From contig NZ_VVIP01000043.1 of NCBI RefSeq assembly GCF_009650435.1, forward strand, positions 186,001 to 250,000: a stretch of DNA of 64,000 nucleotides, in the 5' to 3' direction. The position numbers and the translations under genes were made by a program. The notes below the pieces were generated by a model. The model was not told the DNA's origin, did not search any database, and saw nothing but the letters and a program-made list of their open reading frames with translations. Below are positions 1 through 64,000 of the stretch, piece by piece; position 1 is the first letter of the stretch; each line of letters starts with the position of its first letter. This DNA comes from Foetidibacter luteolus. GTDB lineage: Bacteria > Bacteroidota > Bacteroidia > Chitinophagales > Chitinophagaceae.

Positions 1-2042
1 ACGATATAGAGAGCCGCATAGCTGAATTGTTTGGCGAAACCCTTAAAAAAGGCAATACCTGCATTACTGAAGACGATGTAAACGCTATTATAGCCAGCAT
101 GGGCCGCCCCGAAGACTTTGATGATGATGAGGCCAGTGTAAAAAGCCAGTTAGGCGGCGAAAGCACCGGCAGCCAGTTTCACAACACAGAAAGCGGCGCC
201 GGCCAAAATACCCGTTACTACCGCGATGAAAACAATAAGATAATAGCCGGTGTATGTAGCGGCCTGGCCAACTATTTTAATATAGACCCGCTGGTAATAC
301 GCATTTTGTTCGTGATTTTCTCCTTTGGTTTTGGTTTTGGTTTTCTGGCCTACCTGGTATTGTGGGTGGCTGTGCCCAGCACCGCATCCCGTGTTATAGG
401 CTCTGCCAAAAAAAGGTTGCTGAGAGATTCTGAGAATAAGATCATCGCCGGTGTGTGCAGCGGCCTATCCCACTACTTTGGCGTTAACCCCTGGATACCA
501 AGGGTGCTTTTCCTTATACCCTTTATGTCGTTTATTTTCAGGTGGTCTCATTGGGGAATGTTCGACTTTCCACACTTTTTAAGCATCACTTTCAGCCCCG
601 GCGCTACACTAATATACATTATCCTGTGGCTGGTACTTCCAGAAGCAAAAACGGTTAGTGAAAAACTGGAAATGAAGGGAGAAAAAGTAGACCTGAACTC
701 CATAAAAAAAAACGTAGCTGAAGAATTGAAGGGTGTACAGGAACGTGTAACCAAATTTGGGAAAGAAGCTGCCGAAACAGCCGAAGAAAAAACAAGAAAC
801 ATGCGCAGTGAAATGTCTGGTGCAGCCCGCAGCGCCTCAAGGGGTATAGGTGATGTGCTTACACTATTGATAAAGATCTTTGCCTACTTTATTGTGGCAG
901 TGGTGCTTTTGTTTTTAATTGGTTTGCTGTTCTTCCTTGGCGTTGGGGCTACTGGTTTAATGCCTTTGAAACCTTACCTTATAAGAGAAGGCACACAAAG
1001 TATGCTTTTTTGGGGTACGCTAATACTCTTTATATGGGTACCGATAATTGGCATCATCACCTTCATTATACGCCGCATAGCCAAAATGAAGAACAACAGC
1101 CAGTTGATACGTTATGGCTTCCTGGCACTGTGGATTATTGGTTTGTTTTGCTTCATTAACCTGTTTATTTCTGTTACAAGCGATTTCAAAAGGCACAGTA
1201 CGCCAACAGAAAGCTCTGTTTACTTAAGTAACCCCGGTGCGGCCAAGCTTGAATTAAGGGCCCAGCCTTTTGGCAAGTATTACAGCACCGGTAACTGGCT
1301 GCGCCTGGAACCCTTTGCCGATATTGATGAAGACACCGCTAACGTAAGAAATGTGCAGATACGCATTATAAAATCTGCTACAGACAGCTTCCAGGTTACC
1401 ATGCTTAAAATGGCCAACGGCCGCGACAGGCAGGCTGCTGATGAACTGGCCAGGAAAATAAACTATCATATAGAACAAAAAGATTCGGTGCTGCTGCTGG
1501 ATAAAGGCATAGCCATTACGCCCAACGAAAAATTCCGCAACCAGATGGTGTATGTTACCATAGCGGTGCCCGTAGGCAAGCGCATTGAAATTGATAACAA
1601 GGCCGGTGGCTGGGGCCGCGATGCACACTTTGGATGGGATGACGACTGGAACTGGAGGGATAATTATTTTGAAAATGCCTTTAACTGGAACCACGATGTG
1701 GAATACATAATGACCAACGACGGCCTGAAAAGAGTAGATGGCAAAGACAATGATGACCAGCATAACGACGACTACAACAACAAACTGGATGACTACAAAA
1801 AGAGCCGTGAAGAATTAGAGCGGGAACTGGAGCAGAAGCAGCAGGAGTTTGACGAGAAAAAGAAAGAAATGGAAGAAATGAAAAAGGAACTGGAAAAGCA
1901 GGTAGACAGCACCCGCTACCGCTACCAGCCATCCACACCAGACAGTGTTAAAAAAACAACCGTACAAACAGTTACACCTAACACCTCCGGCATAGGTTCC
2001 ATAGCACCAGCGCAAAACTTACTGGCGAGATTCGCTATTTAA
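1..2042 (+). CDS. Tandem PspC-domain envelope stress protein, 5' end outside window
   Basis: The reading frame is open from the window edge (first full codon at base 3), so the true start lies upstream; the TTG at 27 is only an internal codon. After a short acidic N-terminal helix there are two consecutive PspC domains, each with a KIIAGVCSGL signature and a hydrophobic hairpin, which is a duplication of the usual single domain. Further membrane segments follow, then a soluble region and a charged coiled coil rich in E, K and Q near the C-terminus. PspC proteins sense or relieve inner-membrane stress; fusion to a long periplasmic or cytoplasmic tail is common in Bacteroidota, where a PadR-like regulator often lies upstream (here outside the window). 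The exact role is not shown by the sequence. Confidence 0.85.
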   Translation, partial: DIESRIAELFGETLKKGNTCITEDDVNAIIASMGRPEDFDDDEASVKSQLGGESTGSQFHNTESGAGQNTRYYRDENNKIIAGVCSGLANYFNIDPLVIRILFVIFSFGFGFGFLAYLVLWVAVPSTASRVIGSAKKRLLRDSENKIIAGVCSGLSHYFGVNPWIPRVLFLIPFMSFIFRWSHWGMFDFPHFLSITFSPGATLIYIILWLVLPEAKTVSEKLEMKGEKVDLNSIKKNVAEELKGVQERVTKFGKEAAETAEEKTRNMRSEMSGAARSASRGIGDVLTLLIKIFAYFIVAVVLLFLIGLLFFLGVGATGLMPLKPYLIREGTQSMLFWGTLILFIWVPIIGIITFIIRRIAKMKNNSQLIRYGFLALWIIGLFCFINLFISVTSDFKRHSTPTESSVYLSNPGAAKLELRAQPFGKYYSTGNWLRLEPFADIDEDTANVRNVQIRIIKSATDSFQVTMLKMANGRDRQAADELARKINYHIEQKDSVLLLDKGIAITPNEKFRNQMVYVTIAVPVGKRIEIDNKAGGWGRDAHFGWDDDWNWRDNYFENAFNWNHDVEYIMTNDGLKRVDGKDNDDQHNDDYNNKLDDYKKSREELERELEQKQQEFDEKKKEMEEMKKELEKQVDSTRYRYQPSTPDSVKKTTVQTVTPNTSGIGSIAPAQNLLARFAI

Positions 2043-2069
2043 ACTCGGTTAAAGTTGGGAACCACAAAG

Positions 2070-2102
2070 AGAACCTTGTCTTCATTGGTAAGGCAGGGTT
2101 CT
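2070..2102 (+). terminator. Rho-independent terminator after the PspC gene
   Basis: AGAACCTTG pairs with CAGGGTTCT (one G-U pair), with an additional inner CTT/AAG pairing, and is followed by TCTTTTT. It starts 28 bases after the stop codon of the PspC gene. Confidence 0.7.
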
Positions 2103-2170
2103 TCTTTTTAAAACCGGCCGCTTACTTCCTATCCACCTACATCAGCAGGCACACGTTAACAGGCAGGCAA

Positions 2171-2250
2171 ATTTTTATGGGCCCGGCAGAAGAACACCTA
2201 TGAGGCTTTACTTGCGTCGCACTCTTCAGGGCTTTGTCCGCTAACCGGGC
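2171..2250 (-). repeat. Interspersed repeat family A, copy 1 (GCGACGCAA core)
   Basis: Read on the minus strand it has AAGAGTGCGACGCAAG, then the module AAAGCCTCATAG and the ending CCGGGCCCATAAAA. It is intergenic, between the PspC terminator and the next gene. The ending and core match copies at 20.0, 37.1 and 58.7 kb. Confidence 0.75.
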
Positions 2251-2306
2251 AGCATAGCGTAACCGGCATCAGCGTAAATAACAGTAACACACGTAAACTT
2301 AATTTT

Positions 2307-3281
2307 ATGAACCGCATTACCATCACACCGCTAAAACGCCTTCTTATACTTATACTGGTGCTTTTGCTGGTAAGCCAGGCAAAAAGCAAAGCCCAGAAAA
2401 CAGAGGTAGCCCCTTACACACAGGAGCTTGTTAACCGGTTTATTGCAAAAGACAGCAGCCTGTTCAATGCCGTTTTTAATACCTGCGATACCAAAGAGAT
2501 AGAAGCCATATTGGCAAGGGACTTTGTGTACTACCAGGATAAAGGCTATTATGAGCACACTGCCATACAATCCCTGGATCAGTTTATTGCCAACATTAAA
2601 AAGAATTTTTGCGACAAAGCCACCGCTAAACCCAAAATGCGCAGGGAGCTGGTTAAAGAAAGCATAGAAGTTTTTACTGAAAACAAAACCACTGCTACAC
2701 AAACAGGTACGCAGCGCTTTTATGTGGTGGCAGATGGGCAACCGGACAGGCTGGTGGAAGAATCCAAATTCTCCCGTGTATGGCAATTGCAAAACGGAGA
2801 TTGGAAGATGAAGAAGGAAGTAGATTACCTGGTAACCACCCCGGCTGCAAAGCCGGCTGTGCGGCAACTGCCACATTATGTTCCGGAAGCCTATACGCCC
2901 GATGATGAAGCGCTGTACAACGAAATACTGATAATGGACAGCCTGTACTTTGACACTTACAATACCTGCAACCTTGAAAAAATGAACAGCCTGATGAGCG
3001 ACAGCCTGGAGTTTTACCATGATAAAGGCGGGCTCTCTACTTCAAAAAGCGGTGTTATAGAAGCCATCAAAAACAATATTTGCGGCAAAGTATCCAGGAT
3101 ACTCGTTCCCGGCAGCATAGAAGTATATCCCATCAACAATTACGGCGCTGTGGAAATTGGTTACCACCGTTTTCAAAACCATGCAGAAGGTGGCTCTGTT
3201 TCCCGGCCCGGCAAGTTCATTATCATTTGGCAAAAAACCGCCGGCCAGTGGCAAATTACCCGTGTGGTAAGCCTGCATTAG
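2307..3281 (+). CDS. Secreted protein with two NTF2-like (DUF4440) domains
   Basis: The start at 2307 gives a clear signal peptide (basic N-terminus, then a leucine-rich stretch ending near SQAKSKAQ). The mature protein contains two similar halves of about 125 residues. Both have a segment of the form DSLxFxxxxNTCxxxxxxxxxxxxxxFYxDKG and both end in a W-K/W-Q-x-x-x-x-x-V pattern. This is the layout of a duplicated DUF4440/SnoaL-type cone fold. Such domains bind small ligands or serve as accessory modules; no catalytic residues can be assigned. The duplication is visible directly; the family name is an assignment by pattern. It is followed 36 bases later by a small lipoprotein gene and may be co-transcribed with it. 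Confidence 0.7.
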   Translation: MNRITITPLKRLLILILVLLLVSQAKSKAQKTEVAPYTQELVNRFIAKDSSLFNAVFNTCDTKEIEAILARDFVYYQDKGYYEHTAIQSLDQFIANIKKNFCDKATAKPKMRRELVKESIEVFTENKTTATQTGTQRFYVVADGQPDRLVEESKFSRVWQLQNGDWKMKKEVDYLVTTPAAKPAVRQLPHYVPEAYTPDDEALYNEILIMDSLYFDTYNTCNLEKMNSLMSDSLEFYHDKGGLSTSKSGVIEAIKNNICGKVSRILVPGSIEVYPINNYGAVEIGYHRFQNHAEGGSVSRPGKFIIIWQKTAGQWQITRVVSLH

Positions 3282-3317
3282 TTACCGCCATTAGTTTACC
3301 CTTTAAATAAACGAAAA

Positions 3318-3725
3318 ATGAAAAAGCCCATTTATATTATAATCGCCTTTGCAATGGTTGCCTTGCTTACCCAATGCCGCAGCCACACCCGCAACTGGCA
3401 AGCCTATTTTTGGACAAGCACAAAAACCGGCATTGCACAATACCTGTACATAAACAACGTTATGAAAGGGCAATTGCCCTACCTGTCATCCGGCCCGGAT
3501 TGCGATGATGCTGCTGCAAAAAGCCGCACACTGCACCTTAAACTTAAATCCGGCACGTACGACATTACCGTTAAAGACCACGATGGTAACATTTCCTTCA
3601 ATGAAACGTTAACCATACGGCTGAGCAACGGTAATAAAACCATCAGCACCACGCAGGAAGATAAAACGAATGGCAGCAGGAATGTGGTGGAAGACAACTG
3701 CCTGGTACACGAGATATATTTTTAA
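3318..3725 (+). CDS. Small lipoprotein of unknown function
   Basis: A 135-residue protein with a short signal sequence and a lipobox (LLTQC, cysteine near residue 20), so it is probably exported and lipid-anchored. The remainder is a compact beta-rich domain (repeated stretches such as TLHLKLKSGTYDITVKDHDG) resembling small immunoglobulin-like or carboxypeptidase-regulatory folds, but no family is recognised. It lies 36 bases after the NTF2-like gene and is likely in the same transcript. Confidence 0.6.
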   Translation: MKKPIYIIIAFAMVALLTQCRSHTRNWQAYFWTSTKTGIAQYLYINNVMKGQLPYLSSGPDCDDAAAKSRTLHLKLKSGTYDITVKDHDGNISFNETLTIRLSNGNKTISTTQEDKTNGSRNVVEDNCLVHEIYF

Positions 3726-3792
3726 GCAATTATACCAACCGGTTTGCCATTGAAAGAGCGCAGAAAGATTCATCAACATTAAAATCTTTTGT

Positions 3793-4392
3793 ATGCATTC
3801 ATCAAGAGTTTTTTCTTACGAAAAAAATTTCCAGGGTTTTAGCCTTATCGCGGCGCCATTGCTTATGGGCTTATCCACTTTTTTCTGGAAAAACGGGGAG
3901 TACAGCGTACCCTCGGCAACCATGCTCATCCTGTCATTATTTTTTTGGATACCCGCGTTAACAGGTTTATTTGCCCTGCTTAATGATAAAATGCCGCGTT
4001 ATTCAGTATATGGTTTGTGGGTAGCTGTATTTGGTTGTATCAGCGGTGTATGTTTTGCTTTTCTGGGTTATCTTACCAGTGTATTGAATATATCGCACGA
4101 AGCTTATATAAAAGAGCTGGCCAATTATCCCATCACATCCCAGTTACTGCTGTTTGCCACGGGGCCATTGTTTCCGTTAAGCTTAATGTTTTTAGGCATT
4201 AACCTTATACGCACCACCTCCGGCGTATGGATAGGTTTGCTGATCTTCCTGGGCGGCATAGCTTTCCCTGCCAGCCGCATCATGCGGGAGCCATTGTTGG
4301 CCCACCTGGCCGATGCACTGCTGCTGGCGCCTTGTTTAATGGTAAGTTTCAGGTTAATAACAGCGCCAAATATCAGGTCGTTTTTGCTGTAA
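3793..4392 (+). CDS. Multi-pass membrane protein of unknown function
   Basis: A 199-residue, strongly hydrophobic protein with about six predicted membrane helices separated by short loops (for example the stretches around residues 15-30, 40-60, 70-95, 110-135 and 140-160). No motif identifies a transporter or enzyme family. It stands alone between the lipoprotein gene and gcvT, with a family A repeat downstream. Confidence 0.6.
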   Translation: MHSSRVFSYEKNFQGFSLIAAPLLMGLSTFFWKNGEYSVPSATMLILSLFFWIPALTGLFALLNDKMPRYSVYGLWVAVFGCISGVCFAFLGYLTSVLNISHEAYIKELANYPITSQLLLFATGPLFPLSLMFLGINLIRTTSGVWIGLLIFLGGIAFPASRIMREPLLAHLADALLLAPCLMVSFRLITAPNIRSFLL

Positions 4393-4489
4393 AAAATACT
4401 ATCAAAGTATGCGTTATAAAATACGAAGTGCGTTGGCATAGTCCGCTTTATTCTACCTTCCTTGTTCCTTGCTCGATATTTTACTTCTA

Positions 4490-4575
4490 CCCGGGTCTGA
4501 AAAGCCGCCATAAAAATCCTCAGTACAAGTGAGTGACACAACGAAGATGCCATGAAATACCAAGGCCCGTCCCCC
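4490..4575 (+). repeat. Interspersed repeat family A, copy 2 (GTGACACAA core, long form)
   Basis: It carries the upstream module CCCGGGTCTGAAAAG, then GTACAAGTGAGTGACACAA, then CGAAGATGCCATGAAA. The upstream module is shared with the copies at 42.6, 48.1 and 62.0 kb. Intergenic, between the membrane protein gene and gcvT. Confidence 0.7.
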
Positions 4576-4630
4576 ACAAAAAGAAAAGCAACTATTTAAG
4601 CGTGTAGTAATATTACATTGGTGCTTCGCC

Positions 4631-4638
4631 TATTTTTG
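4631..4638 (+). promoter_or_regulatory. Bacteroidota -7 promoter box for gcvT
   Basis: TATTTTTG matches the Bacteroidota consensus TAnnTTTG and ends 20 bases before the gcvT start codon. No convincing -33 TTG at the usual spacing was found. Confidence 0.55.
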
Positions 4639-4658
4639 CGCAAAATTTAGTTACAGAA

Positions 4659-5750
4659 ATGAAAACAACTCCATTTACACAAAAGCACATTGCACTGGGC
4701 GCAAAAATGGCTGAATTCGCAGGTTATAACATGCCGATAAGTTATAGCGGTATTAATGATGAGCATGCAGCCGTACGCAGCAACGCAGGTGTTTTTGATG
4801 TTAGCCACATGGGGGAGTTTATACTGAAGGGCGAAAATGCACTGGACCTGATACAGCGTGTTACCAGCAACGATGCGTCTAAACTTACCAATGGCAAGGC
4901 GCAATACAGCACTTTGCCCAACAATAACGGTGGCCTGGTAGATGACCTGATTGTGTACTGCCTGGAGGAGAACAAAGTGTATATGCTGGTGGTTAACGCG
5001 TCTAACATTGAAAAAGACTGGAACTGGATAAGCAGCCATAACACCGGCAATGCAGAAATGCACAACATTAGTGATAAAACCTGCCTGCTGGCCATACAGG
5101 GGCCTGACGCCTGCAAAATATTGCAACCGCTTACAGAAGTAGATATACTTAACCTAAAATATTACACGTTTGCCAAAGGCAGGTTTGCCGGTGTTGATAA
5201 TGTGCTTATAAGCGCTACCGGTTATACCGGCAGCGGCGGTATTGAAATTTACTTTGAGGATAAAGATGACAATGCTACTGTAATATGGGATGCTATATTT
5301 GAAGCGGGCAAAGCATCAGGCATAAAACCCATTGGCCTGGGCGCCCGGGATACATTGCGGCTGGAGATGGGGTATTGCCTGTATGGTAATGATATTGATG
5401 ACAGCACATCTCCGCTGGAAGCTGGGTTAGGCTGGGTTACCAAACTTAATAAAGAAACAGCTTTTAGCTCTAAAGACATTTTTGCAAAGCAAAAAGCCGA
5501 AGGCATTAAAAGAAAGCTGGTGGGTTTTGTAATGATTGACCGCGGTATACCCCGCCATCATTATAAAATAAAAGACGCTGCCGGCAACGAGATTGGTTAT
5601 GTTACCAGTGGCACACAGGCTCCTTCTTTAAACAAGGCTATCGGGCTGGGTTATGTAACCGTTGAAAACGCCAGCATAGACAGTGAAATTTTTATTGATA
5701 TCCGTAATAATCCGGTTAAGGCTAAAGTGGTAAAGTTTCCGTTTAGTTAA
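4659..5750 (+). CDS. gcvT: Glycine cleavage system T protein (aminomethyltransferase)
   Basis: 363 residues, the normal length for GcvT. It transfers the methylene carbon of glycine from the lipoyl arm of the H protein to tetrahydrofolate, releasing ammonia. Recognisable features are the N-terminal [20 protein letters not shown] segment, DVSHMGE, the LLAIQGPDA block, [15 protein letters not shown], and [22 protein letters not shown], all characteristic of the folate-binding fold. The C-terminal barrel begins near residue 280. No other gcv gene is adjacent, as is usual in Bacteroidota. A -7 box lies 20 bases upstream. A small antitoxin-like gene starts 17 bases after its stop. Confidence 0.95.
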
Positions 5751-5767
5751 GTTTTGTAAATTTGGGT

Positions 5768-6016
5768 ATGGCTGAAATTTATACAATAGAAGTAGAAGGC
5801 GAAGAAGAGCTTGAAAAGCTTACAGCTTTTGCAAGCATACATGGCATTCATTTTTCAGTTAGAAAAAAATTGTCGGTTGACCTATTGCAGAATAGCGGTC
5901 AAAAACTTGCCAAAGCGCTGGAAGAGATTGCGGGCAAGGGAGGGCTGGAGAGTTTTGGAGACGCTTCAGAATGGCAACGCGAAGTACGTAAAGACAGGCC
6001 GTTACCCGGCAGATAA
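5768..6016 (+). CDS. Putative antitoxin partner of the downstream PIN toxin
   Basis: An 82-residue acidic protein starting at ATG 5768 (a TTG two codons earlier is possible). It is only 3 bases from the PIN-domain gene, the usual antitoxin-toxin order. The N-terminal half is beta-alpha with no clear AbrB or MetJ motif; the C-terminal tail (DASEWQREVRKDRPLPGR) is charged and flexible, like toxin-wrapping tails of VapB-type antitoxins. A TAAATTTG box at 5757-5764 ends only 3 bases before the start codon, so the pair may have its own promoter despite following gcvT by 17 bases. The role is inferred from position; the sequence family is not recognised. Confidence 0.6.
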   Translation: MAEIYTIEVEGEEELEKLTAFASIHGIHFSVRKKLSVDLLQNSGQKLAKALEEIAGKGGLESFGDASEWQREVRKDRPLPGR

Positions 6017-6019
6017 CAC

Positions 6020-6388
6020 ATGGTTATTGACAGTAATATAATTATATATGCAGCAAAGCCTGCCAATCATGCCCTTAGAAAATATATTTCTACCCGTTTT
6101 GCTATTATTAGTTCCGTTACAATTCTTGAAACACTTGGTTACCATCTTTTAAAAAAAGATGAAGCAGATGCGCTAAACTATATTATTGAGAATGCCGTTG
6201 TAGCTGATATAGACAGGCATATCATTACCATCGCCACATCAGTAAGGCAAAAAGTAAATGTTTCTGTAGCGGATGCAATCGTTGCCGCCACAGCTTTGTA
6301 TTATGAGTTTGAACTGGCTACAAATAATGAATCTGACTTTAAAAACATAACCGGTTTAAAATTGGTAAACCCGTTAAAGATTATCTAA
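6020..6388 (+). CDS. PIN-domain ribonuclease, VapC-like toxin
   Basis: A 122-residue protein covering a whole PIN domain. The conserved acidic residues are visible: D4 in MVIDSN, E37 in ILETLG, D85 in VADAIVAA, and D106 in NNESDF. PIN toxins cleave tRNA or rRNA using metal ions held by these side chains. All four are present, so the enzyme is probably active. The preceding small gene, 3 bases upstream, would supply the neutralising partner and autoregulation. The SRPBCC gene follows after 7 bases, so transcription may continue. Confidence 0.8.
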   Translation: MVIDSNIIIYAAKPANHALRKYISTRFAIISSVTILETLGYHLLKKDEADALNYIIENAVVADIDRHIITIATSVRQKVNVSVADAIVAATALYYEFELATNNESDFKNITGLKLVNPLKII

Positions 6389-6395
6389 ACCCCTA

Positions 6396-6875
6396 ATGCC
6401 TACCATTCGCCTTTCTACCAGCATTAATGCACCTGTAGAGCGGGTGTTTAACCTAGCCCGCAGCATTAACCTGCACACTGCCAGCATGCAACACACAAAG
6501 GAACTCGCTATAGCCGGCAAAACAAGTGGCTTAATTGAGGAAGGAGAATCCGTTACCTGGCAGGCAAAGCACCTGTTTAAAACAAGAACGCTCACTACAA
6601 AAATTACCGCCATGGCACCCTACCGTTTCTTTACTGATGAAATGACGGAAGGTGACTTTATAATGATGAAACATGAACATCATTTTATACAACAGGGTAA
6701 CCACACCTTAATGACAGATGTGTTTACTTTTCAATCTCCGTATGGTATTTTGGGTAAAGCTGTCAACGGATTATTCTTAACCGGCTACATGACGCGGTTG
6801 CTTAACAAAAGAAACAGCGTTATAAAAACAACGGCCGAAGGCACTGGCTGGCAAAAGCTTTTGTTGCAACCTTAA
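6396..6875 (+). CDS. SRPBCC-family ligand-binding protein
   Basis: 159 residues with the START/SRPBCC pattern: an initial strand (TIRLSTSINAPVERVFNLARSINLH), a GLIEEGESVTWQAKHLF strand pair typical of the family, central beta strands and a final helix (KAVNGLFLTGYMTRLLNKRN). Proteins of this type bind hydrophobic ligands; the substrate is unknown. It follows the PIN gene by 7 bases and ends 6 bases from the end of the convergent cupin-like gene. Confidence 0.75.
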   Translation: MPTIRLSTSINAPVERVFNLARSINLHTASMQHTKELAIAGKTSGLIEEGESVTWQAKHLFKTRTLTTKITAMAPYRFFTDEMTEGDFIMMKHEHHFIQQGNHTLMTDVFTFQSPYGILGKAVNGLFLTGYMTRLLNKRNSVIKTTAEGTGWQKLLLQP

Positions 6876-6881
6876 AGTAGT

Positions 6882-7760
6882 TTACCGGCTTGCTTTTTTT
6901 GCTGCATCAAATATTTTTCTCTCCTTCCATTCATACCATTTTACGGGTATTGTTCTTTTAAAGAGTGTGTCAATGCCACGCATGCCCACCAGGTTCCAGG
7001 CGCCCTTTAATTTACCGGTTACCGAGTTGTTAAGAGCACGCAGGCTCATGGCAAAACCACTGTCAAGATATTCCATGTGGTGCCAGTAGCCGCCCGGCAT
7101 AAATAAGGTATCGCCATGCTCCAGCGTAATATCAAAGCCATGCGCAAATTGTACGGCCGGAAAACGGGATGTGTCCAGCTTGCTTTTATCCGGGTCGTAG
7201 TAATTGCTGAAATCTGCAATGCTCAACACTTCAAAAGGTTTGCGGTAAAGCTTGTGCTGCTCTTTGTACGGAAAAAGCAACACCCTTTTGCGGCCTATAA
7301 ACTGAGTGTGAATAATATGGCTTAAGTCAATATCAAAATGCATGTGCGTAATAGAGCCCTGCCCGCCCGTAAACAGCATGGGCACCCGTTTTACAAATCC
7401 TTTCATTAAGTGGTCAGGCCATGTAAAATCCTCAATAAGCTGCGGCGCATGGCTGAATATGTTAAAGAGAAATATACGCCACTCGGCAGGCCCATGCGTA
7501 ATCATATCAATATACTGCCCAAATGTAGTGTAGCTATCCGCTTTATTTACAGGTGTGTAGGCATCGCTTTTGGTATTGTTATAAATGCCAACCTTTTTGT
7601 CTCCAACAATAGATTTAAAGTATTCCCAGGTCCATTTGGTATAAGCCGGCCACTGTTTGCTAAGGTCACGGATTACTAAAGGCCTTTGCTGGTCGTAATA
7701 GTGGCGTTTAAATTCTTCAGCGCTTATACTGTTAACAACATCTACAGGTAGCAACTGCAT
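6882..7760 (-). CDS. JmjC/cupin-8 domain 2-oxoglutarate oxygenase-like protein
   Basis: 292 residues. The N-terminal segment (PLVIRDLSKQWPAYTKWTWEYF) and the core HMHFDID metal site (His-x-Asp) followed by HGDTLFMPGGYWHHMEYL, with the distal histidine, place it in the cupin_8/JmjC family of Fe(II) and 2-oxoglutarate-dependent hydroxylases (FIH-like). These hydroxylate protein or ribosomal residues; the target here is unknown. The metal-binding residues are intact. It is a single gene on the minus strand, convergent with the SRPBCC gene. Confidence 0.85.
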   Translation of the reverse strand: MQLLPVDVVNSISAEEFKRHYYDQQRPLVIRDLSKQWPAYTKWTWEYFKSIVGDKKVGIYNNTKSDAYTPVNKADSYTTFGQYIDMITHGPAEWRIFLFNIFSHAPQLIEDFTWPDHLMKGFVKRVPMLFTGGQGSITHMHFDIDLSHIIHTQFIGRKRVLLFPYKEQHKLYRKPFEVLSIADFSNYYDPDKSKLDTSRFPAVQFAHGFDITLEHGDTLFMPGGYWHHMEYLDSGFAMSLRALNNSVTGKLKGAWNLVGMRGIDTLFKRTIPVKWYEWKERKIFDAAKKASR

Positions 7761-7887
7761 GTTGACTTGTTTTAAGCTGCAAAAATAACTGGAACTGTAT
7801 GTTAACGCAAAGTTGATTTTGCAACGGTGGCCTGTTACATTATCAAAGCATTTATGCCAAACGGCATGTCATGCGGGCATTAACGCT

Positions 7888-7895
7888 TACCTTTG
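7888..7895 (+). promoter_or_regulatory. -7 box directly before the Sua5/YrdC gene
   Basis: TACCTTTG matches TAnnTTTG. It ends 4 bases before the ATG at 7900, so the transcript would begin at or very near the start codon (leaderless). Confidence 0.5.
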
Positions 7896-7899
7896 AAGC

Positions 7900-8511
7900 A
7901 TGCTATTATACATACATCCTGATAACCCGCAGCCGCGCCACATTAAAGCGGTTACTGAGTGCCTGAGGGATGGAGGCGTAATTATTTACCCCACAGATAC
8001 TATTTACGGGCTGGGTTGCGATATTTACCAGCACAAAGCCATCGAACGCATCAGCCGCATTAAAAGAATAGATTATCATAAAGCGCAGTTTAGTTTTGTT
8101 TGTCACGACTTAAGCGACATGAGCAAATACACAAAAAGCATTTCAACGCCTTTATACCGTATGCTAAAAAGCTACCTGCCCGGCGCATATACTTTTATTT
8201 TGCCTGCCAGTAAAGAAGTGCCAAAAATTTTACAAAGCCGCAAAAACACCATCGGCCTTCGTGTGCCCGATAACAACATTGCCAGAACAATAGTAAAAGA
8301 ACTCGGGCATCCTATTTTGTCAGCAACCTTGCCAGGCGAAACAGTGGAAGAATATACAGACCCCGAATTAATCTATGAGAACTTCAGGGGCCTGGTTGAT
8401 ATTGTAATACATGGCGGCATTGGCGGCACCATTCCATCTACGGTTGTTGATTGTACTAAAGATGAATATGAAGTGATAAGGATGGGCGCCGGCGAATGGG
8501 TGGAAGAATAG
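7900..8511 (+). CDS. L-threonylcarbamoyladenylate synthase (Sua5/YciO/YrdC family)
   Basis: 203 residues, a single YrdC domain without the C-terminal Sua5 extension. The motif GVIIYPTDTIYGLGCDI and the basic RISRIKRIDYHK segment form the ATP/threonine site; KNTIGLRVPDN and SATLPGE are further family blocks. The enzyme makes threonylcarbamoyl-AMP for the t6A37 tRNA modification. The HisSRI variant of the KxR motif and length resemble the YciO branch, which is less certain to make t6A, so no symbol is given. It is preceded by a very close promoter box. Confidence 0.85.
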   Translation: MLLYIHPDNPQPRHIKAVTECLRDGGVIIYPTDTIYGLGCDIYQHKAIERISRIKRIDYHKAQFSFVCHDLSDMSKYTKSISTPLYRMLKSYLPGAYTFILPASKEVPKILQSRKNTIGLRVPDNNIARTIVKELGHPILSATLPGETVEEYTDPELIYENFRGLVDIVIHGGIGGTIPSTVVDCTKDEYEVIRMGAGEWVEE

Positions 8512-8564
8512 GTGATCATTTAAAAAAGCAGCCCGGTTTGTATAATTAACAACAGCAATAAAGT

Positions 8565-8671
8565 TTTGGGGGGGTCCCTCGTACCTCGGGCCGGGCTTTC
8601 CGCTCATACTCCGCCGCAAAGCCACCGCACAAAGCCTTCAGCGGGGTATCCGCTTCAATCCCTCACCCGAA
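8565..8671 (+). repeat. Interspersed repeat family B, copy 1 (flank type 1, short inner module)
   Basis: It starts with TTTTGGGGGGGTCCCTCG and CCTCGGGCCGG, continues with GGCTTTCCGCTCATACTCCG and ends with the hairpin AGCGG-GGTAT-CCGCT (8640-8654) and TCAATCCCTCACCC. The same outline occurs at 17.0, 25.2, 30.3, 34.8 and 61.9 kb. The rest of the gap to 8855 shows no gene or clear element. Confidence 0.8.
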
Positions 8672-8855
8672 AGACGGTTGCCGGTTACCGGTCACAGGTT
8701 ACCAGTCTATTGATAGGTAAGTGGCTGGCAATTTGTTTAGTCAATAGAGCACAGCAGAAATTCAATAATTGCTGCTAACAGTATACGTTGAACATGCGAA
8801 CATTGAACTGTTAAAGCTAATTAGCTGCCATGGCCCCGCATGTTTATATCATCAT

Positions 8856-9497
8856 TTACTGCAGGCTTTGCCTGGGCTCCTGGGCTATAGTAATGTTTGT
8901 TTCAAATAATTCCATCTGGCCACCGGCAATATCAAAGCTTCTGCGATGGTATTTGCAAAGGCCATGCTGCTCTATGGCCTTGCGGTGTTCTTCCGTACCA
9001 TAGCCCTTGTTGCGCTGCCAGTTATAGTGCGGAAACTCATGGTGCAGTTGCGACATGTAGGCATCCCTGCCGGTTTTGGCCAAAATGCTGGCCGCTGCAA
9101 TACTTGCATAAATGCCATCGCCTTTAATAACACATTGGTGGGGTATGCCTGTATAACGTGTAAACCTGTTGCCATCTATCAGCAGGTACTCTGGTTGTAC
9201 CATAAGCCTGCTTATGGCCAGGTGCATGGCTTTAAAAGAAGCTTTTAGAATATTAATGCAGTCTATCTCATCGTTGTCAACCATAGCCACCGCGTAGCTA
9301 ATGGCATTTTGCTCTATAAAAAGCCTCAGCTCTTCCCGCAGGGCAGGGTTAACCTGTTTGCTGTCGTTTAATGCGGGGTGATAAAAATCTTTGGGCAGTA
9401 CAACAGCCGCTGCAAATACAGGCCCGGCATAGCAGCCACGGCCGGCTTCATCGCAACCGGCTTCAATCAGCACATCCTGGTGAAAAGCTTTTAACAC
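8856..9497 (-). CDS. rnhB: Ribonuclease HII
   Basis: 213 residues. Type II RNase H removes ribonucleotides and RNA primers from DNA. The catalytic motif DEAGRGCYAGPVFAAAVVLP near the N-terminus gives the first Asp-Glu pair; LLIDGNRF carries a further Asp and SILAKTGRDAYM the last one. All metal ligands are present. The first plausible start is GTG at 9497, which gives a normal N-terminus; no ATG is available upstream of the motif. Minus strand, alone. Confidence 0.93.
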   Translation of the reverse strand: MLKAFHQDVLIEAGCDEAGRGCYAGPVFAAAVVLPKDFYHPALNDSKQVNPALREELRLFIEQNAISYAVAMVDNDEIDCINILKASFKAMHLAISRLMVQPEYLLIDGNRFTRYTGIPHQCVIKGDGIYASIAAASILAKTGRDAYMSQLHHEFPHYNWQRNKGYGTEEHRKAIEQHGLCKYHRRSFDIAGGQMELFETNITIAQEPRQSLQ

Positions 9498-9624
9498 CCG
9501 GCAAAATTGTGTAAATAGAAAAGAAAAGGCAAATTAAAACACGGCATTTTATACACATGCATTAGCACACACCCGGCTTTGCCAGACATAGATTGACCAG
9601 GGATGGTACGTTAAGCTGCCGCAT

Positions 9625-9696
9625 AAAGATTTGCAGTACACGAGTGCGACGCAAGCAAAGCCCAATAGCAGTCCCACCGCCGGGCTCATAAAAAAG
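9625..9696 (+). repeat. Interspersed repeat family A, copy 3 (GCGACGCAA core)
   Basis: GTACACGAGTGCGACGCAAG is followed by AAAGCCCAATAGCAG and CCGCCGGGCTCATAAAA, a diverged version of the usual ending. It lies in the 310-base gap between rnhB and the ABC exporter; nothing else was recognised in that gap. Confidence 0.65.
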
Positions 9697-9807
9697 CAGG
9701 CCGAAGGCCAATTTACCTATTTGACAAGGGTAATGTTTACAGGGCTAATGTTTAGCCCGGATTTTGTGCTGTTGTGTTGTTAATTAAACATCCGCTAAAT
9801 TTAGTTT

Positions 9808-11565
9808 ATGCGCATTTTATGGACCTACCTGCACCCACACCGCTGGCTGATTGTGTTTTCTTTGCTGCTTGCCGCGGCCAGCCAGGTATTAACAATGGTT
9901 GACCCTATTATTTTCGGTAAAATAATTGACGACTATGCGGGCAACCCTGGAAACCGTCCACAGCAGCAATTGATTAATGGCGTACTCATGTGGCTGGGCA
10001 TTGCGGTGGCTATTGCACTGCTGGCAAGGCTGGCAAAATCTTTCCAGGAATACCTGATGAGGCTGGTGGTGCAAAAATTTGGTATGCAGGTGTTTAATGA
10101 CGGCTTAAAACAAACGCTGCGGTTATCTTTCCAGGAATATGAAGAACAACGAAGCGGCGAAACGCTGGCCATTTTGCAAAAAGTACGTACAGATACGGAA
10201 CGGTTTATCAATGCCTTCATCAACATACTGTTTACATCTCTTACCGGCATGGCGTTTTTAATATGGTACGCCGTTACCAAACACTGGGCGTTGATACCAA
10301 TTTTTATCATCGGCATTTTATTACTGGGCGGGTTAACCGGGCTGCTAAGCAAAAGAATGAAAACAGTGCAACGCTCTATTAACCGGGAAACGCTCCAGCT
10401 TTCCGGCGCCATTACTGAATCGCTGCGCAATATTGAACTGGTAAAAAGCCTTGGGCTTACGTTTCCCGAAATAAGAAGGCTGCGGCAGTTTACGCAGAAA
10501 ATATTTGACCTGGAGATGCAAAAGACAAGGCAGGTGCGTACCCTTTCTTTTTTACAAGGCACCACGCTTAACCTGCTTAAGCAATCTATTCTGTTTGCCT
10601 TGCTGTGGCTTATATTCCGCAACGTGCTAACCACCGGTGAGCTTATCAGCATGCAGTTTATAACAACGGCCATCTTTGTACCGCTACAGGACCTTGGTAA
10701 TATTATTCTTCAATACCGCGAAGCAGAAGCTTCGTTGCAGCTTTTTCACAAGCTTATGCAGCAACTGGTAGAAGAGCGGCCACCCGAGCCCATTGAAACA
10801 GGTGACCTGGAAAACCTGCGATTCGATAACGTGGTATTCCGCCATAAAACAGCATCGCAAAATGCTATTGATGGCATTTCGTTTTCTGCGGCCAAAGGTG
10901 ATACACTGGCTTTTGTGGGGCCATCAGGCTCTGGTAAATCCACACTCATTAAATTATTGGTAGGCCTGTACAAGCCTGTGGAGGGAGAAATTTATTTTAA
11001 CGAAGTGCCTTCAGCGGATATTCGTTACAACGCTTTGCGGCGCCAGATTGGGTTTGTAACGCAAGACACGCAATTGTTTGCCGGCACCATAAAAGATAAC
11101 CTGCTGTTTGTTAAACCAGATGCTACAGACGAAGAAATTACCGACGCTCTTGAAAAAGCATCCTGTGCTGGTTTATTGTCCCGCAGCGAAAAAGGTATTT
11201 ATACCAGGCTGGGCGAAGGCGGCCTTAAACTGTCTGGTGGGGAGCGCCAGCGCATTTCTATTGCCAGGGCCTTGATACGCAATCCACGGTTGCTGATATT
11301 TGATGAAGCCACTTCAGCGCTGGATTCACTAACGGAGGAGATAATCAGCGATACCATTCGCAGCATTTCTGCCCGCAGGGAGCAGATTAATATCCTTATT
11401 GCACACCGGCTATCCACAGTGATGCACGCCGATACCATCATTGTACTGGAAAAAGGTAAAATAACTGAAACAGGTACCCATGCTTCTTTACTGGAAAGCA
11501 AGGGGCTTTACTACGCCATGTGGCGCCAGCAGGTAGGCGAAAGAAGAACCATTTCAGCGGAATAA
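9808..11565 (+). CDS. ABC exporter half-transporter (permease-ATPase fusion)
   Basis: 585 residues. The N-terminal ~310 residues form the six-helix ABC exporter membrane domain; the C-terminal domain has the Walker A motif GPSGSGKST, a Q-loop region (GFVTQDTQLF), the signature LSGGERQRISIARALI, Walker B LLIFDEATSALD and the switch histidine in IAHRLSTVMHADTI. Half-transporters of this type dimerise to export lipids, peptides or drugs. The substrate cannot be told from sequence. It is monocistronic by spacing. Confidence 0.9.
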   Translation: MRILWTYLHPHRWLIVFSLLLAAASQVLTMVDPIIFGKIIDDYAGNPGNRPQQQLINGVLMWLGIAVAIALLARLAKSFQEYLMRLVVQKFGMQVFNDGLKQTLRLSFQEYEEQRSGETLAILQKVRTDTERFINAFINILFTSLTGMAFLIWYAVTKHWALIPIFIIGILLLGGLTGLLSKRMKTVQRSINRETLQLSGAITESLRNIELVKSLGLTFPEIRRLRQFTQKIFDLEMQKTRQVRTLSFLQGTTLNLLKQSILFALLWLIFRNVLTTGELISMQFITTAIFVPLQDLGNIILQYREAEASLQLFHKLMQQLVEERPPEPIETGDLENLRFDNVVFRHKTASQNAIDGISFSAAKGDTLAFVGPSGSGKSTLIKLLVGLYKPVEGEIYFNEVPSADIRYNALRRQIGFVTQDTQLFAGTIKDNLLFVKPDATDEEITDALEKASCAGLLSRSEKGIYTRLGEGGLKLSGGERQRISIARALIRNPRLLIFDEATSALDSLTEEIISDTIRSISARREQINILIAHRLSTVMHADTIIVLEKGKITETGTHASLLESKGLYYAMWRQQVGERRTISAE

Positions 11566-11824
11566 TTGGTTAACGGTTTATAATACCGTAATTTTTACTG
11601 CTACGGGTAATCCGTGGACGAATATGCAAGGCTTTTGCCCATACGCTTGCCTGAACAGCACAACTGTTTCCTGTATTTGCAGCCACAATCAGTAAAGTTT
11701 ACGATGCGCCACATTTTAATTACCCGAATAATCTTTTAAATAAGATGTTTCAGGAAATTTGTAAGCACTGCAAACACCGGCAGCTAACCATTTAAAACAT
11801 TAACCCCCAGGTTACTTACTTATT

Positions 11825-12343
11825 TTGAAGAAACTGTTTACAATATTTCTTCTGTGTGTGTTTTCTTTTTATATGGCCGGATGGTATTCCATATTTGCTA
11901 TTTGCAAGTGGGAAATAAAAAAGAGCATCAAAAGCCAGGTAAAAAAAAGGATCCCCGATTCAAAGCTTACTGTTATACGAATAAGCAAGGCATCTGCATG
12001 CAGCTTAAATTGGATAGAGCAGGGAAAGGAATTTGAATACGGGCACAGGATGTATGATATTGTAAGAATGGAAACCTGCGCCGGTGGCATTAACTATTAT
12101 TGCATTGATGACGAGGAAGAAAAGCAGCTATTCCGTTTTCTTGATAAAATGGTGCAGGACTTTATGGCGCATTCAAAAAGGGCAAACAGTCTTAAAGCAC
12201 TCGAAAAAACATGGCTGGCTGTAAATTCTGTTCCCTTAGAAGATTTTCATTCCTCAAAACACAACGGCGTTTCATACACGCAATACAAGCATCTTTTTTA
12301 TAAACCCGTTTACCTGGATATAATTTTACCGCCTCCCAAATAA
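11825..12343 (+). CDS. Conserved-looking protein of unknown function with N-terminal membrane anchor
   Basis: 172 residues from a TTG start at 11825 (MKKLFTIFLLCVFSFYMAGW when read as Met), which supplies the hydrophobic N-terminal helix; no ATG is available before it. The rest is a soluble, mixed-charge domain with no recognised motif. A TTACTTATTTTG stretch overlaps the start, similar to a -7 box. I infer a membrane-anchored periplasmic protein; the function is unknown. Confidence 0.55.
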   Translation: MKKLFTIFLLCVFSFYMAGWYSIFAICKWEIKKSIKSQVKKRIPDSKLTVIRISKASACSLNWIEQGKEFEYGHRMYDIVRMETCAGGINYYCIDDEEEKQLFRFLDKMVQDFMAHSKRANSLKALEKTWLAVNSVPLEDFHSSKHNGVSYTQYKHLFYKPVYLDIILPPPK

Positions 12344-12643
12344 GCGCATAGCGTTTCATAAAAAAACCAATCAATTAAAATTCTCATCCTTCCTTGCTGG
12401 GCTGCAGTCGGTTTTAAGTTATGCTGCATGCTGTTGTTAGCGTTTGCACTTGTGTAATCTGCTGTATGCAATGGCATGGGCAAAGCTTAACCATGCCGGT
12501 AAATACCGGTTCAGATTTTTTTTAATTTTTGTAACACTCGTTCTATGGGTAGCGCTATGCCTGAAGGCTGGCAATGCTATCGCACCATACCACGTATGTG
12601 GTATATGTTTTCTTGCCTGCCACTTTTTCTAAAACTTCAAATT
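12344..12643. other. Non-coding leader before the TonB receptor
   Basis: A 300-base gap. It contains GCCGGTAAATACCGGTT, a small inverted repeat (CCGGTAAATACCGG, about 12494-12507), followed by a T-rich stretch at 12519-12531. I looked for a cobalamin or TPP riboswitch because a TonB receptor follows and saw none of the conserved boxes. Confidence 0.4.
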
Positions 12644-14983
12644 ATGAGAAAACATATCCTAGTACTTTTTTGTACTTTTTATTGCCTCACCGCTTTTTCA
12701 CAATCTACTTATATAAAGGGCCGCGTTTTTGATGCCTACAGCCATAACCCGCTTGAAGGTGCCACCGTAAGTGTAGCAGGTAAACAGGCAGCTATTACAG
12801 GCAAAGACGGCGTTTTTTCTGTATTGTACAGCGATCCCTTAGCCGAAATAACAATCGAATACATCGGGTATGATGTATACAGCGCTGTACCAAAAAATAC
12901 CGGTTTGGTTTTGCAGATCGGTCTCATCGCATCCAATACCAGCCTAAACAATGTTGAAATAAGCGCCAATATTAAAACGCATAGTTCCGTGCTTAAAAAC
13001 CCGCAAGCCATCGGCATTTTAAGCCGTAGGGAACTAACCCGCAACGATGGCGTATTTCTTGAGAATAGCCTAAACCTGGTGCCCGGCGTAAGAATGGAAA
13101 AACGAACAGCCAACGGTGGCCAACGCATAGTAATACGAGGGTATGGCAATGCCAGCAATTTTAATGGCAGCGGCATAAAGGCATACCTTAACGGCATTCC
13201 TGTAACAGATGCGGAAGGCACTACTATTTTTGACGATATTGATTTTTCTACACTCGGTAAAGTAGAGGTAATTAAAGGCCCTGCTTCCGCGCTGTATGGC
13301 AATGGCATTGGTGGCGTAGTTAAATTGTTTACGCTTAAGCCATCGCCCCAGGCATCAAAAGTTACACAGGAATTTACCGGCGGCAGTTATGGTTTATGGT
13401 CAAGTAATACCCGGCTTGAATCTGCCGGGGACAAATCTTCTGTACTCGTAAACTATGGCCACCAGAACTATGATGGGTACAGGGTGCACAGCAGCGCCAG
13501 GAAAGACTTTGTAAACCTGCTGGCAGATTTTACTTCCGGCGAAAAATCGCTTTTCTCCATATATGCCGCTTACAATAATTCCTACAACGGGCTGGCCGGC
13601 CAGCTTGACAGCGCTTCTTTCTTTAATAAAGAAAATAAGGGAGAAGACCGCTACCTGGGCAACGATGGCCACTCTGCCTATGAAAGTTACCGTACAGGTT
13701 TGTCTCATAAATACAATTTCTCCAACACGGTAAGCAATACCACCAGTACCTATTTTACCAACTACAAATTAAACCAAACGGCGGCGCCCAGCCTGTCAAG
13801 CAATATGGTAAGCAATGTGGGTGGCAGAACAGAATTTAATTTCAACTTTCCCGGGCAGGTAGTAAGCATTACAGGTACGGCGGGCGCTGAATACCAAAAA
13901 ACAAGTGCGTTTAAAAAAACCAATGCTATGTCTAACAGTGTATTGGGGGCATTAACAACTGATCTTGAAGTGGCATCTTTTCAATACTCATTTTTTACAG
14001 AGTGGAATGTAATATTGCCGGCAGGCGTTACTGCAATTGCAGGTGCTGGCCGTAACACTGTCAGGTATAACATAACAGATAAGCTTACCAATACGGCTAA
14101 TCCCACACATCTTGACCAGTCTGGCAGCAAAACTTTCAAAGCTGTTATAACACCACACTTTGCCATTCAAAAAATGTTTGCGCAAAACATAACGCTGTAT
14201 GCCTCGCTCAGCAAAGGGTACTCGCCTCCGGCTACCGGGAATGTGGTTATACCTGTAACCGGCGAAGTGGTTAAAGACCTTAAGCCCGAAAGCGCAACAC
14301 AGTATGAAATAGGCAGCAAAGGAAGCCTGTTGAACAAAAAACTGTCCTATCAACTGGCGCTGTTTAGTATGAAAATAAAAGACAAACTAAATACACAGGC
14401 TGCGGTGGATGAAGATGGCACTGTACTTTATAGCTACAGTGTTAACGCGGGTATTCAGCAAAACAAGGGTATTGAGCTGTCTGTAAACTATGCAATTATA
14501 GATGACCGCTTTAAGACCATTTCACTGGTAAGGCCTTTTATCAATTACAGCTACTCACATTTTCGCTACACCAATTTTAAAAGCGATAACAATAACAACG
14601 AAAAAACGGTTGACTACAGCGGCAACAAAACCGTAGGTGTGCCTCCCCATAACCTTAGCGCCGGGGTTGATATTGGTTTCCGTAACGGGCTTTACCTGTT
14701 TTCAACTTTTCAGCACATAGATAAAATGCCCATCTCGTACGATAACATGCACAACGCCCCAGCCTATTCCCTGCTTAATTTCAAAGCAGGCTACAAGCGC
14801 AATATCGGCAAGCGCATACAGTTAGACCTGTTTGCCGGCAGCAATAATGTTACCGGTAAACTGTATTATAACATGGTCTTCCTTAACTCATATACCGCTG
14901 CGGCAGCCAATCCGAATATTTACCTGCCAGGCCCATACAAGGCAACAGTTTATGGCGGTTTCAACTTTAGCTATATTCTATAA
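12644..14983 (+). CDS. TonB-dependent outer-membrane receptor of the haem/iron-chelate uptake locus
   Basis: 779 residues from ATG 12644, chosen because it begins a signal peptide (MRKHILVLFCTFYCLTAFSQ); an open frame extends 33 codons further upstream without one. After the signal comes a carboxypeptidase-like regulatory domain (IKGRVFDAYSHNPLEGATVSV), then the plug (GVRMEKRTANGGQRIVIRGYG, VEVIKGPASALYGNGIGG) and a beta barrel ending in an aromatic strand. Late barrel motifs (LKPESATQYEIGSKG, QNKGIELSVNYAI) resemble ferric-siderophore receptors. It heads a locus with binding protein, permease and ATPase genes downstream. Confidence 0.88.
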   Translation: MRKHILVLFCTFYCLTAFSQSTYIKGRVFDAYSHNPLEGATVSVAGKQAAITGKDGVFSVLYSDPLAEITIEYIGYDVYSAVPKNTGLVLQIGLIASNTSLNNVEISANIKTHSSVLKNPQAIGILSRRELTRNDGVFLENSLNLVPGVRMEKRTANGGQRIVIRGYGNASNFNGSGIKAYLNGIPVTDAEGTTIFDDIDFSTLGKVEVIKGPASALYGNGIGGVVKLFTLKPSPQASKVTQEFTGGSYGLWSSNTRLESAGDKSSVLVNYGHQNYDGYRVHSSARKDFVNLLADFTSGEKSLFSIYAAYNNSYNGLAGQLDSASFFNKENKGEDRYLGNDGHSAYESYRTGLSHKYNFSNTVSNTTSTYFTNYKLNQTAAPSLSSNMVSNVGGRTEFNFNFPGQVVSITGTAGAEYQKTSAFKKTNAMSNSVLGALTTDLEVASFQYSFFTEWNVILPAGVTAIAGAGRNTVRYNITDKLTNTANPTHLDQSGSKTFKAVITPHFAIQKMFAQNITLYASLSKGYSPPATGNVVIPVTGEVVKDLKPESATQYEIGSKGSLLNKKLSYQLALFSMKIKDKLNTQAAVDEDGTVLYSYSVNAGIQQNKGIELSVNYAIIDDRFKTISLVRPFINYSYSHFRYTNFKSDNNNNEKTVDYSGNKTVGVPPHNLSAGVDIGFRNGLYLFSTFQHIDKMPISYDNMHNAPAYSLLNFKAGYKRNIGKRIQLDLFAGSNNVTGKLYYNMVFLNSYTAAAANPNIYLPGPYKATVYGGFNFSYIL

Positions 14984-14989
14984 TTTTTT

Positions 14990-15013
14990 GCAGGGCAGCC
15001 AAGGCTGCCCTGC
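14990..15013 (+). terminator. Strong hairpin between the receptor and binding-protein genes
   Basis: GCAGGGCAGCC (14990-15000), AA, GGCTGCCCTGC (15003-15013): a perfect 11-bp inverted repeat, preceded by AATTTTTT and followed by AGTTTTA. It may terminate part of the transcription, so that receptor mRNA exceeds transporter mRNA, or protect the receptor mRNA 3' end. Confidence 0.65.
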
Positions 15014-15032
15014 AGTTTTAAGCTCTACTATC

Positions 15033-15926
15033 ATGAGAATACTCGTATTTATTTTACTGGTAATTGCCACTACTTCCTGTGGCCGTTTTGCCAACAAAGA
15101 ACAAGACAATAGTGGCGGCGGGGAAAGAATAGTTTCTGTATCAAAGCAGTACACGGAAATAATGTATGCCCTTGGCGCCGAAAAAAACCTGGTAGCAGTA
15201 GATGTGTCCAGTGTTTATCCCCCGCAGGTAAAAAAGCTGCCCACTGTTGGTTATCACCGTGCCCTTAGCCTTGAAAGCCTGCTGGCTGCAAAGCCTTCGG
15301 TTATTCTGGAAGATGGCCCGGAAAGTATGGGTCCGGAGCATGTGGTTACCCAGCTAAAAAGTCTTCAAATTCCTATGAAGGAGTTTAGCACAAAAGCAAC
15401 CAATATAGACAGTACAAAACTGCTCATCCGCGAAATGGCAACCTACTTTAAAAAAGAAAATAATGCGGATGGCCTTTGTAAAAAGCTGGATGCCGATATG
15501 CAGGCAGCCTTAGATTCAGCTTCAAAATATACCGACAAACCTAAAACGCTCATCATTCATTTCGGCCGTGCCATGAACGTTTATATGGTTATGAAAGACG
15601 GAAGTACGGCCGGTAAAATGGTGGAGTGGGCCGGGGGCAAAATGGCCATCAGTTCCAGCGACGCAAAAAGCATGAGACAGATATCCGCCGAGCTGGTGGC
15701 AGCATCAGATCCCGATATCATCATACTTACAGATTTCGGGTACGACCGCCTGGGCACAAAAGATAAAATAAAAGAGCTGCCCGGCGTTGCCAGTACAAAA
15801 GCTTTCAAAAACAACCGTATTTACCGGTTTGAGGAAAACGACCTTGTTTACCTGGGGCCACGTACCGGCGAAAATGTTTTAAAACTTCAACAGCTTATAC
15901 ACCCGCCTCATGCAACAGTTCAGTAA
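15033..15926 (+). CDS. Haem/iron-chelate ABC transporter substrate-binding lipoprotein
   Basis: 297 residues from ATG 15033, which opens a lipoprotein signal (MRILVFILLVIATTSCGR; lipobox cysteine at residue 16). An open frame extends 67 codons upstream but overlaps the receptor gene and lacks a signal. The motifs RIVSVSKQYTEIMYALGAEKNLVAVD and LPTVGYHRALSLESLLAAKPSVIL are typical of the TroA/BtuF-like fold and closest by eye to HmuT haem-binding proteins. The gene overlaps the permease gene by 17 bases, which implies translational coupling. Confidence 0.85.
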   Translation: MRILVFILLVIATTSCGRFANKEQDNSGGGERIVSVSKQYTEIMYALGAEKNLVAVDVSSVYPPQVKKLPTVGYHRALSLESLLAAKPSVILEDGPESMGPEHVVTQLKSLQIPMKEFSTKATNIDSTKLLIREMATYFKKENNADGLCKKLDADMQAALDSASKYTDKPKTLIIHFGRAMNVYMVMKDGSTAGKMVEWAGGKMAISSSDAKSMRQISAELVAASDPDIIILTDFGYDRLGTKDKIKELPGVASTKAFKNNRIYRFEENDLVYLGPRTGENVLKLQQLIHPPHATVQ

Positions 15927-16944
15927 ACATTATACGGCCATCTATCCTGTATTGGTGGCGCTGCTTATTATTACAACCTTATTTTCCATTCGGTATGGCG
16001 CGGTTAATATACCTGTACAAACCATGTATACCGCCTTGGGCAAGGCTTTTAGTAATGCCGGCAATGCCACTTTGTACGAAAGGATTTTTATGGAAATAAG
16101 GTTGCCCCGGGCTTTACTTACTGTACTGGTAGGTGCAAGCCTGGCCGCCGGGGGCGTATTAATGCAGGCGCTGTTCCGCAACCCTATTGTTGAGCCGGGG
16201 CTTGTGGGTACTTCCAGCGGCGCTGCTTTTGGCGCCGCCCTATACTTCGTCCTGGGCGCAACTTTTCACTTTACCGCCGGCGAGTGGACGCTGCCACTGG
16301 CTGCCTGTGCCGGCGCTGTCATAGCAACCGGTCTTGTATTTATCCTTTCCGAATCCGGCGCCCAAAAAAATTCTGTAACAGGCTTACTGCTTACGGGTAT
16401 CGCCATCAATGCGCTTTTCATCAGCGGCGTTGGGTTTATGTCTTACATAGCCCGCGATCCGCAGGCCCGGTCAATTACGTTCTGGACGCTCGGTACGTTA
16501 TCCGGTGGTAGCTGGCACGCTGTAGCTATTGTATTCGTTAGCTCGCTAACCTGTATCGGAATTGCTCTGCGCTACAGCAAGCAGCTTAACCTTTTAATGA
16601 TTGGTGAAGATGAGGCGCAATACATGGGCGTTAACACCAAAAACATGCGCCGGGCAATTCTGTTGGTTAACGTAATTATGGTAGCAACAGCAACGGCCTT
16701 TACCGGCGTCATTAGTTTTGTTGGCCTCATTGTACCGCACCTGTTGCGTATGCTGAAAGGGTCAGATAACCGGTTTCTTCTTATTGCCGGTTCGCTGTGC
16801 GGCGGCTTGTTGTTATCCCTTGCGGATATAGCCGCACGTATGCTCGTGCAACCAGCCGAACTGCCAATTGGTATCGTTACTTCAGTGGTGGGCGTACCGG
16901 TATTCATCCTTTTGCTAAAAAGAAAAAGCAGGCAGTATCAATAA
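15910..16944 (+). CDS. FecCD-family permease of the haem/iron-chelate transporter
   Basis: 344 residues with about ten membrane helices. Family motifs seen: RLPRALLTVLVGASLAAGGVLMQALFRNPIVEPGLVGTSSGA, the FWTLGTLSG segment, and the ATPase-contact region (VISFVGLIVPHLLRML). FecCD permeases act as homodimers with a BtuD/HmuV ATPase. It overlaps the binding-protein gene. A family B repeat separates it from the ATPase gene, an unusual insertion inside a transport operon. Confidence 0.9.
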   Translation: MQQFSKHYTAIYPVLVALLIITTLFSIRYGAVNIPVQTMYTALGKAFSNAGNATLYERIFMEIRLPRALLTVLVGASLAAGGVLMQALFRNPIVEPGLVGTSSGAAFGAALYFVLGATFHFTAGEWTLPLAACAGAVIATGLVFILSESGAQKNSVTGLLLTGIAINALFISGVGFMSYIARDPQARSITFWTLGTLSGGSWHAVAIVFVSSLTCIGIALRYSKQLNLLMIGEDEAQYMGVNTKNMRRAILLVNVIMVATATAFTGVISFVGLIVPHLLRMLKGSDNRFLLIAGSLCGGLLLSLADIAARMLVQPAELPIGIVTSVVGVPVFILLLKRKSRQYQ

Positions 16945-16960
16945 TATACATGAGACAGTA

Positions 16961-17072
16961 TTGGGGGCGTGCCCCCAAGCTATCGCAAGGGGTCGGGCTT
17001 TCCGCTACTACTCCGCCACAAAAGCCAGGCACAGGGCCATCAGCGGGGTAGCCGCTTCAATCCCTCACGCAA
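16961..17072 (+). repeat. Interspersed repeat family B, copy 2 (flank type 3)
   Basis: The 5' flank differs from other copies (GGGGGCGTGCCCCCAAGC, then CAAGGGGTCGGGC), but the inner CTTTCCGCTACTACTCCGCC and the closing AGCGG-GGTAG-CCGCT hairpin plus TCAATCCCTCACGC are shared. It lies between the permease and ATPase genes of the uptake locus. Confidence 0.8.
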
Positions 17073-17133
17073 ATCCGTTTCACCCCTTTATTATCGGTAC
17101 CGCATCAACAAATGACAGTTAAATCAAAAGGTA

Positions 17134-17916
17134 ATGCTTTCAGTACAAAATGTTTCTTACAGTATAAACGGCAGGCGGTTGTTACATGGTGTAACAACTG
17201 CTTTTTCTCCGGGCCAGCTAAGCCTTATCATCGGCCCTAACGGCGCGGGCAAATCAACCTTTATAAAATTGTTGTGCCGGCAGCTTCCGCCTCTGCATGG
17301 GCAAATTTTAATGGATGGCAAAAGCCTGGATGAGTACAGCAGCAGGCAGCTTGGCATAAAACGGGCCGTGCTTTCCCAATCAATAGAAGTAAATTTTCCC
17401 CTGAAAGTATGGGAAGTTGTAATGATGGGCAGGTACCCGCACTACCAGTTAAAACCCTCGGCAAAAGACAACCAGGCTGTTGAAGCTGCTATGCGTTATT
17501 TTGATGTATGGGATATGGCCGAAAGGGATTTTACCACCTTAAGCGGGGGCGAGAAACAAAGGGTACACTTTGCCAGGGTATTGTGCCAGGTGTGGTATGC
17601 CCCTAAAGAGGGTTGCCGCTATTTAATAATGGACGAACCACTTACCTTTTTGGATGTGTATTACCAGTTTCAGTTTATGCATAAAATAAAGGATCTGCTA
17701 AACAACAGCGATATGGTGGTAATAGGCGTAGTGCATGATTTAAACCTGGCAGCCCGTTTTGCTGATAAGGTTATACTCATTAACAGCGGTACAATAGTGG
17801 CGCAAGGCAAAAGCAGTGAAGTATTAACGGAAAGTAACATACAGGCAGCATATCAATTAAAACCGGTTGTTATGCATGATAAGGCAAGAGATACGGTAAA
17901 TCTTTTTTTTGAATGA
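17134..17916 (+). CDS. ATPase of the haem/iron-chelate ABC transporter (HmuV-like)
   Basis: 260 residues: Walker A GPNGAGKST, signature LSGGEKQRVHFARVL, Walker B YLIMDEPLTFLD, and switch histidine VVHDLNLAARF. The segment SQSIEVNFPLKVWEVVMMGRYPH between Walker A and the signature is characteristic of the FecE/HmuV branch. The extra residues between signature and Walker B (CQVWYAPKEGCRY) are also seen in HmuV proteins. It energises the FecCD permease upstream, although 189 bases with a repeat separate the two genes. Confidence 0.88.
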   Translation: MLSVQNVSYSINGRRLLHGVTTAFSPGQLSLIIGPNGAGKSTFIKLLCRQLPPLHGQILMDGKSLDEYSSRQLGIKRAVLSQSIEVNFPLKVWEVVMMGRYPHYQLKPSAKDNQAVEAAMRYFDVWDMAERDFTTLSGGEKQRVHFARVLCQVWYAPKEGCRYLIMDEPLTFLDVYYQFQFMHKIKDLLNNSDMVVIGVVHDLNLAARFADKVILINSGTIVAQGKSSEVLTESNIQAAYQLKPVVMHDKARDTVNLFFE

Positions 17917-18072
17917 ACAACAGATCGCTGTTATACAGGTTGCTGTTAGCGTAAGCTATAGTAAGCGCTAACGGTATGCCCTAAAACAACATCCTGATTA
18001 TCCTTTAGGTAAATACTGTAATTTGCCTGTACTAAACAGCTTCCAGTTCATTTAATAAAACCAAAGACACTT

Positions 18073-19983
18073 ATGAAAAAATGCATGGTATTGCTTTGCC
18101 TTTGTTTTGCATTAAACAGCCTGTACGCCCAACAAAATAGCGCTGTGGCCATCATACCCCAACCGGTAAAAATCACAGAGAGTGGCGGTGTTTTTAAATT
18201 ACCTGAAACAATAACAATACAGGCGCCGGAAGATGCTGAACTAAAACATACATTAAGCTTTTTACAGGAGCGTTTTTCTACTACCACGGGCAAAGCGGTA
18301 AACGTTGCAGCCAATGCTGAACTGGCTGCTATAAAACTGCAATTGCTATCCACGCCCGATGGTATAATTGGCAACGAGGGCTACCATTTATCCGTTACGC
18401 CGGCCGGAGCGGTTATAACAGCCAACAAAGCGGCTGGAATATTTTATGGCGTGCAAACCTTGCTGCAGTTGTTACCCAAAGAAATTGAAGGCAAGGAAAA
18501 AGCTGGCGATATTAACTGGCAAGCCCCTTGTGTGGAGGTTACAGATTATCCACGGTTTGGTTGGAGGGGGCTGATGTTCGATGTTTCCCGACACTTTTTT
18601 ACCAAGGACGAAGTGAAGAGCTATATTGACAAAATGGCCCGCTATAAGTTCAACCTGCTCCACTGGCACCTTACCGATGATGAAGGCTGGCGTATTGAAA
18701 TAAAAAGCTTACCCAAACTGACAGAAGTAGGGGCCTGGAATGTTAAGAAAACCGGCTACTTTGGAACTTTCTCCGCACCCACACCTGACGAGCCGCGAAC
18801 TTATGGTGGGTTTTACACGCAGGATGATATTAAAGAAGTGATCGCCTATGCCAAAGAACGGTTTGTAAACATCCTTCCCGAAGTAGATGTTCCGGGACAT
18901 AGCCTGGCTGCCGTAGCTTCTTACCCAGAGCTTTCCTGCACACCCGGGGCTGACAAATACAAGGTTGGTTCCGGCAATCCCTTTATTGACTGGACTGATC
19001 ACGGCATGGTGGCGCATCTTGACAATACGCTTTGCCCGGCCAATGAAAAAGTATATGGATTTTTAGACAAGGTGTTTACCGAGGTGGCTGCCCTCTTTCC
19101 CTTTGATTACATACATGTTGGCGGCGATGAATGTGCCAAAACCTTCTGGCATAAGAGTGCGGCTATAAAAGCACTGATGAAAAAGGAAAACCTGAAAACG
19201 ATGGAAGAAGTGCAAAGCTATTTTGAAAAAAGGGTATTGAAAATAGTAGAGGCCAAGGGCAAAAAACTGATAGGGTGGGATGAAATACTGGAAGGTGGCC
19301 TTGCACCCGGCGCCGCTGTAATGAGCTGGCGTGGAGAAAAGGGGGGTATAGAAGCGGCTAAAATGCAGCACGAGGTAGTAATGAGCCCCACCACATTTGT
19401 TTATATTGATTACATGCAGGGAGACGCTGCCATAGAACCACGTGTGTATGCCTCGCTGCGGCTAAACAAGGCTTACCAGTTTGAGCCTGTGCCCGAAGGT
19501 GTGGATGCCAAATACATAAAAGGGGGCCAGGCCAATCTTTGGACAGAGCAGGTTTACAATATGCGCCATGCAGAGTACATGACTTGGCCCCGGGCGTTTG
19601 CTACGGCGGAAAGTGTATGGTCTGCAAAAGAGGCAAAAAACTGGAACAATTTTACCAGACGGGTAGAGCAGCATTTTAAACGGTTTGATGCTGCGGAAAC
19701 TAATTATGCACCCAGTATGTATGACCCTATATTCACTTCGTCGTTTGATGGCAAGGGGCAGTTACAGATAACCCTGGCTACGGAAATTGAAGGCCTTGAT
19801 ATTTACTACAGTTTCGACAACTCTTTTCCGGACAGGTTTTACCCCAAATACACGGAAACAGTTACCGCCCCCAAAGACGCGGTAATGATGAAGGTGATTA
19901 CCTACCGCGGCAAAGAACCTATTGGACGCCTGATTTATATGCCCCTGGATGAAATGAAAAAAAGGGCAAAAGCGAAGAAATAA
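18073..19983 (+). CDS. Secreted beta-N-acetylhexosaminidase, glycoside hydrolase family 20
   Basis: 636 residues with signal peptide (MKKCMVLLCLCFALNSLYAQ). An N-terminal GH20b domain (about 25-155) precedes the TIM barrel (about 160-510), which contains FGWRGLMFDVSRHFF, WHLTDDEGWRIEIKSLPKL and the catalytic HVGGDECAK (Asp-Glu near residues 351-352). Retaining GH20 enzymes use the substrate acetamido group as nucleophile. A C-terminal beta domain (QITLATEIEGLDIYYSFDNSFP) is of the chitobiase C-terminal type. It would release GlcNAc from chitin or peptidoglycan fragments in the periplasm or outside. Confidence 0.92.
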   Translation: MKKCMVLLCLCFALNSLYAQQNSAVAIIPQPVKITESGGVFKLPETITIQAPEDAELKHTLSFLQERFSTTTGKAVNVAANAELAAIKLQLLSTPDGIIGNEGYHLSVTPAGAVITANKAAGIFYGVQTLLQLLPKEIEGKEKAGDINWQAPCVEVTDYPRFGWRGLMFDVSRHFFTKDEVKSYIDKMARYKFNLLHWHLTDDEGWRIEIKSLPKLTEVGAWNVKKTGYFGTFSAPTPDEPRTYGGFYTQDDIKEVIAYAKERFVNILPEVDVPGHSLAAVASYPELSCTPGADKYKVGSGNPFIDWTDHGMVAHLDNTLCPANEKVYGFLDKVFTEVAALFPFDYIHVGGDECAKTFWHKSAAIKALMKKENLKTMEEVQSYFEKRVLKIVEAKGKKLIGWDEILEGGLAPGAAVMSWRGEKGGIEAAKMQHEVVMSPTTFVYIDYMQGDAAIEPRVYASLRLNKAYQFEPVPEGVDAKYIKGGQANLWTEQVYNMRHAEYMTWPRAFATAESVWSAKEAKNWNNFTRRVEQHFKRFDAAETNYAPSMYDPIFTSSFDGKGQLQITLATEIEGLDIYYSFDNSFPDRFYPKYTETVTAPKDAVMMKVITYRGKEPIGRLIYMPLDEMKKRAKAKK

Positions 19984-20049
19984 TACCGGGCGGCAGGCAA
20001 ATGTTGCCAAAGGCGGCAAACGCAAGTCTGCACGGTGGGCAAAGCTCCA

Positions 20050-20119
20050 TAGCGTATCAACAGTACAAGAGTGCGACGCAAGTAAAGCCTCCTGCTTATT
20101 CTTCTGCCGGGCCCATAAA
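20050..20119 (+). repeat. Interspersed repeat family A, copy 4 (GCGACGCAA core)
   Basis: GTACAAGAGTGCGACGCAAG, then AAAGCCTCCTGC and TTCTGCCGGGCCCATAAA. It lies directly downstream of the GH20 gene, upstream of a terminator hairpin. Confidence 0.75.
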
Positions 20120-20150
20120 TGTATTTTGTTATTAATGCAAAGCATTAATA

Positions 20151-20184
20151 AACAAAGCCGCCAGTTTGGTGGCTTTGTTTTTAT
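20151..20184 (+). terminator. Rho-independent terminator downstream of the GH20 gene
   Basis: AACAAAGCCGCC pairs with GGTGGCTTTGTT (12 bp, one G-U), loop AGTTT, followed by TTTAT. It lies 168 bases after the GH20 stop with the repeat between them. Confidence 0.75.
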
Positions 20185-20433
20185 ACGCCCTGTTGAGTAG
20201 TTATTTTCCCTGCAATTTCTGTGGTATTTCACATAGTTCCGGCCTCAAACCATTTATAACTTTAATCCGTAAATCTTAATAAATGTTGCAGCGGTTAGTC
20301 ATACCCGTTTAACCCGGCACTACAGTTAACATATAAGTTTTGCTGACCGGTTTTAACGCAATTTTTTATTACAAACAGGTAACAATTTCACATTAGCGGC
20401 ATCTTATTGTTATACCAGTTTAAAGCAGAGATC

Positions 20434-20760
20434 ATGAAAAAGCAAACTACACACCAGGAAGTATTTTTAATGACCAACACCACTTTTGCCCAGCGGCAGT
20501 GGATTGAAACAGGTAACGACCAAAACCAACATTATCACTCTAAAAACGAACAGTTGGAAGACGCCTGCTGGAATGGCATGCTGTACGATATGTTGCCGGG
20601 CATTATCGCAAAGTCTCCTACAGGTAAACAGCTTTTTCTGTGGCAGATGAAGCAAAAAAGCCTGGGCCTGGAAATGGAATTGGGGGAGTTTCCACCAACG
20701 ATAGAGCGCTACTTTTCCATTGACCCACTGTATTTTTTGCCTGAAAAAAGCTACAATTAA
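20434..20760 (+). CDS. Small protein of unknown function, paralogue 1
   Basis: 108 residues from ATG 20434; a TTG 27 bases upstream is possible, but the ATG gives the same length as its paralogue at 22004. The two share the order LE(D/E)ACWNG, (D/E)MLPGI, LFLWQMK, LE(M/I)ELGE(F/Y)P, IE, and a final F(Y)SI-P-FL. Conserved tryptophans and acidic residues suggest a small folded, mostly helical domain. No signal peptide or membrane segment. I do not recognise the family. Position beside a degenerate receiver protein hints at a signalling role; that is inference only. Confidence 0.65.
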   Translation: MKKQTTHQEVFLMTNTTFAQRQWIETGNDQNQHYHSKNEQLEDACWNGMLYDMLPGIIAKSPTGKQLFLWQMKQKSLGLEMELGEFPPTIERYFSIDPLYFLPEKSYN

Positions 20761-21550
20761 ATGTTGTAATGGTTTCTTTGTACTACACCAATTTACTACA
20801 GCCTTGTTTTAAAACTCGAAAAAGAAGACAAAACATAGCCTCCCTTATCCGGGTATCGGACCTACCATAATTGGTGATATCCAACCTAAATTCAGTGAAA
20901 GGTTGCACCTAACTGCAACATACATATCCTGTGGCGCAACTTATTGATTTATAATAGTAACCTAACACTGGTCACTTTTTCGCCATCAAACTACCTATTT
21001 TTCCATCACCCTGACCTCCTTCAAATCAATGTTTCTAATCAATGAGTTAATGATTTACCTGAAACTAAACCACTCTTAATTTTGTTATGCGTGTAGTACT
21101 TATACTACGTGGTTACCAAAAAAATTCTTACTTCCTTTCTATTAATCCAACTATTTTTTACGGCCTGCGCTTAAAGTTACTTTGTGTTATCAAACTGAAT
21201 AAACGCCCCGGTTTAAAAGTTTAATAAACAGCAGTTCATTGACAAAATCCAGTATCCTACAATATTAAGCATATCGCTAATGATCCAGGTATATCAACAG
21301 CCATATGCACAAGGTTAGTTTCACCCATAAACAAACCTTTGTCGTTTTTTCCGTACCCTAATGGAAACTCTTAAAAGGTAACAGCTTCAAAATAAGCCTG
21401 CCCCATTTATGTCTTTAAGTTTTTTCCGTGCCTTATGAAATCTTGCTACTGTATTTTGACAATAAAGAACTGTTTAAAAGGCTAACGCATCCTCCGTATT
21501 CTTTTCAGGTAGTTAAAGGTTCACAATCTAAAACCATAAGATTCAATATT
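20761..21550. other. Long gap without a convincing gene, with an inverted repeat
   Basis: 790 bases with no coding region I can support. It holds TTTGTACTACAC at 20777-20788, a small hairpin GTTGCA-N6-TGCAAC near 20903-20920, and a perfect inverted repeat GTAGTA-CTTA-TACTAC at 21093-21108 that recurs upstream of the response regulator at 27 kb. The length would permit a small RNA, but no terminator-like hairpin with a T-run was seen. Confidence 0.4.
21093..21108. promoter_or_regulatory. Inverted repeat GTAGTA-N4-TACTAC, copy 1
   Basis: GTAGTACTTATACTAC: perfect 6-bp arms with a 4-base spacer, the size of a dimeric regulator operator. The same arms and spacing occur at 27077-27092. It is 458 bases before the receiver-like gene and 333 bases after the 20434 gene, so the regulated gene is unclear. 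Confidence 0.4.
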
Positions 21551-21997
21551 ATGCAAATACTGATTTATACCAGCAGCAGTACTACCATTAAATGGGTAGA
21601 AGACCAGGTTGTTAAAACCGGCAATTGCTCTTTTGCGGTTGATACCTGCAGCATAGCTGAAGCAGGCATGTTGCTTAAATCAATACAGTTCGATGCGATT
21701 GTACTTGACGTAAGTGACACTGAAAAACAATCTAAGCAGGTAGTTAAGGCGCTTCTTGAGTTAAGGGCACAAATACCCGTTGTTGTAGTAACCGGCGTAT
21801 TAACGCTTCCCGCGGCAGTTGAGGCTGTTAAGCTGGGCGCGGAAACATACCTGCTGAACGAAAAAGCCGAGCCTGGTATTTTAGCGGAGTACATTAAAGT
21901 GGTGATAACAAAAAAGGCTGAGGTTGCCAGGCGTTATGCACTTGCAGAACCTTCTCCGGATATTGTTTACTTTTTAAACCAGCCAGCTATTCAATAA
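21551..21997 (+). CDS. Receiver-like protein lacking the acidic pocket
   Basis: 148 residues from ATG 21551. The fold follows a response-regulator receiver domain: D53 (AIVLDVSD) at the phosphorylation site, T81 (VVVVTG) and K105 (LLNEKAE). The two acidic residues normally found after strand 1 (DD in VDD) are replaced by TSS (ILIYTSSS). Without them Mg2+ binding and normal phosphorylation are unlikely, so it may be a pseudo-receiver working by protein contact. No output domain. It ends 6 bases before the second small paralogue, with which it is probably co-transcribed. A GTG at 21428 would give a longer product with an odd N-terminus. Confidence 0.7.
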   Translation: MQILIYTSSSTTIKWVEDQVVKTGNCSFAVDTCSIAEAGMLLKSIQFDAIVLDVSDTEKQSKQVVKALLELRAQIPVVVVTGVLTLPAAVEAVKLGAETYLLNEKAEPGILAEYIKVVITKKAEVARRYALAEPSPDIVYFLNQPAIQ

Positions 21998-22003
21998 GCC
22001 TTT

Positions 22004-22330
22004 ATGCAACACGTATTTACACAACAGGAAATACTGCTGATGACTGATACGAGCTATAGCCAGCAGCAGTGGTGCAAAAATCCACCTGCGGGTAAAAAAC
22101 AATCCCATGCCATAGCAGATAAACTTGAAGAGGCATGCTGGAACGGGCTGTTAAAAGAGATGTTGCCCGGCATACTGGACGAAAATGCCAATGCCAGTAA
22201 ACTTTTTCTGTGGCAGATGAAGCTTAACGAATGCTGCCTTGAAATTGAACTTGGCGAATACCCGGCTGAAATTGAATTTTTTTATTCAATTACGCCAAAA
22301 AGCTTTTTGAAAGAAAAACCGCTTAGTTAA
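22004..22330 (+). CDS. Small protein of unknown function, paralogue 2
   Basis: 108 residues, paralogous to the protein at 20434 over its whole length (shared LMT-T-(Y/F)-Q-QW near the start, then LE-ACWNG, MLPGI, LFLWQMK, LE-ELGE-P). It starts 6 bases after the receiver-like gene, so the two are likely translated from one mRNA. Family and function are not recognised; it has no export signal. Confidence 0.65.
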   Translation: MQHVFTQQEILLMTDTSYSQQQWCKNPPAGKKQSHAIADKLEEACWNGLLKEMLPGILDENANASKLFLWQMKLNECCLEIELGEYPAEIEFFYSITPKSFLKEKPLS

Positions 22331-22507
22331 TAGTACCCCTGTTTAGTTTCGGCAAAGCCGAAATAAGGCATAGGTAAATTAATCCGTTCTTTTTACAATC
22401 CAATATCCTGTGTAGCTGCTAAATTCTGGCAGCATAGAAATACAATAATCCGTACCCGGGAAAACAACCATAACCTTACTTTATTAAACATTTAATCTTT
22501 AAACCCC

Positions 22508-22696
22508 ATGCAATTACCAAATTTTCGTAGCAACGCCAATGTGAGCGGTTTTGTTACGAAAGAACAAACAGAAACAACCCCGGCCTTGTATGAACTTGAA
22601 TACCTTACAGAAGCAGTAATGTTAATAAAAGCAGACTTTCTATCGTTACTGAAAAATATTCCTGAGCTGAGGGAGAAGATAAAAAGGGATAATTAA
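22508..22696 (+). CDS. Small acidic protein of unknown function
   Basis: 62 residues, MQLPNFRSNANVSGFV at the start, then a predicted helix (LYELEYLTEAVMLIKADFLSLLKNIPELREKIKRDN). The amphipathic C-terminal helix and acidic start look like a small adaptor or regulator, but no family is recognised. It follows the paralogue cluster by 177 bases and is followed by an imperfect hairpin. Coding status is supported by codon pattern and clean start and stop only. Confidence 0.45.
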   Translation: MQLPNFRSNANVSGFVTKEQTETTPALYELEYLTEAVMLIKADFLSLLKNIPELREKIKRDN

Positions 22697-22714
22697 CCCC
22701 TCTTTTAAAAATAC

Positions 22715-22785
22715 AGCCGCGTATGGTAAGAACATGCTTGCCGGAACCTTAGTAAATGTCCGTTTTTGATCTACCGTATGCGGCT
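22715..22785 (+). other. Long imperfect hairpin downstream of the small acidic protein gene
   Basis: GCCGCGTATGGTA (22716-22728) can pair along its full length with TACCGTATGCGGC (22772-22784) if two G-U pairs are allowed, plus a flanking A-T. The 43-base loop contains GTCCGTTTTTGATC. The G-U-compatible changes suggest an RNA structure on the plus strand (a terminator or small RNA). Confidence 0.45.
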
Positions 22786-22895
22786 TAACTAAATGTTTAT
22801 TCTAAAGTTCACAATCTCTCTGTAACCATCCGTATCCTTCCGTACCCCCTTTTTTCAATTACAGCACTAAATAATTACAAACAAAAACCGTGTTT

Positions 22896-23117
22896 TTATA
22901 TCTCCGGAACAGTTTTTCCTGGTTCGTCAGTATGGTCAATGTCTTCTACAGGCACTTCTGCAATATTCGAAAAAACTGATTTAAACTGGCCACCCAAAAC
23001 ATCAGAAACGGCCTTAAACGTTTGATCAAACAACTTTTTACCGGCAGGGGTATTAAAAAACCACACACCTACACCGGCAACTGCGCCGGCTAAAAGAAAT
23101 GTTCCTATATTTTTCAT
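22896..23117 (-). CDS. Small membrane-anchored protein, YtxH-like
   Basis: 73 residues: one N-terminal membrane helix (IGTFLLAGAVAGVGVWFF) followed by NTPAGKKLFDQTFKAVSDVLGG, a layout like YtxH/gas-vesicle-type general stress proteins. The tail is acidic. It is 38 bases downstream of the CocE-type hydrolase gene on the same strand and may be read with it. The name is by pattern, not certain. Confidence 0.6.
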   Translation of the reverse strand: MKNIGTFLLAGAVAGVGVWFFNTPAGKKLFDQTFKAVSDVLGGQFKSVFSNIAEVPVEDIDHTDEPGKTVPEI

Positions 23118-23155
23118 GCTATAGTTTATTATACATGTTCAAAGATGCTGCCAGT

Positions 23156-25015
23156 TTATTTCAGCTCGTACATTTCTATGGCTGATGGATATTTTCTGCT
23201 GTGGTATAGCCTTACCTTTATTTTCTTAAAGTCTTTTTCTTCTGCTTCGCTGATATTCATAAACTGCTGTGGGTTTCTGTCAACCAGCGGAAACCAGGTG
23301 CTTTGTACCTGCACCATAATTTTATGCCCTTTTAAAAAGGTATGTGCAACATCATTTAGCTGAAGTTTTACCTCCGTAACCTTTTCGGCGGTAAAAGCTT
23401 CCGGTTTCTCGAAACTGTTACGAAATTTTCCCCGTAAAACTTCTGCCCTTACCAATTGTTGGGTTTGGTCGCCATCTGGCTCAACATCAATAAGTTTTAC
23501 AATAAAATCGGCATCGCTACCCTCAATGCTTACATACAGGTTGGCCGTTAGGGTACCTGCTATGGTAAAGTTTTGCTGCAATGCCTGGCCGGTATAGCTT
23601 AGCACGTCTGGCCGCCGGGAGGCAAATGTTTGATCTGCTGCCATATACTCGTCTAACCTCCCCGGCGCCCGGTCTTTTATGTAAGGTACCGGGTCTGCCG
23701 GGTCGGAAGTATATTCATCAAAACCAGTTAAGTGCTGAGTTGACGATTGCAGGCTTTTATCATTACCCAGGAATAAAGTTGTTTTAGTTGTTTTCGGCGC
23801 TGGCCATTGACTAAAGCTTTTCCACTCATTAGAACCGGTGAAAAAAATGCTGGCTTCCGCAGCGGTAAAACTTCCTTTGCCTTTCAGATAATAAGTAAAG
23901 AAGTTAAACTCAAGTTGCTGAAAAAAAGTATTTGTGTTGCCGCCAAAATCATAATTTACAAAACTTGTCCAGCTATTAGCGGCCCAGGCGCCGTGCGTCC
24001 ATGGGCCCATTATCAAATGGTTGTTGTTTACAGGCGTTTGTTGCTCAATGGCTTTGTATGTATTAAGTGCGCCAAACAAATCCTCTGCATCAAACCAGCC
24101 ACCCACAACAAGCACGGCAGGTTGCACATCCTTTAAACTGGTACGTATATTCCTGGCCTGCCAATAACTATCTTTTGTATTATGCGCCAGGTATTCATTC
24201 CATATTTTACTGCGGTTATTAAAGTATAAATCATTCGCATTTTTGATTGGGCCAAGTTTTAAAAAAAACTCATAGGCATCTTTTATTTCTATGTTGTTAT
24301 TAATGGATGGGTATTTTTTCCAAGGTTCTTTGCGCGGATGATCAAAATAGTTAAGAAAGCCAAAGTTATCCATCAAAAAAAAGGCGCCACGGTGGTAGGC
24401 ATCATCTCCCTCAAATTCATCTGTTACCGGCGCCTGGGGCGATACAGCTTTTATTGCCGGATGAGCATTAGGCAACGCTGCGGCAGCATAAAAACCAGGA
24501 TAAGAGATTCCGTATAGACCGGCATTTCCGTTATTGTTCGCAATGTTTTTAAGCAACCAGTCAACCGTATCATAGGCATCTGTGCTTTCATCGGTTTTTT
24601 TACCTGCCTGGCTGGCATTTATGGCCGGCGTCATTTCTTCAAAATTTCCCTCGCTCATATAACGGCCCCGAACATCCTGGTAAACAAAAATGAATTTTTC
24701 CTCTGCAAAGCGCCTGTTAGGCCCAAGCCTGCGTGTGTTGTAATTATCTTCCCCATAAGGCGCACAGGAATAGGGTGTACGCATTATAAGAAACGGGTAT
24801 TTCTCAGAGGTATCCCTGGGCATGTAAATAGCGGTAAACAGTTTAATCCCGTCCCGCATTGGTATCATGCGTTCTATTTTAAGGTATGTGTCTTTAACCG
24901 AAGCAGTGGAAGGGCTGCTTTGTGCATTACAGGAAATGGTTATAACCAGCACAGCCAGCAGTAATACATTTTTCACCTTCAAAAATTTTTCTTTAAAATC
25001 AAATTTCATAAGCAT
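23156..25015 (-). CDS. CocE/NonD-family (X-Pro dipeptidyl-peptidase S15) hydrolase, lipoprotein
   Basis: 619 residues. A lipoprotein-type signal ends in TISCNAQ. The alpha/beta-hydrolase triad is visible: nucleophile in LYGISYPGFYA (G-x-S-Y-x-G), Asp in VVGGWFDAEDLFG and His in IMGPWTHGAW. A C-terminal jelly-roll domain (ADQTFASRRPDVLSYTGQALQQNFTIAGTLTANLYVS) is typical of the family. Members hydrolyse acyl esters, beta-lactam side chains or peptides; the substrate is unknown. Two in-frame ATG codons (25015 and 25009) are both acceptable starts. Confidence 0.9.
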   Translation of the reverse strand: MLMKFDFKEKFLKVKNVLLLAVLVITISCNAQSSPSTASVKDTYLKIERMIPMRDGIKLFTAIYMPRDTSEKYPFLIMRTPYSCAPYGEDNYNTRRLGPNRRFAEEKFIFVYQDVRGRYMSEGNFEEMTPAINASQAGKKTDESTDAYDTVDWLLKNIANNNGNAGLYGISYPGFYAAAALPNAHPAIKAVSPQAPVTDEFEGDDAYHRGAFFLMDNFGFLNYFDHPRKEPWKKYPSINNNIEIKDAYEFFLKLGPIKNANDLYFNNRSKIWNEYLAHNTKDSYWQARNIRTSLKDVQPAVLVVGGWFDAEDLFGALNTYKAIEQQTPVNNNHLIMGPWTHGAWAANSWTSFVNYDFGGNTNTFFQQLEFNFFTYYLKGKGSFTAAEASIFFTGSNEWKSFSQWPAPKTTKTTLFLGNDKSLQSSTQHLTGFDEYTSDPADPVPYIKDRAPGRLDEYMAADQTFASRRPDVLSYTGQALQQNFTIAGTLTANLYVSIEGSDADFIVKLIDVEPDGDQTQQLVRAEVLRGKFRNSFEKPEAFTAEKVTEVKLQLNDVAHTFLKGHKIMVQVQSTWFPLVDRNPQQFMNISEAEEKDFKKIKVRLYHSRKYPSAIEMYELK

Positions 25016-25122
25016 GAATTTAAACAGAAAAATTCTTGCTAATCAAGCGTTTGGTGATATTCGGGAAAACCATAGTGCGGTCTTGCTGCCCAACAAGGCC
25101 TTTTCTGGGCTATTGCTAAAGG

Positions 25123-25270
25123 TTTTTGGGGGGTGTCCCTCGTACCTCGGGCCGGACAGAACTGCGTTCGCAACCTTCGTTAAAGCAACGTTTAGTTGCT
25201 TTTCCTCGCTTGTGCTATTACTCCGCCGCACAAAGCCTTCAGCGGGGTAACCGCTTCAATCCCTCACCCA
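25123..25270 (+). repeat. Interspersed repeat family B, copy 3 (flank type 1, long inner module)
   Basis: It has the same 5' flank as copy 1 (GGGGGGTGTCCCTCG, CCTCGGGCCGG) but the inner part is the long module GAACTGCGTTCGCAACC followed by AAAGCAAC-GTTTA-GTTGCTTT, two hairpins absent from copies 1, 2 and 6. The 3' part (AGCGGGGTAACCGCT, TCAATCCCTCACCC) is shared. Confidence 0.8.
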
Positions 25271-25429
25271 AAGTGCAGCCTGTTGCTTCTTTTGCAGGCG
25301 GTCCTTATGCGTAAAACAAGAATACAATAGTACTGTAATCCTGATCGTAAGTTAAAAATTGGGGAGCTTCCCGGAATAAAAAATAATACCTGTAATGTTT
25401 GGGGTGCGCTGTAAATTGTTGAATAAAGC

Positions 25430-25495
25430 TTTGGACGTACAAGTGAGTGACACAAGGGACGCCTCATAGTAGCAATGCGGTTTGTCCCATAGCAA
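25430..25495 (+). repeat. Interspersed repeat family A, copy 5 (GTGACACAA core)
   Basis: GTACAAGTGAGTGACACAA, then GGGACGCCTCATAGTAG and GTCCCATAGCAAAA. Nearly the same sequence is at 49.8 kb. The rest of the 747-base gap between the hydrolase and hydratase genes, outside this copy and the family B copy at 25123, shows no gene. Confidence 0.7.
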
Positions 25496-25762
25496 AAAAA
25501 TAGCCCGCCAGGAATAACGGGCTCTTACCAAAACTAACTGCTTATTATGAAATATTAATGATTTGATGTACATCCGTATATTACGGTTAACACTGTGAAT
25601 TTTGGCAATAAACGCTGAACAGAAAACTTATTTCGGTTAAACCGGCCAAAATATATGGTGAAAAAGATAAATTTAAAGCTGGATGAGACGCAGTTATAGC
25701 GGAAAATGCGGGTTGCTGTTGTATTGTTGAATGTAAAATTGATTATTCTAAAAAGAAAATGT

Positions 25763-26542
25763 ATGCCATATCAGTTATTGTTAACCAGCCTTGAAAATGG
25801 AGTTTTTACTATTACCATTAACAGGCCGGATAAGCTGAATGCCTTAAATACCCGGGTAATTGAGGAACTAAGCACCGCGGTAGAAGAAGTTTATCATAAC
25901 CCTGAAATTAAATCTGCAATTATTACCGGGGCCGGCAGTAAAAGTTTTGTTGCCGGTGCAGATATCAGCGAATTTTTGCAACTGGATGCGCTGCAGGGTG
26001 AGGAACTGGCCAGAAGGGGCCAGCAGATGGTTTTTGACAAAATTGAAAATGCCCCCAAACCTGTTATAGCCGCCGTTAATGGTTTTGCACTGGGCGGCGG
26101 TTGCGAGCTGGCGCTGGCCTGTCATTTTATAATAGCTTCTGAAACGGCCAGGTTTGGGCAGCCGGAGGTTAACCTGGGGCTTATACCCGGCTATGGTGGT
26201 ACTCAGAGATTAGTGCAGGTTGCAGGCAAAGGCAGGGCGATGCAGTTGATAATGACAGGAGAATTAATTAATGCAGCAGATGCAATGCAATATGGCATTG
26301 TAAACAGTGTGGTAAAACCGGAAGAGTTGTTGGATAAGGCCAAAGAAATTTTATCTGTTATTAACAGTAAAGCCCCTCTTGCCATAAGCCGGGTTATTGC
26401 ATCTATCAACGCTTTTGACCATACCCAGGCAGGTTACGATTACGAAATAAAAAAATTTGGCGAATGCTTTGGCACCGAAGATTTGAAAGAAGGCGCTACA
26501 GCTTTCCTGGAAAAGAGAAAACCCAATTTTAAGGGGAAATAA
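25763..26542 (+). CDS. Enoyl-CoA hydratase/isomerase family protein
   Basis: 259 residues from ATG 25763 (the open frame runs 19 codons upstream without a conserved N-terminus). Crotonase-fold motifs: ITINRPDKLNALN, the oxyanion-hole segment AGADISEF, NGFALGGGCELALACHF, and GQPEVNLGLIPGYGGTQRL with both catalytic glutamates (GCELAL and QPEVNLG) present. It probably hydrates trans-2-enoyl-CoA during fatty-acid or amino-acid degradation. It is not next to other beta-oxidation genes. Confidence 0.92.
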   Translation: MPYQLLLTSLENGVFTITINRPDKLNALNTRVIEELSTAVEEVYHNPEIKSAIITGAGSKSFVAGADISEFLQLDALQGEELARRGQQMVFDKIENAPKPVIAAVNGFALGGGCELALACHFIIASETARFGQPEVNLGLIPGYGGTQRLVQVAGKGRAMQLIMTGELINAADAMQYGIVNSVVKPEELLDKAKEILSVINSKAPLAISRVIASINAFDHTQAGYDYEIKKFGECFGTEDLKEGATAFLEKRKPNFKGK

Positions 26543-26616
26543 GCGGTATAATAACTTTAAGAAAAACAGGCCGTATCACCTTCGTGAACAGCCTGTACGG
26601 AAACCATAGTGGGGGG

Positions 26617-27006
26617 CTATCTATGAACCAAAGAGGTAAGTATTCCTGGAATTTGATCGAAGTCGCTTGATTTGTCAACAAAGTTATCGGCGCCCAGTTT
26701 TTTACATAATTGCCGGTAATGCTGGCTTGACTGGTTGGTAACCATAACAACCTGGGTTTGAGGGTAGTTGGTTTTCACCAGCCTTAGTAAATCAATGCCG
26801 CTTGCATCAGGCAGGTTAATGTCAAGCAACAGGCAATCAACAGGCATTTCCTGCAAAATTGTTTTAGCCTCCTTGCAGCTAAAAGCATATTTAATTGAAT
26901 GAGCGTTTTTTACAGTATCCAAATCCTGCAGCATTTCAATTAAACGTTCAATAATTAAATACGAATCATCTACAATAAGTATAGTCCTGCTCCTGTGTTC
27001 CACCAT
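26617..27006 (-). CDS. REC-only response regulator
   Basis: 129 residues from the ATG at 27006 (an open frame extends 30 codons upstream but into a regulator-like inverted repeat). A full receiver domain: VDD pair in ILIVDDS, phosphorylation Asp in LLLDINLPDASG, Thr in VVMVTNQ and Lys in NFVDKSS. No output domain, so it must signal through protein partners. It is downstream of, and on the same strand as, a NarL-type regulator 150 bases away. The upstream inverted repeat at 27077-27092 may control it. Confidence 0.88.
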   Translation of the reverse strand: MVEHRSRTILIVDDSYLIIERLIEMLQDLDTVKNAHSIKYAFSCKEAKTILQEMPVDCLLLDINLPDASGIDLLRLVKTNYPQTQVVMVTNQSSQHYRQLCKKLGADNFVDKSSDFDQIPGILTSLVHR

Positions 27007-27076
27007 TCTCGTAATTTCAAAGTAAACATACAACAGAGACAAGCGTATTGGCAATAGAGGATGCCAGCAGTTTAAT

Positions 27077-27092
27077 GTAGTATTTGTACTAC
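27077..27092. promoter_or_regulatory. Inverted repeat GTAGTA-N4-TACTAC, copy 2
   Basis: GTAGTATTTGTACTAC, with flanking T and A extending the arms to 7 bp. Its centre is about 79 bases upstream of the REC-only regulator start codon, a plausible operator position. TTTGTACTACAC, its right half, recurs exactly at 20777-20788. Confidence 0.45.
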
Positions 27093-27155
27093 ACAAAGGC
27101 AGGTAATGATAGAAGGCATTTCTGCCAGGGAAGTAAGAAATGGTAAATTAATAAT

Positions 27156-27785
27156 CTATAAAAGCTTGTTTTCTATGGAGTAAATGGTTAGCTGCGCATT
27201 GGTTTTCATATTCATCTTTTCCAGTATCCTGGCCCGGTAGGTACTAACGGTGGTAACGCTTAAAGACATTTGAGTGGCAATATCCGAAACGGATTTTCCA
27301 GAAGAGATAAGTTTAAACACTTCAAATTCCCTGTCAGACAGGTATTCGTGCGGCAATTTTTCGTTGTCTTTATCAAGCCCAAGAATCAATTGATCTGCGA
27401 TGGATGGAGTTATATATTTCTTACCCAGCAGTACCCGATGTACAGCTTTTACCAGCTCTTCGGGGGCAGATTCTTTATTAAGGTAGCCGGAAGCGCCTGC
27501 CTTTAGTACCCGTATAGCATATTGCTCTTCAGGGTGCCCGCTCAATACAAGTACCGGCAATTTAGGGTAATGAAGTTTTATTTGCTGAAGCGCCTCCATT
27601 CCAGACCTTCCCGGCATTGACAAATCTGTAATTATTACATCCCACTCTTCTTTCATTACTTTTTTAAGTAATATTTCTGCATCGGCGCCTTCTTCTATGT
27701 GAGCAGAAGGAAATTCTTCAAGCAATATCTGTTTGAGGCCTCTCCTGACTACCATGTGATCATCAGCTATAAAAATCCTGATCAT
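27156..27785 (-). CDS. NarL/FixJ-family response regulator with LuxR-type DNA-binding domain
   Basis: 209 residues: receiver domain (IFIADDHMVVRRGLKQIL, phosphorylation Asp in IITDLSMPGRSG, VLVLSGHPE, GYLNKES) and a C-terminal LuxR helix-turn-helix (LSDREFEVFKLISSGKSVSDIATQMSLSVTTVSTYRARILEKMNMK). All phosphoacceptor-pocket residues are present. No partner histidine kinase is adjacent, so it is an orphan within this window. It could be the protein that binds the GTAGTA-N4-TACTAC sites nearby, but that is a guess. Confidence 0.92.
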   Translation of the reverse strand: MIRIFIADDHMVVRRGLKQILLEEFPSAHIEEGADAEILLKKVMKEEWDVIITDLSMPGRSGMEALQQIKLHYPKLPVLVLSGHPEEQYAIRVLKAGASGYLNKESAPEELVKAVHRVLLGKKYITPSIADQLILGLDKDNEKLPHEYLSDREFEVFKLISSGKSVSDIATQMSLSVTTVSTYRARILEKMNMKTNAQLTIYSIENKLL

Positions 27786-28343
27786 ACAATAAGATTTATT
27801 GATCTTTTAATATCAACATGGATGTTTTTCCGTTAGCAACAATCTATGCATCATCAGCATAACTGAATTAGTATGCTGCTTAAGCATGCGTACGGTTTAT
27901 TAGAATAAGTTAACACAGGTAATACAATGCAGCTTCGGGTGCATGATATAAACTGTGCAATAGCTTTATAGCCGATATACGCAGTAATATCAAGTTCCCT
28001 ACAAGTAAACTTCCATCTTATGTGGCTATGCCGGGATTAAAAATTATAGCATTACCGGAAAATAACAACCCATTATTTAGGTTTTGTTTCTTGACAAGCC
28101 GTCAATTCCGGTAAAACGTACAGATAAGATTTCAAAGGGTTGACACTATTTATAAGACAGGGATTATATGCTATGCTGAAACATTTGTTATTTGTTTAAA
28201 CAATAACGAACATAAAGTTAAGCAAAAGCGCATACTTGCCTAATTTTTTTCAACCCTAAGGCAGTGATAATCTATTTAATGGTAACAACTCCTGCGTTTT
28301 AAACTTTTTTGCAACATATATTTCATCATTTGAATATTGCGCT
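27786..28343. other. Gap without recognised gene, upstream of tRNA-Phe
   Basis: About 560 bases, AT-rich, with no coding region or repeat that I can identify. It includes TTGACA near 28140 but no matching downstream promoter element of the Bacteroidota type. Confidence 0.4.
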
Positions 28344-28351
28344 TATATTTG
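28344..28351 (+). promoter_or_regulatory. -7 box for tRNA-Phe
   Basis: TATATTTG matches TAnnTTTG and lies 51 bases before the mature tRNA 5' end, a normal distance for a tRNA leader. Confidence 0.55.
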
Positions 28352-28402
28352 CAGCCCAATTAAACAGGGGCAACAATTTTTGCTGCTCTTTTTAATAAGG
28401 AT

Positions 28403-28475
28403 GGTGCGGTAGCTCAGTCGGTAGAGCAAAGGACTGAAAATCCTTGTGTCGCCGGTTCGATCCCGGCCCACACCA
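28403..28475 (+). tRNA. tRNA-Phe (anticodon GAA)
   Basis: A 73-base cloverleaf: D arm GCTCAGTCGGTAGAGC, anticodon stem AAGGA/TCCTT with loop CTGAAAA (anticodon GAA), T arm GCCGG-TTCGATC-CCGGC and discriminator A. The CCA end is not encoded. The acceptor stem has one non-pairing position: C5 opposite A68 (28407 and 28470), flanked by G-C pairs. The rest of the stem pairs well. It is followed immediately by a terminator. Confidence 0.95.
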
Positions 28476-28479
28476 CATA

Positions 28480-28512
28480 AACGCCTTGTAACACAATTAC
28501 AGGGCGTTTTTA
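28480..28512 (+). terminator. Terminator of the tRNA-Phe transcript
   Basis: AACGCCTTGTAA pairs with TTACAGGGCGTT (12 bp, one G-U) around a CACAA loop, followed by TTTATTT, starting 5 bases after the mature tRNA 3' end. Confidence 0.8.
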
Positions 28513-28703
28513 TTTCCACAACTAACTGCTGCTTTTTATACCGGTTTAACTGGGTTTGTCTTCCGCCCGGCACTTTCAATTCCGAAAGTAATCCCCCCAA
28601 TATCTTAACCCAGGTCTTTTTTCTGCAAATTTGGGTTAAATACCTAAGTTTAGGCGGCTATATCGCCAGTGCTTTGTAATATTATCCGCCAAAAAAATTG
28701 TTC

Positions 28704-29507
28704 TTGAAAAAAATATACGCTGTTCCTGTTTTATTGTTTTGCTTCTTGTTTGCGGGTTTTTCCGCTATTGCGCAATCGTACAATTTACAGGGCAGGGTGG
28801 TAGATTTTTCAAGCCGTAACCCTGTAGAAGCTGTTTCTGTGTTTAGTTCATCTGGCCGTGTACGCATTACAGACAGCCTGGGCCGCTTTACCATACCAGT
28901 TACCGGCAAAGATTCTGTTTGGTTTTCCTTTCTCAATAAAAACACACAGAAATACTCCATTGATACTATTGCCAACCTGTCAAATTTTGAAATAGCGCTG
29001 CATATAGAGGCCACCTGGCTGCCTTCTGTTAAAGTAAAAAGTTCCGACTATAAGCTGGATTCCATTTTAAACCGCCGCAATTATGCCAAAATATTCGACT
29101 ACAAAAAACCCGGCCTGGCATTAAGCAGCAACCCGCCATCTTCCTATGTTCCGGGCAGCTTAACGGTTGGGCTGGACCTTGACCAGCTTATCAACATGTT
29201 CCGGTTCAGAAAGCAACGGCAAATGCTCAGTTTCCAGGAAAGATTGCTGATTCAGGAACAGGACAAATACATAGACCACCGCTTCAATAAAAGGCTTATC
29301 AGGCAAATTACCGGCATAGACAGTGGTAAAACGCTAACAAAATTTATTACCATTTACAAGCCTGCGTACGAAATACTGCTGCAAATGAATGATATAGAGC
29401 TTGGCTATTACATACAACAGTGCTACAAGCAATTTACGGGTAAAGGGCGGCAGGAACTTTTTTTGAAAAAACCAGAGGAGCTTGAGGAAAACCCGCCTTT
29501 ACGATAA
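28704..29507 (+). CDS. Secreted protein with carboxypeptidase-like regulatory domain
   Basis: 267 residues from the TTG at 28704 (another TTG two codons earlier); no ATG precedes the signal peptide (LKKIYAVPVLLFCFLFAGFSAIAQ). The N-terminal domain (LQGRVVDFSSRNPVEAVSVF, then ITDSLGRFTIPV) is the CarboxypepD_reg-like beta sandwich used in Bacteroidota exported proteins; the C-terminal half (MFRFRKQRQMLSFQERLLIQEQDKYIDHRFN) is helical and charged. Similar proteins are common and uncharacterised in this phylum. Confidence 0.75.
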   Translation: MKKIYAVPVLLFCFLFAGFSAIAQSYNLQGRVVDFSSRNPVEAVSVFSSSGRVRITDSLGRFTIPVTGKDSVWFSFLNKNTQKYSIDTIANLSNFEIALHIEATWLPSVKVKSSDYKLDSILNRRNYAKIFDYKKPGLALSSNPPSSYVPGSLTVGLDLDQLINMFRFRKQRQMLSFQERLLIQEQDKYIDHRFNKRLIRQITGIDSGKTLTKFITIYKPAYEILLQMNDIELGYYIQQCYKQFTGKGRQELFLKKPEELEENPPLR

Positions 29508-29571
29508 ACGAAATTTGAGCCACTTCACGCAATCTTACATTTTCCCAAACAGCCATTACCGGCTATTTTAC

Positions 29572-29579
29572 TATATTTG
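29572..29579 (+). promoter_or_regulatory. -7 box for the nfu gene
   Basis: TATATTTG matches the consensus and ends 20 bases before the ATG at 29600. Confidence 0.55.
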
Positions 29580-29599
29580 TTTCGCTAAAAAGTTGAAGT

Positions 29600-30199
29600 A
29601 TGATTAAGACAGGAAACCCGGTTATCAGTATATATACCGAAATGACACCAAACCCGGAGACCATGAAGTTTGTTGCCAACAAATTACTATACCCCGGTAA
29701 AAGCATTGATTTTCCTGACGAAACCACCGCAGGGCCATCTCCGCTTGCAAAAGAATTATTTAGTTTTCCCTTTATAAAAAGCGTGTTTATTGCCAGCAAT
29801 TTTGTTACGCTTACAAAAACGCCGGAAACGGATGAATGGCAGGACGTAATTCCCGCCGTAAAGCAATTTTTAAAAGATTACCTGGAAGGCGGCGGTATTG
29901 TGATAAACGAAGATGAGGTGGCCAAAACAAGGCAGGAAGCCAGCAATACTGTTTCCGCGGATGATGATGATGTGGTTAAACGCATAAAAGAACTGCTGGA
30001 CAACTATGTAAAGCCGGCGGTTGAAATGGATGGCGGCGCCATACAGTTTAAAAGCTACGATGCCGGTGTGGTAAACCTCATGCTGCAGGGTAGCTGCAGT
30101 GGTTGCCCGTCATCTATGATTACCCTCAAGGCAGGTATTGAAGGTATGATGAAACGCATGATACCCGAAGTAAAAGAGGTTGTGGCCGAGGCTGAATAA
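29600..30199 (+). CDS. Nfu/NifU-type Fe-S cluster carrier protein
   Basis: 199 residues. The N-terminal Nfu_N domain (TPNPETMKFVANKLLYPGKSIDFP, then FPFIKSVFIASNFVTLTK) is followed by a NifU C-terminal domain with MDGGAIQFKSYDAGVVNLMLQGSCSGCPSS; C166 and C169 form the CxxC motif that holds a [4Fe-4S] cluster at a dimer interface. It delivers clusters to target enzymes such as the quinolinate synthase encoded elsewhere in this window. Monocistronic, with promoter box and terminator. Confidence 0.93.
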   Translation: MIKTGNPVISIYTEMTPNPETMKFVANKLLYPGKSIDFPDETTAGPSPLAKELFSFPFIKSVFIASNFVTLTKTPETDEWQDVIPAVKQFLKDYLEGGGIVINEDEVAKTRQEASNTVSADDDDVVKRIKELLDNYVKPAVEMDGGAIQFKSYDAGVVNLMLQGSCSGCPSSMITLKAGIEGMMKRMIPEVKEVVAEAE

Positions 30200-30228
30200 G
30201 CAGATTTTTTTTGAGTGAATAAATACGG

Positions 30229-30259
30229 TGCCTGTGCAGATTAATGTACAGGCATTTTT
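30229..30259 (+). terminator. Terminator after nfu
   Basis: TGCCTGTGCA pairs with TGTACAGGCA (10 bp, one G-U), loop GATTAA, followed by TTTTTA. It lies 29 bases past the nfu stop. Confidence 0.75.
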
Positions 30260-30267
30260 ATTTTGGA

Positions 30268-30480
30268 TTAGTTGGGGCTTTCGCCTTTTAGTTCTTTAGC
30301 AACAGTCGTCCCGGCTTTTCACTGCAACTCCGCCGCCAGATCATCCGCACAAGGCCTCAGCGGGGTTTCCGTTGCAATCCGGCAGCCATTCAGCTTTTCC
30401 AATCCTGACCCGGCAAGGCATCCCTCTCTGAATTATCCCACGTATAAGAGCGGGCCGAGGTACGAGGTACACCCCCGAAG
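30268..30480 (+). repeat. Interspersed repeat family B, copy 4 (rearranged)
   Basis: The central part, CCGGCTTTTCACTGCAACTCCGCC through CAGCGGGGTTTCCGTTG (about 30310-30376), is a diverged plus-strand copy. At 30451-30477 the 5' flank of the family occurs on the opposite strand (GGGCCGAGGTACGAGG, then ACACCCCC), i.e. inverted and displaced. The remainder of the gap to 30591 holds nothing else I can identify. Confidence 0.65.
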
Positions 30481-30591
30481 CTTACCAAAGCATAACACAA
30501 CAGCCCGCCGTCTTTACAACATAAAGTTTCGTGCTATTTGTTAACGAAATAAGCAACAACATTCAAAGCACTCTTATTGTAAATTTAACGG

Positions 30592-30828
30592 GTGAACCTA
30601 ACCGAATTTCTTCAACAGTTTTACGAAGGCATCAGAAACACTTCTGCCCCTGAATATATTGCCGTACTTACAGGAATAGCAAGCGTATGGTACAGCAAAA
30701 AAGAAAACATTATTCTTTATCCTATCGGTATCATCAGTACGGTTATTTATATCTGGCTTTCACTTAAGGCGCACCTGTTTGGCGAAGCAAGCGTTAACCT
30801 TTATTACAACAAGCATTTCTTTTCATGA
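30592..30828 (+). pseudogene. Truncated PnuC-type nicotinamide riboside/vitamin transporter
   Basis: 78 residues from GTG 30592. The product matches the N-terminal part of PnuC/PnuT transporters: YIAVLTGIASVWYSKKENIILYPIGIISTVIYIWLSLKAHLFGEASVNLYY covers roughly the first three membrane helices. Full-length members have about 190-210 residues; here the frame ends after NKHFFS and the stop codon overlaps the ATG of the next gene. The missing 110-130 residues cannot be restored in another frame because the next gene starts at once, so a deletion precisely at the junction is the simplest explanation. The remnant is probably not a working transporter. Confidence 0.75.
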
Positions 30829-31376
30829 AAAAAATAGTGATCATAGGGCCGGAATCAACAGGCAAAAGCACATTAAGTGAGCAGCTTGCCGCCCACTTCA
30901 ACACACTTTGGTGCGCGGAATATGCAAGGGAATACCTGCTGTGCCATGGTAAAGAATACAATTTTGCAACCCTGCTGGATATAGCTAAAGGCCAACTAGC
31001 ACTTGAAGAAAAATACGCTGCTGAAGTTGAAAAAAAGTTTTACCCGGATGCAGGCCTTTTCAGCGCCCCATTGCTGTTTATTGATACCGATATGTATGTG
31101 ATGAAAGTGTGGTGCGAATATGTTTTTGGCAAGTGCCATCACTATATTCTTGAAAAAATAGCAGAAAGAAAATATGACCTGTACCTGCTCTGTGATACGG
31201 ATTTACCCTGGACAAAAGATGAACTGAGGGAATACCCGGACGAGCAGCCCCGCAAAGAATTGTACAATATGTACAAAGACATTCTTGTTAACCAGCAGGT
31301 ACCGTGGATTAATATAAGTGGGGATTACCAACACCGTTTTAAAACAGCGCTTAATGCTGTGCTGAAGATTTTATAA
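30825..31376 (+). CDS. NadR-like P-loop kinase (AAA_28 family)
   Basis: 183 residues beginning with Walker A GPESTGKSTLSEQLA, then CAEYAREYL, LLFIDTDMYVMKVWCEYVFG and LYLLCDTDLPWTKDELREYP, the pattern of the ribosylnicotinamide-kinase domain of NadR. It would phosphorylate nicotinamide riboside taken up by PnuC to NMN. The adenylyltransferase and DNA-binding domains of full NadR are absent, as in many Bacteroidota. The start codon overlaps the stop of the truncated pnuC (ATGA), so the two were clearly one operon. Confidence 0.85.
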   Translation: MKKIVIIGPESTGKSTLSEQLAAHFNTLWCAEYAREYLLCHGKEYNFATLLDIAKGQLALEEKYAAEVEKKFYPDAGLFSAPLLFIDTDMYVMKVWCEYVFGKCHHYILEKIAERKYDLYLLCDTDLPWTKDELREYPDEQPRKELYNMYKDILVNQQVPWINISGDYQHRFKTALNAVLKIL

Positions 31377-31427
31377 ATGCCTGAGGAAAAGATGCAGACT
31401 AATTTATACGCGGTGGTAAAAGCCGAA

Positions 31428-31499
31428 TAGCGGACAAGGCGTACAAGTGAGTGACACAACCAAAGCCTCATAGTAGTTCCTCCTGCCCGGCCCATAAAA
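31428..31499 (+). repeat. Interspersed repeat family A, copy 6 (GTGACACAA core)
   Basis: GCGGACAAGGC then GTACAAGTGAGTGACACAA, AAAGCCTCATAGTAG, CTGCCCGGCCCATAAAA. It has the same ending as copy 7 at 37.1 kb, but the other core. Intergenic, between convergent genes. Confidence 0.75.
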
Positions 31500-31528
31500 T
31501 TTCCTGACGTTAATAAAATCTCATTAAC

Positions 31529-32347
31529 TCAATAATCTGTTTTTACTTTCTTATCAAACGGAACGGTAAGTTGTTCCGTCAGGCTGCCATCGTTTCTGCC
31601 CTCCAGTACATCTAACCCATACCGCAGTTCACTGGCCGGCGTAAAACGGTAAGTGCCAAACAACCTGTCCCACAACGAAAAAATATTTCCGTAGTTACTG
31701 TCTGTTTCCGGCCTTACATAATGATGATGTACCCGGTGCATGCCTGGCGTTACAATAAGCCAGCCAAGCGGTTTTTCAACCCATGACGGAAGCCTGATGT
31801 TTGCGTGGTTAAACTGGGATAATACAACGGATAAAGTCTGGTACATCATTACCAGCCAAATAGGGGCGCCGCTTACAAAAACAGCCAACACTGTAAATAC
31901 CGCCCTGAATACGCTTTCACCCGGGTGGTGGCGGTTAGCCGTGGTAGTATCAACAAAAGTATCCGCATGGTGCACCAGGTGAAACTTCCACATCCACTTT
32001 ATTTTATGCTGTATTAAGTGTACCAGGTAAGCACCTACCAGGTCAAGCACCAGCAGGCCGGCCAGCATTTGTGCCCACAGGGGCAGGCTTACCCATTGCA
32101 GCAGGCCAAAATTATTTTGCCTGCACCACTGGCTGCCAAAAACAATCAACAGCACAAAACCAAGATTAATAATAACGGTGGTAAAGGTGAAAAAGATATT
32201 TACTGAAGCATGTTTCCATTTATTGTACCTAAACCTGAATACAGGAATAACTGATTCCAGCATCCAGAATAAAGTAATGCCGCCGGCTATGATTAATGCA
32301 CGGTGCAGAGATGGGATACTTTCAAAATATGCTGCAATACTTTCCAT
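31529..32347 (-). CDS. Sterol desaturase/fatty acid hydroxylase family membrane protein
   Basis: 272 residues with about four membrane helices and the histidine motifs of a di-iron integral-membrane oxygenase: HLIQHKIKWMWKFHLVHH, and HRVHHHYV. Further histidines (HHPGE) complete the set. Family members hydroxylate or desaturate lipids. The product here may be a modified sphingolipid or carotenoid, but the sequence does not say. Single gene on the minus strand. Confidence 0.88.
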   Translation of the reverse strand: MESIAAYFESIPSLHRALIIAGGITLFWMLESVIPVFRFRYNKWKHASVNIFFTFTTVIINLGFVLLIVFGSQWCRQNNFGLLQWVSLPLWAQMLAGLLVLDLVGAYLVHLIQHKIKWMWKFHLVHHADTFVDTTTANRHHPGESVFRAVFTVLAVFVSGAPIWLVMMYQTLSVVLSQFNHANIRLPSWVEKPLGWLIVTPGMHRVHHHYVRPETDSNYGNIFSLWDRLFGTYRFTPASELRYGLDVLEGRNDGSLTEQLTVPFDKKVKTDY

Positions 32348-32412
32348 GGCGACCCTTAGTTACTTCTAAGTTATACAATCTGCCGGTTCGCCAACTTTCA
32401 GGCGCATTAAAA

Positions 32413-32432
32413 AACCGCTGCATTCAGCGGTT
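32413..32432 (-). terminator. Terminator of dnaN (minus strand)
   Basis: AACCGCTG-N4-CAGCGGTT, with a run of A on the plus-strand left side that reads as TTTTTT in the minus transcript. It lies 34 bases past the dnaN stop codon. Confidence 0.75.
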
Positions 32433-32465
32433 CTTAACTATTGTTTTGTAATTATACTGTAGTGT

Positions 32466-33581
32466 TTAATTGTTCAGCATCAGGGGCATCACCAGCATCA
32501 GCACATCCTCATCATCGCTTTGTTCTGTTGGTTTTATAATTCCGGCCTTGGTAGGTGTAGATAGTTCAACCTTTACTTCTTCCGTATCTGCGGAGTTAAG
32601 CATTTCAATTAAAAATTTGGCGTTAAAAGCAATCTGCAGGTCTTCGCCATCGTACTGGCAACTCATGCGTTCGTTGCCTTCAAAGCTAAAGTCTACGTCC
32701 TGCGCGGCCAGTTGCAGTTCGCTGCCGCTTATGCTAAGCGCTACCTGGTTGGTGCTTTTATTACTAAACACACTTACACGGCGCAATGCACTCTGAAAGT
32801 CGGATGTATTTACTACCAGCTTATACGGGTTATCTGTTGGTATTACCACTTTGTAATCAGGAAAGCGGGCATCTATTAACCGGCATATTAACTGGGTAGA
32901 TCCATGTTTTACAAAAAGGTGGTTGCTGTTGTAGCTAACCGTAAGCTGGTCTGCATTATCCGGCAATGCGTTCTTTAACAGGTTTAATGGTTTTTTGGGT
33001 ACAATAAAGCTGTCTGTTTTAGGACAGGCAACATCCTTACGTTTATAGCGCACTAACCTGTGGGCATCTGTAGCCACAAATTGGAGAGAATCTTTATTCA
33101 GCTCAAAAAACACACCGGTCATAGCTGGCCTTAAGTCATCACTGCTTACGGCAAACAAAGTTTTATTAATCGCATTTACAAAAGCGCTGCTGGCTATGGT
33201 GAAGTTATTCGTGTCGTCTGAAGAGGGTTCTTTGGGAAAATTATCCGGGTTTTCGCCCATTACTTTATACTTGCCATTGTCGCTGGTTATTTCAATGGCA
33301 AAGTTGCGTTCTATGGTAAAGCTTAAGGGTTGGTCGGGAATGTTTTTGAGAGAGTCCATCAAAATCTTGGCCGGTATGCACACCTTGCCATTTTCCTTAC
33401 TTTCCACATCCATTTCAACCCGCATTACGGTTTCAAGGTCTGTGGCTACAACACTCAGCTTTTTATCCTGTATCTCAAACAAAAAATCTTCCAGTATGGG
33501 CAATACGGTATTGGCATTAATAACGCCATTAATCTGCTGCAAATGTTTTAACAAAGCCGAAGAAGACACAATAAATTTCAT
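32466..33581 (-). CDS. dnaN: DNA polymerase III beta subunit (sliding clamp)
   Basis: 371 residues, the full three-domain length. N-terminal MKFIVSSSALLKHLQQINGVI, domain junction ASSAFVNAINKTLFAVSSDDLRPAMTGVFFEL, VATDAHRLVRYKRK, and C-terminal VLMLVMPLMLNN with the partner-binding pocket region. The clamp encircles DNA and gives DNA polymerase III its processivity; clients bind it through short peptides. It is not next to dnaA here, which is usual in Bacteroidota. A promoter box and a terminator bracket the gene. Confidence 0.97.
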   Translation of the reverse strand: MKFIVSSSALLKHLQQINGVINANTVLPILEDFLFEIQDKKLSVVATDLETVMRVEMDVESKENGKVCIPAKILMDSLKNIPDQPLSFTIERNFAIEITSDNGKYKVMGENPDNFPKEPSSDDTNNFTIASSAFVNAINKTLFAVSSDDLRPAMTGVFFELNKDSLQFVATDAHRLVRYKRKDVACPKTDSFIVPKKPLNLLKNALPDNADQLTVSYNSNHLFVKHGSTQLICRLIDARFPDYKVVIPTDNPYKLVVNTSDFQSALRRVSVFSNKSTNQVALSISGSELQLAAQDVDFSFEGNERMSCQYDGEDLQIAFNAKFLIEMLNSADTEEVKVELSTPTKAGIIKPTEQSDDEDVLMLVMPLMLNN

Positions 33582-33612
33582 AAGAGAGCTAATCTGTTAT
33601 TTACTAATGCAA

Positions 33613-33620
33613 CAAACCTA
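33613..33620 (-). promoter_or_regulatory. -7 box for dnaN (minus strand)
   Basis: Read on the minus strand TAGGTTTG, matching TAnnTTTG; it ends 31 bases upstream of the dnaN start codon. Confidence 0.55.
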
Positions 33621-33710
33621 CTGTAAAATGTTAACATTCCACAATCTGTGTTACTGCGGTAAACTTATTAACACCGGGATGTGAATTTGTTGTGCGCTAA
33701 GGAGGGACTG

Positions 33711-34118
33711 TCAGGGCGTTACTGACGAAAGAAGCTCGCTGAATTTTTCCTTGTTTACCGGCTTCAGAATGTATTCCGAAACCGCCTGGAACTCTTTGGA
33801 ACGGTTAATATCATACTCATCTATAGAAGAGCTGACCATGTACACGATTACATTTTTTTTAAGGCCCTCACTCACAGGCTGGTATTCTTCCAAAAACTGC
33901 CAGCCGTTCATCACGGGCATATTTATATCCAGGAAAATAACATCAGGCAGTTGCGAAACATCTTCAAGGTGAGATTTCAGGTAATCCAATGCTTCCAGGC
34001 CATTTGAAAACACCATTACACTTCCGGCCATACCGGTTGCCTCTATGGTCTTTCTGGCGGCAAATTGATAAATCCGGTCATCATCTATCAGGCATATACT
34101 TAGCTTGCCGGGTTGCAT
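33711..34118 (-). CDS. CheY-like REC-only response regulator
   Basis: 135 residues from ATG 34118 (14 further in-frame codons upstream look unconserved). Receiver motifs: ICLIDDDRIYQF (acidic triad), VIFLDINMPVMNGWQFLEE (phosphorylation Asp), VYMVSSS, YILKPVNKEKF. This is the class of Bacteroidota REC-only proteins acting with hybrid or orphan histidine kinases; none is adjacent. It is divergent from recX, starting 45 bases away. Confidence 0.9.
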   Translation of the reverse strand: MQPGKLSICLIDDDRIYQFAARKTIEATGMAGSVMVFSNGLEALDYLKSHLEDVSQLPDVIFLDINMPVMNGWQFLEEYQPVSEGLKKNVIVYMVSSSIDEYDINRSKEFQAVSEYILKPVNKEKFSELLSSVTP

Positions 34119-34163
34119 TGGGTTATATAGTTTTACTATAAAAATAAGCATTCGCACCATAAG

Positions 34164-34679
34164 ATGCTATTATTTGCAGCTAATTTTAAAAGTTTTGATG
34201 TGCCAGAACAACGTTATATATCAAAAGATAAGGCCCTGCAGAAAATAAAACATTTCTGCGCCTGGCAGGAGAGAAGCCATAAAGAGGTGAAAGAAAAACT
34301 GTACTCTTTTGGGCTTAGAAAAACAGAAACGGAGGATCTGCTTGCCCTTTTAATTGAAGAAAATTACCTTAATGAAGAGCGCTTTGCCCGTGAGTTTGCC
34401 GGGGGTAAATTTCGCCTTAAGCATTGGGGCCGTATAAAAATTCAATATGAGCTAAAGCAAAAACAGGTTAGTAACTACAACATTAATAATGCGCTTAAAA
34501 CTATTGACGAAACGGATTACACAGCCACTCTAAAAAAACTTGCGGCTGTTAAATATGCTTCTTTACAAGGCGAAAACCATTTTATGCGCCGCTCTAAAAC
34601 TGCGGCGTACCTGCAACAAAAAGGGTTTGAAAAAAACCTTGTAGATGAAGTATTGAAAGATATTTCTACCGGCGGTTAA
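34164..34679 (+). CDS. recX: RecX-family regulatory protein
   Basis: 171 residues. Three RecX-type helical repeats: KALQKIKHFCAWQERSHKEVKEKLYSFGL, then DLLALLIEENYLNEERFAREFAGGKFRLKHWGRIKIQYELKQK, and the last FMRRSKTAAYLQQKGFEKNLVDEVL. RecX binds RecA filaments and modulates recombination. The recA gene is about 4.5 kb downstream, not adjacent as in many bacteria. The gene is divergent from the CheY-like gene. Confidence 0.88.
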   Translation: MLLFAANFKSFDVPEQRYISKDKALQKIKHFCAWQERSHKEVKEKLYSFGLRKTETEDLLALLIEENYLNEERFAREFAGGKFRLKHWGRIKIQYELKQKQVSNYNINNALKTIDETDYTATLKKLAAVKYASLQGENHFMRRSKTAAYLQQKGFEKNLVDEVLKDISTGG

Positions 34680-34683
34680 TAGC

Positions 34684-34860
34684 TGCAGGGCGCCTGCCCA
34701 CGCTAAGGCGATGGGCACCGGGAGGAACTGCGTTCGCAACCTTCGTCAAAGCAACACTCAGTTGCTTTTTCTCAGTTGTGCTCATACTCCGGCGCAAAGG
34801 CCCTGCTGCAATGCCCTCACCGGGGTATCCGCTGCAATCCCTGGCGCGGTGGTGACACAG
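34684..34860 (+). repeat. Interspersed repeat family B, copy 5 (flank type 2, long inner module)
   Basis: The 5' flank is TGCCCACGCTAAGGCGATGG, which folds into a hairpin (TGCCCA-CGC...GCG-A-TGGGCA). The inner part has the long module (GAACTGCGTTCGCAACC, AAAGCAAC...GTTGCTTT). The 3' flank ends in CGGGGTATCCGCTGCAATCC and TGGTGACACAGC. Flanks match copy 6; the inner module matches copy 3. Confidence 0.8.
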
Positions 34861-34942
34861 CAAAACAGCCCGTAAAGCCTACACAGTCAATCAACGGCAT
34901 TATCAACTGTATTTAAATAACTTTACGCCCTAAAATTTTCCT

Positions 34943-36016
34943 ATGGCACAGTTCCGCAACTTTAAAATGGTAAGCTATGTAGTATATGGCAGGGGCAGCT
35001 TTAACCAGTTAGATGAAATACTTGCACCACAAAGAAAAAACGGTGCGCCCATGATTTTTTTGCTTGACCATTTTTTTGACGGCAAGTCTTTAATGGGCCG
35101 TATTCCTTTACGCGGTAACGATAAAATAATAACCGTAGATGTTACTCATGAACCAAAGACATCTTATGTAGATAAGCTCGCCAGCGACCTTAAAGAAGAA
35201 TTCGGAACAGTAAGCGGCATCATTGGCATTGGTGGCGGCTCTGCCATGGACCTTGCCAAAGCTGTTTCTTTAATGATGAACAACCCGGGCTCTTCCGCAG
35301 ATTACCAGGGTTGGGACCTAGTAAAAAATCCCGGTGTTTATAAAGCCGGCATACCTACTTTAAGCGGCACCGGTGCGGAGGTTAGCCGTACCACTGTATT
35401 AACAGGGCCCACCAAAAAGCTGGGTATGAACTCTGACTTTACGCCCTTTGACCAGATTGTGCTTGACCCGGAACTTACTGCCAATGCACCCGTTAACCAG
35501 CGTTTTTATACCGGTATGGATTGTTACATACATTGCATTGAAAGCCTGCAGGGCACCTATCTTAACGAGTTTAGCAAAAGCTACGGCGAAAAAGCTTTAC
35601 AGCTTTGCCAGGATGTATTCCTGAAAACAGGGTGGGACGATGCGAGTGATGATAAATTAATGATGGCATCTTACGCCGGGGGCATGAGCATAGCCTACAG
35701 CCAGGTGGGTGTTGCACACGCCGTTAGCTATGGCCTTAGCTACTTGCTGGGCACCAAACATGGCATTGGCAACTGCATTGTAATGAACCAACTGGAAGAG
35801 TATTATCCTGAAGGTGTTGCTGAGTTTAAACGCATGGTGGAGTTGAACAACATTGAAATTCCGCAAGGTATTTGCAAAGGTTTATCAGATGACCAGTTTG
35901 ATGCAATGATAAACGTGTCTCTTGGTATGAAGCCCTTGTGGGAGAACGCCTTGGGAAAAAACTGGGAAAGCATCATGACAAGGGAAAAGCTAAAAGCGTT
36001 GTACCAAAAATTATAA
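34943..36016 (+). CDS. Iron-containing alcohol dehydrogenase, KdnB-like
   Basis: 357 residues. NAD-binding region GIIGIGGGSAMDLAKAVSLM and metal-binding region GMDCYIHCIESLQGTYLNEFSKSYGEKAL with the histidines of group III dehydrogenases (also HAVSYG, KHGIGN). By eye it resembles KdnB, the 3-deoxy-D-manno-octulosonate 8-oxidase that makes the ketone for 8-amino-3,8-dideoxy-Kdo in lipopolysaccharide (FKMVSYVVYGRGSF, HEPKTSYVDKL, GWDLVKNPGV). The partner aminotransferase KdnA is not in the window, so the assignment is tentative. Confidence 0.75.
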   Translation: MAQFRNFKMVSYVVYGRGSFNQLDEILAPQRKNGAPMIFLLDHFFDGKSLMGRIPLRGNDKIITVDVTHEPKTSYVDKLASDLKEEFGTVSGIIGIGGGSAMDLAKAVSLMMNNPGSSADYQGWDLVKNPGVYKAGIPTLSGTGAEVSRTTVLTGPTKKLGMNSDFTPFDQIVLDPELTANAPVNQRFYTGMDCYIHCIESLQGTYLNEFSKSYGEKALQLCQDVFLKTGWDDASDDKLMMASYAGGMSIAYSQVGVAHAVSYGLSYLLGTKHGIGNCIVMNQLEEYYPEGVAEFKRMVELNNIEIPQGICKGLSDDQFDAMINVSLGMKPLWENALGKNWESIMTREKLKALYQKL

Positions 36017-36118
36017 ACCTTACGGCGTAGCCTGTGGTTGCCTTGTTGGCATGGAACTTGAATAGATTAAGGGTTTAATACTAACTTTATTTAAATGTTA
36101 AACAAAAACAACCCGGTT

Positions 36119-36439
36119 ATGAAAAGATTTACAAGGGGCTTGATGGTACTCGCCATTGCAGTGTGTGGTTTATTTGCTTTTACAACATTTCAAACCGGGG
36201 GTTCTATAAAAGGTACTGTTTCACCTGCTGACGGCGCTAAGTATGTTTGGGCTGTATCTGCCACAGATACACTTAAAACATTAATTGCAAAAGGAGCTTT
36301 TCAAATAACAAATGCTAAAGCGGGCACCTACAAGATTATGGTTGATGCAACAGTACCCTATAAAGATGTAATAAAAGATGGAGTACAGGTGGCAGATGGC
36401 CAACTTACAGATGTAGGGGAAATAAAGCTGGAAAAGTAA
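36119..36439 (+). CDS. Small secreted protein with a carboxypeptidase-like fold
   Basis: 106 residues from ATG 36119 (an ATG eight codons earlier is also possible). A signal peptide (MKRFTRGLMVLAIAVCGLFAF) is followed by a domain with GSIKGTVSPADGAKYVWAVSATDTLKTLI, NAKAGTYKIMVDAT and a terminal DVGEIKLEK, the outline of a single carboxypeptidase-regulatory or transthyretin-like beta sandwich. Function unknown. A TAACTTTA box precedes it and a terminator follows. Confidence 0.65.
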   Translation: MKRFTRGLMVLAIAVCGLFAFTTFQTGGSIKGTVSPADGAKYVWAVSATDTLKTLIAKGAFQITNAKAGTYKIMVDATVPYKDVIKDGVQVADGQLTDVGEIKLEK

Positions 36440-36471
36440 CGTAATATTCGTTGTCGTCTCATCAAAATAGA

Positions 36472-36505
36472 AAAAGCAGTTGATCATTTTCAACTGCTTT
36501 TTTGT
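36472..36505 (+). terminator. Terminator after the small secreted protein gene
   Basis: AAAAGCAGTTGA (36472-36483), loop TCATTT, TCAACTGCTTTT (36490-36501), then TTGTTTG. It also reads as a terminator on the opposite strand for the convergent dinB-type gene. Confidence 0.8.
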
Positions 36506-36537
36506 TTGTTACTACCTGCTGATATTACCATTAATTA

Positions 36538-37035
36538 TCAACTCGCTTCATCAGCAGATGGGCCATACAAGCCTGGTACCTTAAGGTTTAGCAACCGCAT
36601 ATAAACTATCAGTTGCCCGCGGTGATGGATAATGTGATTGAATACCATGCTTCTCATGGCAACAACTTTGGGCAACTCAAAAAGCGTGAAATCTCCTTTA
36701 CGCAGTAACCATTTGGCGGTAAGGTCTGCGTCCGTTGCGTTTTGCAGAGCAGTTGTTGCTTCAGCAAAACGGGCTTCAAACCTTGCAAGTACTTCTGCAA
36801 AATTGCTGTCTTTTCCTCTTACCATTTTATCACCGGCAAGGTCTAGCTCACCGGCAGATAACATAAGGGTTATAAAGTTTGGCAATTGTGCAATATGCGT
36901 GGCAAGGTAGCCCAGGCTGTAAGATTTTTCGTGTGGTTTCCAGTTAAAATGCTCATCGGGCAGCAGTTGCAAAACCTTCCGGGTATTGGATGCTTCATGC
37001 TTAAACTCGGGTAATAAAGATTGGGCGATACTCAT
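36538..37035 (-). CDS. DinB-family protein
   Basis: 165 residues, a four-helix bundle with metal-ligand-like histidines: LGYLATHIAQLP and MVFNHIIHHRGQLIVYMRLL, and a third in the N-terminal helix region. DinB/YfiT-type proteins are thought to be thiol-dependent transferases or metal hydrolases; the reaction is not known here. The conserved HHRGQL signature is complete. Confidence 0.85.
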   Translation of the reverse strand: MSIAQSLLPEFKHEASNTRKVLQLLPDEHFNWKPHEKSYSLGYLATHIAQLPNFITLMLSAGELDLAGDKMVRGKDSNFAEVLARFEARFAEATTALQNATDADLTAKWLLRKGDFTLFELPKVVAMRSMVFNHIIHHRGQLIVYMRLLNLKVPGLYGPSADEAS

Positions 37036-37100
37036 ATTGTGCTGATTAAATTGCGTTGAATGTTATATGGTTTTGTGATGCCCATTGCTGAATAGAATTG

Positions 37101-37165
37101 TTGCAGCAGAAGAGTGCGACGCAAGTAAAGCCTCATAATAGTTCCTGCTGCCGGGCCCATAAAAA
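37101..37165 (+). repeat. Interspersed repeat family A, copy 7 (GCGACGCAA core)
   Basis: AGAAGAGTGCGACGCAAG, AAAGCCTCATAATAG, CTGCTGCCGGGCCCATAAAA. It lies in the 172-base gap between the DinB and GH43 genes. Confidence 0.75.
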
Positions 37166-37207
37166 TTCTGCTGCCTTACCACGTACAACCAACAAAAGCA
37201 ATTTAGG

Positions 37208-38959
37208 CTACTCCACTTTTTTTACTTCTGTTTTTTGGCTTACCCCGTTTTCGTTAATGGCTTCAATGGTAAAATAATACGTGGTATTCTTGTCCATTGA
37301 TTTAAGGTAGTATTCAGCCGCATCGTACACCATAATATTATTGTACAACTTGTCAGGCGCAATGCCATAATAAATATTGTATGCATACGCATCGTTTGAC
37401 GGGTACCATTTTAGCCAGGCATTGCGTTTATCATTCTCAGGGCGTAGCACCATAAAGTTATTAACCGGCGCCGGCGCAGCGCCATTGCCTTTACCGAATA
37501 CACGCAAGCCACTGACAGCGAATTTTCCGTTGGCCATGTGCACGTTTTCCATTTTAATAAACCGTGTTTTTACGGGTTGTTCAAATTCTATATAGTCGTG
37601 GGGTACATCTGTTTTATTGCTGCTTTTGTCCATAAGAATTTTCCAGCTCTTTCCATCGTTGGATTGCCACAGTCGGTATTGGTGGTATATATCAGTACGC
37701 TTTCCTAAAATATCAGCATCCTGGTCGGCATAATTTAACTGAATGGCATTAACGGTGGCAACTTCTCCCAAATCTGTTTGTATCCATTCTCCCGCATTGG
37801 CGGTAGCAGCGCACCAGTAGGTTTTAATACTTTCATCTACCGCGTTATTGGCATAATAACTACCATAAGTGCTGGAAACTGTTACCGGCTTTTTATAGTT
37901 CAGCAACATCCAACCGGTAAACCGGCTTTTTAAATGGTCAACCGGGCCTGTGGGCAGCCAATGCGGGTAATCTCCAAAGGCGGTATTGCAATACATGATA
38001 TCGTCTTTATCAAAACCGGCGGGCCATATACCAATCCTTCTTTCAAAATTATTTTTTACGTTAATAACCATGGTAGATACATGCCACCAGTTGCTATATC
38101 TATCCTGGTAGGTAGCTCCATGACCAGCTCCCCGGGCAAAACCACCCGGCTTGTAACTAAAAGGGTTGTGTTCCTGGTAAGTAAAAGGCCCAAGAGGTTT
38201 ATCACTAATATATACCCCATCCGCATAGCCACTGAACTCCGTACCCGGGGCTCCGTATTGCAGGTAATACTTCCCATTGTGTTTATTTACAAAAGCGCCT
38301 TCTACAAAGGGGTTCATAAAATTATTGTCGTTGTATTCGCCAAAACGTTCCCAACCGTGCTGGTCGTCGTGCAGCTTCATTAAATCAACCCGCTTGCCAA
38401 CGGGCTGTAAGGTTTTACGGTCAACCTCCTGGCCGTACAGGGGGTAGGTATTGCTGGAGCCGTGGTAGAGATAAAGCCGGTTATCATCATCCAGGAAAAA
38501 GGAGGGATCCCAAGCGCCGGCCTGGAAAGAATCAACAGCCTCTTTCCAGTCATCAACCCGGGGGTTGGTACTCATCCAGATAGGGAAATTCTTTTGGTAG
38601 GTAGAGCCGATTACCAGCAGCGTATCGCCCAATACAAATACGGCAGGGGCGCAAAGCTCATCATACACTTTATGCCAGGGTTTTAAAAATTTGCGAGGTA
38701 CAAAGTTCCATTTAGCCATATCGCTGCTCCACCAGTAACCCCATTGGTTGGTAGAGAAAAGGTAATAGTCGCCCTTAAAAAAAGTAATTACCGGGTCCGC
38801 TGTGGCACGGTGACGGCCGGCTTCAGAAAAATTTGGAATTGGCGTAAACCCATAATCTATGTTGATAGGGTTGCAATAAGTTTTTTGTTGTGTATAGCTT
38901 GCAAGGGAAACAGTGATAAACAAAAAAAACGCAATGCATTGGCAAACAGGTTTCTTCAT
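37208..38959 (-). CDS. Secreted glycoside hydrolase family 43 enzyme with discoidin and fibronectin III domains
   Basis: 583 residues with signal peptide (MKKPVCQCIAFFLFITVSLASY). The five-bladed propeller (about 30-330) shows the three acids of GH43: HRATADPVITFFKGDYYLFS, GAWDPSFFLDDDNRLYLYHG and PFVEGAFVNKHNGKYYLQYG. A F5/8 type C discoidin-like domain follows (about 345-480; SSTYGSYYANNAVDESIKTYWCA) and then a fibronectin type III domain. GH43 enzymes act on arabinan, xylan or related plant polysaccharides. No SusC/SusD genes are nearby. Confidence 0.9.
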   Translation of the reverse strand: MKKPVCQCIAFFLFITVSLASYTQQKTYCNPINIDYGFTPIPNFSEAGRHRATADPVITFFKGDYYLFSTNQWGYWWSSDMAKWNFVPRKFLKPWHKVYDELCAPAVFVLGDTLLVIGSTYQKNFPIWMSTNPRVDDWKEAVDSFQAGAWDPSFFLDDDNRLYLYHGSSNTYPLYGQEVDRKTLQPVGKRVDLMKLHDDQHGWERFGEYNDNNFMNPFVEGAFVNKHNGKYYLQYGAPGTEFSGYADGVYISDKPLGPFTYQEHNPFSYKPGGFARGAGHGATYQDRYSNWWHVSTMVINVKNNFERRIGIWPAGFDKDDIMYCNTAFGDYPHWLPTGPVDHLKSRFTGWMLLNYKKPVTVSSTYGSYYANNAVDESIKTYWCAATANAGEWIQTDLGEVATVNAIQLNYADQDADILGKRTDIYHQYRLWQSNDGKSWKILMDKSSNKTDVPHDYIEFEQPVKTRFIKMENVHMANGKFAVSGLRVFGKGNGAAPAPVNNFMVLRPENDKRNAWLKWYPSNDAYAYNIYYGIAPDKLYNNIMVYDAAEYYLKSMDKNTTYYFTIEAINENGVSQKTEVKKVE

Positions 38960-39098
38960 AATACACGTATTATACTCAAATTAAAACTAACGAATCGGGG
39001 AAAAAAATACTGAATTGATTGGAATAATAAGTTCTTAATTTGTTGCGCAAAGGCAAATAAATATTCTAAAATATTTAGTATTTACATGATAAATATAT

Positions 39099-39106
39099 TA
39101 GTTTTG
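39099..39106 (+). promoter_or_regulatory. -7 box for recA
   Basis: TAGTTTTG, matching TAnnTTTG, 35 bases before the recA start codon. Confidence 0.55.
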
Positions 39107-39141
39107 CAAAACCCATTTACTAAAAAGAAAACTTTGATGCA

Positions 39142-40167
39142 ATGTCAAACGCAGAAAAACTAAAAGCGCTGAAGCTTACCATTGATAAGATAGACAAGGA
39201 TTTTGGCAAAGGAAGCGTGATGATGATGAACGAGCGTGCCGAAAAACAACTGGAAGTTATTTCCACCGGCTCCATAGGCCTGGATACGGCACTGGGCGTA
39301 GGTGGTTTACCAAAAGGCAGGGTTATTGAAATTTATGGGCCGGAATCGTCCGGTAAAACAACTGTTGCCATACATGTTATAGCCGAAGCGCAGAAAAAAG
39401 GCGGCATTTGCGCTATTATTGACGCGGAACATGCATTTGACAGTTCTTATGCCAAGAAACTGGGGGTTGACGTGGATAACCTGCTGATTTCTCAACCGGA
39501 TTATGGTGAACAGGCCCTTGAAATTGCCGACCGGTTAATTCTCTCCGGTGCTTTGGATGTGGTGGTAATAGATTCCGTTGCCGCGCTGGTACCCAAAGGA
39601 GAGCTGGAAGGCGAAATGGGCGACAGCAAAATGGGCCTGCAGGCCAGGTTAATGAGCCAGGCGCTGCGAAAGCTTACAGCCACCATTAGCAAAACCAATA
39701 CTGTTTGCATATTCATTAACCAGTTGCGTGATAAAATTGGGGTTATGTTTGGCAACCCGGAAACTACCACCGGCGGTAATGCATTAAAGTTTTATTCTTC
39801 CGTTCGTTTAGACATACGCCGCATTTCTCAAATTAAAGATGGTGATGAGGCTGTTGGTAACAAGGTTAAAGTAAAAGTGGTTAAAAACAAGGTCGCACCT
39901 CCTTTCAGGGCTGCGGAATTCGATATAATTTTTGGGGAAGGCATCAGCAAAATAGGAGAAATTCTGGATATTGGGGTAGAGTTGGGCATAGTGCAGAAAA
40001 GCGGGAGCTGGTTTAGTTACGATGGCAATAAACTTGGCCAGGGTAGGGAAGCCGTAAAACAATTATTGTTGGATAATCCCGAGCTGTCTAACGAAATAGA
40101 AGTAAAAATCAGGACAAAACTGATTGATGTTCCCGTTGCTGAAGTTATAGGAACGGATGAAGATTAA
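39142..40167 (+). CDS. recA: RecA recombinase
   Basis: 341 residues. Walker [10 protein letters not shown], Walker [14 protein letters not shown], loop [50 protein letters not shown] and a C-terminal domain from about residue 275 with an acidic tail. RecA forms filaments on single-stranded DNA, driving strand exchange and SOS signalling. Single gene, promoter box upstream and terminator downstream; recX is 4.5 kb upstream on the same strand. Confidence 0.98.
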
Positions 40168-40216
40168 TAAGCCATTATAGGTTTACAAATAAGTAGATGG
40201 GTTAGTAAGTACAAAA

Positions 40217-40243
40217 GGCCATCCCTTAGTGGATGGCTTTTTT
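40217..40243 (+). terminator. Terminator of recA
   Basis: GCCATCC (40218-40224), loop CTTAGT, GGATGGC (40231-40237), followed by TTTTTTG; 50 bases after the recA stop. Confidence 0.8.
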
Positions 40244-40330
40244 GTTGGTTGCTGCCACAAAATTTAATAACATGTGCAGCGAAAATTTTAGTTTTTCTCT
40301 CTTTCTTTTCTGCAACCAAACCCATCCTTT

Positions 40331-40927
40331 ATGCCAAACGATGCACTTATTATTTTTTCCAGGAACCCGCTTCCGGGCAAAGTAAAGTCCCGGCTGGCAG
40401 AAGCTATTGGCGAGAAAGAAGCCCTTTCTGTTTACAGGCAATTACTGCACCACACTTATTACATTACCCACAACCTGCCTGTTGATAAATACGTGTACTA
40501 CTCAGACTTTATTAACAACGATGATCTTTGGGAAAGCAACAGCTATTTCAAAGAATTACAAACCGGCAGAACATTAGGCGACAAATTGCTGGCTGCTTTT
40601 GAAAACATGTTTTTCTCCGGCTACCGCAAGTGTGTTATTATAGGCAGTGAAAGCATTGAAATAGAAGCCACACATATAGAGCAGGCTTTTTCGTTGTTAG
40701 ATAACCATGATGTGGTAATAGGCCCGGCCCAAACCGGCGGTTATTACCTGGTTGGCCTCAACAAATTATTTGAACCCATGTTTACCGATAAACCCTGGGG
40801 AACCAACAAACTGGTACTTAGCACCATACAGGAACTTGACAGCTATAACATGAGCTATCACCTGTTGCCGCTGCTCAGTGATATTGATGAAGAAAAAGAG
40901 CTGTACTTGTTACACCACAGGCAGTAA
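40331..40927 (+). CDS. Glycosyltransferase of the TIGR04282/DUF2064 type
   Basis: 198 residues with the nucleotide-sugar binding start MPNDALIIFSRNPLPGKVKSRLAEAIGEKEAL, resembling GT-A/MobA-type nucleotidyl-binding folds, then CVIIGSESIEIEATHIEQAFSLLDNHDVVIGPAQTGGYYLVGLNK and PWGTNKLVL. Members named for arsenosugar synthesis share these blocks (N-P-x-x-G-K-x-K-(S/T)-R-L, GP-x-x-x-GGYYL-x-G). The usual conserved Asp in the D(C/S)P motif is replaced by GSES here, so activity is uncertain. Substrate unknown. Confidence 0.75.
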   Translation: MPNDALIIFSRNPLPGKVKSRLAEAIGEKEALSVYRQLLHHTYYITHNLPVDKYVYYSDFINNDDLWESNSYFKELQTGRTLGDKLLAAFENMFFSGYRKCVIIGSESIEIEATHIEQAFSLLDNHDVVIGPAQTGGYYLVGLNKLFEPMFTDKPWGTNKLVLSTIQELDSYNMSYHLLPLLSDIDEEKELYLLHHRQ

Positions 40928-41143
40928 TTTTATACATCAAAAGGTTCTTTTTTAAAATTACCCTTCCCTTTAAACCTGCAGATATCTGTTCAACATTTCA
41001 TACCTTACTTTTACCAATTAGTCCCGCTAAAAGATGATTAATGCCAAATAATCAACAACCCGTTACAGGTATGTTTGATTTCCCCGTTTTAATTTCCATT
41101 TTTGTACAACGCTTTAACACTCATCTCCTTTAAAACAACCAAA

Positions 41144-41725
41144 ATGAAAAAAACACCGCTCCTCGTGCTTACTGCCCTTTCCATTATTCTTTTATCCTGT
41201 GGCGAACAAAAGCCCGCCTCCGGAACAGGTGTGCCCATTACTCAGGACAGCCTGGTAAAACGTGGACAATACCTGGTAACCGTTTTAGGCTGCAGCGATT
41301 GCCATACCCCGAAGAAAATGGGGCCACAGGGCCCTTTTCCTGACCCGGAACTGGAACTTTCCGGCCATCCTGCCGCAATGCCCTTAGGCAAAATAGATAC
41401 AGCCGTACTTAAAGACTGGGTGTTGTTTAATATGACCAATACAGCCACCGTAGGCCCCTGGGGTATCTCCTTCAGTGCAAACCTTACACCTGATGAATCC
41501 GGCATTGGTTCGTGGACGGAAGCTCAATTCATTAAAGCCATCAGGGAGGGGAAATCAAAAGGCCTTGATGGTACCAGGCCTATTTTACCGCCTATGCCCT
41601 GGCCTTCTTACGCCAAAGCTACAGATGAAGATTTAAAGGCCGTTTTTGCTTATTTAAAATCCATCAAACCGGTTAAAAATGTAGTCCCACAACCGGTGCC
41701 TCCTACCCAGTTATCACAGCTTTAG
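41144..41725 (+). CDS. Monohaem c-type cytochrome, lipoprotein
   Basis: 193 residues from ATG 41144 (the upstream 14 codons lack a signal). The lipoprotein signal ends at LLSCGE (cysteine 19). One haem-attachment motif, C50-S-D-C-H54, follows; candidate axial methionines include those in PPMPWPSYA. It would transfer electrons in the periplasm, possibly to an oxidase or dehydrogenase. A strong bidirectional terminator follows. Confidence 0.85.
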   Translation: MKKTPLLVLTALSIILLSCGEQKPASGTGVPITQDSLVKRGQYLVTVLGCSDCHTPKKMGPQGPFPDPELELSGHPAAMPLGKIDTAVLKDWVLFNMTNTATVGPWGISFSANLTPDESGIGSWTEAQFIKAIREGKSKGLDGTRPILPPMPWPSYAKATDEDLKAVFAYLKSIKPVKNVVPQPVPPTQLSQL

Positions 41726-41754
41726 TGATTTTAAAAAGAATACATGTCTATAAC

Positions 41755-41786
41755 AAAAGCGGGATGCAATGTTGCACCCCGCTTTT
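41755..41786. terminator. Bidirectional terminator between the cytochrome and PhyH genes
   Basis: AAAAGCGGG pairs with CCCGCTTTT (9 bp) and the interior contains a further TGCAA/TTGCA pairing. Both sides carry A/T runs, so it serves convergent genes on both strands. Confidence 0.85.
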
Positions 41787-41797
41787 GTTAGTAGCTA

Positions 41798-42532
41798 TCA
41801 TAAAATTTCCGCCCATTCAAGCCCCGGCGGCAGCATTGTATTCGTAAACTCAATATGAATAACCCTGCGTTTACGGTTGCCTGTTGTTTTACCGGAAGCG
41901 TGCAGCAATAATGGTTTCATTATCATTACGCCGCCCTTTGGCACTACACAGGTAATTTCCTGTTCTGCTGCCCAGTCAATATTCTCCGGGCGGTAAATGC
42001 CTTTCACATGGGAGCCAGGTATCACTTTTAAAGCGCCGTTATCTTCATCGGTATCGTCCAGGTGTATGCGCAGGGTAAAGTTATTTTCGAGTATTTCCAG
42101 GGGCGGTTGTACAGCAACAGCATCCTGTTTTACAGTCCAGTTAATAAATCCCGGTGTTTCCTTTTTCCTGCGCAGGGCTATCGTTAAGTCCTGGTGATAG
42201 CTAACAAACCAGTTGGATAATGCAGGTTTATCAAAATAAATAGACTTCACCACAAAATAATCGTGTCCAAAAAGATCGTGTATTAAACTTTCCAGGGGTT
42301 TATTAAAGACTAATTCTTTTACAGCAGGAACTTCATGTAAAAACCGGCGGATGGCAAACAAGTCTGCCGTTTTGCGAAAAGCCTGGCCCGAATTATCCGC
42401 TGCAGATATTTTGTATAGTATTGCGTCTATTTCTTCCGTTGAATATATTCCTTCGGCTATTGCAAAGCCGTTTCTTTCAAATTGTTCCTTGAGTTGGTTA
42501 ATCACGGGTAATAATTCAGCATGTGTTTTCAT
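41798..42532 (-). CDS. Phytanoyl-CoA dioxygenase (PhyH) family protein
   Basis: 244 residues from ATG 42532 (14 upstream codons look non-native). Jelly-roll 2-oxoglutarate oxygenase with metal site SYHQDLTIALR (His-x-Asp) and distal histidine in PLLLHASGKTTGNRKRRVIHIEF (LHAS, with Arg of the 2-oxoglutarate site). LRIHLDDTDEDNGALKVIPGSHVKG is a family block. It hydroxylates an unknown small molecule. It is the third non-haem iron oxygenase type in the window. Confidence 0.88.
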   Translation of the reverse strand: MKTHAELLPVINQLKEQFERNGFAIAEGIYSTEEIDAILYKISAADNSGQAFRKTADLFAIRRFLHEVPAVKELVFNKPLESLIHDLFGHDYFVVKSIYFDKPALSNWFVSYHQDLTIALRRKKETPGFINWTVKQDAVAVQPPLEILENNFTLRIHLDDTDEDNGALKVIPGSHVKGIYRPENIDWAAEQEITCVVPKGGVMIMKPLLLHASGKTTGNRKRRVIHIEFTNTMLPPGLEWAEIL

Positions 42533-42565
42533 ATTGATTTTTTGCAGGGTACCAGCGACATATCC

Positions 42566-42645
42566 CTGTGGCATCTTCGTTGCGTCGCAATCCGTTCATC
42601 GTCCGGTTCGGTGGGCGGCTTTTCAGACCCTGGTAGAAGCCTTAT
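42566..42645 (-). repeat. Interspersed repeat family A, copy 8 (GCGACGCAA core, long form)
   Basis: Read on the minus strand: CTACCAGGGTCTGAAAAG, GAACCGGACGATGAA, TTGCGACGCAACGAAGATGCC. It overlaps the last few bases downstream of the DUF2480 gene. Copy 9 at 43.3 kb has the same sequence in inverted orientation, so the gene is bracketed. Confidence 0.75.
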
Positions 42646-43163
42646 ACACTTTTTATCGCCGGCTTCTTATACACCGGTACCGTGCTGCAAGGCTCACCGT
42701 ACATGATGCTTTTAGCGTAAGGGCGTAATTTTTTCGTTATTTCAAAATAAGCAGCTTCGGGTATGGCAATGTCGCCGCAACCCTTTACTACAACCCGTTT
42801 ATCCAGGTACTCTTCTCCACTAAGGGCCGCTAGTTTTTTAATAAACAAGGTGTTGACCAGGGTTTTTTCATCTCCGTTTACCGAATCCAATGCGTAGGGC
42901 TGCAGGTAGCTGGCCACCAGCATATAAGCCCATACCGGTATAATGGCATCGGCTGAACAGGTTACGGCAACATAAGCGCCATTGTATTCTTCCCAGTTTA
43001 CTGACTGCAAAGCCGCACGAAAGTCTTTTTCTTTCAGTATAAGGCCCATAAAAAGGTAATCTTTCAGGTCAAAAACCTTTATTGGCGCATGGGGATAATA
43101 TGTTTCAAGGTCAAGGGTTATTAAACCGCTTTCTGCCACTTTGTTCACAATAGTTTGTTCCAT
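42642..43163 (-). CDS. DUF2480-family protein
   Basis: 173 residues from ATG 43163 (67 upstream in-frame codons run into repeat sequence and are not native). It carries the blocks FDLKDYLFMGLILKEKDFRAAL, AVTCSADAIIPVWAYMLVASYL and VVVKGCGDIAIPEAAYFEITKKLRPYAKSIMYGEPCSTVP, which I associate with DUF2480, a Bacteroidota-specific family of unknown function. The conserved cysteines (VTCSAD, KGCGD, GEPCSTV) suggest metal or cluster binding. It sits between two inverted copies of repeat A. Confidence 0.75.
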   Translation of the reverse strand: MEQTIVNKVAESGLITLDLETYYPHAPIKVFDLKDYLFMGLILKEKDFRAALQSVNWEEYNGAYVAVTCSADAIIPVWAYMLVASYLQPYALDSVNGDEKTLVNTLFIKKLAALSGEEYLDKRVVVKGCGDIAIPEAAYFEITKKLRPYAKSIMYGEPCSTVPVYKKPAIKSV

Positions 43164-43287
43164 AGTATGTTTTTTAAACAGCCTGCCTCCAAAATTACTC
43201 AACAATTGTGCAATACATTGGTAAAGTAGTTTCTTATGAATAAATGGCAGCAGGTTTTCCATAAAACGAAAGGATTCCTCAGCTAAT

Positions 43288-43358
43288 CTACCAGGGCTAA
43301 AAAGCTGCCCATCGAACCGGACGATGAAGTGCTTGCGACGCAACCGGGCCGCCATGAA
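43288..43358 (+). repeat. Interspersed repeat family A, copy 9 (GCGACGCAA core, long form)
   Basis: CTACCAGGGCTAAAAAGC, GAACCGGACGATGAA, CTTGCGACGCAACCGGG and GCCATGAAATAC. It aligns with copy 8 over about 70 bases in opposite orientation, upstream of the DUF2480 gene. Confidence 0.75.
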
Positions 43359-43390
43359 ATACAAAAGCTGGTATCATAATTCCATAAAAC

Positions 43391-43418
43391 AAAATACCCG
43401 CCTGCAGGCGGGTATTTT
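43391..43418. terminator. Bidirectional terminator after the SurA/PpiD-type gene
   Basis: AAAATACCCGCC-TGCA-GGCGGGTATTTT: a perfect palindrome with A/T runs on both sides; 26 bases from the stop of the foldase gene. Confidence 0.85.
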
Positions 43419-43443
43419 TTATCTAATGTTTTAGCTTCTACTA

Positions 43444-45561
43444 CTAATAAAATTCAGAACGGTAATCTTTCACCACAGCGGCTTCTCTAACAGCCTGAAG
43501 CGCCCGGTAGCCAATCATATTGCGCAGGTTGCTTTCCATAGATGTTCTTACGGTTTGAGCGTTACCGTCTAAGGAAGCTCTTGCACCTATGGTTTCCCCT
43601 TTAATTGCAAATACACCACTTGTGCCTGCAATGGGTTGGCTTACTTTACCCTGTAAAGATTTATTAAAGGCGGCGCCTGCCATTTTAGGCTCGTTGCCAA
43701 CAGCGGAAATATAAGGAGACTGAAAAGAAATGCTGTCAGCACGCTGTACCGTAGTTTTTGTGCTTTGTGCCAGCGCTTCCAGCGTATTGCCTTTCATGGT
43801 GGTATTTATAATTTGCTGTGCCTTCTTTTCATTGCGAAGGATGTTTTCCACTACCGGCCTGGCACTGGCAGCATTTTGAAGACCCGGTTCGTTAACGTTG
43901 GTTATAATGGCAACAACATATTTACTGTTAATCTTTACCGGTTCAGAAACCGTACCTACTTTGTTCTCATAAATCCATTTTACAAAAGTGCGGTTATCGC
44001 CAAGGGTGCCAATGGAAAAATCATTTTCTTTAATTCCATCGGCAGGCAGCATAGGTTTGTTTTGTTTTGCCGAAGCTTCCTGGAACTTTTTGTAATCCCT
44101 TGCAGCAGCGGCAAACTGGTTTGCGGCGTTGTTTGCGGTAACATCTGTTTCAGCACTAACAGAGATGGGTTTTGAAACATACGCTATTTTATAAGCTGGC
44201 TCTATTTTACGCTGGGCCAGTACTTCTATGTAGTGATAACCCGCATATTGTGCGTTGGCAACTTTTACCGTTTTTTTCTCTCCTACGTTGCCATAAAAAA
44301 TTGTTTCCGCAAATTCTTTGCTGATGCCTGAAAACTGTGCCGCGGTAAAGTCATACTCACCTTTGGTAGCCTTGCTGCCCGGGTCGTCGCTGTATTTCTG
44401 CACCATTGAATCAAAGCTTACGCCATTGCGTATGGCGGTTACAATGCTGTCAATCCTTTTTTTGGCTATACTGTCAGCCAACACCGGTTGCTGCCTGTCT
44501 TCTGTTTTTATTAATATATGGCGGCATTTAACGGAGTCCGGCATCATGCGGCTGCCTACCATTTTAGCGATGGTATAGTTGCTGTTATCCAGGTAAGGGC
44601 CAAAAACCTGTCCGTTGGCCAGCCTGGTAATGCTGTCTGCATTGGGTACCTGTAAAGTAGACCTAGTTACATAACCATCAAAGAAAGGGGTTGTGCTTGC
44701 TTTTGATGAAACAAACGCCTTATCATCCGCAGCAGCGGCAAAATCCGCTTTTATGCCTTGCAACTGGTTAAACACAGCGGCGCTGTCCTGTGCGCTTGGG
44801 TTGGCATCAAAAGAAACATAAGATATAGACCTTGTTTCTTCCTCCTGCTTAAACTGGTTGCTGTGTTTGCTGATGTAAGATTTAATGTCATCATCACTTA
44901 CTTTAATAGCGCTGTCGCTAATGGAATTGTAAGGAACAAATACATAAGATATATTGGCAATAGCGTTATTATCAGCGTTCATTTTTTCAGACATCCATTT
45001 GGGAATGTACACAGCACCGGTAACCAGCAACTGGTATTTCTTCTGTAATGCCTGGTCAACTGTTGGTTGCAGGTAAGCCTGCGTAATAGCTATAGCCTGG
45101 GCGTCATTAGGTTTCTTTTTCATTTGGGCAAACTGCTGCCTGGCCTGTTCTTTATTAAACTGGCCCGTGTTAGGGTCAGTAAAACCCTGCACCAGCCATT
45201 GCGGTGGGTTATCACCAAACAAAATGTCGCCTAATTCTTTTGATGAAACCTGCAGGCCCAGTTTGTTGTACTCCTGGTTCATGGCTTCCTCGTTTACTAC
45301 CACATTCCAAACACCAGCCACCAGTTCTTCCTGGCGCATGCTGGCAGCCTGCTGGTTGGTTTGCTGTATCAGCGCAAGTTTTTTATCAAAATCATCTTTT
45401 TTAATAGGCGTACCGTTAACTTTTCCCAGGGTAGAAGTGTTGGTAAAAAGGCTCCCTTTACGGTACAAACCGTCCTGTAGGATAAAAGCAATCAAGGCAA
45501 GGGCGATAATACCGAAGATAATCCACGCACCTTTATCACGAATTCGTTGAATAACTGACAT
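43444..45561 (-). CDS. SurA/PpiD-type periplasmic peptidyl-prolyl isomerase
   Basis: 705 residues. One N-terminal membrane anchor (MSVIQRIRDKGAWIIFGIIALALIAFIL), then a SurA_N-type chaperone domain (VNGTPIKKDDFDKKLALIQQ, about 45-200), and a parvulin-type rotamase domain (CRHILIKTEDRQQ through GEKKTVKVANAQYAGYHYIEVL, about 345-455) followed by a long C-terminal chaperone region. It probably assists folding of outer-membrane proteins from the inner membrane. Single gene on the minus strand, immediately left of the candidate origin. Confidence 0.88.
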   Translation of the reverse strand: MSVIQRIRDKGAWIIFGIIALALIAFILQDGLYRKGSLFTNTSTLGKVNGTPIKKDDFDKKLALIQQTNQQAASMRQEELVAGVWNVVVNEEAMNQEYNKLGLQVSSKELGDILFGDNPPQWLVQGFTDPNTGQFNKEQARQQFAQMKKKPNDAQAIAITQAYLQPTVDQALQKKYQLLVTGAVYIPKWMSEKMNADNNAIANISYVFVPYNSISDSAIKVSDDDIKSYISKHSNQFKQEEETRSISYVSFDANPSAQDSAAVFNQLQGIKADFAAAADDKAFVSSKASTTPFFDGYVTRSTLQVPNADSITRLANGQVFGPYLDNSNYTIAKMVGSRMMPDSVKCRHILIKTEDRQQPVLADSIAKKRIDSIVTAIRNGVSFDSMVQKYSDDPGSKATKGEYDFTAAQFSGISKEFAETIFYGNVGEKKTVKVANAQYAGYHYIEVLAQRKIEPAYKIAYVSKPISVSAETDVTANNAANQFAAAARDYKKFQEASAKQNKPMLPADGIKENDFSIGTLGDNRTFVKWIYENKVGTVSEPVKINSKYVVAIITNVNEPGLQNAASARPVVENILRNEKKAQQIINTTMKGNTLEALAQSTKTTVQRADSISFQSPYISAVGNEPKMAGAAFNKSLQGKVSQPIAGTSGVFAIKGETIGARASLDGNAQTVRTSMESNLRNMIGYRALQAVREAAVVKDYRSEFY

Positions 45562-45599
45562 ATTAGTTAATATGGTTTAAAATAAAAGGATGGCAAAAA

Positions 45600-46176
45600 T
45601 AGGGTATTAAAACATTTGAACAAATTGTGGATAACGCATGTAATATTTGACGGCAGTGGGTTACAGCACACGGTTAGCCATAAAAAGCCCGGCCTGCTGT
45701 TTTTTTGTGGAACATCAATTAACAGGCGGCTGTTAATAAGCGGTTTTAACGGTTAATAAACCGCGGGTTTTATAATCCACGCCGGGGAAATTATGCTGAT
45801 AAAAAGGCCGCTTTCTTCAAGTTTGGCGGAAGGGCTAAGGTTTACCACTTTTTACCCTGCCTTAGTTAACAGTTAAAATGTTGTGGACAGCAGGCTGGGT
45901 ATAAACCCCCTCCCTGTTATACACAACTGTTAAAAAAGGCCGGCTTTTTGTATTTCACGTACGTTTCACGGTGTGGGTAAAATGGGGATAGGTGTGAATA
46001 GCCACCCACTCATTAACTTTGCGCATTGGGGATAAGTAAGTTATCCCGATATCCACAGCCGTAATAGTAGTAGCTGGATATATAAATATGTATTATTAAA
46101 TACTAATACAGTTGATATTCACAATTATAAAAAGGTTGTTTATAAAACGCTTCTCAAAAAAAATTAAACGATAACC
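45600..46176. other. Candidate replication origin (DnaA boxes, palindrome, AT-rich flank)
   Basis: A gene-free gap between divergent genes. DnaA-box-like 9-mers: TGTGGATAA (45626-45634, perfect on the minus strand), TTATACACA (45917-45925, fits TTATnCACA), TGTGGGTAA (45972-45980, one mismatch) and ATATCCACA (46049-46057, one mismatch); weaker ones include TGTGGACAG at 45882. GGGATAA-N5-TTATCCC (46029-46047) is a perfect palindrome. The last box is followed by GCCG and TAATAGTAGTAG, which resembles a DnaA-trio run (polarity not confirmed), then an AT-rich stretch to 46170. dnaN and mnmG are 12 and 8 kb away. Confidence 0.5.
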
Positions 46177-47193
46177 ATGAGCACAACAACAGTGGAAAAA
46201 GCGAGGATGGAAGTTAACCGCCGCGGTTTCCTGGATATTGATATAGACCCGGAGCTGGATTTGTTTCACGAAATAGAAAGGCTGAAGAAGGAAAAGAATG
46301 CTGTGCTGCTGGCGCACTATTACCAGGAGCCGGATATACAGGATGTGGCCGACTATATTGGCGACAGCCTGGGCTTGGCACAACAGGCGGCTAAAACACA
46401 GGCTGACATTATCGTTTTTGCCGGCGTGCATTTTATGGCAGAGACCGCCAAAATTTTAAACCCCAACAAAAAAGTACTGCTGCCAGATCTTAAGGCAGGC
46501 TGCTCCCTTGCAGACAGTGCCCCGGCTCCCCTCTTTAAACAGTTTAAGGCCAAATACCCCGACCATATTGTTATCAGCTATATTAACTGCAGTGCCGAAA
46601 TAAAAGCGCTTAGCGATATTATCTGCACCTCTTCCAATGCGGAAAAGATTATTGAAAGTGTTCCACCGGAGCAACCTATTATTTTTGCGCCCGATAAAAA
46701 CCTGGGCGCCTACCTGAGCAAGAAAACAGGACGTGATATGGTATTGTGGAATGGCGCCTGCATGGTACACGAGATATTTAGCCTTGAAAAAATTACCAAA
46801 CTTAAAATAAGGCACCCGCAGGCTAAGTTTATTGCCCATCCCGAATGCGAGGATGCTGTATTGCAAATAGCCGATTATATAGGCAGCACCACGCAGCTTT
46901 TAAAGTATGCTGTTAACAACGAAGCGCAGGAGTTTATTGTGGCTACCGAAACGGGCATACTGCACCAGATGCAGAAAGATGCACCGCATAAAACATTCAT
47001 TCCCGCCCCACCCAATAATAGCTGTGCCTGTAATGATTGTCCGCACATGAAGCTGAACACCTTGGAAAAGCTGTATCTGTGCATGGAGTACGAAACCCCT
47101 GAGATAACCATGCCGGAAGAACTGCGGCTGGCGGCTTTAAAGCCTATGCAAAGAATGATGGAGATTAGTAAGGCAGCCGGGTTAATAGGGTAG
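46177..47193 (+). CDS. nadA: Quinolinate synthase A
   Basis: 338 residues. NadA condenses iminoaspartate with dihydroxyacetone phosphate to quinolinate, the precursor of NAD. Motifs: [98 protein letters not shown], and [12 protein letters not shown] near the C-terminus. The three cluster cysteines can be assigned to [24 protein letters not shown] and CNDCP. No nadB or nadC adjacent. Confidence 0.96.
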
Positions 47194-47222
47194 TACCCCC
47201 CATCCCCCAGAAGGGGGGGTGT
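47194..47222 (+). terminator. GC-rich hairpin after nadA
   Basis: CCCCCCATCCCCC-AGAA-GGGGGGG: a C/G-only hairpin right after the nadA stop, without a T-run. It may stop transcription or form an mRNA 3' end; such hairpins are common in Bacteroidota intergenic regions. Confidence 0.45.
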
Positions 47223-47236
47223 AAGAGCGTAGTAAT

Positions 47237-47310
47237 TATGGGCCCGGCAGGAGGTGCTGCTATGAGGCATCGTTGCGTCGCACTCTTGTACGGTTGAATT
47301 CGCTATGCAG
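47237..47310 (-). repeat. Interspersed repeat family A, copy 10 (GCGACGCAA core)
   Basis: On the minus strand: GTACAAGAGTGCGACGCAAC, GATGCCTCATAGCAG and CTGCCGGGCCCATAATT. It begins the 1-kb repeat mosaic between nadA and the MATE gene. Confidence 0.75.
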
Positions 47311-47339
47311 CTTTTCCCGCAGGGTAGGGAAATTAATTG

Positions 47340-48050
47340 TTTAATGTTCTTTTGTTCCATGTTTAATGTTGGTTGTTGTATGGAGAATGCTGCAAGCCTA
47401 ATAGTTAGCGCCGTAGGTGCGATATGTTAGTAGCTGATAAATAATCCAATTTTGTTATAAAGCCTTGTAGAGGCGGCATGTTGTTAAGGTTGTATCACCA
47501 GTTGTTAATTATTCAATCCTGTTTTTGTTTGTCATGCTGCTAAACATATCGCACCTACGGCGCTCAATTCATCATCTGTTTGTCTAGCTACTAATATGCC
47601 GCCCCGATGGGGCTTTGTTTGTTTAATGTTGGCTGTTGTATGGAGAGTGCCGGCCAGGAAAAGGCTTCTATAAAAGCCTGAAAGGCTTTACTATGAATAG
47701 CCCCGGTTGCAAACCGGGGCTACCGTATTTTAGACAGCCAACCCTGCAGGGGTTGAACCTCCAGAGTATTCAACTCTTACAGGGTTGCCGGGTGATTGAT
47801 TCTTTAACCCCGGGTAAAACCCGGGGCTATTGTTATTTATGCCCTTCGGGCAATGATGAAAGTTGCTGACTTTTTTGATTTAATAAAATTGTGCCGCTAT
47901 TAGCATGCCGCCCCGATGGGTCTTTGTCTGTTTAACATTCTTTTCTTCTATGTTTAATGTTGGGCTGTAATGCTAAATGTTTATCCAGCCTAACAGTAAT
48001 CGCCGTAGAGGCGATATGTTGCTAAGGTTGTATCACCAGTTGTTGTTTGC
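47340..48050. repeat. Mosaic of short hairpin repeats
   Basis: No gene. It holds GCCGTAGGTGCGATATGTTA (47411 region) and its near inverted partner AACATATCGCACCTACGGCG, two copies of AAGGTTGTATCACCAGTTGT (47486 and 48026 regions), two copies of ATGCCGCCCCGATGGG (47596, 47905), three of TGTTTAATGTTGG, and the hairpins AGCCCCGGTTGCAAACCGGG (47699-47721 region), CCCCGGGTAAAACCCGGGG (47808-47826) and GCCCTTCGGGC. Repeats of this wording are widespread in Bacteroidota. The small open frame inside is built from them and is not a gene. Confidence 0.75.
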
Positions 48051-48069
48051 TGTATCTTTTTCGTTAGCC

Positions 48070-48155
48070 CCTATCCGGGTCTGAAAAGATGCCATGAAAA
48101 ACCAGCCGTACAAGTGAGTGACACAACGAAGCCTCCACAAAGAACCAACAGCCCG
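48070..48155 (+). repeat. Interspersed repeat family A, copy 11 (GTGACACAA core, long form)
   Basis: CTATCCGGGTCTGAAAAG, ATGCCATGAAAA, GTACAAGTGAGTGACACAA, CGAAGCCTCC. It shares its 5' module with the copies at 4.5, 42.6 and 62.0 kb. Confidence 0.75.
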
Positions 48156-48221
48156 TTACCAAAATAAATACTTCTGAAAATGGCGAAGCCATTAAAAGGC
48201 TCTGCGTGTTTCTGGAACTAT

Positions 48222-49541
48222 TTACTTCCTGGTCATTCTTAAGAAGCGGATAATTAGAAAGATGGAGTTAAACGTTAGCCCGGTAATCAACCCCAGCCAC
48301 ATGCCGGCGGCGCCCATGTTAAAATGAAAGGCCAGTACATAACCCACCGGCAGGCCGATGCCCCAATAGGCGATGGCTACCAGGGTAGTGGGTATTTTAA
48401 CGTCTTTTATGCCCCGTAGCAGGCCTGAACCAATGGCTTGTGTACTATCTGATATCTGGAAAATAGCGGCGAATAAAAGCAGCAGGGATGCCATTTGAAG
48501 CACTTGTGCATTATCATTGAATAAATGGGGTAACTTGTTACGGAATACGGTAAAGCATATGGCACAGAAAAGGCCATATAGCAATGATGTTAACAATGTG
48601 CTTTTACCAATAACTGCAATCTTTGGCCAGTCAAGCCGGCCATAAGCGTTGCTAACCCGTATGGAGCCTGCCTGCGATAAACCCATGGACACCATGAATG
48701 TAAAAGCGGCGCAGCTTAAAGCTATCTGGTGAGCTGCCTGTGCAACGGCGCCCAACGTGCCGATGATGATACCGGATACGGCAAAGGCCCCTGCTTCCAT
48801 ACCTATCTGCAGGCTGCTGGGAACGCCGATATGCAGCAGCTCCCGCATGGTTTTGCGGTGAATGAACCATTGTTTTTTACTTACAGCAACATATCGGCGA
48901 AAAGTTTTGTGCTTTAAAATAATAACACCGAGTACAAGAAATAACAAAGTACGGGTGATGAGGGTGCTCCACCCGGCGCCTGCCAGCTCCAGCCGGGGGA
49001 ACCCCCAGTTGCCGTATATAAGCAACCAGTTAAGCAATATATTGATGGGCATACCGCAAAGGCTAAGCAGCATGGCGGTTTTGGTGTATTCAAGCCCGTC
49101 TGCAAATTGTTTAAGCGTCATAAACAAGAGCATAGGTATAATGGAAAGGCTCATAAGTTGCATAAAAGGCATGGCAAGGGTTACTACTTCAGCGTCTTGC
49201 CCCAGGTGGTATAACAGATTTTTACCCAGCAGGAGATTGAGCGAAATAATTACGGCCGTTGCAGTACACAACCAAAAACCATTGAAAAAGTAGTGGGAAA
49301 CCAATTGCCCATCCCGCCGGCCATGGGCCATAGATACCATTTGGGAAACAGAGATTGTCATGCCAATGCCCAGCACAAAGGGAATGTTCATGGCATTAAT
49401 AACCAGTGCGGCTGCGGCCAGTTGTTTGTAGCTGATGGCGCCCACCATAGCGGTATCAATAATGTGGAGGGCCATTTGGGCCAGTTCCCCAATGATAATG
49501 GGTAATGCCAGCCTGATGGTTTTAAAAGCTTCTGTACGCAT
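48222..49541 (-). CDS. MATE-family multidrug/metabolite exporter
   Basis: 439 residues from ATG 49541; the 82 codons before it are not conserved-looking and lie in a non-coding region. About 12 membrane helices in two MatE halves: TIRLALPIIIGELAQMALHIIDTAMVG starts the first, VPSSLQIGMEAGAFAVSGIIIGTLGAVAQAAHQIA the second. These transporters use Na+ or H+ gradients to expel cationic compounds; the substrate is unknown. It is followed on the minus strand by repeats only. Confidence 0.92.
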   Translation of the reverse strand: MRTEAFKTIRLALPIIIGELAQMALHIIDTAMVGAISYKQLAAAALVINAMNIPFVLGIGMTISVSQMVSMAHGRRDGQLVSHYFFNGFWLCTATAVIISLNLLLGKNLLYHLGQDAEVVTLAMPFMQLMSLSIIPMLLFMTLKQFADGLEYTKTAMLLSLCGMPINILLNWLLIYGNWGFPRLELAGAGWSTLITRTLLFLVLGVIILKHKTFRRYVAVSKKQWFIHRKTMRELLHIGVPSSLQIGMEAGAFAVSGIIIGTLGAVAQAAHQIALSCAAFTFMVSMGLSQAGSIRVSNAYGRLDWPKIAVIGKSTLLTSLLYGLFCAICFTVFRNKLPHLFNDNAQVLQMASLLLLFAAIFQISDSTQAIGSGLLRGIKDVKIPTTLVAIAYWGIGLPVGYVLAFHFNMGAAGMWLGLITGLTFNSIFLIIRFLRMTRK

Positions 49542-49779
49542 AGACAATCTTGAAGACGGCGGCGAAATTAGGGGATAAATTTCTGGCAGGGCCCCGTTAT
49601 GAATCGAATGGGTTGTATTGCTGTTGGGTGGCAGAAAAAAGTTTTGGGTAAAGCTGCAATGCGTGTAGCAAATGGCGAAGGCTTTTCGGGAGCTACTTTT
49701 CCAGGGTAGAGTTAGTGGCAGACGAGCAGGAAAGTATAGCTGATAGGTGGTGGGATTTTTTTGCTGAATAGAGAACAGA

Positions 49780-49842
49780 ACGTACAAGTGAGTGACACAA
49801 GGGACGCCTCATAGCAGTAATGCAGTCCGTGCCATAAATTTT
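49780..49842 (+). repeat. Interspersed repeat family A, copy 12 (GTGACACAA core)
   Basis: GTACAAGTGAGTGACACAA, GGGACGCCTCATAGCAG, GTGCCATAAATT. Nearest relative is copy 5 at 25.4 kb. Confidence 0.7.
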
Positions 49843-50010
49843 TCACATCTTCTCGGTTACTTCTACATCGCCCTCTTCATCTTTTGTTTTGTGGTAATCC
49901 TGGTTGGCTTCCTTTTCAAATGTCTTTTCGTCTTTCATGTTTCTTTTTATAAGAAAACAGATAAGCAATATGGCAGCTATACCCGCGGGGATGATGATAT
50001 ACCAGTTCAT
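49843..50010 (-). CDS. 55-residue membrane protein of unknown function
   Basis: A short gene: one N-terminal membrane helix (MNWYIIIPAGIAAILLICFL), a basic stop-transfer stretch (IKRNMKDEK) and a charged tail (DYHKTKDEEGDVEVTEKM). The clean start, single helix and positive-inside pattern make it likely to be real. It is preceded on the minus strand by the divergent lipoprotein gene, and its stop codon abuts a family A repeat. No family recognised. Confidence 0.55.
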   Translation of the reverse strand: MNWYIIIPAGIAAILLICFLIKRNMKDEKTFEKEANQDYHKTKDEEGDVEVTEKM

Positions 50011-50156
50011 AGCAGGATGTGTTTGTGTTTAAAGTTACCACCTATTAGCAGGGCGGTATATTAAGTTTGCGTTGCAGCAGGGTGCAGAAACCAGGAACAA
50101 AATTTTCTGCAACGTTTTGTGCAGTTATACAGTCAAGGTAAAAAAATGTAATCTTA

Positions 50157-50624
50157 ATGAACAAGCTTTTGACGTACACAATAGGTGTAAGCCTTATGAT
50201 AACTACGATAACCGGGTGCAAAAAAAGTTCAGATAGGTTGGCTACATCTGATTCTATAGAGGGTACCTGGGAGTTGCGAAAAACATCCGCAGCCATGATG
50301 CCCGGCGCTGTTATGCACGAACCGGGTAACGGCAACAAACTTAAGTTTACCGGTAATAAATTTGAAATGTACATAAATGGTGTGCTTACCGAAAGCGGCA
50401 CATACCAGGTGGTTGCAGATGCTACAGTTGAAGAAAGTGTATGCCTTGTTTTTGCGGATGGCCAGTTTGAAAACAGGATTGTGTATGATGTGATTAATAA
50501 TGACAGTAAGATATTCTTCCAGGTAGAGAATAACAAGCTAACCTTTCAATCGGGTTGTTATGCTTATGATGCCGGGCATAGTGAGGTATATGAAAGGATA
50601 GAACTGGGGGCTAAGCGTAATTAG
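50157..50624 (+). CDS. Lipocalin-like lipoprotein
   Basis: 155 residues; the signal MNKLLTYTIGVSLMITTITGCKK ends in a lipobox (cysteine 21). The mature part IEGTWELRKTSAAMMPG, KLKFTGNKFEMYINGVLTESGTYQVV is the pattern of small beta-barrel lipocalin-like domains of Bacteroidota. Likely a periplasm-facing lipoprotein of unknown ligand. It is convergent with the SIMPL-like gene. Confidence 0.7.
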   Translation: MNKLLTYTIGVSLMITTITGCKKSSDRLATSDSIEGTWELRKTSAAMMPGAVMHEPGNGNKLKFTGNKFEMYINGVLTESGTYQVVADATVEESVCLVFADGQFENRIVYDVINNDSKIFFQVENNKLTFQSGCYAYDAGHSEVYERIELGAKRN

Positions 50625-50666
50625 GTTTAGGTTGATAAACGCAAAGGCTTCTTTATTGTTTAAAGA

Positions 50667-51398
50667 TTATTGGCCTATTAAAAACTTTACAGTAAAAGTG
50701 GCTTCAATTGTATAAAAATTGTTTAATAAATTATCTGAAGAATAAGCTGTACTGAAGAATTCAGGCAGCTTCCTTGAATCAACGCCAGGATAAGGGGGAT
50801 AAGCTGTCCATCCGCCTGACTTGTTTTCTTTTTTAGCTTCTGTTATTGATTGTATCCCAGAGATATTTAAACCCGCAAGTGATGCTATTGACTTAGCCTT
50901 ATCAGTAGCTTTAGTAATTAATTTTTTGTGAAGGTGTTCATAGTACGGGTTTTCATTCATTGCCCAGTATGAAATTAAACTACCACTCATAAAAGGGATA
51001 GTTTTGATGATTTTGTAAAGCTCTCTTAGCGAATCTGATGAACATGTTTTAATATCACCTGAATAAAACGATACATCGTCTTTTTGTATGTCAAATTCTT
51101 CTGTAAAAGAGTCTTGTGTTATATGAAAGCCCCTGGCTTTTAAAAGGTTGATAACTGAGTCGAATGTTGTTTTCAGTTTGGTGTTTTGTATTTCCTGTCT
51201 TTTTCTGAAACTGGCTGGTTTTTTATATCGCTCTTCGTTGTATACCTCATCCTCCAGGTTTGCCATGCAATTTATTCTGTAAACATAGCAATCTGGTGGT
51301 ACCAAAAGGGTGTCATATACGGTAACCTCTATAAATCTATCTTGGCTGTATGAATCGGCAAAGATTAAAATGAGAAGCAAAGTAATTATCGTTTTCAT
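50667..51398 (-). CDS. Secreted SIMPL-like (DUF541) protein
   Basis: 243 residues with signal peptide (MKTIITLLLILIFADSYSQ). The C-terminal half shows the family pattern KATDKAKSIASLAGLNISGIQSITEAKKENKSGG, followed by a beta strand pair ending in TIEATFTVKFLIG. SIMPL/DUF541 proteins are periplasmic or envelope proteins with unclear function. The lower GC content in this stretch differs slightly from neighbours. Confidence 0.65.
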   Translation of the reverse strand: MKTIITLLLILIFADSYSQDRFIEVTVYDTLLVPPDCYVYRINCMANLEDEVYNEERYKKPASFRKRQEIQNTKLKTTFDSVINLLKARGFHITQDSFTEEFDIQKDDVSFYSGDIKTCSSDSLRELYKIIKTIPFMSGSLISYWAMNENPYYEHLHKKLITKATDKAKSIASLAGLNISGIQSITEAKKENKSGGWTAYPPYPGVDSRKLPEFFSTAYSSDNLLNNFYTIEATFTVKFLIGQ

Positions 51399-51485
51399 TT
51401 CAAGAGACTATTTGTATGAAAATATGAAAAGAATAAATGGCTTTGCATAACAGTTCTTATTAATGGTATTCTTTTACCTTTAAGC

Positions 51486-52064
51486 ATGTTTGAGGCTATC
51501 AACGCATACAGCAGAAAATTCATTAACCCCACTGCGGAAGAACTAACCCTTTTCAATTCTTTATTAGAACATAAAACCGTAACTAAAAAAACTTTCCTGT
51601 TACAGGAGGGTGAGTTGTGCCGGTTTGAAGCCTACATTAATAAAGGCTGCATAAGAACCTATTACATTAACGAAACCGGCGCCGAAGTAACCCTGCAGTT
51701 TGCCATTGAAGACTGGTGGGTTAGCGATATTACCAGCTTTCACGAACAAAAGCCCAGCCGCATGTTTATTGAAACGCTGGAAGATTGTGAGTTGCTGCTG
51801 CTAACACCCGCCACCAAAGAAACGCTGCTGCGGCAGGCGCCGTGCTTTGAAAGAATGTTCCGGATTATGGTACAGCGCAATTTGTCAAGGTTGCAGGAAA
51901 GGCTTTTCCAAACCATTGTAACTACGGCTGTTGACAAATACCTGGATTTTCTGGACAGGTATCCCACCATTCCACAACGTGTTGCCCAACATTACATTGC
52001 ATCTTACCTGGGCTTTTCTCCGGAGTTTTTAAGTAAGGTGCGGACGAAACTGTCTAAAAAATAA
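51486..52064 (+). CDS. Crp/Fnr-family transcriptional regulator
   Basis: 192 residues: a cyclic-nucleotide-binding-like domain (KKTFLLQEGELCRFEAYINKGCIRTYYINETGAEVTLQFAIEDWWVSDITSFH) with no canonical cAMP-binding RS pair, and a C-terminal helix-turn-helix (RVAQHYIASYLGFSPEFLSKVRTKL). The related Bacteroidota regulators of this branch have unknown ligands. It stands just before a ring-cleaving dioxygenase gene (80-base gap), which it may control. A TACCTTTA box precedes it. Confidence 0.85.
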   Translation: MFEAINAYSRKFINPTAEELTLFNSLLEHKTVTKKTFLLQEGELCRFEAYINKGCIRTYYINETGAEVTLQFAIEDWWVSDITSFHEQKPSRMFIETLEDCELLLLTPATKETLLRQAPCFERMFRIMVQRNLSRLQERLFQTIVTTAVDKYLDFLDRYPTIPQRVAQHYIASYLGFSPEFLSKVRTKLSKK

Positions 52065-52143
52065 ACTTTTTCTTTTTCTTGTCTTAGTTCAATGTTTTCG
52101 CTGCTGCGGTATCCGAATTTTACACCCATAAAAAACAAACATT

Positions 52144-53082
52144 ATGGAAAACAGGATACAAGGCATACACCACATTACGGCGATAGCCGGAGATGCCAAA
52201 CGCAATTTTGATTTTTACACAAAAACAATGGGCCTGCGGTTTATAAAAAGAACCGTAAATTTTGATGACCCGCAAACCTATCACTTCTACTTTGGAGATG
52301 AGCAGGGTACACCGGGCAGTATATTAACTTTCTTTCCCTGGGGCAGTGCTGTTAGGCAGGGGCGGCGTGGGGCCGGAATGGCAACCGAAATTGGTTATTC
52401 TGTTCCGGAAGGCAGCCTCGATTTTTGGGTAAAACGTTTTGAAGATCATAACGTTATATACAACAAGCCTGCTGAAAAATTCGGCGAAAAATACCTTACT
52501 TTTCTTGACCCCGATGGGCTTAAGCTGGAATTGATTGTACCTTCTTCCACAGACGAGAGAAAGCCTTTCGAAAGCGGCGACGTTACTGCCGGTGTTGCTA
52601 CCCGTGGTTTTTATAACAGCACGCTTACATTAAACAATATAGAAGGTACAGCCCGTGTACTAACAGATATTTTCGGGTATAAGCAAATAGCTAAAGAAGG
52701 CAACCGCTTCAGGTATGCTACAGATGCTATAGGTACAGCTAATATTATAGACCTTGTTGAATTGCCCACGGAGCAGCGCGGTTTAGGTGCTAACGGTACT
52801 ATTCACCACGTAGCTTTCAGGGTTAAGGATGATGCGGCACAAATGGATATCCGTAAGAAGATTGTTGAGGCTGGTTTAAATATCACGCCGCAGATTGACC
52901 GTAATTATTTTCATTCCTTATACTTCAGGGAACCCGGCGGTGTGTTATTTGAAATAGCTACCGATAACCCTGGTTTTACGGTTGATGAACCATTGGAAGA
53001 ATTGGGCAAAAACCTTAAGCTTCCTGCACAGTACGAGCCTATGCGTAAAAAGATTGAAGCTCATCTTGCTCCGCTGGACTAA
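52144..53082 (+). CDS. Ring-cleaving dioxygenase (glyoxalase/VOC superfamily)
   Basis: 312 residues with two vicinal-oxygen-chelate modules: GIHHITAIAGDAKRNFDFYTKTMGLRFIKRTVNFDDPQTYHFYFGDEQGTPGSILTFFPWG, and IHHVAFRVKDDAAQMDIRKKI, with metal histidines and a late glutamate (GVLFEIATD). This resembles MhqO/YdfO proteins which cleave hydroquinone-type rings. It is followed by an esterase gene; the two are a conserved pair in several bacteria. Confidence 0.9.
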   Translation: MENRIQGIHHITAIAGDAKRNFDFYTKTMGLRFIKRTVNFDDPQTYHFYFGDEQGTPGSILTFFPWGSAVRQGRRGAGMATEIGYSVPEGSLDFWVKRFEDHNVIYNKPAEKFGEKYLTFLDPDGLKLELIVPSSTDERKPFESGDVTAGVATRGFYNSTLTLNNIEGTARVLTDIFGYKQIAKEGNRFRYATDAIGTANIIDLVELPTEQRGLGANGTIHHVAFRVKDDAAQMDIRKKIVEAGLNITPQIDRNYFHSLYFREPGGVLFEIATDNPGFTVDEPLEELGKNLKLPAQYEPMRKKIEAHLAPLD

Positions 53083-53100
53083 GAAATGAATTTTGTACTT

Positions 53101-53160
53101 AGCTGGGTTACTACTATGAGGCTTTGGTTGTGTCACTCACTTGTACGCTTTGTCCGCTAC
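53101..53160 (-). repeat. Interspersed repeat family A, copy 13 (GTGACACAA core)
   Basis: On the minus strand: GGACAAAGC, GTACAAGTGAGTGACACAA, CCAAAGCCTCATAGTAG. It lies between the dioxygenase and esterase genes, in the middle of what would otherwise be a simple operon. Confidence 0.75.
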
Positions 53161-53212
53161 TCCACATTGTGTAGCGGGCTTAGTATTTACCTAACTTAAA
53201 AATTATAAAATA

Positions 53213-53857
53213 ATGAACTACCAGGATTTAAAATACATATACAAACCGTCTGGAAAAAACGGAGCATACACGCTGTTGTTGTTGCACGGCACCGGTGGAG
53301 ATGAAACCGATTTGTTACCGCTTGCAGAAAAGTTTGGAAGCGATTTGAATGTATTGAGCCTTCGCGGCAATGTGCTGGAATCAGGAATGCCGCGTTTTTT
53401 CAAGCGGCTGGGTATGGGCATCTTTGATGAACAGGACTTGGCTTTCCGTACGCATGAGATGGTGGCCTTTATTAGAAAACTTGCCACTAAAGAAAATTTT
53501 GATGCACATAAAGTAATTGCACTTGGTTACTCCAACGGGGCTAATATTGCCGGCAGCACATTGGTGATGTACCCTGATTTTTTTGCAGGAGCAGTTTTGT
53601 ACAGGCCTATGCAGCCGTTCAAAAAGATGCCTGAAGTTAGCAGTCAATCACATGCGCCGGTTTTTATGAGCAACGGCTCTATGGACCCAACCATACAGCC
53701 TGGCGCAACAGAAAAATATATTGAATGGGTAAAGCAATCTGGGTATGATGTGGAAGCGTATGAAGTGCGTACCGGGCACGGACTTACGCAACAGGATCTT
53801 CAGTTATCGGTACAATGGTTTCAGAAGAATTTTAATACAGTTAAAGCCGCTGGTTAG
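53213..53857 (+). CDS. Alpha/beta-hydrolase, MhqD-type carboxylesterase
   Basis: 214 residues. LLLLHGTGGDETDLLPLAEKF begins the fold; the nucleophile is in ALGYSNGANIAG (G-x-S-N-G), Asp in SNGSMDPTIQPG and His in RTGHGLTQQDLQ, a complete triad. Phospholipase/carboxylesterase proteins of this type (MhqD) occur with ring-cleaving dioxygenases in quinone detoxification. It is 130 bases after the dioxygenase gene, separated by a family A repeat. Confidence 0.88.
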   Translation: MNYQDLKYIYKPSGKNGAYTLLLLHGTGGDETDLLPLAEKFGSDLNVLSLRGNVLESGMPRFFKRLGMGIFDEQDLAFRTHEMVAFIRKLATKENFDAHKVIALGYSNGANIAGSTLVMYPDFFAGAVLYRPMQPFKKMPEVSSQSHAPVFMSNGSMDPTIQPGATEKYIEWVKQSGYDVEAYEVRTGHGLTQQDLQLSVQWFQKNFNTVKAAG

Positions 53858-53929
53858 CGGCATTTTCTTTTATACTTAGATCAGATACAGGGGGATAAAT
53901 TAGTGATGTGGATGATTAGCTGAGTAATG

Positions 53930-53995
53930 AACAAAGCGTAAAAGAGTGCGACGCAACAATGCTTCATAGTACCTATGTAGCTGGGCTAAAAAAAA
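53930..53995 (+). repeat. Interspersed repeat family A, copy 14 (GCGACGCAA core)
   Basis: AAAAGAGTGCGACGCAAC, AATGCTTCATAGTACC, TGGGCTAAAAAAAA (diverged ending). It lies between the convergent esterase and mnmG genes. Confidence 0.7.
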
Positions 53996-54034
53996 TTCAG
54001 GCCTTTTTATCCGTTGCTTACTATACAATATCGT

Positions 54035-55903
54035 TTACCGTCCCATATAAACCATTAGTATTTGTACATCACTTGGGTTAACGCCGCTTATCCTGCTTGC
54101 CTGGCCAAGTGTTCTTGGTTTAATGCGTTTAAATTTTTGCAAGGCTTCATTGCTTAGGGCGGCAATACCATCATAATTAAAACTGTCAGGAATTACCAGG
54201 TTTTCCATTTGCGCCATTCGTTCAACCAGTTCCTGCTCTTTTTCTATGTAGCGTTCATATTTTACCTGTATTTCTGTTTGCTCCAGGTCGTCATTACTGT
54301 ACTGCTGTAAGACAGAATTTAATGAAGCAACAGATGCGGACAAATCTTTGAGGTTAAGGTTAGGGCGCAGCAAAATCTTGGCAGCCTTTTGTTTCTCGGA
54401 AATGGCTGAAGAGCCGATACTTTCAAGGAATGGGTTTACTTCGGCCGGCTCCAGGAACAGGCTATTCAATTTCTGCCTGATTATTTCTACGTTTTTCCTT
54501 TTGTCAATTACCTGCTGCATCCTTTGCTGGCTGGCCAATCCAAGACGGAAGCTTAGCTCAGTAAGCCGCAGGTCTGCATTATCCTGGCGAAGTAGTGTTC
54601 TGTATTCTGCACGGCTGGTAAACATCCGGTAAGGTTCATCCGTACCCTTGCTGATGAGGTCGTCTATCAGTACGCCTATATATGCGTCGTTACGTTTCAG
54701 AACAAAAGGTTCAAGATTCCAGGCTTTTTGGTGAGCGTTAATGCCCGCCATCAAACCCTGGCAGGCAGCTTCTTCGTAACCGGTAGTTCCATTTATCTGC
54801 CCGGCAAAAAACAGGTTGCCCAGCAACTTAGTTTCCAGGGAATATGTAAGCTGTGTTGGTGGAAAGTAATCATATTCAATAGCGTAGCCCGGTCTGAACA
54901 TCCTGGCATTCTCAAAACCCGGAATTTTACGAAGTGCTTCGTATTGAGTGTCTTCAGGCAAAGAAGTTGAGAAACCATTTACATATATCTCCACTGTATT
55001 GAATCCCTCCGGTTCCACAAAAATCTGGTGCCTATCCCTTTCGGCAAAGCGGTTTATTTTATCTTCTATGCTGGGGCAATATCTTGGGCCAACGCCTTCA
55101 ATGCGCCCGGTAAACATGGGGCTTCTGTCAAAGCCGGTTTTTAAAATATCGTGTACCTGTTGGTTTGTATAGGTGATAAAACAGCTTCTTTGTTGTGCGG
55201 CGGTAATCTTTGGTACGTCCAGGTAAGAAAAGCCGGTTATTTCCTCATCTCCTTTTTGCTCTTCCATTTTGCTGTAGTCAAGGCTTCTGCCATCAACCCT
55301 TGGGGGAGTACCCGTTTTCAACCGGTCACTTTCAAAGCCCAGCTCAACCAGTTGTTCTGTAATACCAGTGGCCGCAGTTTCCGCAACACGCCCACCACCA
55401 AATCTCTTCTCGCCAATATGTATGATTCCGTTTAAAAAAGTGCCACTGGTAATTACCACAGATTTGCTTTTTATTTCATGCCCCAGTCCCGTAACTACAC
55501 CACAAACGCGGTTGTCTTTAACGATAAGGGATTTAACCATGTCCTGGTAAAAATCAACATTGGGTGTTTGCTCCAACATTTCCCGCCAGGTGGAGGCAAA
55601 GAGCATGCGGTCGTTTTGAGAGCGGGGGCTCCACATAGCCGGTCCCTTACTGCGGTTAAGCATCCTGAACTGTATCATGCTTTTGTCTGATACAATTCCG
55701 CTATAACCACCCATCGCATCTATCTCACGAACAATCTGGCCTTTGGCAATGCCACCCATGGCCGGGTTACAACTCATTTGGCCGATTGTCTGCATATTCA
55801 TGGTAATAAGTAAAACCTTACTGCCCATGTTAGCTGCCGCTGCTGCTGCTTCAGACCCTGCATGGCCTGCACCTGCTACTATTACATCGTATTCCGGAAA
55901 CAT
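54035..55903 (-). CDS. mnmG: tRNA uridine 5-carboxymethylaminomethyl modification enzyme MnmG (GidA)
   Basis: 622 residues, full length. FAD-binding GAGHAGSEAAAAAANMG, CNPAMGGIAKGQIVREIDAMGG, FRMLNRSKGPAMWSPRSQ, SGTFLNGIIHIGE, GTPPRVDGR, FFAGQINGTTGYEEAACQGLMAGINA, and the C-terminal helical domain (RISGVNPSDVQILMVYM). With MnmE it installs the cmnm5 group at U34 of several tRNAs. It is often found near the replication origin in bacteria. It has a promoter box 5 bases before its start codon. Confidence 0.97.
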   Translation of the reverse strand: MFPEYDVIVAGAGHAGSEAAAAAANMGSKVLLITMNMQTIGQMSCNPAMGGIAKGQIVREIDAMGGYSGIVSDKSMIQFRMLNRSKGPAMWSPRSQNDRMLFASTWREMLEQTPNVDFYQDMVKSLIVKDNRVCGVVTGLGHEIKSKSVVITSGTFLNGIIHIGEKRFGGGRVAETAATGITEQLVELGFESDRLKTGTPPRVDGRSLDYSKMEEQKGDEEITGFSYLDVPKITAAQQRSCFITYTNQQVHDILKTGFDRSPMFTGRIEGVGPRYCPSIEDKINRFAERDRHQIFVEPEGFNTVEIYVNGFSTSLPEDTQYEALRKIPGFENARMFRPGYAIEYDYFPPTQLTYSLETKLLGNLFFAGQINGTTGYEEAACQGLMAGINAHQKAWNLEPFVLKRNDAYIGVLIDDLISKGTDEPYRMFTSRAEYRTLLRQDNADLRLTELSFRLGLASQQRMQQVIDKRKNVEIIRQKLNSLFLEPAEVNPFLESIGSSAISEKQKAAKILLRPNLNLKDLSASVASLNSVLQQYSNDDLEQTEIQVKYERYIEKEQELVERMAQMENLVIPDSFNYDGIAALSNEALQKFKRIKPRTLGQASRISGVNPSDVQILMVYMGR

Positions 55904-55908
55904 AGCTG

Positions 55909-55916
55909 CAAAGATA
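55909..55916 (-). promoter_or_regulatory. -7 box directly before mnmG (minus strand)
   Basis: On the minus strand TATCTTTG, matching TAnnTTTG, ending 5 bases before the mnmG ATG. A start site 4-7 bases downstream of the box would make the mRNA leaderless or nearly so. Confidence 0.5.
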
Positions 55917-56060
55917 GTTTTAAGGTTGTTGAAAAAGAGTTGAAGTTTGGATCGTGTAAGAAGTAGTAATAATAAGTCAGAATCAACCAGAGGTTAACGT
56001 GGAATTTATGCGTTTTTGTAGTCCTAAGATAGCAAGGTGTTATATTAGGCCTTGAGGTGC

Positions 56061-56675
56061 TCAACCTCCAAACCTTTTGAAAAGCGCTTTTTCAGCCAGT
56101 ACTTCATTCAGGGATACGCCTTCATTTAGTTTGGAAAATTCATAGGGCGTGAAATCCTGTGTTGCATCCAGGTATGTTTTATTGTTCAGCAAAAATTGTT
56201 CAAGTCTGTTACTGCTGGATAATTGGGCCGCTTCAACTTCTTCAATTTTCTTCACCATCTTAAGACAAACGTAAAAGCCGGTGCTGTTATATACTTTCAT
56301 AAAGTACGCTTTGGCGCTGATGGCATCAACCTGCTGGAGAGGGTTTTTGTTTTCCTCCAGCTTCTCCACTCGGATATTTATGAAATTCCAGCATAACTGG
56401 AGGTCATCATTGTTGCTGAAGTCGAAATAGTTTAACGGGACAACGTGTTCAAACTGCCAGGCAGTTGAGAAATTATCCCATGTAAGTGTTTCGTCAAATT
56501 GGGAGGAGATCCAGTTTCGCATGGTATCCACATCCAGGCCAAAGTAAACCGCATAGGAAGACGCTTTATTTTTCTCCAATACATAGCGCCTCAAGGCTAT
56601 CTGCCACTTTCGCTTTTCCCTGAATTTGATAAGTGTTTCTGTTACTTCTGTTTTAGCTGTCCAACGTTTTCGCAT
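56061..56675 (-). CDS. Possible HNH-like protein of unknown function
   Basis: 204 residues from ATG 56675. It contains WQFEHVVPLNYFDFSNNDDLQLCWNFINIRVEKLEENKNP, in which H77 (EHVVPL), the aromatic-rich turn and the two asparagines resemble the HNH endonuclease outline (the usual I-D-H-I-x-P-L... N-L-x-x-x-x... N). The usual aspartate before the catalytic histidine is glutamate here. The N-terminal part (RKRWTAKTEVTETLIKFREKRKW) is basic. It lies downstream of nothing recognisable, upstream of mnmG on the same strand. The fold assignment is a guess from the pattern; the function is unknown. Confidence 0.45.
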   Translation of the reverse strand: MRKRWTAKTEVTETLIKFREKRKWQIALRRYVLEKNKASSYAVYFGLDVDTMRNWISSQFDETLTWDNFSTAWQFEHVVPLNYFDFSNNDDLQLCWNFINIRVEKLEENKNPLQQVDAISAKAYFMKVYNSTGFYVCLKMVKKIEEVEAAQLSSSNRLEQFLLNNKTYLDATQDFTPYEFSKLNEGVSLNEVLAEKALFKRFGG

Positions 56676-56688
56676 TACCAAAAATACT

Positions 56689-56721
56689 GTTTCTTAAAGA
56701 AACTGTGTTTCGTGGAACCTG
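56689..56721. repeat. Local repeat D, copy 1 (palindrome plus parS-like half)
   Basis: GTTTCTTAAAGAAAC followed by TGTGTTTCGTGGAACCTG. Copy 2 at 57262-57294 matches in 28 or so of 33 positions, same orientation. The second half resembles a parS site lacking two bases (TGTTTC--GTGGAAC). The gap between the two copies has no convincing gene. Confidence 0.55.
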
Positions 56722-56936
56722 AATAGGAAGTTGAGATTAAACGAGGTGATGGAGCCTTAAAACGAAATTTAATGCTGCATTTCATAGCTTACTGCTTACC
56801 GTTTCAAACAAATTACCTCTGTGTTTGGGAGCGAGTGTTAATTGGAAAGTGGTATATCAAAGTCGTTTAGTTACGAGAGTAATGGAGGTTGCAGCCTGCC
56901 GAAACCGTTATTTATCACTAGGTTTTCACACATCCG

Positions 56937-56962
56937 CCTTTGACAAGCTCAGGCTGACATCT
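56937..56962 (+). repeat. Short dispersed repeat, TTTGACAAGCTCAGGCTGAC type
   Basis: CCTTTGACAAGCTCAGGCTG followed by ACATC matches a short repeat wording (cttcgacaagctcaggctgaca) that I know from many bacterial genomes. Only one copy was noticed in this window. It sits in the 620-base gene-free gap between 56676 and 57294. Confidence 0.5.
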
Positions 56963-57261
56963 TTAACTTATGGACATTGACTGTAGGTAAACGCCGCTTG
57001 CTAAGAACCATGCTCAGATTTGCCGGGTTGAAGTTATGTTATGACCCGTACAGTTCACGTATATGCCTACATATGCTACGGCTTAACCGTAAGCTTAAAA
57101 GAGGAAGAACAATACGTATTAAGCAAATATTGTTCGGAAGCTTGCGGACACCCTTAATTGTTAGAATGGAGAACATTTTCCTTGCTTTTGGTTTACACAG
57201 TTTACCATTGATATACACCGGGGAGCATGGTAAGAGGTAAGGCTTTTTGTGAAACTACAAT

Positions 57262-57294
57262 GTTTCTCAAAGAAACTGTGATACGTGAAACCTG
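57262..57294. repeat. Local repeat D, copy 2 (palindrome plus parS-like half)
   Basis: GTTTCTCAAAGAAAC followed by TGTGATACGTGAAACCTG, ending at the stop codon of ybeY. The half ACGTGAAAC equals the right half of the parS consensus. Paired with copy 1 at 56689. Confidence 0.55.
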
Positions 57295-57735
57295 TTAGCT
57301 GTTCTTTTTTAGATAAGTTGAAATATAATATTCTTCCTTGGCCCTCATAACTGTAGTTTGTTGTTTGGTTTTGTCTTTATAACCACATAAGTGTAGTGCC
57401 CCATGGAATATTACCCTTAACATCTCTTCTTTAAAGGGTATGTTCAATTGTTTGGCATTGTCCCATACCCTATCTACACTTATATATATTTCAGCGTTTA
57501 TTTCCCGCTTTTTTGGTTCGGATAGGTCAAAAGTGATGATATCAGTGTAATAATCATGCTGTAAAAAAGATTGATTTATGCCTAACAGGTAGTTATCAGA
57601 GCAAAAGATATAAGTTAATTGGTCTAAAGGTTTGCCTTCATTCTCGAAAAGCCATTCTATATGGGTCTTGATACCCTGCTTACCTGTTACCCTTAGTGTC
57701 CTGTCTGCGTAGTTAAACCTTACAAGTTTTGACAT
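57295..57735 (-). CDS. ybeY: Endoribonuclease YbeY (16S rRNA maturation)
   Basis: 146 residues. Motif HGALHLCGYKDKTKQQTTVMRAKEEYY provides two metal histidines; the third position of the classical HxxxHxxxxxH is Asp here, which I recall as usual in Bacteroidota. ITFDLSEPKKREINAEIYISVDRVWDNAKQLN is a family block. YbeY takes part in 16S rRNA 3'-end processing and ribosome quality control. Minus strand, divergent from the FeoA gene. Confidence 0.92.
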   Translation of the reverse strand: MSKLVRFNYADRTLRVTGKQGIKTHIEWLFENEGKPLDQLTYIFCSDNYLLGINQSFLQHDYYTDIITFDLSEPKKREINAEIYISVDRVWDNAKQLNIPFKEEMLRVIFHGALHLCGYKDKTKQQTTVMRAKEEYYISTYLKKNS

Positions 57736-57811
57736 GTTATTCGCTTTTCGCTTCCAAAATTCGTAACAAAATACTAACGAGGCTGTTTACATTTGCTGAT
57801 AATTGTGGTTT

Positions 57812-58039
57812 ATGAAAAAACTATCAGATTTAGGCATTGGCAGAAAGGCGATTATCAGGGAGTTTCAGAAAGACGACATTTTTATAAAACTGATGGAAAT
57901 GGGGTGTATCCCAGGAGAAGTTATCCGGATTGACCAGGTAGCCCCGCTTGGCGACCCTATCTGTATTTCTGTTGCAGGCTACAGCCTTAGCCTTAGAGTG
58001 AATGAAGCTGAGCAAATACTGGTAGAAGAATTAGCATAA
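57812..58039 (+). CDS. FeoA-domain protein
   Basis: 75 residues from ATG 57812. The SH3-like FeoA fold: LSDLGIGRKAIIREFQKDDIFIKLMEMGCIPGEVIRIDQVAPLGDPICISVAGYSLSLRVNEAEQILVEEL. FeoA assists the ferrous-iron transporter FeoB, but no feoB follows, so it may act with a FeoB elsewhere or as a separate protein. Its stop codon overlaps the ATG of the nadD gene by one base (TAATG). Confidence 0.88.
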   Translation: MKKLSDLGIGRKAIIREFQKDDIFIKLMEMGCIPGEVIRIDQVAPLGDPICISVAGYSLSLRVNEAEQILVEELA

Positions 58040-58047
58040 TGCTGCTT

Positions 58048-58617
58048 ATGAAAATAGGTTTATACTTTGGCTCTTTTAACCCTGTACACATTGGTCACCT
58101 GATCATTGCTAACCATATTGCCAGTAATTGCGATATTCAGCAGGTTTGGTTCGTGGTTTCGCCTCAAAATCCTTTCAAACATTCATCCTCACTCCTTAAT
58201 GAATACCAGCGCCTGCACCTGGTAAACCTGGCCATAGGAGACAATACCCAGCTAAAAGCCTCTGATATCGAGTTCCGCCTGCCTAAGCCTTCCTATACTA
58301 TTGACACGCTGGCCCATTTAAAGGAAAAATACCCTTCTCACCAGTTCAGTATTGTGATGGGCTCAGACAGTTTTCAAAATCTCGACAAATGGAAAAATGC
58401 TGATGCTCTTAAACGGGAATATGATTTTATCATTTACCAGCGTCCATCTTTTAAAATAATTATTGACCCTTCTGTAAGGGCCTCGGTAGTAGATGCGCCT
58501 TTACTGGAGATATCGGCTACTAAAATCAGAGAGCTGATTAAGCAAAAAAAGTCAATTCAGTATCTTGTACCGGACATGGTGAGAAAGGAAATAGAAAGCA
58601 ACAATTACTATCGGTGA
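58048..58617 (+). CDS. nadD: Nicotinate-nucleotide adenylyltransferase
   Basis: 189 residues from ATG 58048 (an ATG three codons earlier overlaps the feoA stop). The nucleotidyltransferase motif is GLYFGSFNPVHIGHLIIANHI, followed by DSFQNLDKWKN and the ISATKIRELI signature (the ISSTxxR motif of NadD). It converts NaMN plus ATP to NaAD. It completes an NAD-related theme with nadA and the nadR-like gene, though the loci are scattered. Confidence 0.93.
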   Translation: MKIGLYFGSFNPVHIGHLIIANHIASNCDIQQVWFVVSPQNPFKHSSSLLNEYQRLHLVNLAIGDNTQLKASDIEFRLPKPSYTIDTLAHLKEKYPSHQFSIVMGSDSFQNLDKWKNADALKREYDFIIYQRPSFKIIIDPSVRASVVDAPLLEISATKIRELIKQKKSIQYLVPDMVRKEIESNNYYR

Positions 58618-58674
58618 TGTGGCGGACGGATGGGCTACCGGTTTGCAACTATTGATCCTGGCTGGTAAGAAAAG

Positions 58675-58755
58675 CTGAATAGCGAACTCAAAAGTAAAAG
58701 AGTGCGACGCAAGGGACGTTTCATAGTAGTTCTCCTGCTGGGCCCATAAAAAATC
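58675..58755 (+). repeat. Interspersed repeat family A, copy 15 (GCGACGCAA core)
   Basis: GAATAGCGAAC, AAAAGAGTGCGACGCAAG, GGACGTTTCATAGTAG, CCTGCTGGGCCCATAAAA. It lies between the convergent nadD and chrA genes. Confidence 0.75.
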
Positions 58756-58771
58756 CATTTATTTTCTGAAT

Positions 58772-60025
58772 CTAAATTAGCCAGCCCAGTAGTAAGCAAC
58801 CAAAAGGTATCAGCGGAGCTTTCACTTTTGTGAAAGAAAGCAATGCAAAAGTGGCCACTATTACTGCTACGTTCATGATGTGAATAGTAGAACCATCGGT
58901 AATATCCAGGGAAATATCTTTCATCAAATACAGGCAGGCGCCGGCCATAATGCCCACAACCGCGGCGTTGATACCTTCCAGCGAACGAAAGATAACTGCG
59001 TACTTTTTGAGGTTATGCCAAACCGGGAAGAAAAATAACACGAGCAAGGCACTGGGTAAAAAAATGGCAATTGAGCCAATAACACAACCAAGTAACTGTA
59101 CGGATGCAGACTTATCTTTCATTGCCATTCCACCCACAAAAGAGCCAATGGAAAATACCGGGCCGGGAATAGCCCTAACCATACCAGAACCGGTGAGAAA
59201 CTCCTGTTTGCTGATTTTCAATACATTTACGTTGGTTTGTTTTTCCTGGCGTACCTGGGGCCTAACTACATATTGTTCATACATCATCGGCATCAGCACA
59301 TCACCGCCGCCAAATACGAGGCTGCCAAAACGATAAAAGTTTTCGAAAAGATTATAAGCGCCCCTGTTTTTCCATTCCTGTTTGCGGGCAGTTTCACTGA
59401 GAAAACCAGTAATGAGAAACAATGCAAAAAACAAAACAATGTTTCCCCATTTAATCTTTTTGGGGGGCACCCCCTTTTGCGGAATGCGTTTATTACTGAA
59501 GTTGGTAACTATGCCTGCAGCAACAATAAGGCTTGGAAAAATCCACGGCGTTTTAAAAAGAAACAGCGTTAATAGCCCACAGGCTACCATAATAATACGC
59601 GTTACAATATTTTTTACTGAAAGCCTGAAAAGCCGGAATGCCGAAAAAGCAATAAAACCAACCGCCATCGGCTGTATATACTTAAAGATGCCGGTATTGA
59701 TGGAGTTTTCGTTGATATAATCCAATAAAAAAGAAAGACTGCCCATAAGGGTACATGCGGGAAGTATCCAGATTATCAATGTAAGGATAGCCAGTGGCAA
59801 CCCCCCCCTTTTATAGCCTATAAGGGTAAGTGTTTGGGTGGAAGATGCACCCGGCAGCATTTGGCAAAAGGCGTTAAAGTCAAGCAGTTCTTGTTCCGTT
59901 ACGTCTTTTCTTCTGTGTACAAATGTCTCGAACATCATGGCCAAATGTCCTTGGGGGCCGCCAAAAGCGGTTACACTATGTAAGAGAACCGCTTTTAAAA
60001 AAGGTATATGACGGAGAATATGCAG
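58772..60025 (-). CDS. Chromate transporter (ChrA family) without a usual start codon
   Basis: The body is a complete ChrA protein of about 417 residues: the first conserved block [27 protein letters not shown], then [30 protein letters not shown] and, in the second half, [19 protein letters not shown]. Members export chromate or sulfate by exchange. The FGGPQGH block lies upstream of the first TTG (59944), and between it and the in-frame stop at 60032-60034 there is no ATG, GTG or TTG in frame. CTG 60025 or ATT 60019 are the only candidates; I give 60025 as the boundary with low certainty. Confidence 0.75.
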
Positions 60026-60085
60026 GGAAAACTATTTTATAAGTTATGTTGCAGAACGCAATCTTGTCGAGTATTAATTCCGGCG

Positions 60086-61030
60086 CTATTTTTTAAGACC
60101 TATTTCCCTCAGCCTTTCATCCAGGTAATCGCCTGCGGTAATATCATCATACTGTTTAGGATGAGAGCTATCTACACAGTTATCCAGGCATGCCAGGCTC
60201 ATCTCACTTTTTGGGTGTAAAAAGAAGGGCATGGAAAAACGGCTGGTATGCCACAAATCCCGGGCTGGGTTTATCACCCTGTGTGTAGTGCTTTTTAATC
60301 TGTTGTTGGTAAGTCGTTGCAGCATGTCGCCCACATTTACTACAATTTGCTCCGGCAGGGATGTTACGTTTACCCACTCACCCTGCTTGGTAAGTATCTG
60401 CAAGCCATCGGCAGAAGCGCCTACCAACAGGGTAATCAGGTTAATGTCTTCGTGTTGTTCTGCCCTTATAGCGCTTTTGGGTTCCGTAGTTATTGGCGGG
60501 TAATGTATGCAACGCAATATTGAATTGCCATTCTTAATATGCTCATCAAAATAATGCTCATCCAGCCCCAGGTATAGGGCTATTGCCTGCAGTAAGGCTT
60601 TACCACTTTTTTCAAAGGCGCGGTAAGCATTAAAAATAGTTTCATTAAATTCCGGAACTTCATTTACAACAACATTATCCGGGTAATCTTCTTTTGTAAA
60701 GACCTCTCCCTCTATAGTTTGTCCGTACTGAAAGAATTCCTTAAGGTCCGGCGCCTCGCTGCCTTTTGCATGTTCTTTTCCAAAACTGGTATACCCACGT
60801 TGCCCGGCCAGCCCTTCTATTTCATAAGTTCTTTTTTTATCCAGCGGCAACGAGAAAAACTGCTGCACATGTTCATACAGGTTTGCTATCAATTCACCGG
60901 GGATGCTGTGGTTTTTTACAGCCACAAAACCAACTTCTTCATACGCTTTGCCTAGTTGCTGGATAAAATCATTCTTTGTTTGTGCGCCGCCATTTATAAA
61001 ATCAGAAAGGTCAACTACAGGTATGGACAT
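60086..61030 (-). CDS. Isopenicillin N synthase-like 2-oxoglutarate/Fe(II) oxygenase
   Basis: 314 residues from ATG 61030, which begins the conserved N-terminus SIPVVDLSDFINGG (23 upstream codons are dropped). The Fe(II) site is EQHEDINLITLLVG (His-x-Asp) and distal THRVINP; RFSMPFFLHP supplies the R-x-S of the 2-oxoglutarate site. Members hydroxylate or desaturate small molecules; the substrate is unknown. The chrA gene lies 60 bases downstream on the same strand. Confidence 0.9.
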   Translation of the reverse strand: MSIPVVDLSDFINGGAQTKNDFIQQLGKAYEEVGFVAVKNHSIPGELIANLYEHVQQFFSLPLDKKRTYEIEGLAGQRGYTSFGKEHAKGSEAPDLKEFFQYGQTIEGEVFTKEDYPDNVVVNEVPEFNETIFNAYRAFEKSGKALLQAIALYLGLDEHYFDEHIKNGNSILRCIHYPPITTEPKSAIRAEQHEDINLITLLVGASADGLQILTKQGEWVNVTSLPEQIVVNVGDMLQRLTNNRLKSTTHRVINPARDLWHTSRFSMPFFLHPKSEMSLACLDNCVDSSHPKQYDDITAGDYLDERLREIGLKK

Positions 61031-61137
61031 AAGTTGAAAATATTTTAAGGTAAACTGTAATAAATTGTACTGCCAGGCAAGCAAAGCCTGTGCCTGCAAA
61101 CCTAAAATATTTTATACACAACTGCTAAAAACAAAAA

Positions 61138-61159
61138 GCCATGTAAGAAATTACACGGC
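61138..61159 (-). terminator. Terminator after exbD (minus strand)
   Basis: Read on the minus strand, GCCGTGTAA-TTTC-TTACATGGC (one G-U pair), followed by TTTTTGTTTTT. It lies 120 bases beyond the exbD stop. Confidence 0.7.
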
Positions 61160-61278
61160 CTATTTATATACCCCCAATAAAAGTAATTTTAAGATCAGCA
61201 GTTAAAATTACCCTGCTGTCTGTGTAATATCAGATTCCAAATTGCATGCCAACATTCAACAGTTAGCCAATGTACAGC

Positions 61279-61785
61279 TCATGGTTTCATCAATGCCAGC
61301 TCTTCTTTGGATGCATCCATAAGCACATACTTTTTAACGTCGTTAATAGCCATTTCGTCCAGCGCATCAACAATGTTCTGGTATGATGCTTTGTCTGTAG
61401 GTTTTATGAGAACCAACGTTTCTGCAGCACTGCCAAACATTTTTTTAACTGCCTGTTGCTTGGCCTGTATTACAGCCCTTATGCCGCCAGCATGATAGCT
61501 GGTGGTTTTAAACCCTACCATGTTAACCCCATGATAGTAATCTATCACATTACTGTCTTTTAACACCAGGCTTAGGGTTTTACTTTCCGCGGCGTTAGTT
61601 TCAACTCCATCTGCCGGAAGTATTAACTGCATTACTTTTGGCTGGGCCAGCGTTGTGTTGAAGATGAAGAATGTAAGCAGCAGAAAACCCAGGTCAACCA
61701 TGGGTGTAAGATCTACACGTGTAGATAATTTTTTACCTTTTGTGCCCTTTACTTTTTTAGGGCTTTGCGTGTTAATTTCTGCCAT
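61279..61785 (-). CDS. exbD: ExbD/TolR-family biopolymer transport protein
   Basis: 168 residues: a basic N-terminus, one membrane helix with the conserved Asp (TRVDLTPMVDLGFLLLTFFIFNTTLAQPKVMQLILPADG), and a periplasmic C-terminal domain (SLVLKDSNVIDYYHG, YQNIVDALDEMAINDVKKY). ExbD and ExbB use the proton gradient to drive TonB for outer-membrane receptors such as the one at 12.6 kb. No exbB or tonB lies directly next to it; a second exbD copy often occurs in Bacteroidota. Confidence 0.9.
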   Translation of the reverse strand: MAEINTQSPKKVKGTKGKKLSTRVDLTPMVDLGFLLLTFFIFNTTLAQPKVMQLILPADGVETNAAESKTLSLVLKDSNVIDYYHGVNMVGFKTTSYHAGGIRAVIQAKQQAVKKMFGSAAETLVLIKPTDKASYQNIVDALDEMAINDVKKYVLMDASKEELALMKP

Positions 61786-61854
61786 AGCGTTTTTTGCAAA
61801 TAGGATTCTGCTATTTGTTTATTCCACAAAGCATATTACCTGCAAAAAAAATGT

Positions 61855-61978
61855 AGGGCGCCTGCCCACGCTAAGGCGATGGGCACCGGGCTTTCCGCTG
61901 CTACTCCGCCACAACACCCCTGCTGCAAAGCCTTCAGCGGGGTATCCGCTGCAATCCCTGGCGCGTTGGTGACACAGC
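61855..61978 (+). repeat. Interspersed repeat family B, copy 6 (flank type 2, short inner module)
   Basis: Flank TGCCCACGCTAAGGCGATGG, short inner GGGCTTTCCGCTGCTACTCC, and 3' part AGCGGGGTATCCGCTGCAAT, CCCTGGCGCG, TGGTGACACAGC. Its flanks match copy 5 but the inner module matches copies 1 and 2. Confidence 0.8.
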
Positions 61979-62035
61979 GCAATTATGCACATAGTTTTAA
62001 ACCAAAGAGCAGGTGCTGATGCCTGTTAATGTTAT

Positions 62036-62120
62036 CTATCCGGGCTGAAAAGATGCCATGAAAAACAGAACGATGAACGTAGTGCGACGCAACAGGTGAT
62101 ACCATGAAAAGTTATGGCCA
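62036..62120 (+). repeat. Interspersed repeat family A, copy 16 (GCGACGCAA core, long form)
   Basis: CTATCCGGGCTGAAAAG, ATGCCATGAAAA, GAACGATGAACGTAGTGCGA, GCAACAGGTGATACCATGAAA. It shares its GAACGATGAA segment with copies 8 and 9. Confidence 0.7.
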
Positions 62121-62132
62121 GCCACCAAAAAA

Positions 62133-62165
62133 ACCGCCGCTGAATGAACTTACATCAGCGGCGGT
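62133..62165 (-). terminator. Terminator of recQ (minus strand)
   Basis: ACCGCCGCTGA...TCAGCGGCGGT, an 11-bp perfect stem with an 11-base loop; the minus transcript continues with TTTTTTT. It starts 21 bases past the recQ stop codon. Confidence 0.85.
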
Positions 62166-62185
62166 CAGTTATTCGTATCAATTGC

Positions 62186-64000
62186 TTAGTTGCCGTATTC
62201 GCAAAGAAATTTAATGCGCATTATTTTCAGTTGCTCCCAGTTATAATTACTGTCTGCCATCTCTTCCTGTGCCACCTGCAGCGATGAGGTTTCACAGCTT
62301 TTAAAGTAATCCAATATTTCATCCTGATCGTCATCATCCAGCATATCCCCTATCGCGTAATCAAGGTTAAGCTTGGTACCGCTTGCAACAATGGTTTCCA
62401 TTTCTTCCAGCAGCGCATCCAAACGCAGGTCTTTATTTTTGGCAATGGTTTCAAGCGGTATTTTCTTATCTACGTTCTGTATAATGTAAATCTTGTTGTT
62501 GCTTTTGTTGATAACGCTTTTCATCACGAAATCATCAGGTCTTTCTATGTTGTTTTCTTCAACATATTTGGCAATCATTTCAATAAAAGGCTTGCCGTAG
62601 CGCAGGGCTTTGCCTTTGCTTACCCCCTGGCATTTTTCAAGCTCCTGCAAAGTGGTAGGGTACATGGTAGCCATATCCTGCAGGGAGTTTTCGAGGAATA
62701 TAACAAAAGGCGGCAGGCTCTTTTTCTTTGCTTCTTTTTGCCTTAGCTCTTTCAGCATTTCAAACAGCCTGGTGTCCGTAGCGCCACCGGTGGCGCCGGT
62801 TTCAGCACCATCATCATCATCTTCATTGGCTTCTTCAAACAGGTTGTTCAATACTATTTTAAACGATGCCGGTTTCTTTAAAAACCTGGCCCCTTCTGCG
62901 GTTACCTTTAAAAGCCCGTATTCTTCTATATCTTTTCTCAAAAGGTTTTCCAGCAACAGTTGCCTGATAAGGCTGTTCCAGAAATGCTCGTCCCGTTCCT
63001 TGCCCTTGCCAAACACGTCCAGCTTCTCGTGGCGGAACATGGTTATTTGTGGCGTAAGTTTCCCAATAAGAATATTTACAACATATTCTGTGGGGAAATT
63101 TTCCTCCAAAGCTCCTACAGTTTTCAGCACTTTAACGGCTTCATCTTTTGCTTCAACCTTTTCTTTCGGGTTAAGGCAGTTATCGCAATTACCGCAATTT
63201 TGGGTTTCCCATTCTTCACCAAAATAATGAAGTAAGATTTTTCTGCGGCACACAGAGCTTTCAGCAAAGGCAACAGTTTCATTTATCAGTTGGGCGCCAA
63301 TTTCCCGTTCGCTTAATGGCTTGTCACGCATCAGGTGCTCCAGTTTGGCAACGTCTTTATGCGAATAATACAAAATGCATTTACCCTCCAGCCCATCACG
63401 GCCTGCACGGCCGGTTTCCTGGTAGTAATTTTCTATTGATTTAGGAATGTTGAAGTGTATTACAAAACGTATATCCGGTTTGTCAATGCCCATACCGAAA
63501 GCTATGGTAGCCACTATTACCTGCACATCTTCATTTAGAAATTGGTCCTGCCTGTCGGCCCGCAATTTAGAATCCAGGCCGGCATGGTAAGCTACCGCTT
63601 TAATATTGTTAGCAACCAGCAATTCTGCCAGTTCTTCTGTGGTTTTGCGATTAAGCGTATATATAATTCCGCTCTTGCCTTTGTTTTGAGAAATAAAGCG
63701 CACAATGCTCTTTACAGTTTGCTCTTTTTTTATTTTGGGTTGAATCTCGTAGTAAAGGTTGCCCCGGTTAAAGGAGGAAATGAAAATATTCGGGTTTCTT
63801 AAGCCGAGGTTTTTAACTATATCGCTTTGTACCTTGGGTGTGGCGGTAGCGGTTAAGGCTACAACGGGAATATTGGGATTGATGATATCCATCATTTCCC
63901 GCAAGCGCCGGTACTCAGGCCTGAAGTCGTGGCCCCATTCTGAAATACAATGGGCTTCATCAACTGCAAAAAAAGATAAGGTAAGGTCGCTGAAGAAATC
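62186..64000 (-). CDS. recQ: RecQ-family ATP-dependent DNA helicase, 5' end outside window
   Basis: The frame is open to the right edge, so only the C-terminal ~605 residues are present; the Walker A motif lies outside. The DEAH box ([23 protein letters not shown]) is at the very edge, followed by [15 protein letters not shown], the second RecA-like lobe ([56 protein letters not shown]), the zinc-binding [13 protein letters not shown]...CGNCDNC, RQC and HRDC domains ([42 protein letters not shown]). It unwinds recombination intermediates. A further acidic C-terminal region ([12 protein letters not shown]) is present. Confidence 0.96.

Follow-up and report, generated by a model that had tools for sequence, protein, structure and literature searches.

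A very probable chromosomal replication origin with a family-wide core between a foldase gene and nadA in Chitinophagaceae

The DNA analyzed here (hereafter the window) is a stretch of 64 kb, bases 186001-250000 of contig C38 (337 kb) in a 7.28-Mb draft assembly of 95 contigs, whose nearest relatives by comparison of NadA are Chitinophagaceae. Two of its genes, encoding a foldase and quinolinate synthase, are divergently oriented and both point away from the gap between them. A preliminary description of the sequence had proposed this gap as a candidate oriC, and its intergenic status is verified. The locus is made up as follows.

32466-33581: dnaN (Pfam)
43444-45561, minus strand: SurA_N/PPIC-type peptidyl-prolyl isomerase (foldase), left neighbour of the gap (Pfam), kept as neighbour in relatives
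45562-46176, no strand: proposed oriC, the entire foldase-nadA intergenic region (box cluster, conserved core, skew switch at the homologous site in relatives)
46177-47193, plus strand: nadA, quinolinate synthase, right neighbour (Pfam)
54035-55903, minus strand: mnmG/gidA (Pfam), about 8 kb off the gap

As had been noted, dnaA is absent from the window; the gene sits on contig C91, and no cluster of DnaA boxes was found near it. The flanking dnaN and mnmG had been taken as a hint of an origin. Their positions are correct, and mnmG keeps its value in relatives, lying no more than 10 kb from nadA in many Chitinophagaceae and at nearly all Sphingobacteriaceae loci, but dnaN mostly does not: it lies within 10 kb of nadA at just 2 of the 80 nadA loci searched and was rejected as a conserved origin neighbour. 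In E. coli, oriC sits between gidA/mnmG and mioC. The proposed oriC resembles such gidA-linked origins in lying apart from dnaA with mnmG nearby (8 kb), but differs in its immediate neighbours, the PPIC-type foldase and nadA.

When a DnaA box is defined as a 9-mer with at most one mismatch from TTATCCACA, the gap contains five, spanning 432 bp. These are given below together with weaker sites of two mismatches.

45626-45634, minus strand: DnaA box, perfect TTATCCACA
45917-45925, plus strand: DnaA box TTATACACA, one mismatch
45972-45980, minus strand: DnaA box TTACCCACA, one mismatch
45983-46001, minus strand: two weak DnaA boxes, CTATCCCCA and CTATTCACA, two mismatches each
46027-46035, minus strand: DnaA box TTATCCCCA, left half of a palindrome (GGGATAA, 46028-46034)
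46041-46049, plus strand: box 1 of a tandem pair, TTATCCCGA, two mismatches, right half of the palindrome (TTATCCC, 46041-46047), its column kept in relatives
46049-46057, plus strand: box 2 of the tandem pair, ATATCCACA, kept in relatives

The one perfect and several near-perfect boxes of the preliminary description are thus borne out, and the perfect palindrome GGGATAA/TTATCCC that it listed is present and reads as two divergent boxes, TTATCCCCA on the minus strand and TTATCCCGA on the plus strand. It had also proposed counting the boxes against background, and by this measure the cluster is exceptional: first-order shuffles of the gap yield a mean of 0.18 boxes and never reached five in 2000 trials, and the gap is the densest 500-bp cluster of the 337-kb contig (five boxes; the runner-up has three). 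The window as a whole holds 27 such 9-mers where 16.6 are expected, so single 9-mers carry little meaning and it is their clustering that constitutes the signal. Genome-wide counts of exact TTATCCACA were dropped as evidence (58, against 42 for a reversed control).

The functional core of the gap occupies 46027-46136, where the divergent boxes and the tandem boxes are followed by a GC-rich spacer, four trio-like triplets and then the least stable DNA.

46030-46093, plus strand: 64-bp conserved core, sole match in the genome (E 5e-12)
46058-46061, plus strand: GC-rich spacer GCCG, whose last base may also be read as opening the first trio
46061-46072, minus strand: DnaA-trio-like repeats, CAT TAT CAT CAT read 3'->5' away from the box (top strand GTA ATA GTA GTA), orientation compared with B. 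subtilis
46074-46170, no strand: DNA unwinding element, 79% AT, from a stability calculation

The string ATATCCACA-GCCG-TAATAGTAGTAG at 46049-46073 contains the box followed by GCCG and the TAA-TAG-TAG-TAG triplets that had been described from the sequence. By nearest-neighbour energies, the stability minima of the 64-kb window fall right after the trios, at 46077-46136 for a length of 60 bp and at 46078-46177 for 100 bp. The AT-rich flank reported earlier is therefore real, and the 79% AT segment holds the least stable 60 bp.

The DnaA boxes of B. subtilis are oriented as the tandem boxes are here. The arrangement here matches the basal unwinding system (BUS), in which a pair of DnaA boxes and a GC-rich spacer of about 4 bp precede three or more NAN triplets (PMC8287927); the strand complementary to the B. 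subtilis trios, followed outward from the boxes, is CTACTATTACTTCTACTA (PMC10201434). The gap is similar to B. subtilis incC (PMC8287927, PMC10201434) in its tandem boxes, short GC-rich spacer, series of three or more NAN triplets (3'->5' from the box) and AT-rich DNA, but unlike a B. subtilis-type origin it lies away from dnaA and dnaN. A BUS box is expected 0-16 bp from at least three NAN triplets read 3'->5', and ATATCCACA lies 3-4 bp from four of them. The BUS score of E. coli has been called weak (PMC8287927), whereas the trio module here is strong.

It is in the triplets themselves that the gap departs from the BUS consensus 3'-GAT-5', which is a tendency, above all of the box-proximal triplet, and not a strict requirement. 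The strand opposite the trios here is GTAATAGTAGTAG, so the trio strand is 3'-CAT TAT CAT CAT-5'; relative to 3'-GAT-5' the central A and final T are retained, but the first base is a pyrimidine (mostly 3'-CAT/TAT-5') and the box-proximal triplet is CAT. Over 39 cores the first triplet is CAT in 22, GAT in 12 and TAT in 5; the pyrimidine-first state of the later triplets was imposed in this count by the search pattern, and the top-scoring cores outside the pattern selection also read pyrimidine-first by eye.

How far is this core conserved? The 900 bp upstream of nadA were gathered from 109 loci, and in nearly all of the Chitinophagaceae loci collected the 64-bp core can be read by eye, with tandem boxes, spacer, TAATARTARTAG, a T-rich stretch and then AT-rich DNA in that order. 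A weight matrix built with the window excluded scores 67 bits at 46030, where the next best position in the window scores -7 and the maximum over 274 random stretches is -7.5. Across 118 family genomes the strict pattern ATCCACANNNNTARTARTAR is matched at 33 sites, 29 of which adjoin nadA, and its reversed control at 4. A sequence-only model (R1) was made from 32 core sequences, the window left out, some of the searched genomes having contributed sequences; it finds the core in 109 of the 118 family genomes, almost always as one strong match, and gives no match in the other nine, five of which have nadA. Both gap and core are single-copy in the genome analyzed. Weak R1 matches in other families of the order (E above about 1e-4) were not counted as cores.

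The core adjoins nadA, in the same direction, in 97 of the 102 genomes that have both, at 15-146 bp upstream of the nadA match (median 36 bp). No nadA match was obtained in seven genomes with a core; in six of them the core is strong and adjoins the foldase, and that of the seventh (G042, E 0.002) is open to doubt. In five further genomes the core is found away from both nadA and the foldase: its neighbours, named by eye, are an ABC-transporter ATPase gene and a PHB-synthase-like gene in four (G002, G031, G093, and G114), and an ABC-transporter ATPase on one side in G091. Since the core is kept where nadA is missing or elsewhere, it tracks neither nadA nor the foldase and is not a control element of nadA. 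Judging by the loci of the first four (L270, L276, L267, and L274, respectively), the origin appears to have moved within the family. Pedobacter, Mucilaginibacter, and Sphingobacterium have a diverged version of the core in the same place, and the weight matrix found none in Saprospiraceae nadA loci.

Strand skew, which the preliminary description had named as a check, agrees with the locus in two closed relatives, is ambiguous in a third and gives no clear switch on the contig itself. In closed Chitinophaga sp. E66 (CP079103.1), the cumulative four-fold-site skew has its minimum at 5.50-5.66 Mb (40 samples, strand-balanced) and its maximum about half a chromosome away. When 5.40-5.83 Mb is read without gaps, the change point comes out at 5,615 kb, with a bootstrap 5-95% interval of about -29 to +32 kb, and nadA starts about 2 kb away, at 5,617,393. 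The log-likelihood gain is 49.5, whereas 200 block permutations averaged 14.2 and reached at most 44.9; dnaA lies about 780 kb from this switch and the nadA gap. In closed G105, sampled in 20 stretches of which one was N, the nadA gap ranks first of the 19 remaining positions on raw skew, four-fold-site skew and gene direction. In G050, closest by NadA among the closed genomes, minus-to-plus switches occur at two places, the gap and a point about 1.4 Mb off, as expected if a single block had been inverted; on raw skew the gap is ranked 9 of 40.

Over 10 kb on each side of nadA, raw skew rises at 14 of 15 Chitinophagales loci and 13 of 14 Sphingobacteriaceae loci, a jump to which gene direction can contribute in part. 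Strand-matched four-fold skew rises at 13 of 14 Sphingobacteriaceae loci and at only 6 of 11 Chitinophagales loci (p 0.18, not significant). No such jump occurs over the same distance at Saprospiraceae nadA loci, and because these also lack the core, nadA itself is not the marker. On the 337-kb contig no clear large-scale switch is found at the gap (the best change point, at 303 kb, is weak), and within 10-30 kb of it the strand-matched skew shows a change of the expected sign.

Taken with the near single-copy, nadA-independent core of the family, the skew of the relatives supports and sharpens the original proposal, and the gap is very probably the chromosomal replication origin. By analogy with B. 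subtilis and with the multi-species work on BUS, DnaA would bind the box array, above all the tandem pair at 46041-46057, and from there nucleate a filament of ATP-DnaA across the GC-rich spacer onto the trio-like repeats at 46061-46072. This filament would stretch the trio strand and open the AT-rich element at 46074-46170, where two helicases could load and forks depart both ways.

A recent move of the origin in this species, for example by rearrangement, would leave the core as a relic or a secondary origin, and the missing large-scale switch on its own contig and the second switch of G050 are what such a move might leave behind. However, large inversions can scramble skew with the origin staying put, the local skew shifts as expected, and the core here scores like the others (67 bits with the matrix, E 5e-12 with the model), is the sole copy and has its boxes, trios and unwinding element all intact, which makes a move very unlikely. 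Could the boxes instead serve DnaA-responsive, or other, promoter control of nadA or the foldase, with no origin present? DnaA also acts as a transcription factor, and the short median distance between core and nadA would suit this role. Yet promoter control is already largely refuted by the six nadA-less genomes, which retain the core by the foldase with a different right neighbour; the five genomes with the core apart from both genes and the skew switch in closed genomes, unexpected for a promoter element, add to this, and such control seems extremely improbable. That the gap serves to titrate or reactivate DnaA (datA- or DARS-like), or is some other DnaA cluster that does not initiate, with oriC elsewhere, is a reading that a box cluster by itself cannot discriminate against and that possible titration-type arrays near the core in Chitinophaga might recall, but we give it hardly any credence, as datA/DARS-like sites need neither trios nor an unwinding element whereas both are here, ordered and conserved, and the skew minimum falls at this site in two closed relatives.

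As an origin, the gap is the same kind of object as the Bacteroidota oriCs of DoriC/Ori-Finder, which are predicted from skew, box clusters and indicator genes (PMC10225481). Origins and BUS are known kinds; what appears to be new is an origin core that is shared across a family, has pyrimidine-first trios and is tied neither to dnaA nor to its own neighbours. None of the papers searched names nadA or this foldase as an origin neighbour, and DoriC predictions may already fall here. Chitinophagaceae and, in diverged form, Sphingobacteriaceae may share one ancestral foldase-nadA origin, uncoupled from dnaA, whose DnaA reads 3'-YAT-5' rather than 3'-GAT-5' trios, a proposal for which the chances seem evenly balanced.

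Looking beside dnaA does not reveal the origins of this group, and some of its species have weak or scrambled skew, which leaves genome numbering, depth-based (peak-to-trough) estimates of replication rate and the design of plasmids and minichromosomes without a reference point. The 64-bp core, present in 109 of 118 genomes, offers an origin marker that is usable in drafts and metagenome bins, and its pyrimidine-first trios allow the strictness of the DnaA-trio code to be tested cleanly in a natural setting.

Two Chitinophaga loci contain further groups of DnaA-box-like 9-mers. In a Chitinophaga sp. MAG (NZ_JAFAIX010000012.1; L012, 12000-12870) about 15 of them form a non-coding array that lies shortly after nadA, at a distance of about 2 kb from the core; they are evenly spaced at 61-63 bp, close to six turns of the helix, and are mostly GTGGATAA or GTGAATAA in one direction. 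The array is possibly one for DnaA titration. The second is in Chitinophaga sp. E66 (L042, 18223-18685), 8 kb from the core, where six 9-mers in about 460 bp, the final four 71-72 bp apart, span coding sequence with a split reading frame, apparently for an anti-sigma-type or membrane protein. This cluster was rejected as an origin, being protein-coding and absent from the other Chitinophaga loci examined. Elsewhere in the same record, at 108782-109266 (L084, L085), the DnaA ATPase domain is divided between two frames and carries a stop, and foldase and mnmG are likewise matched only in part, which suggests that the E66 record (CP079103.1) contains sequencing errors.
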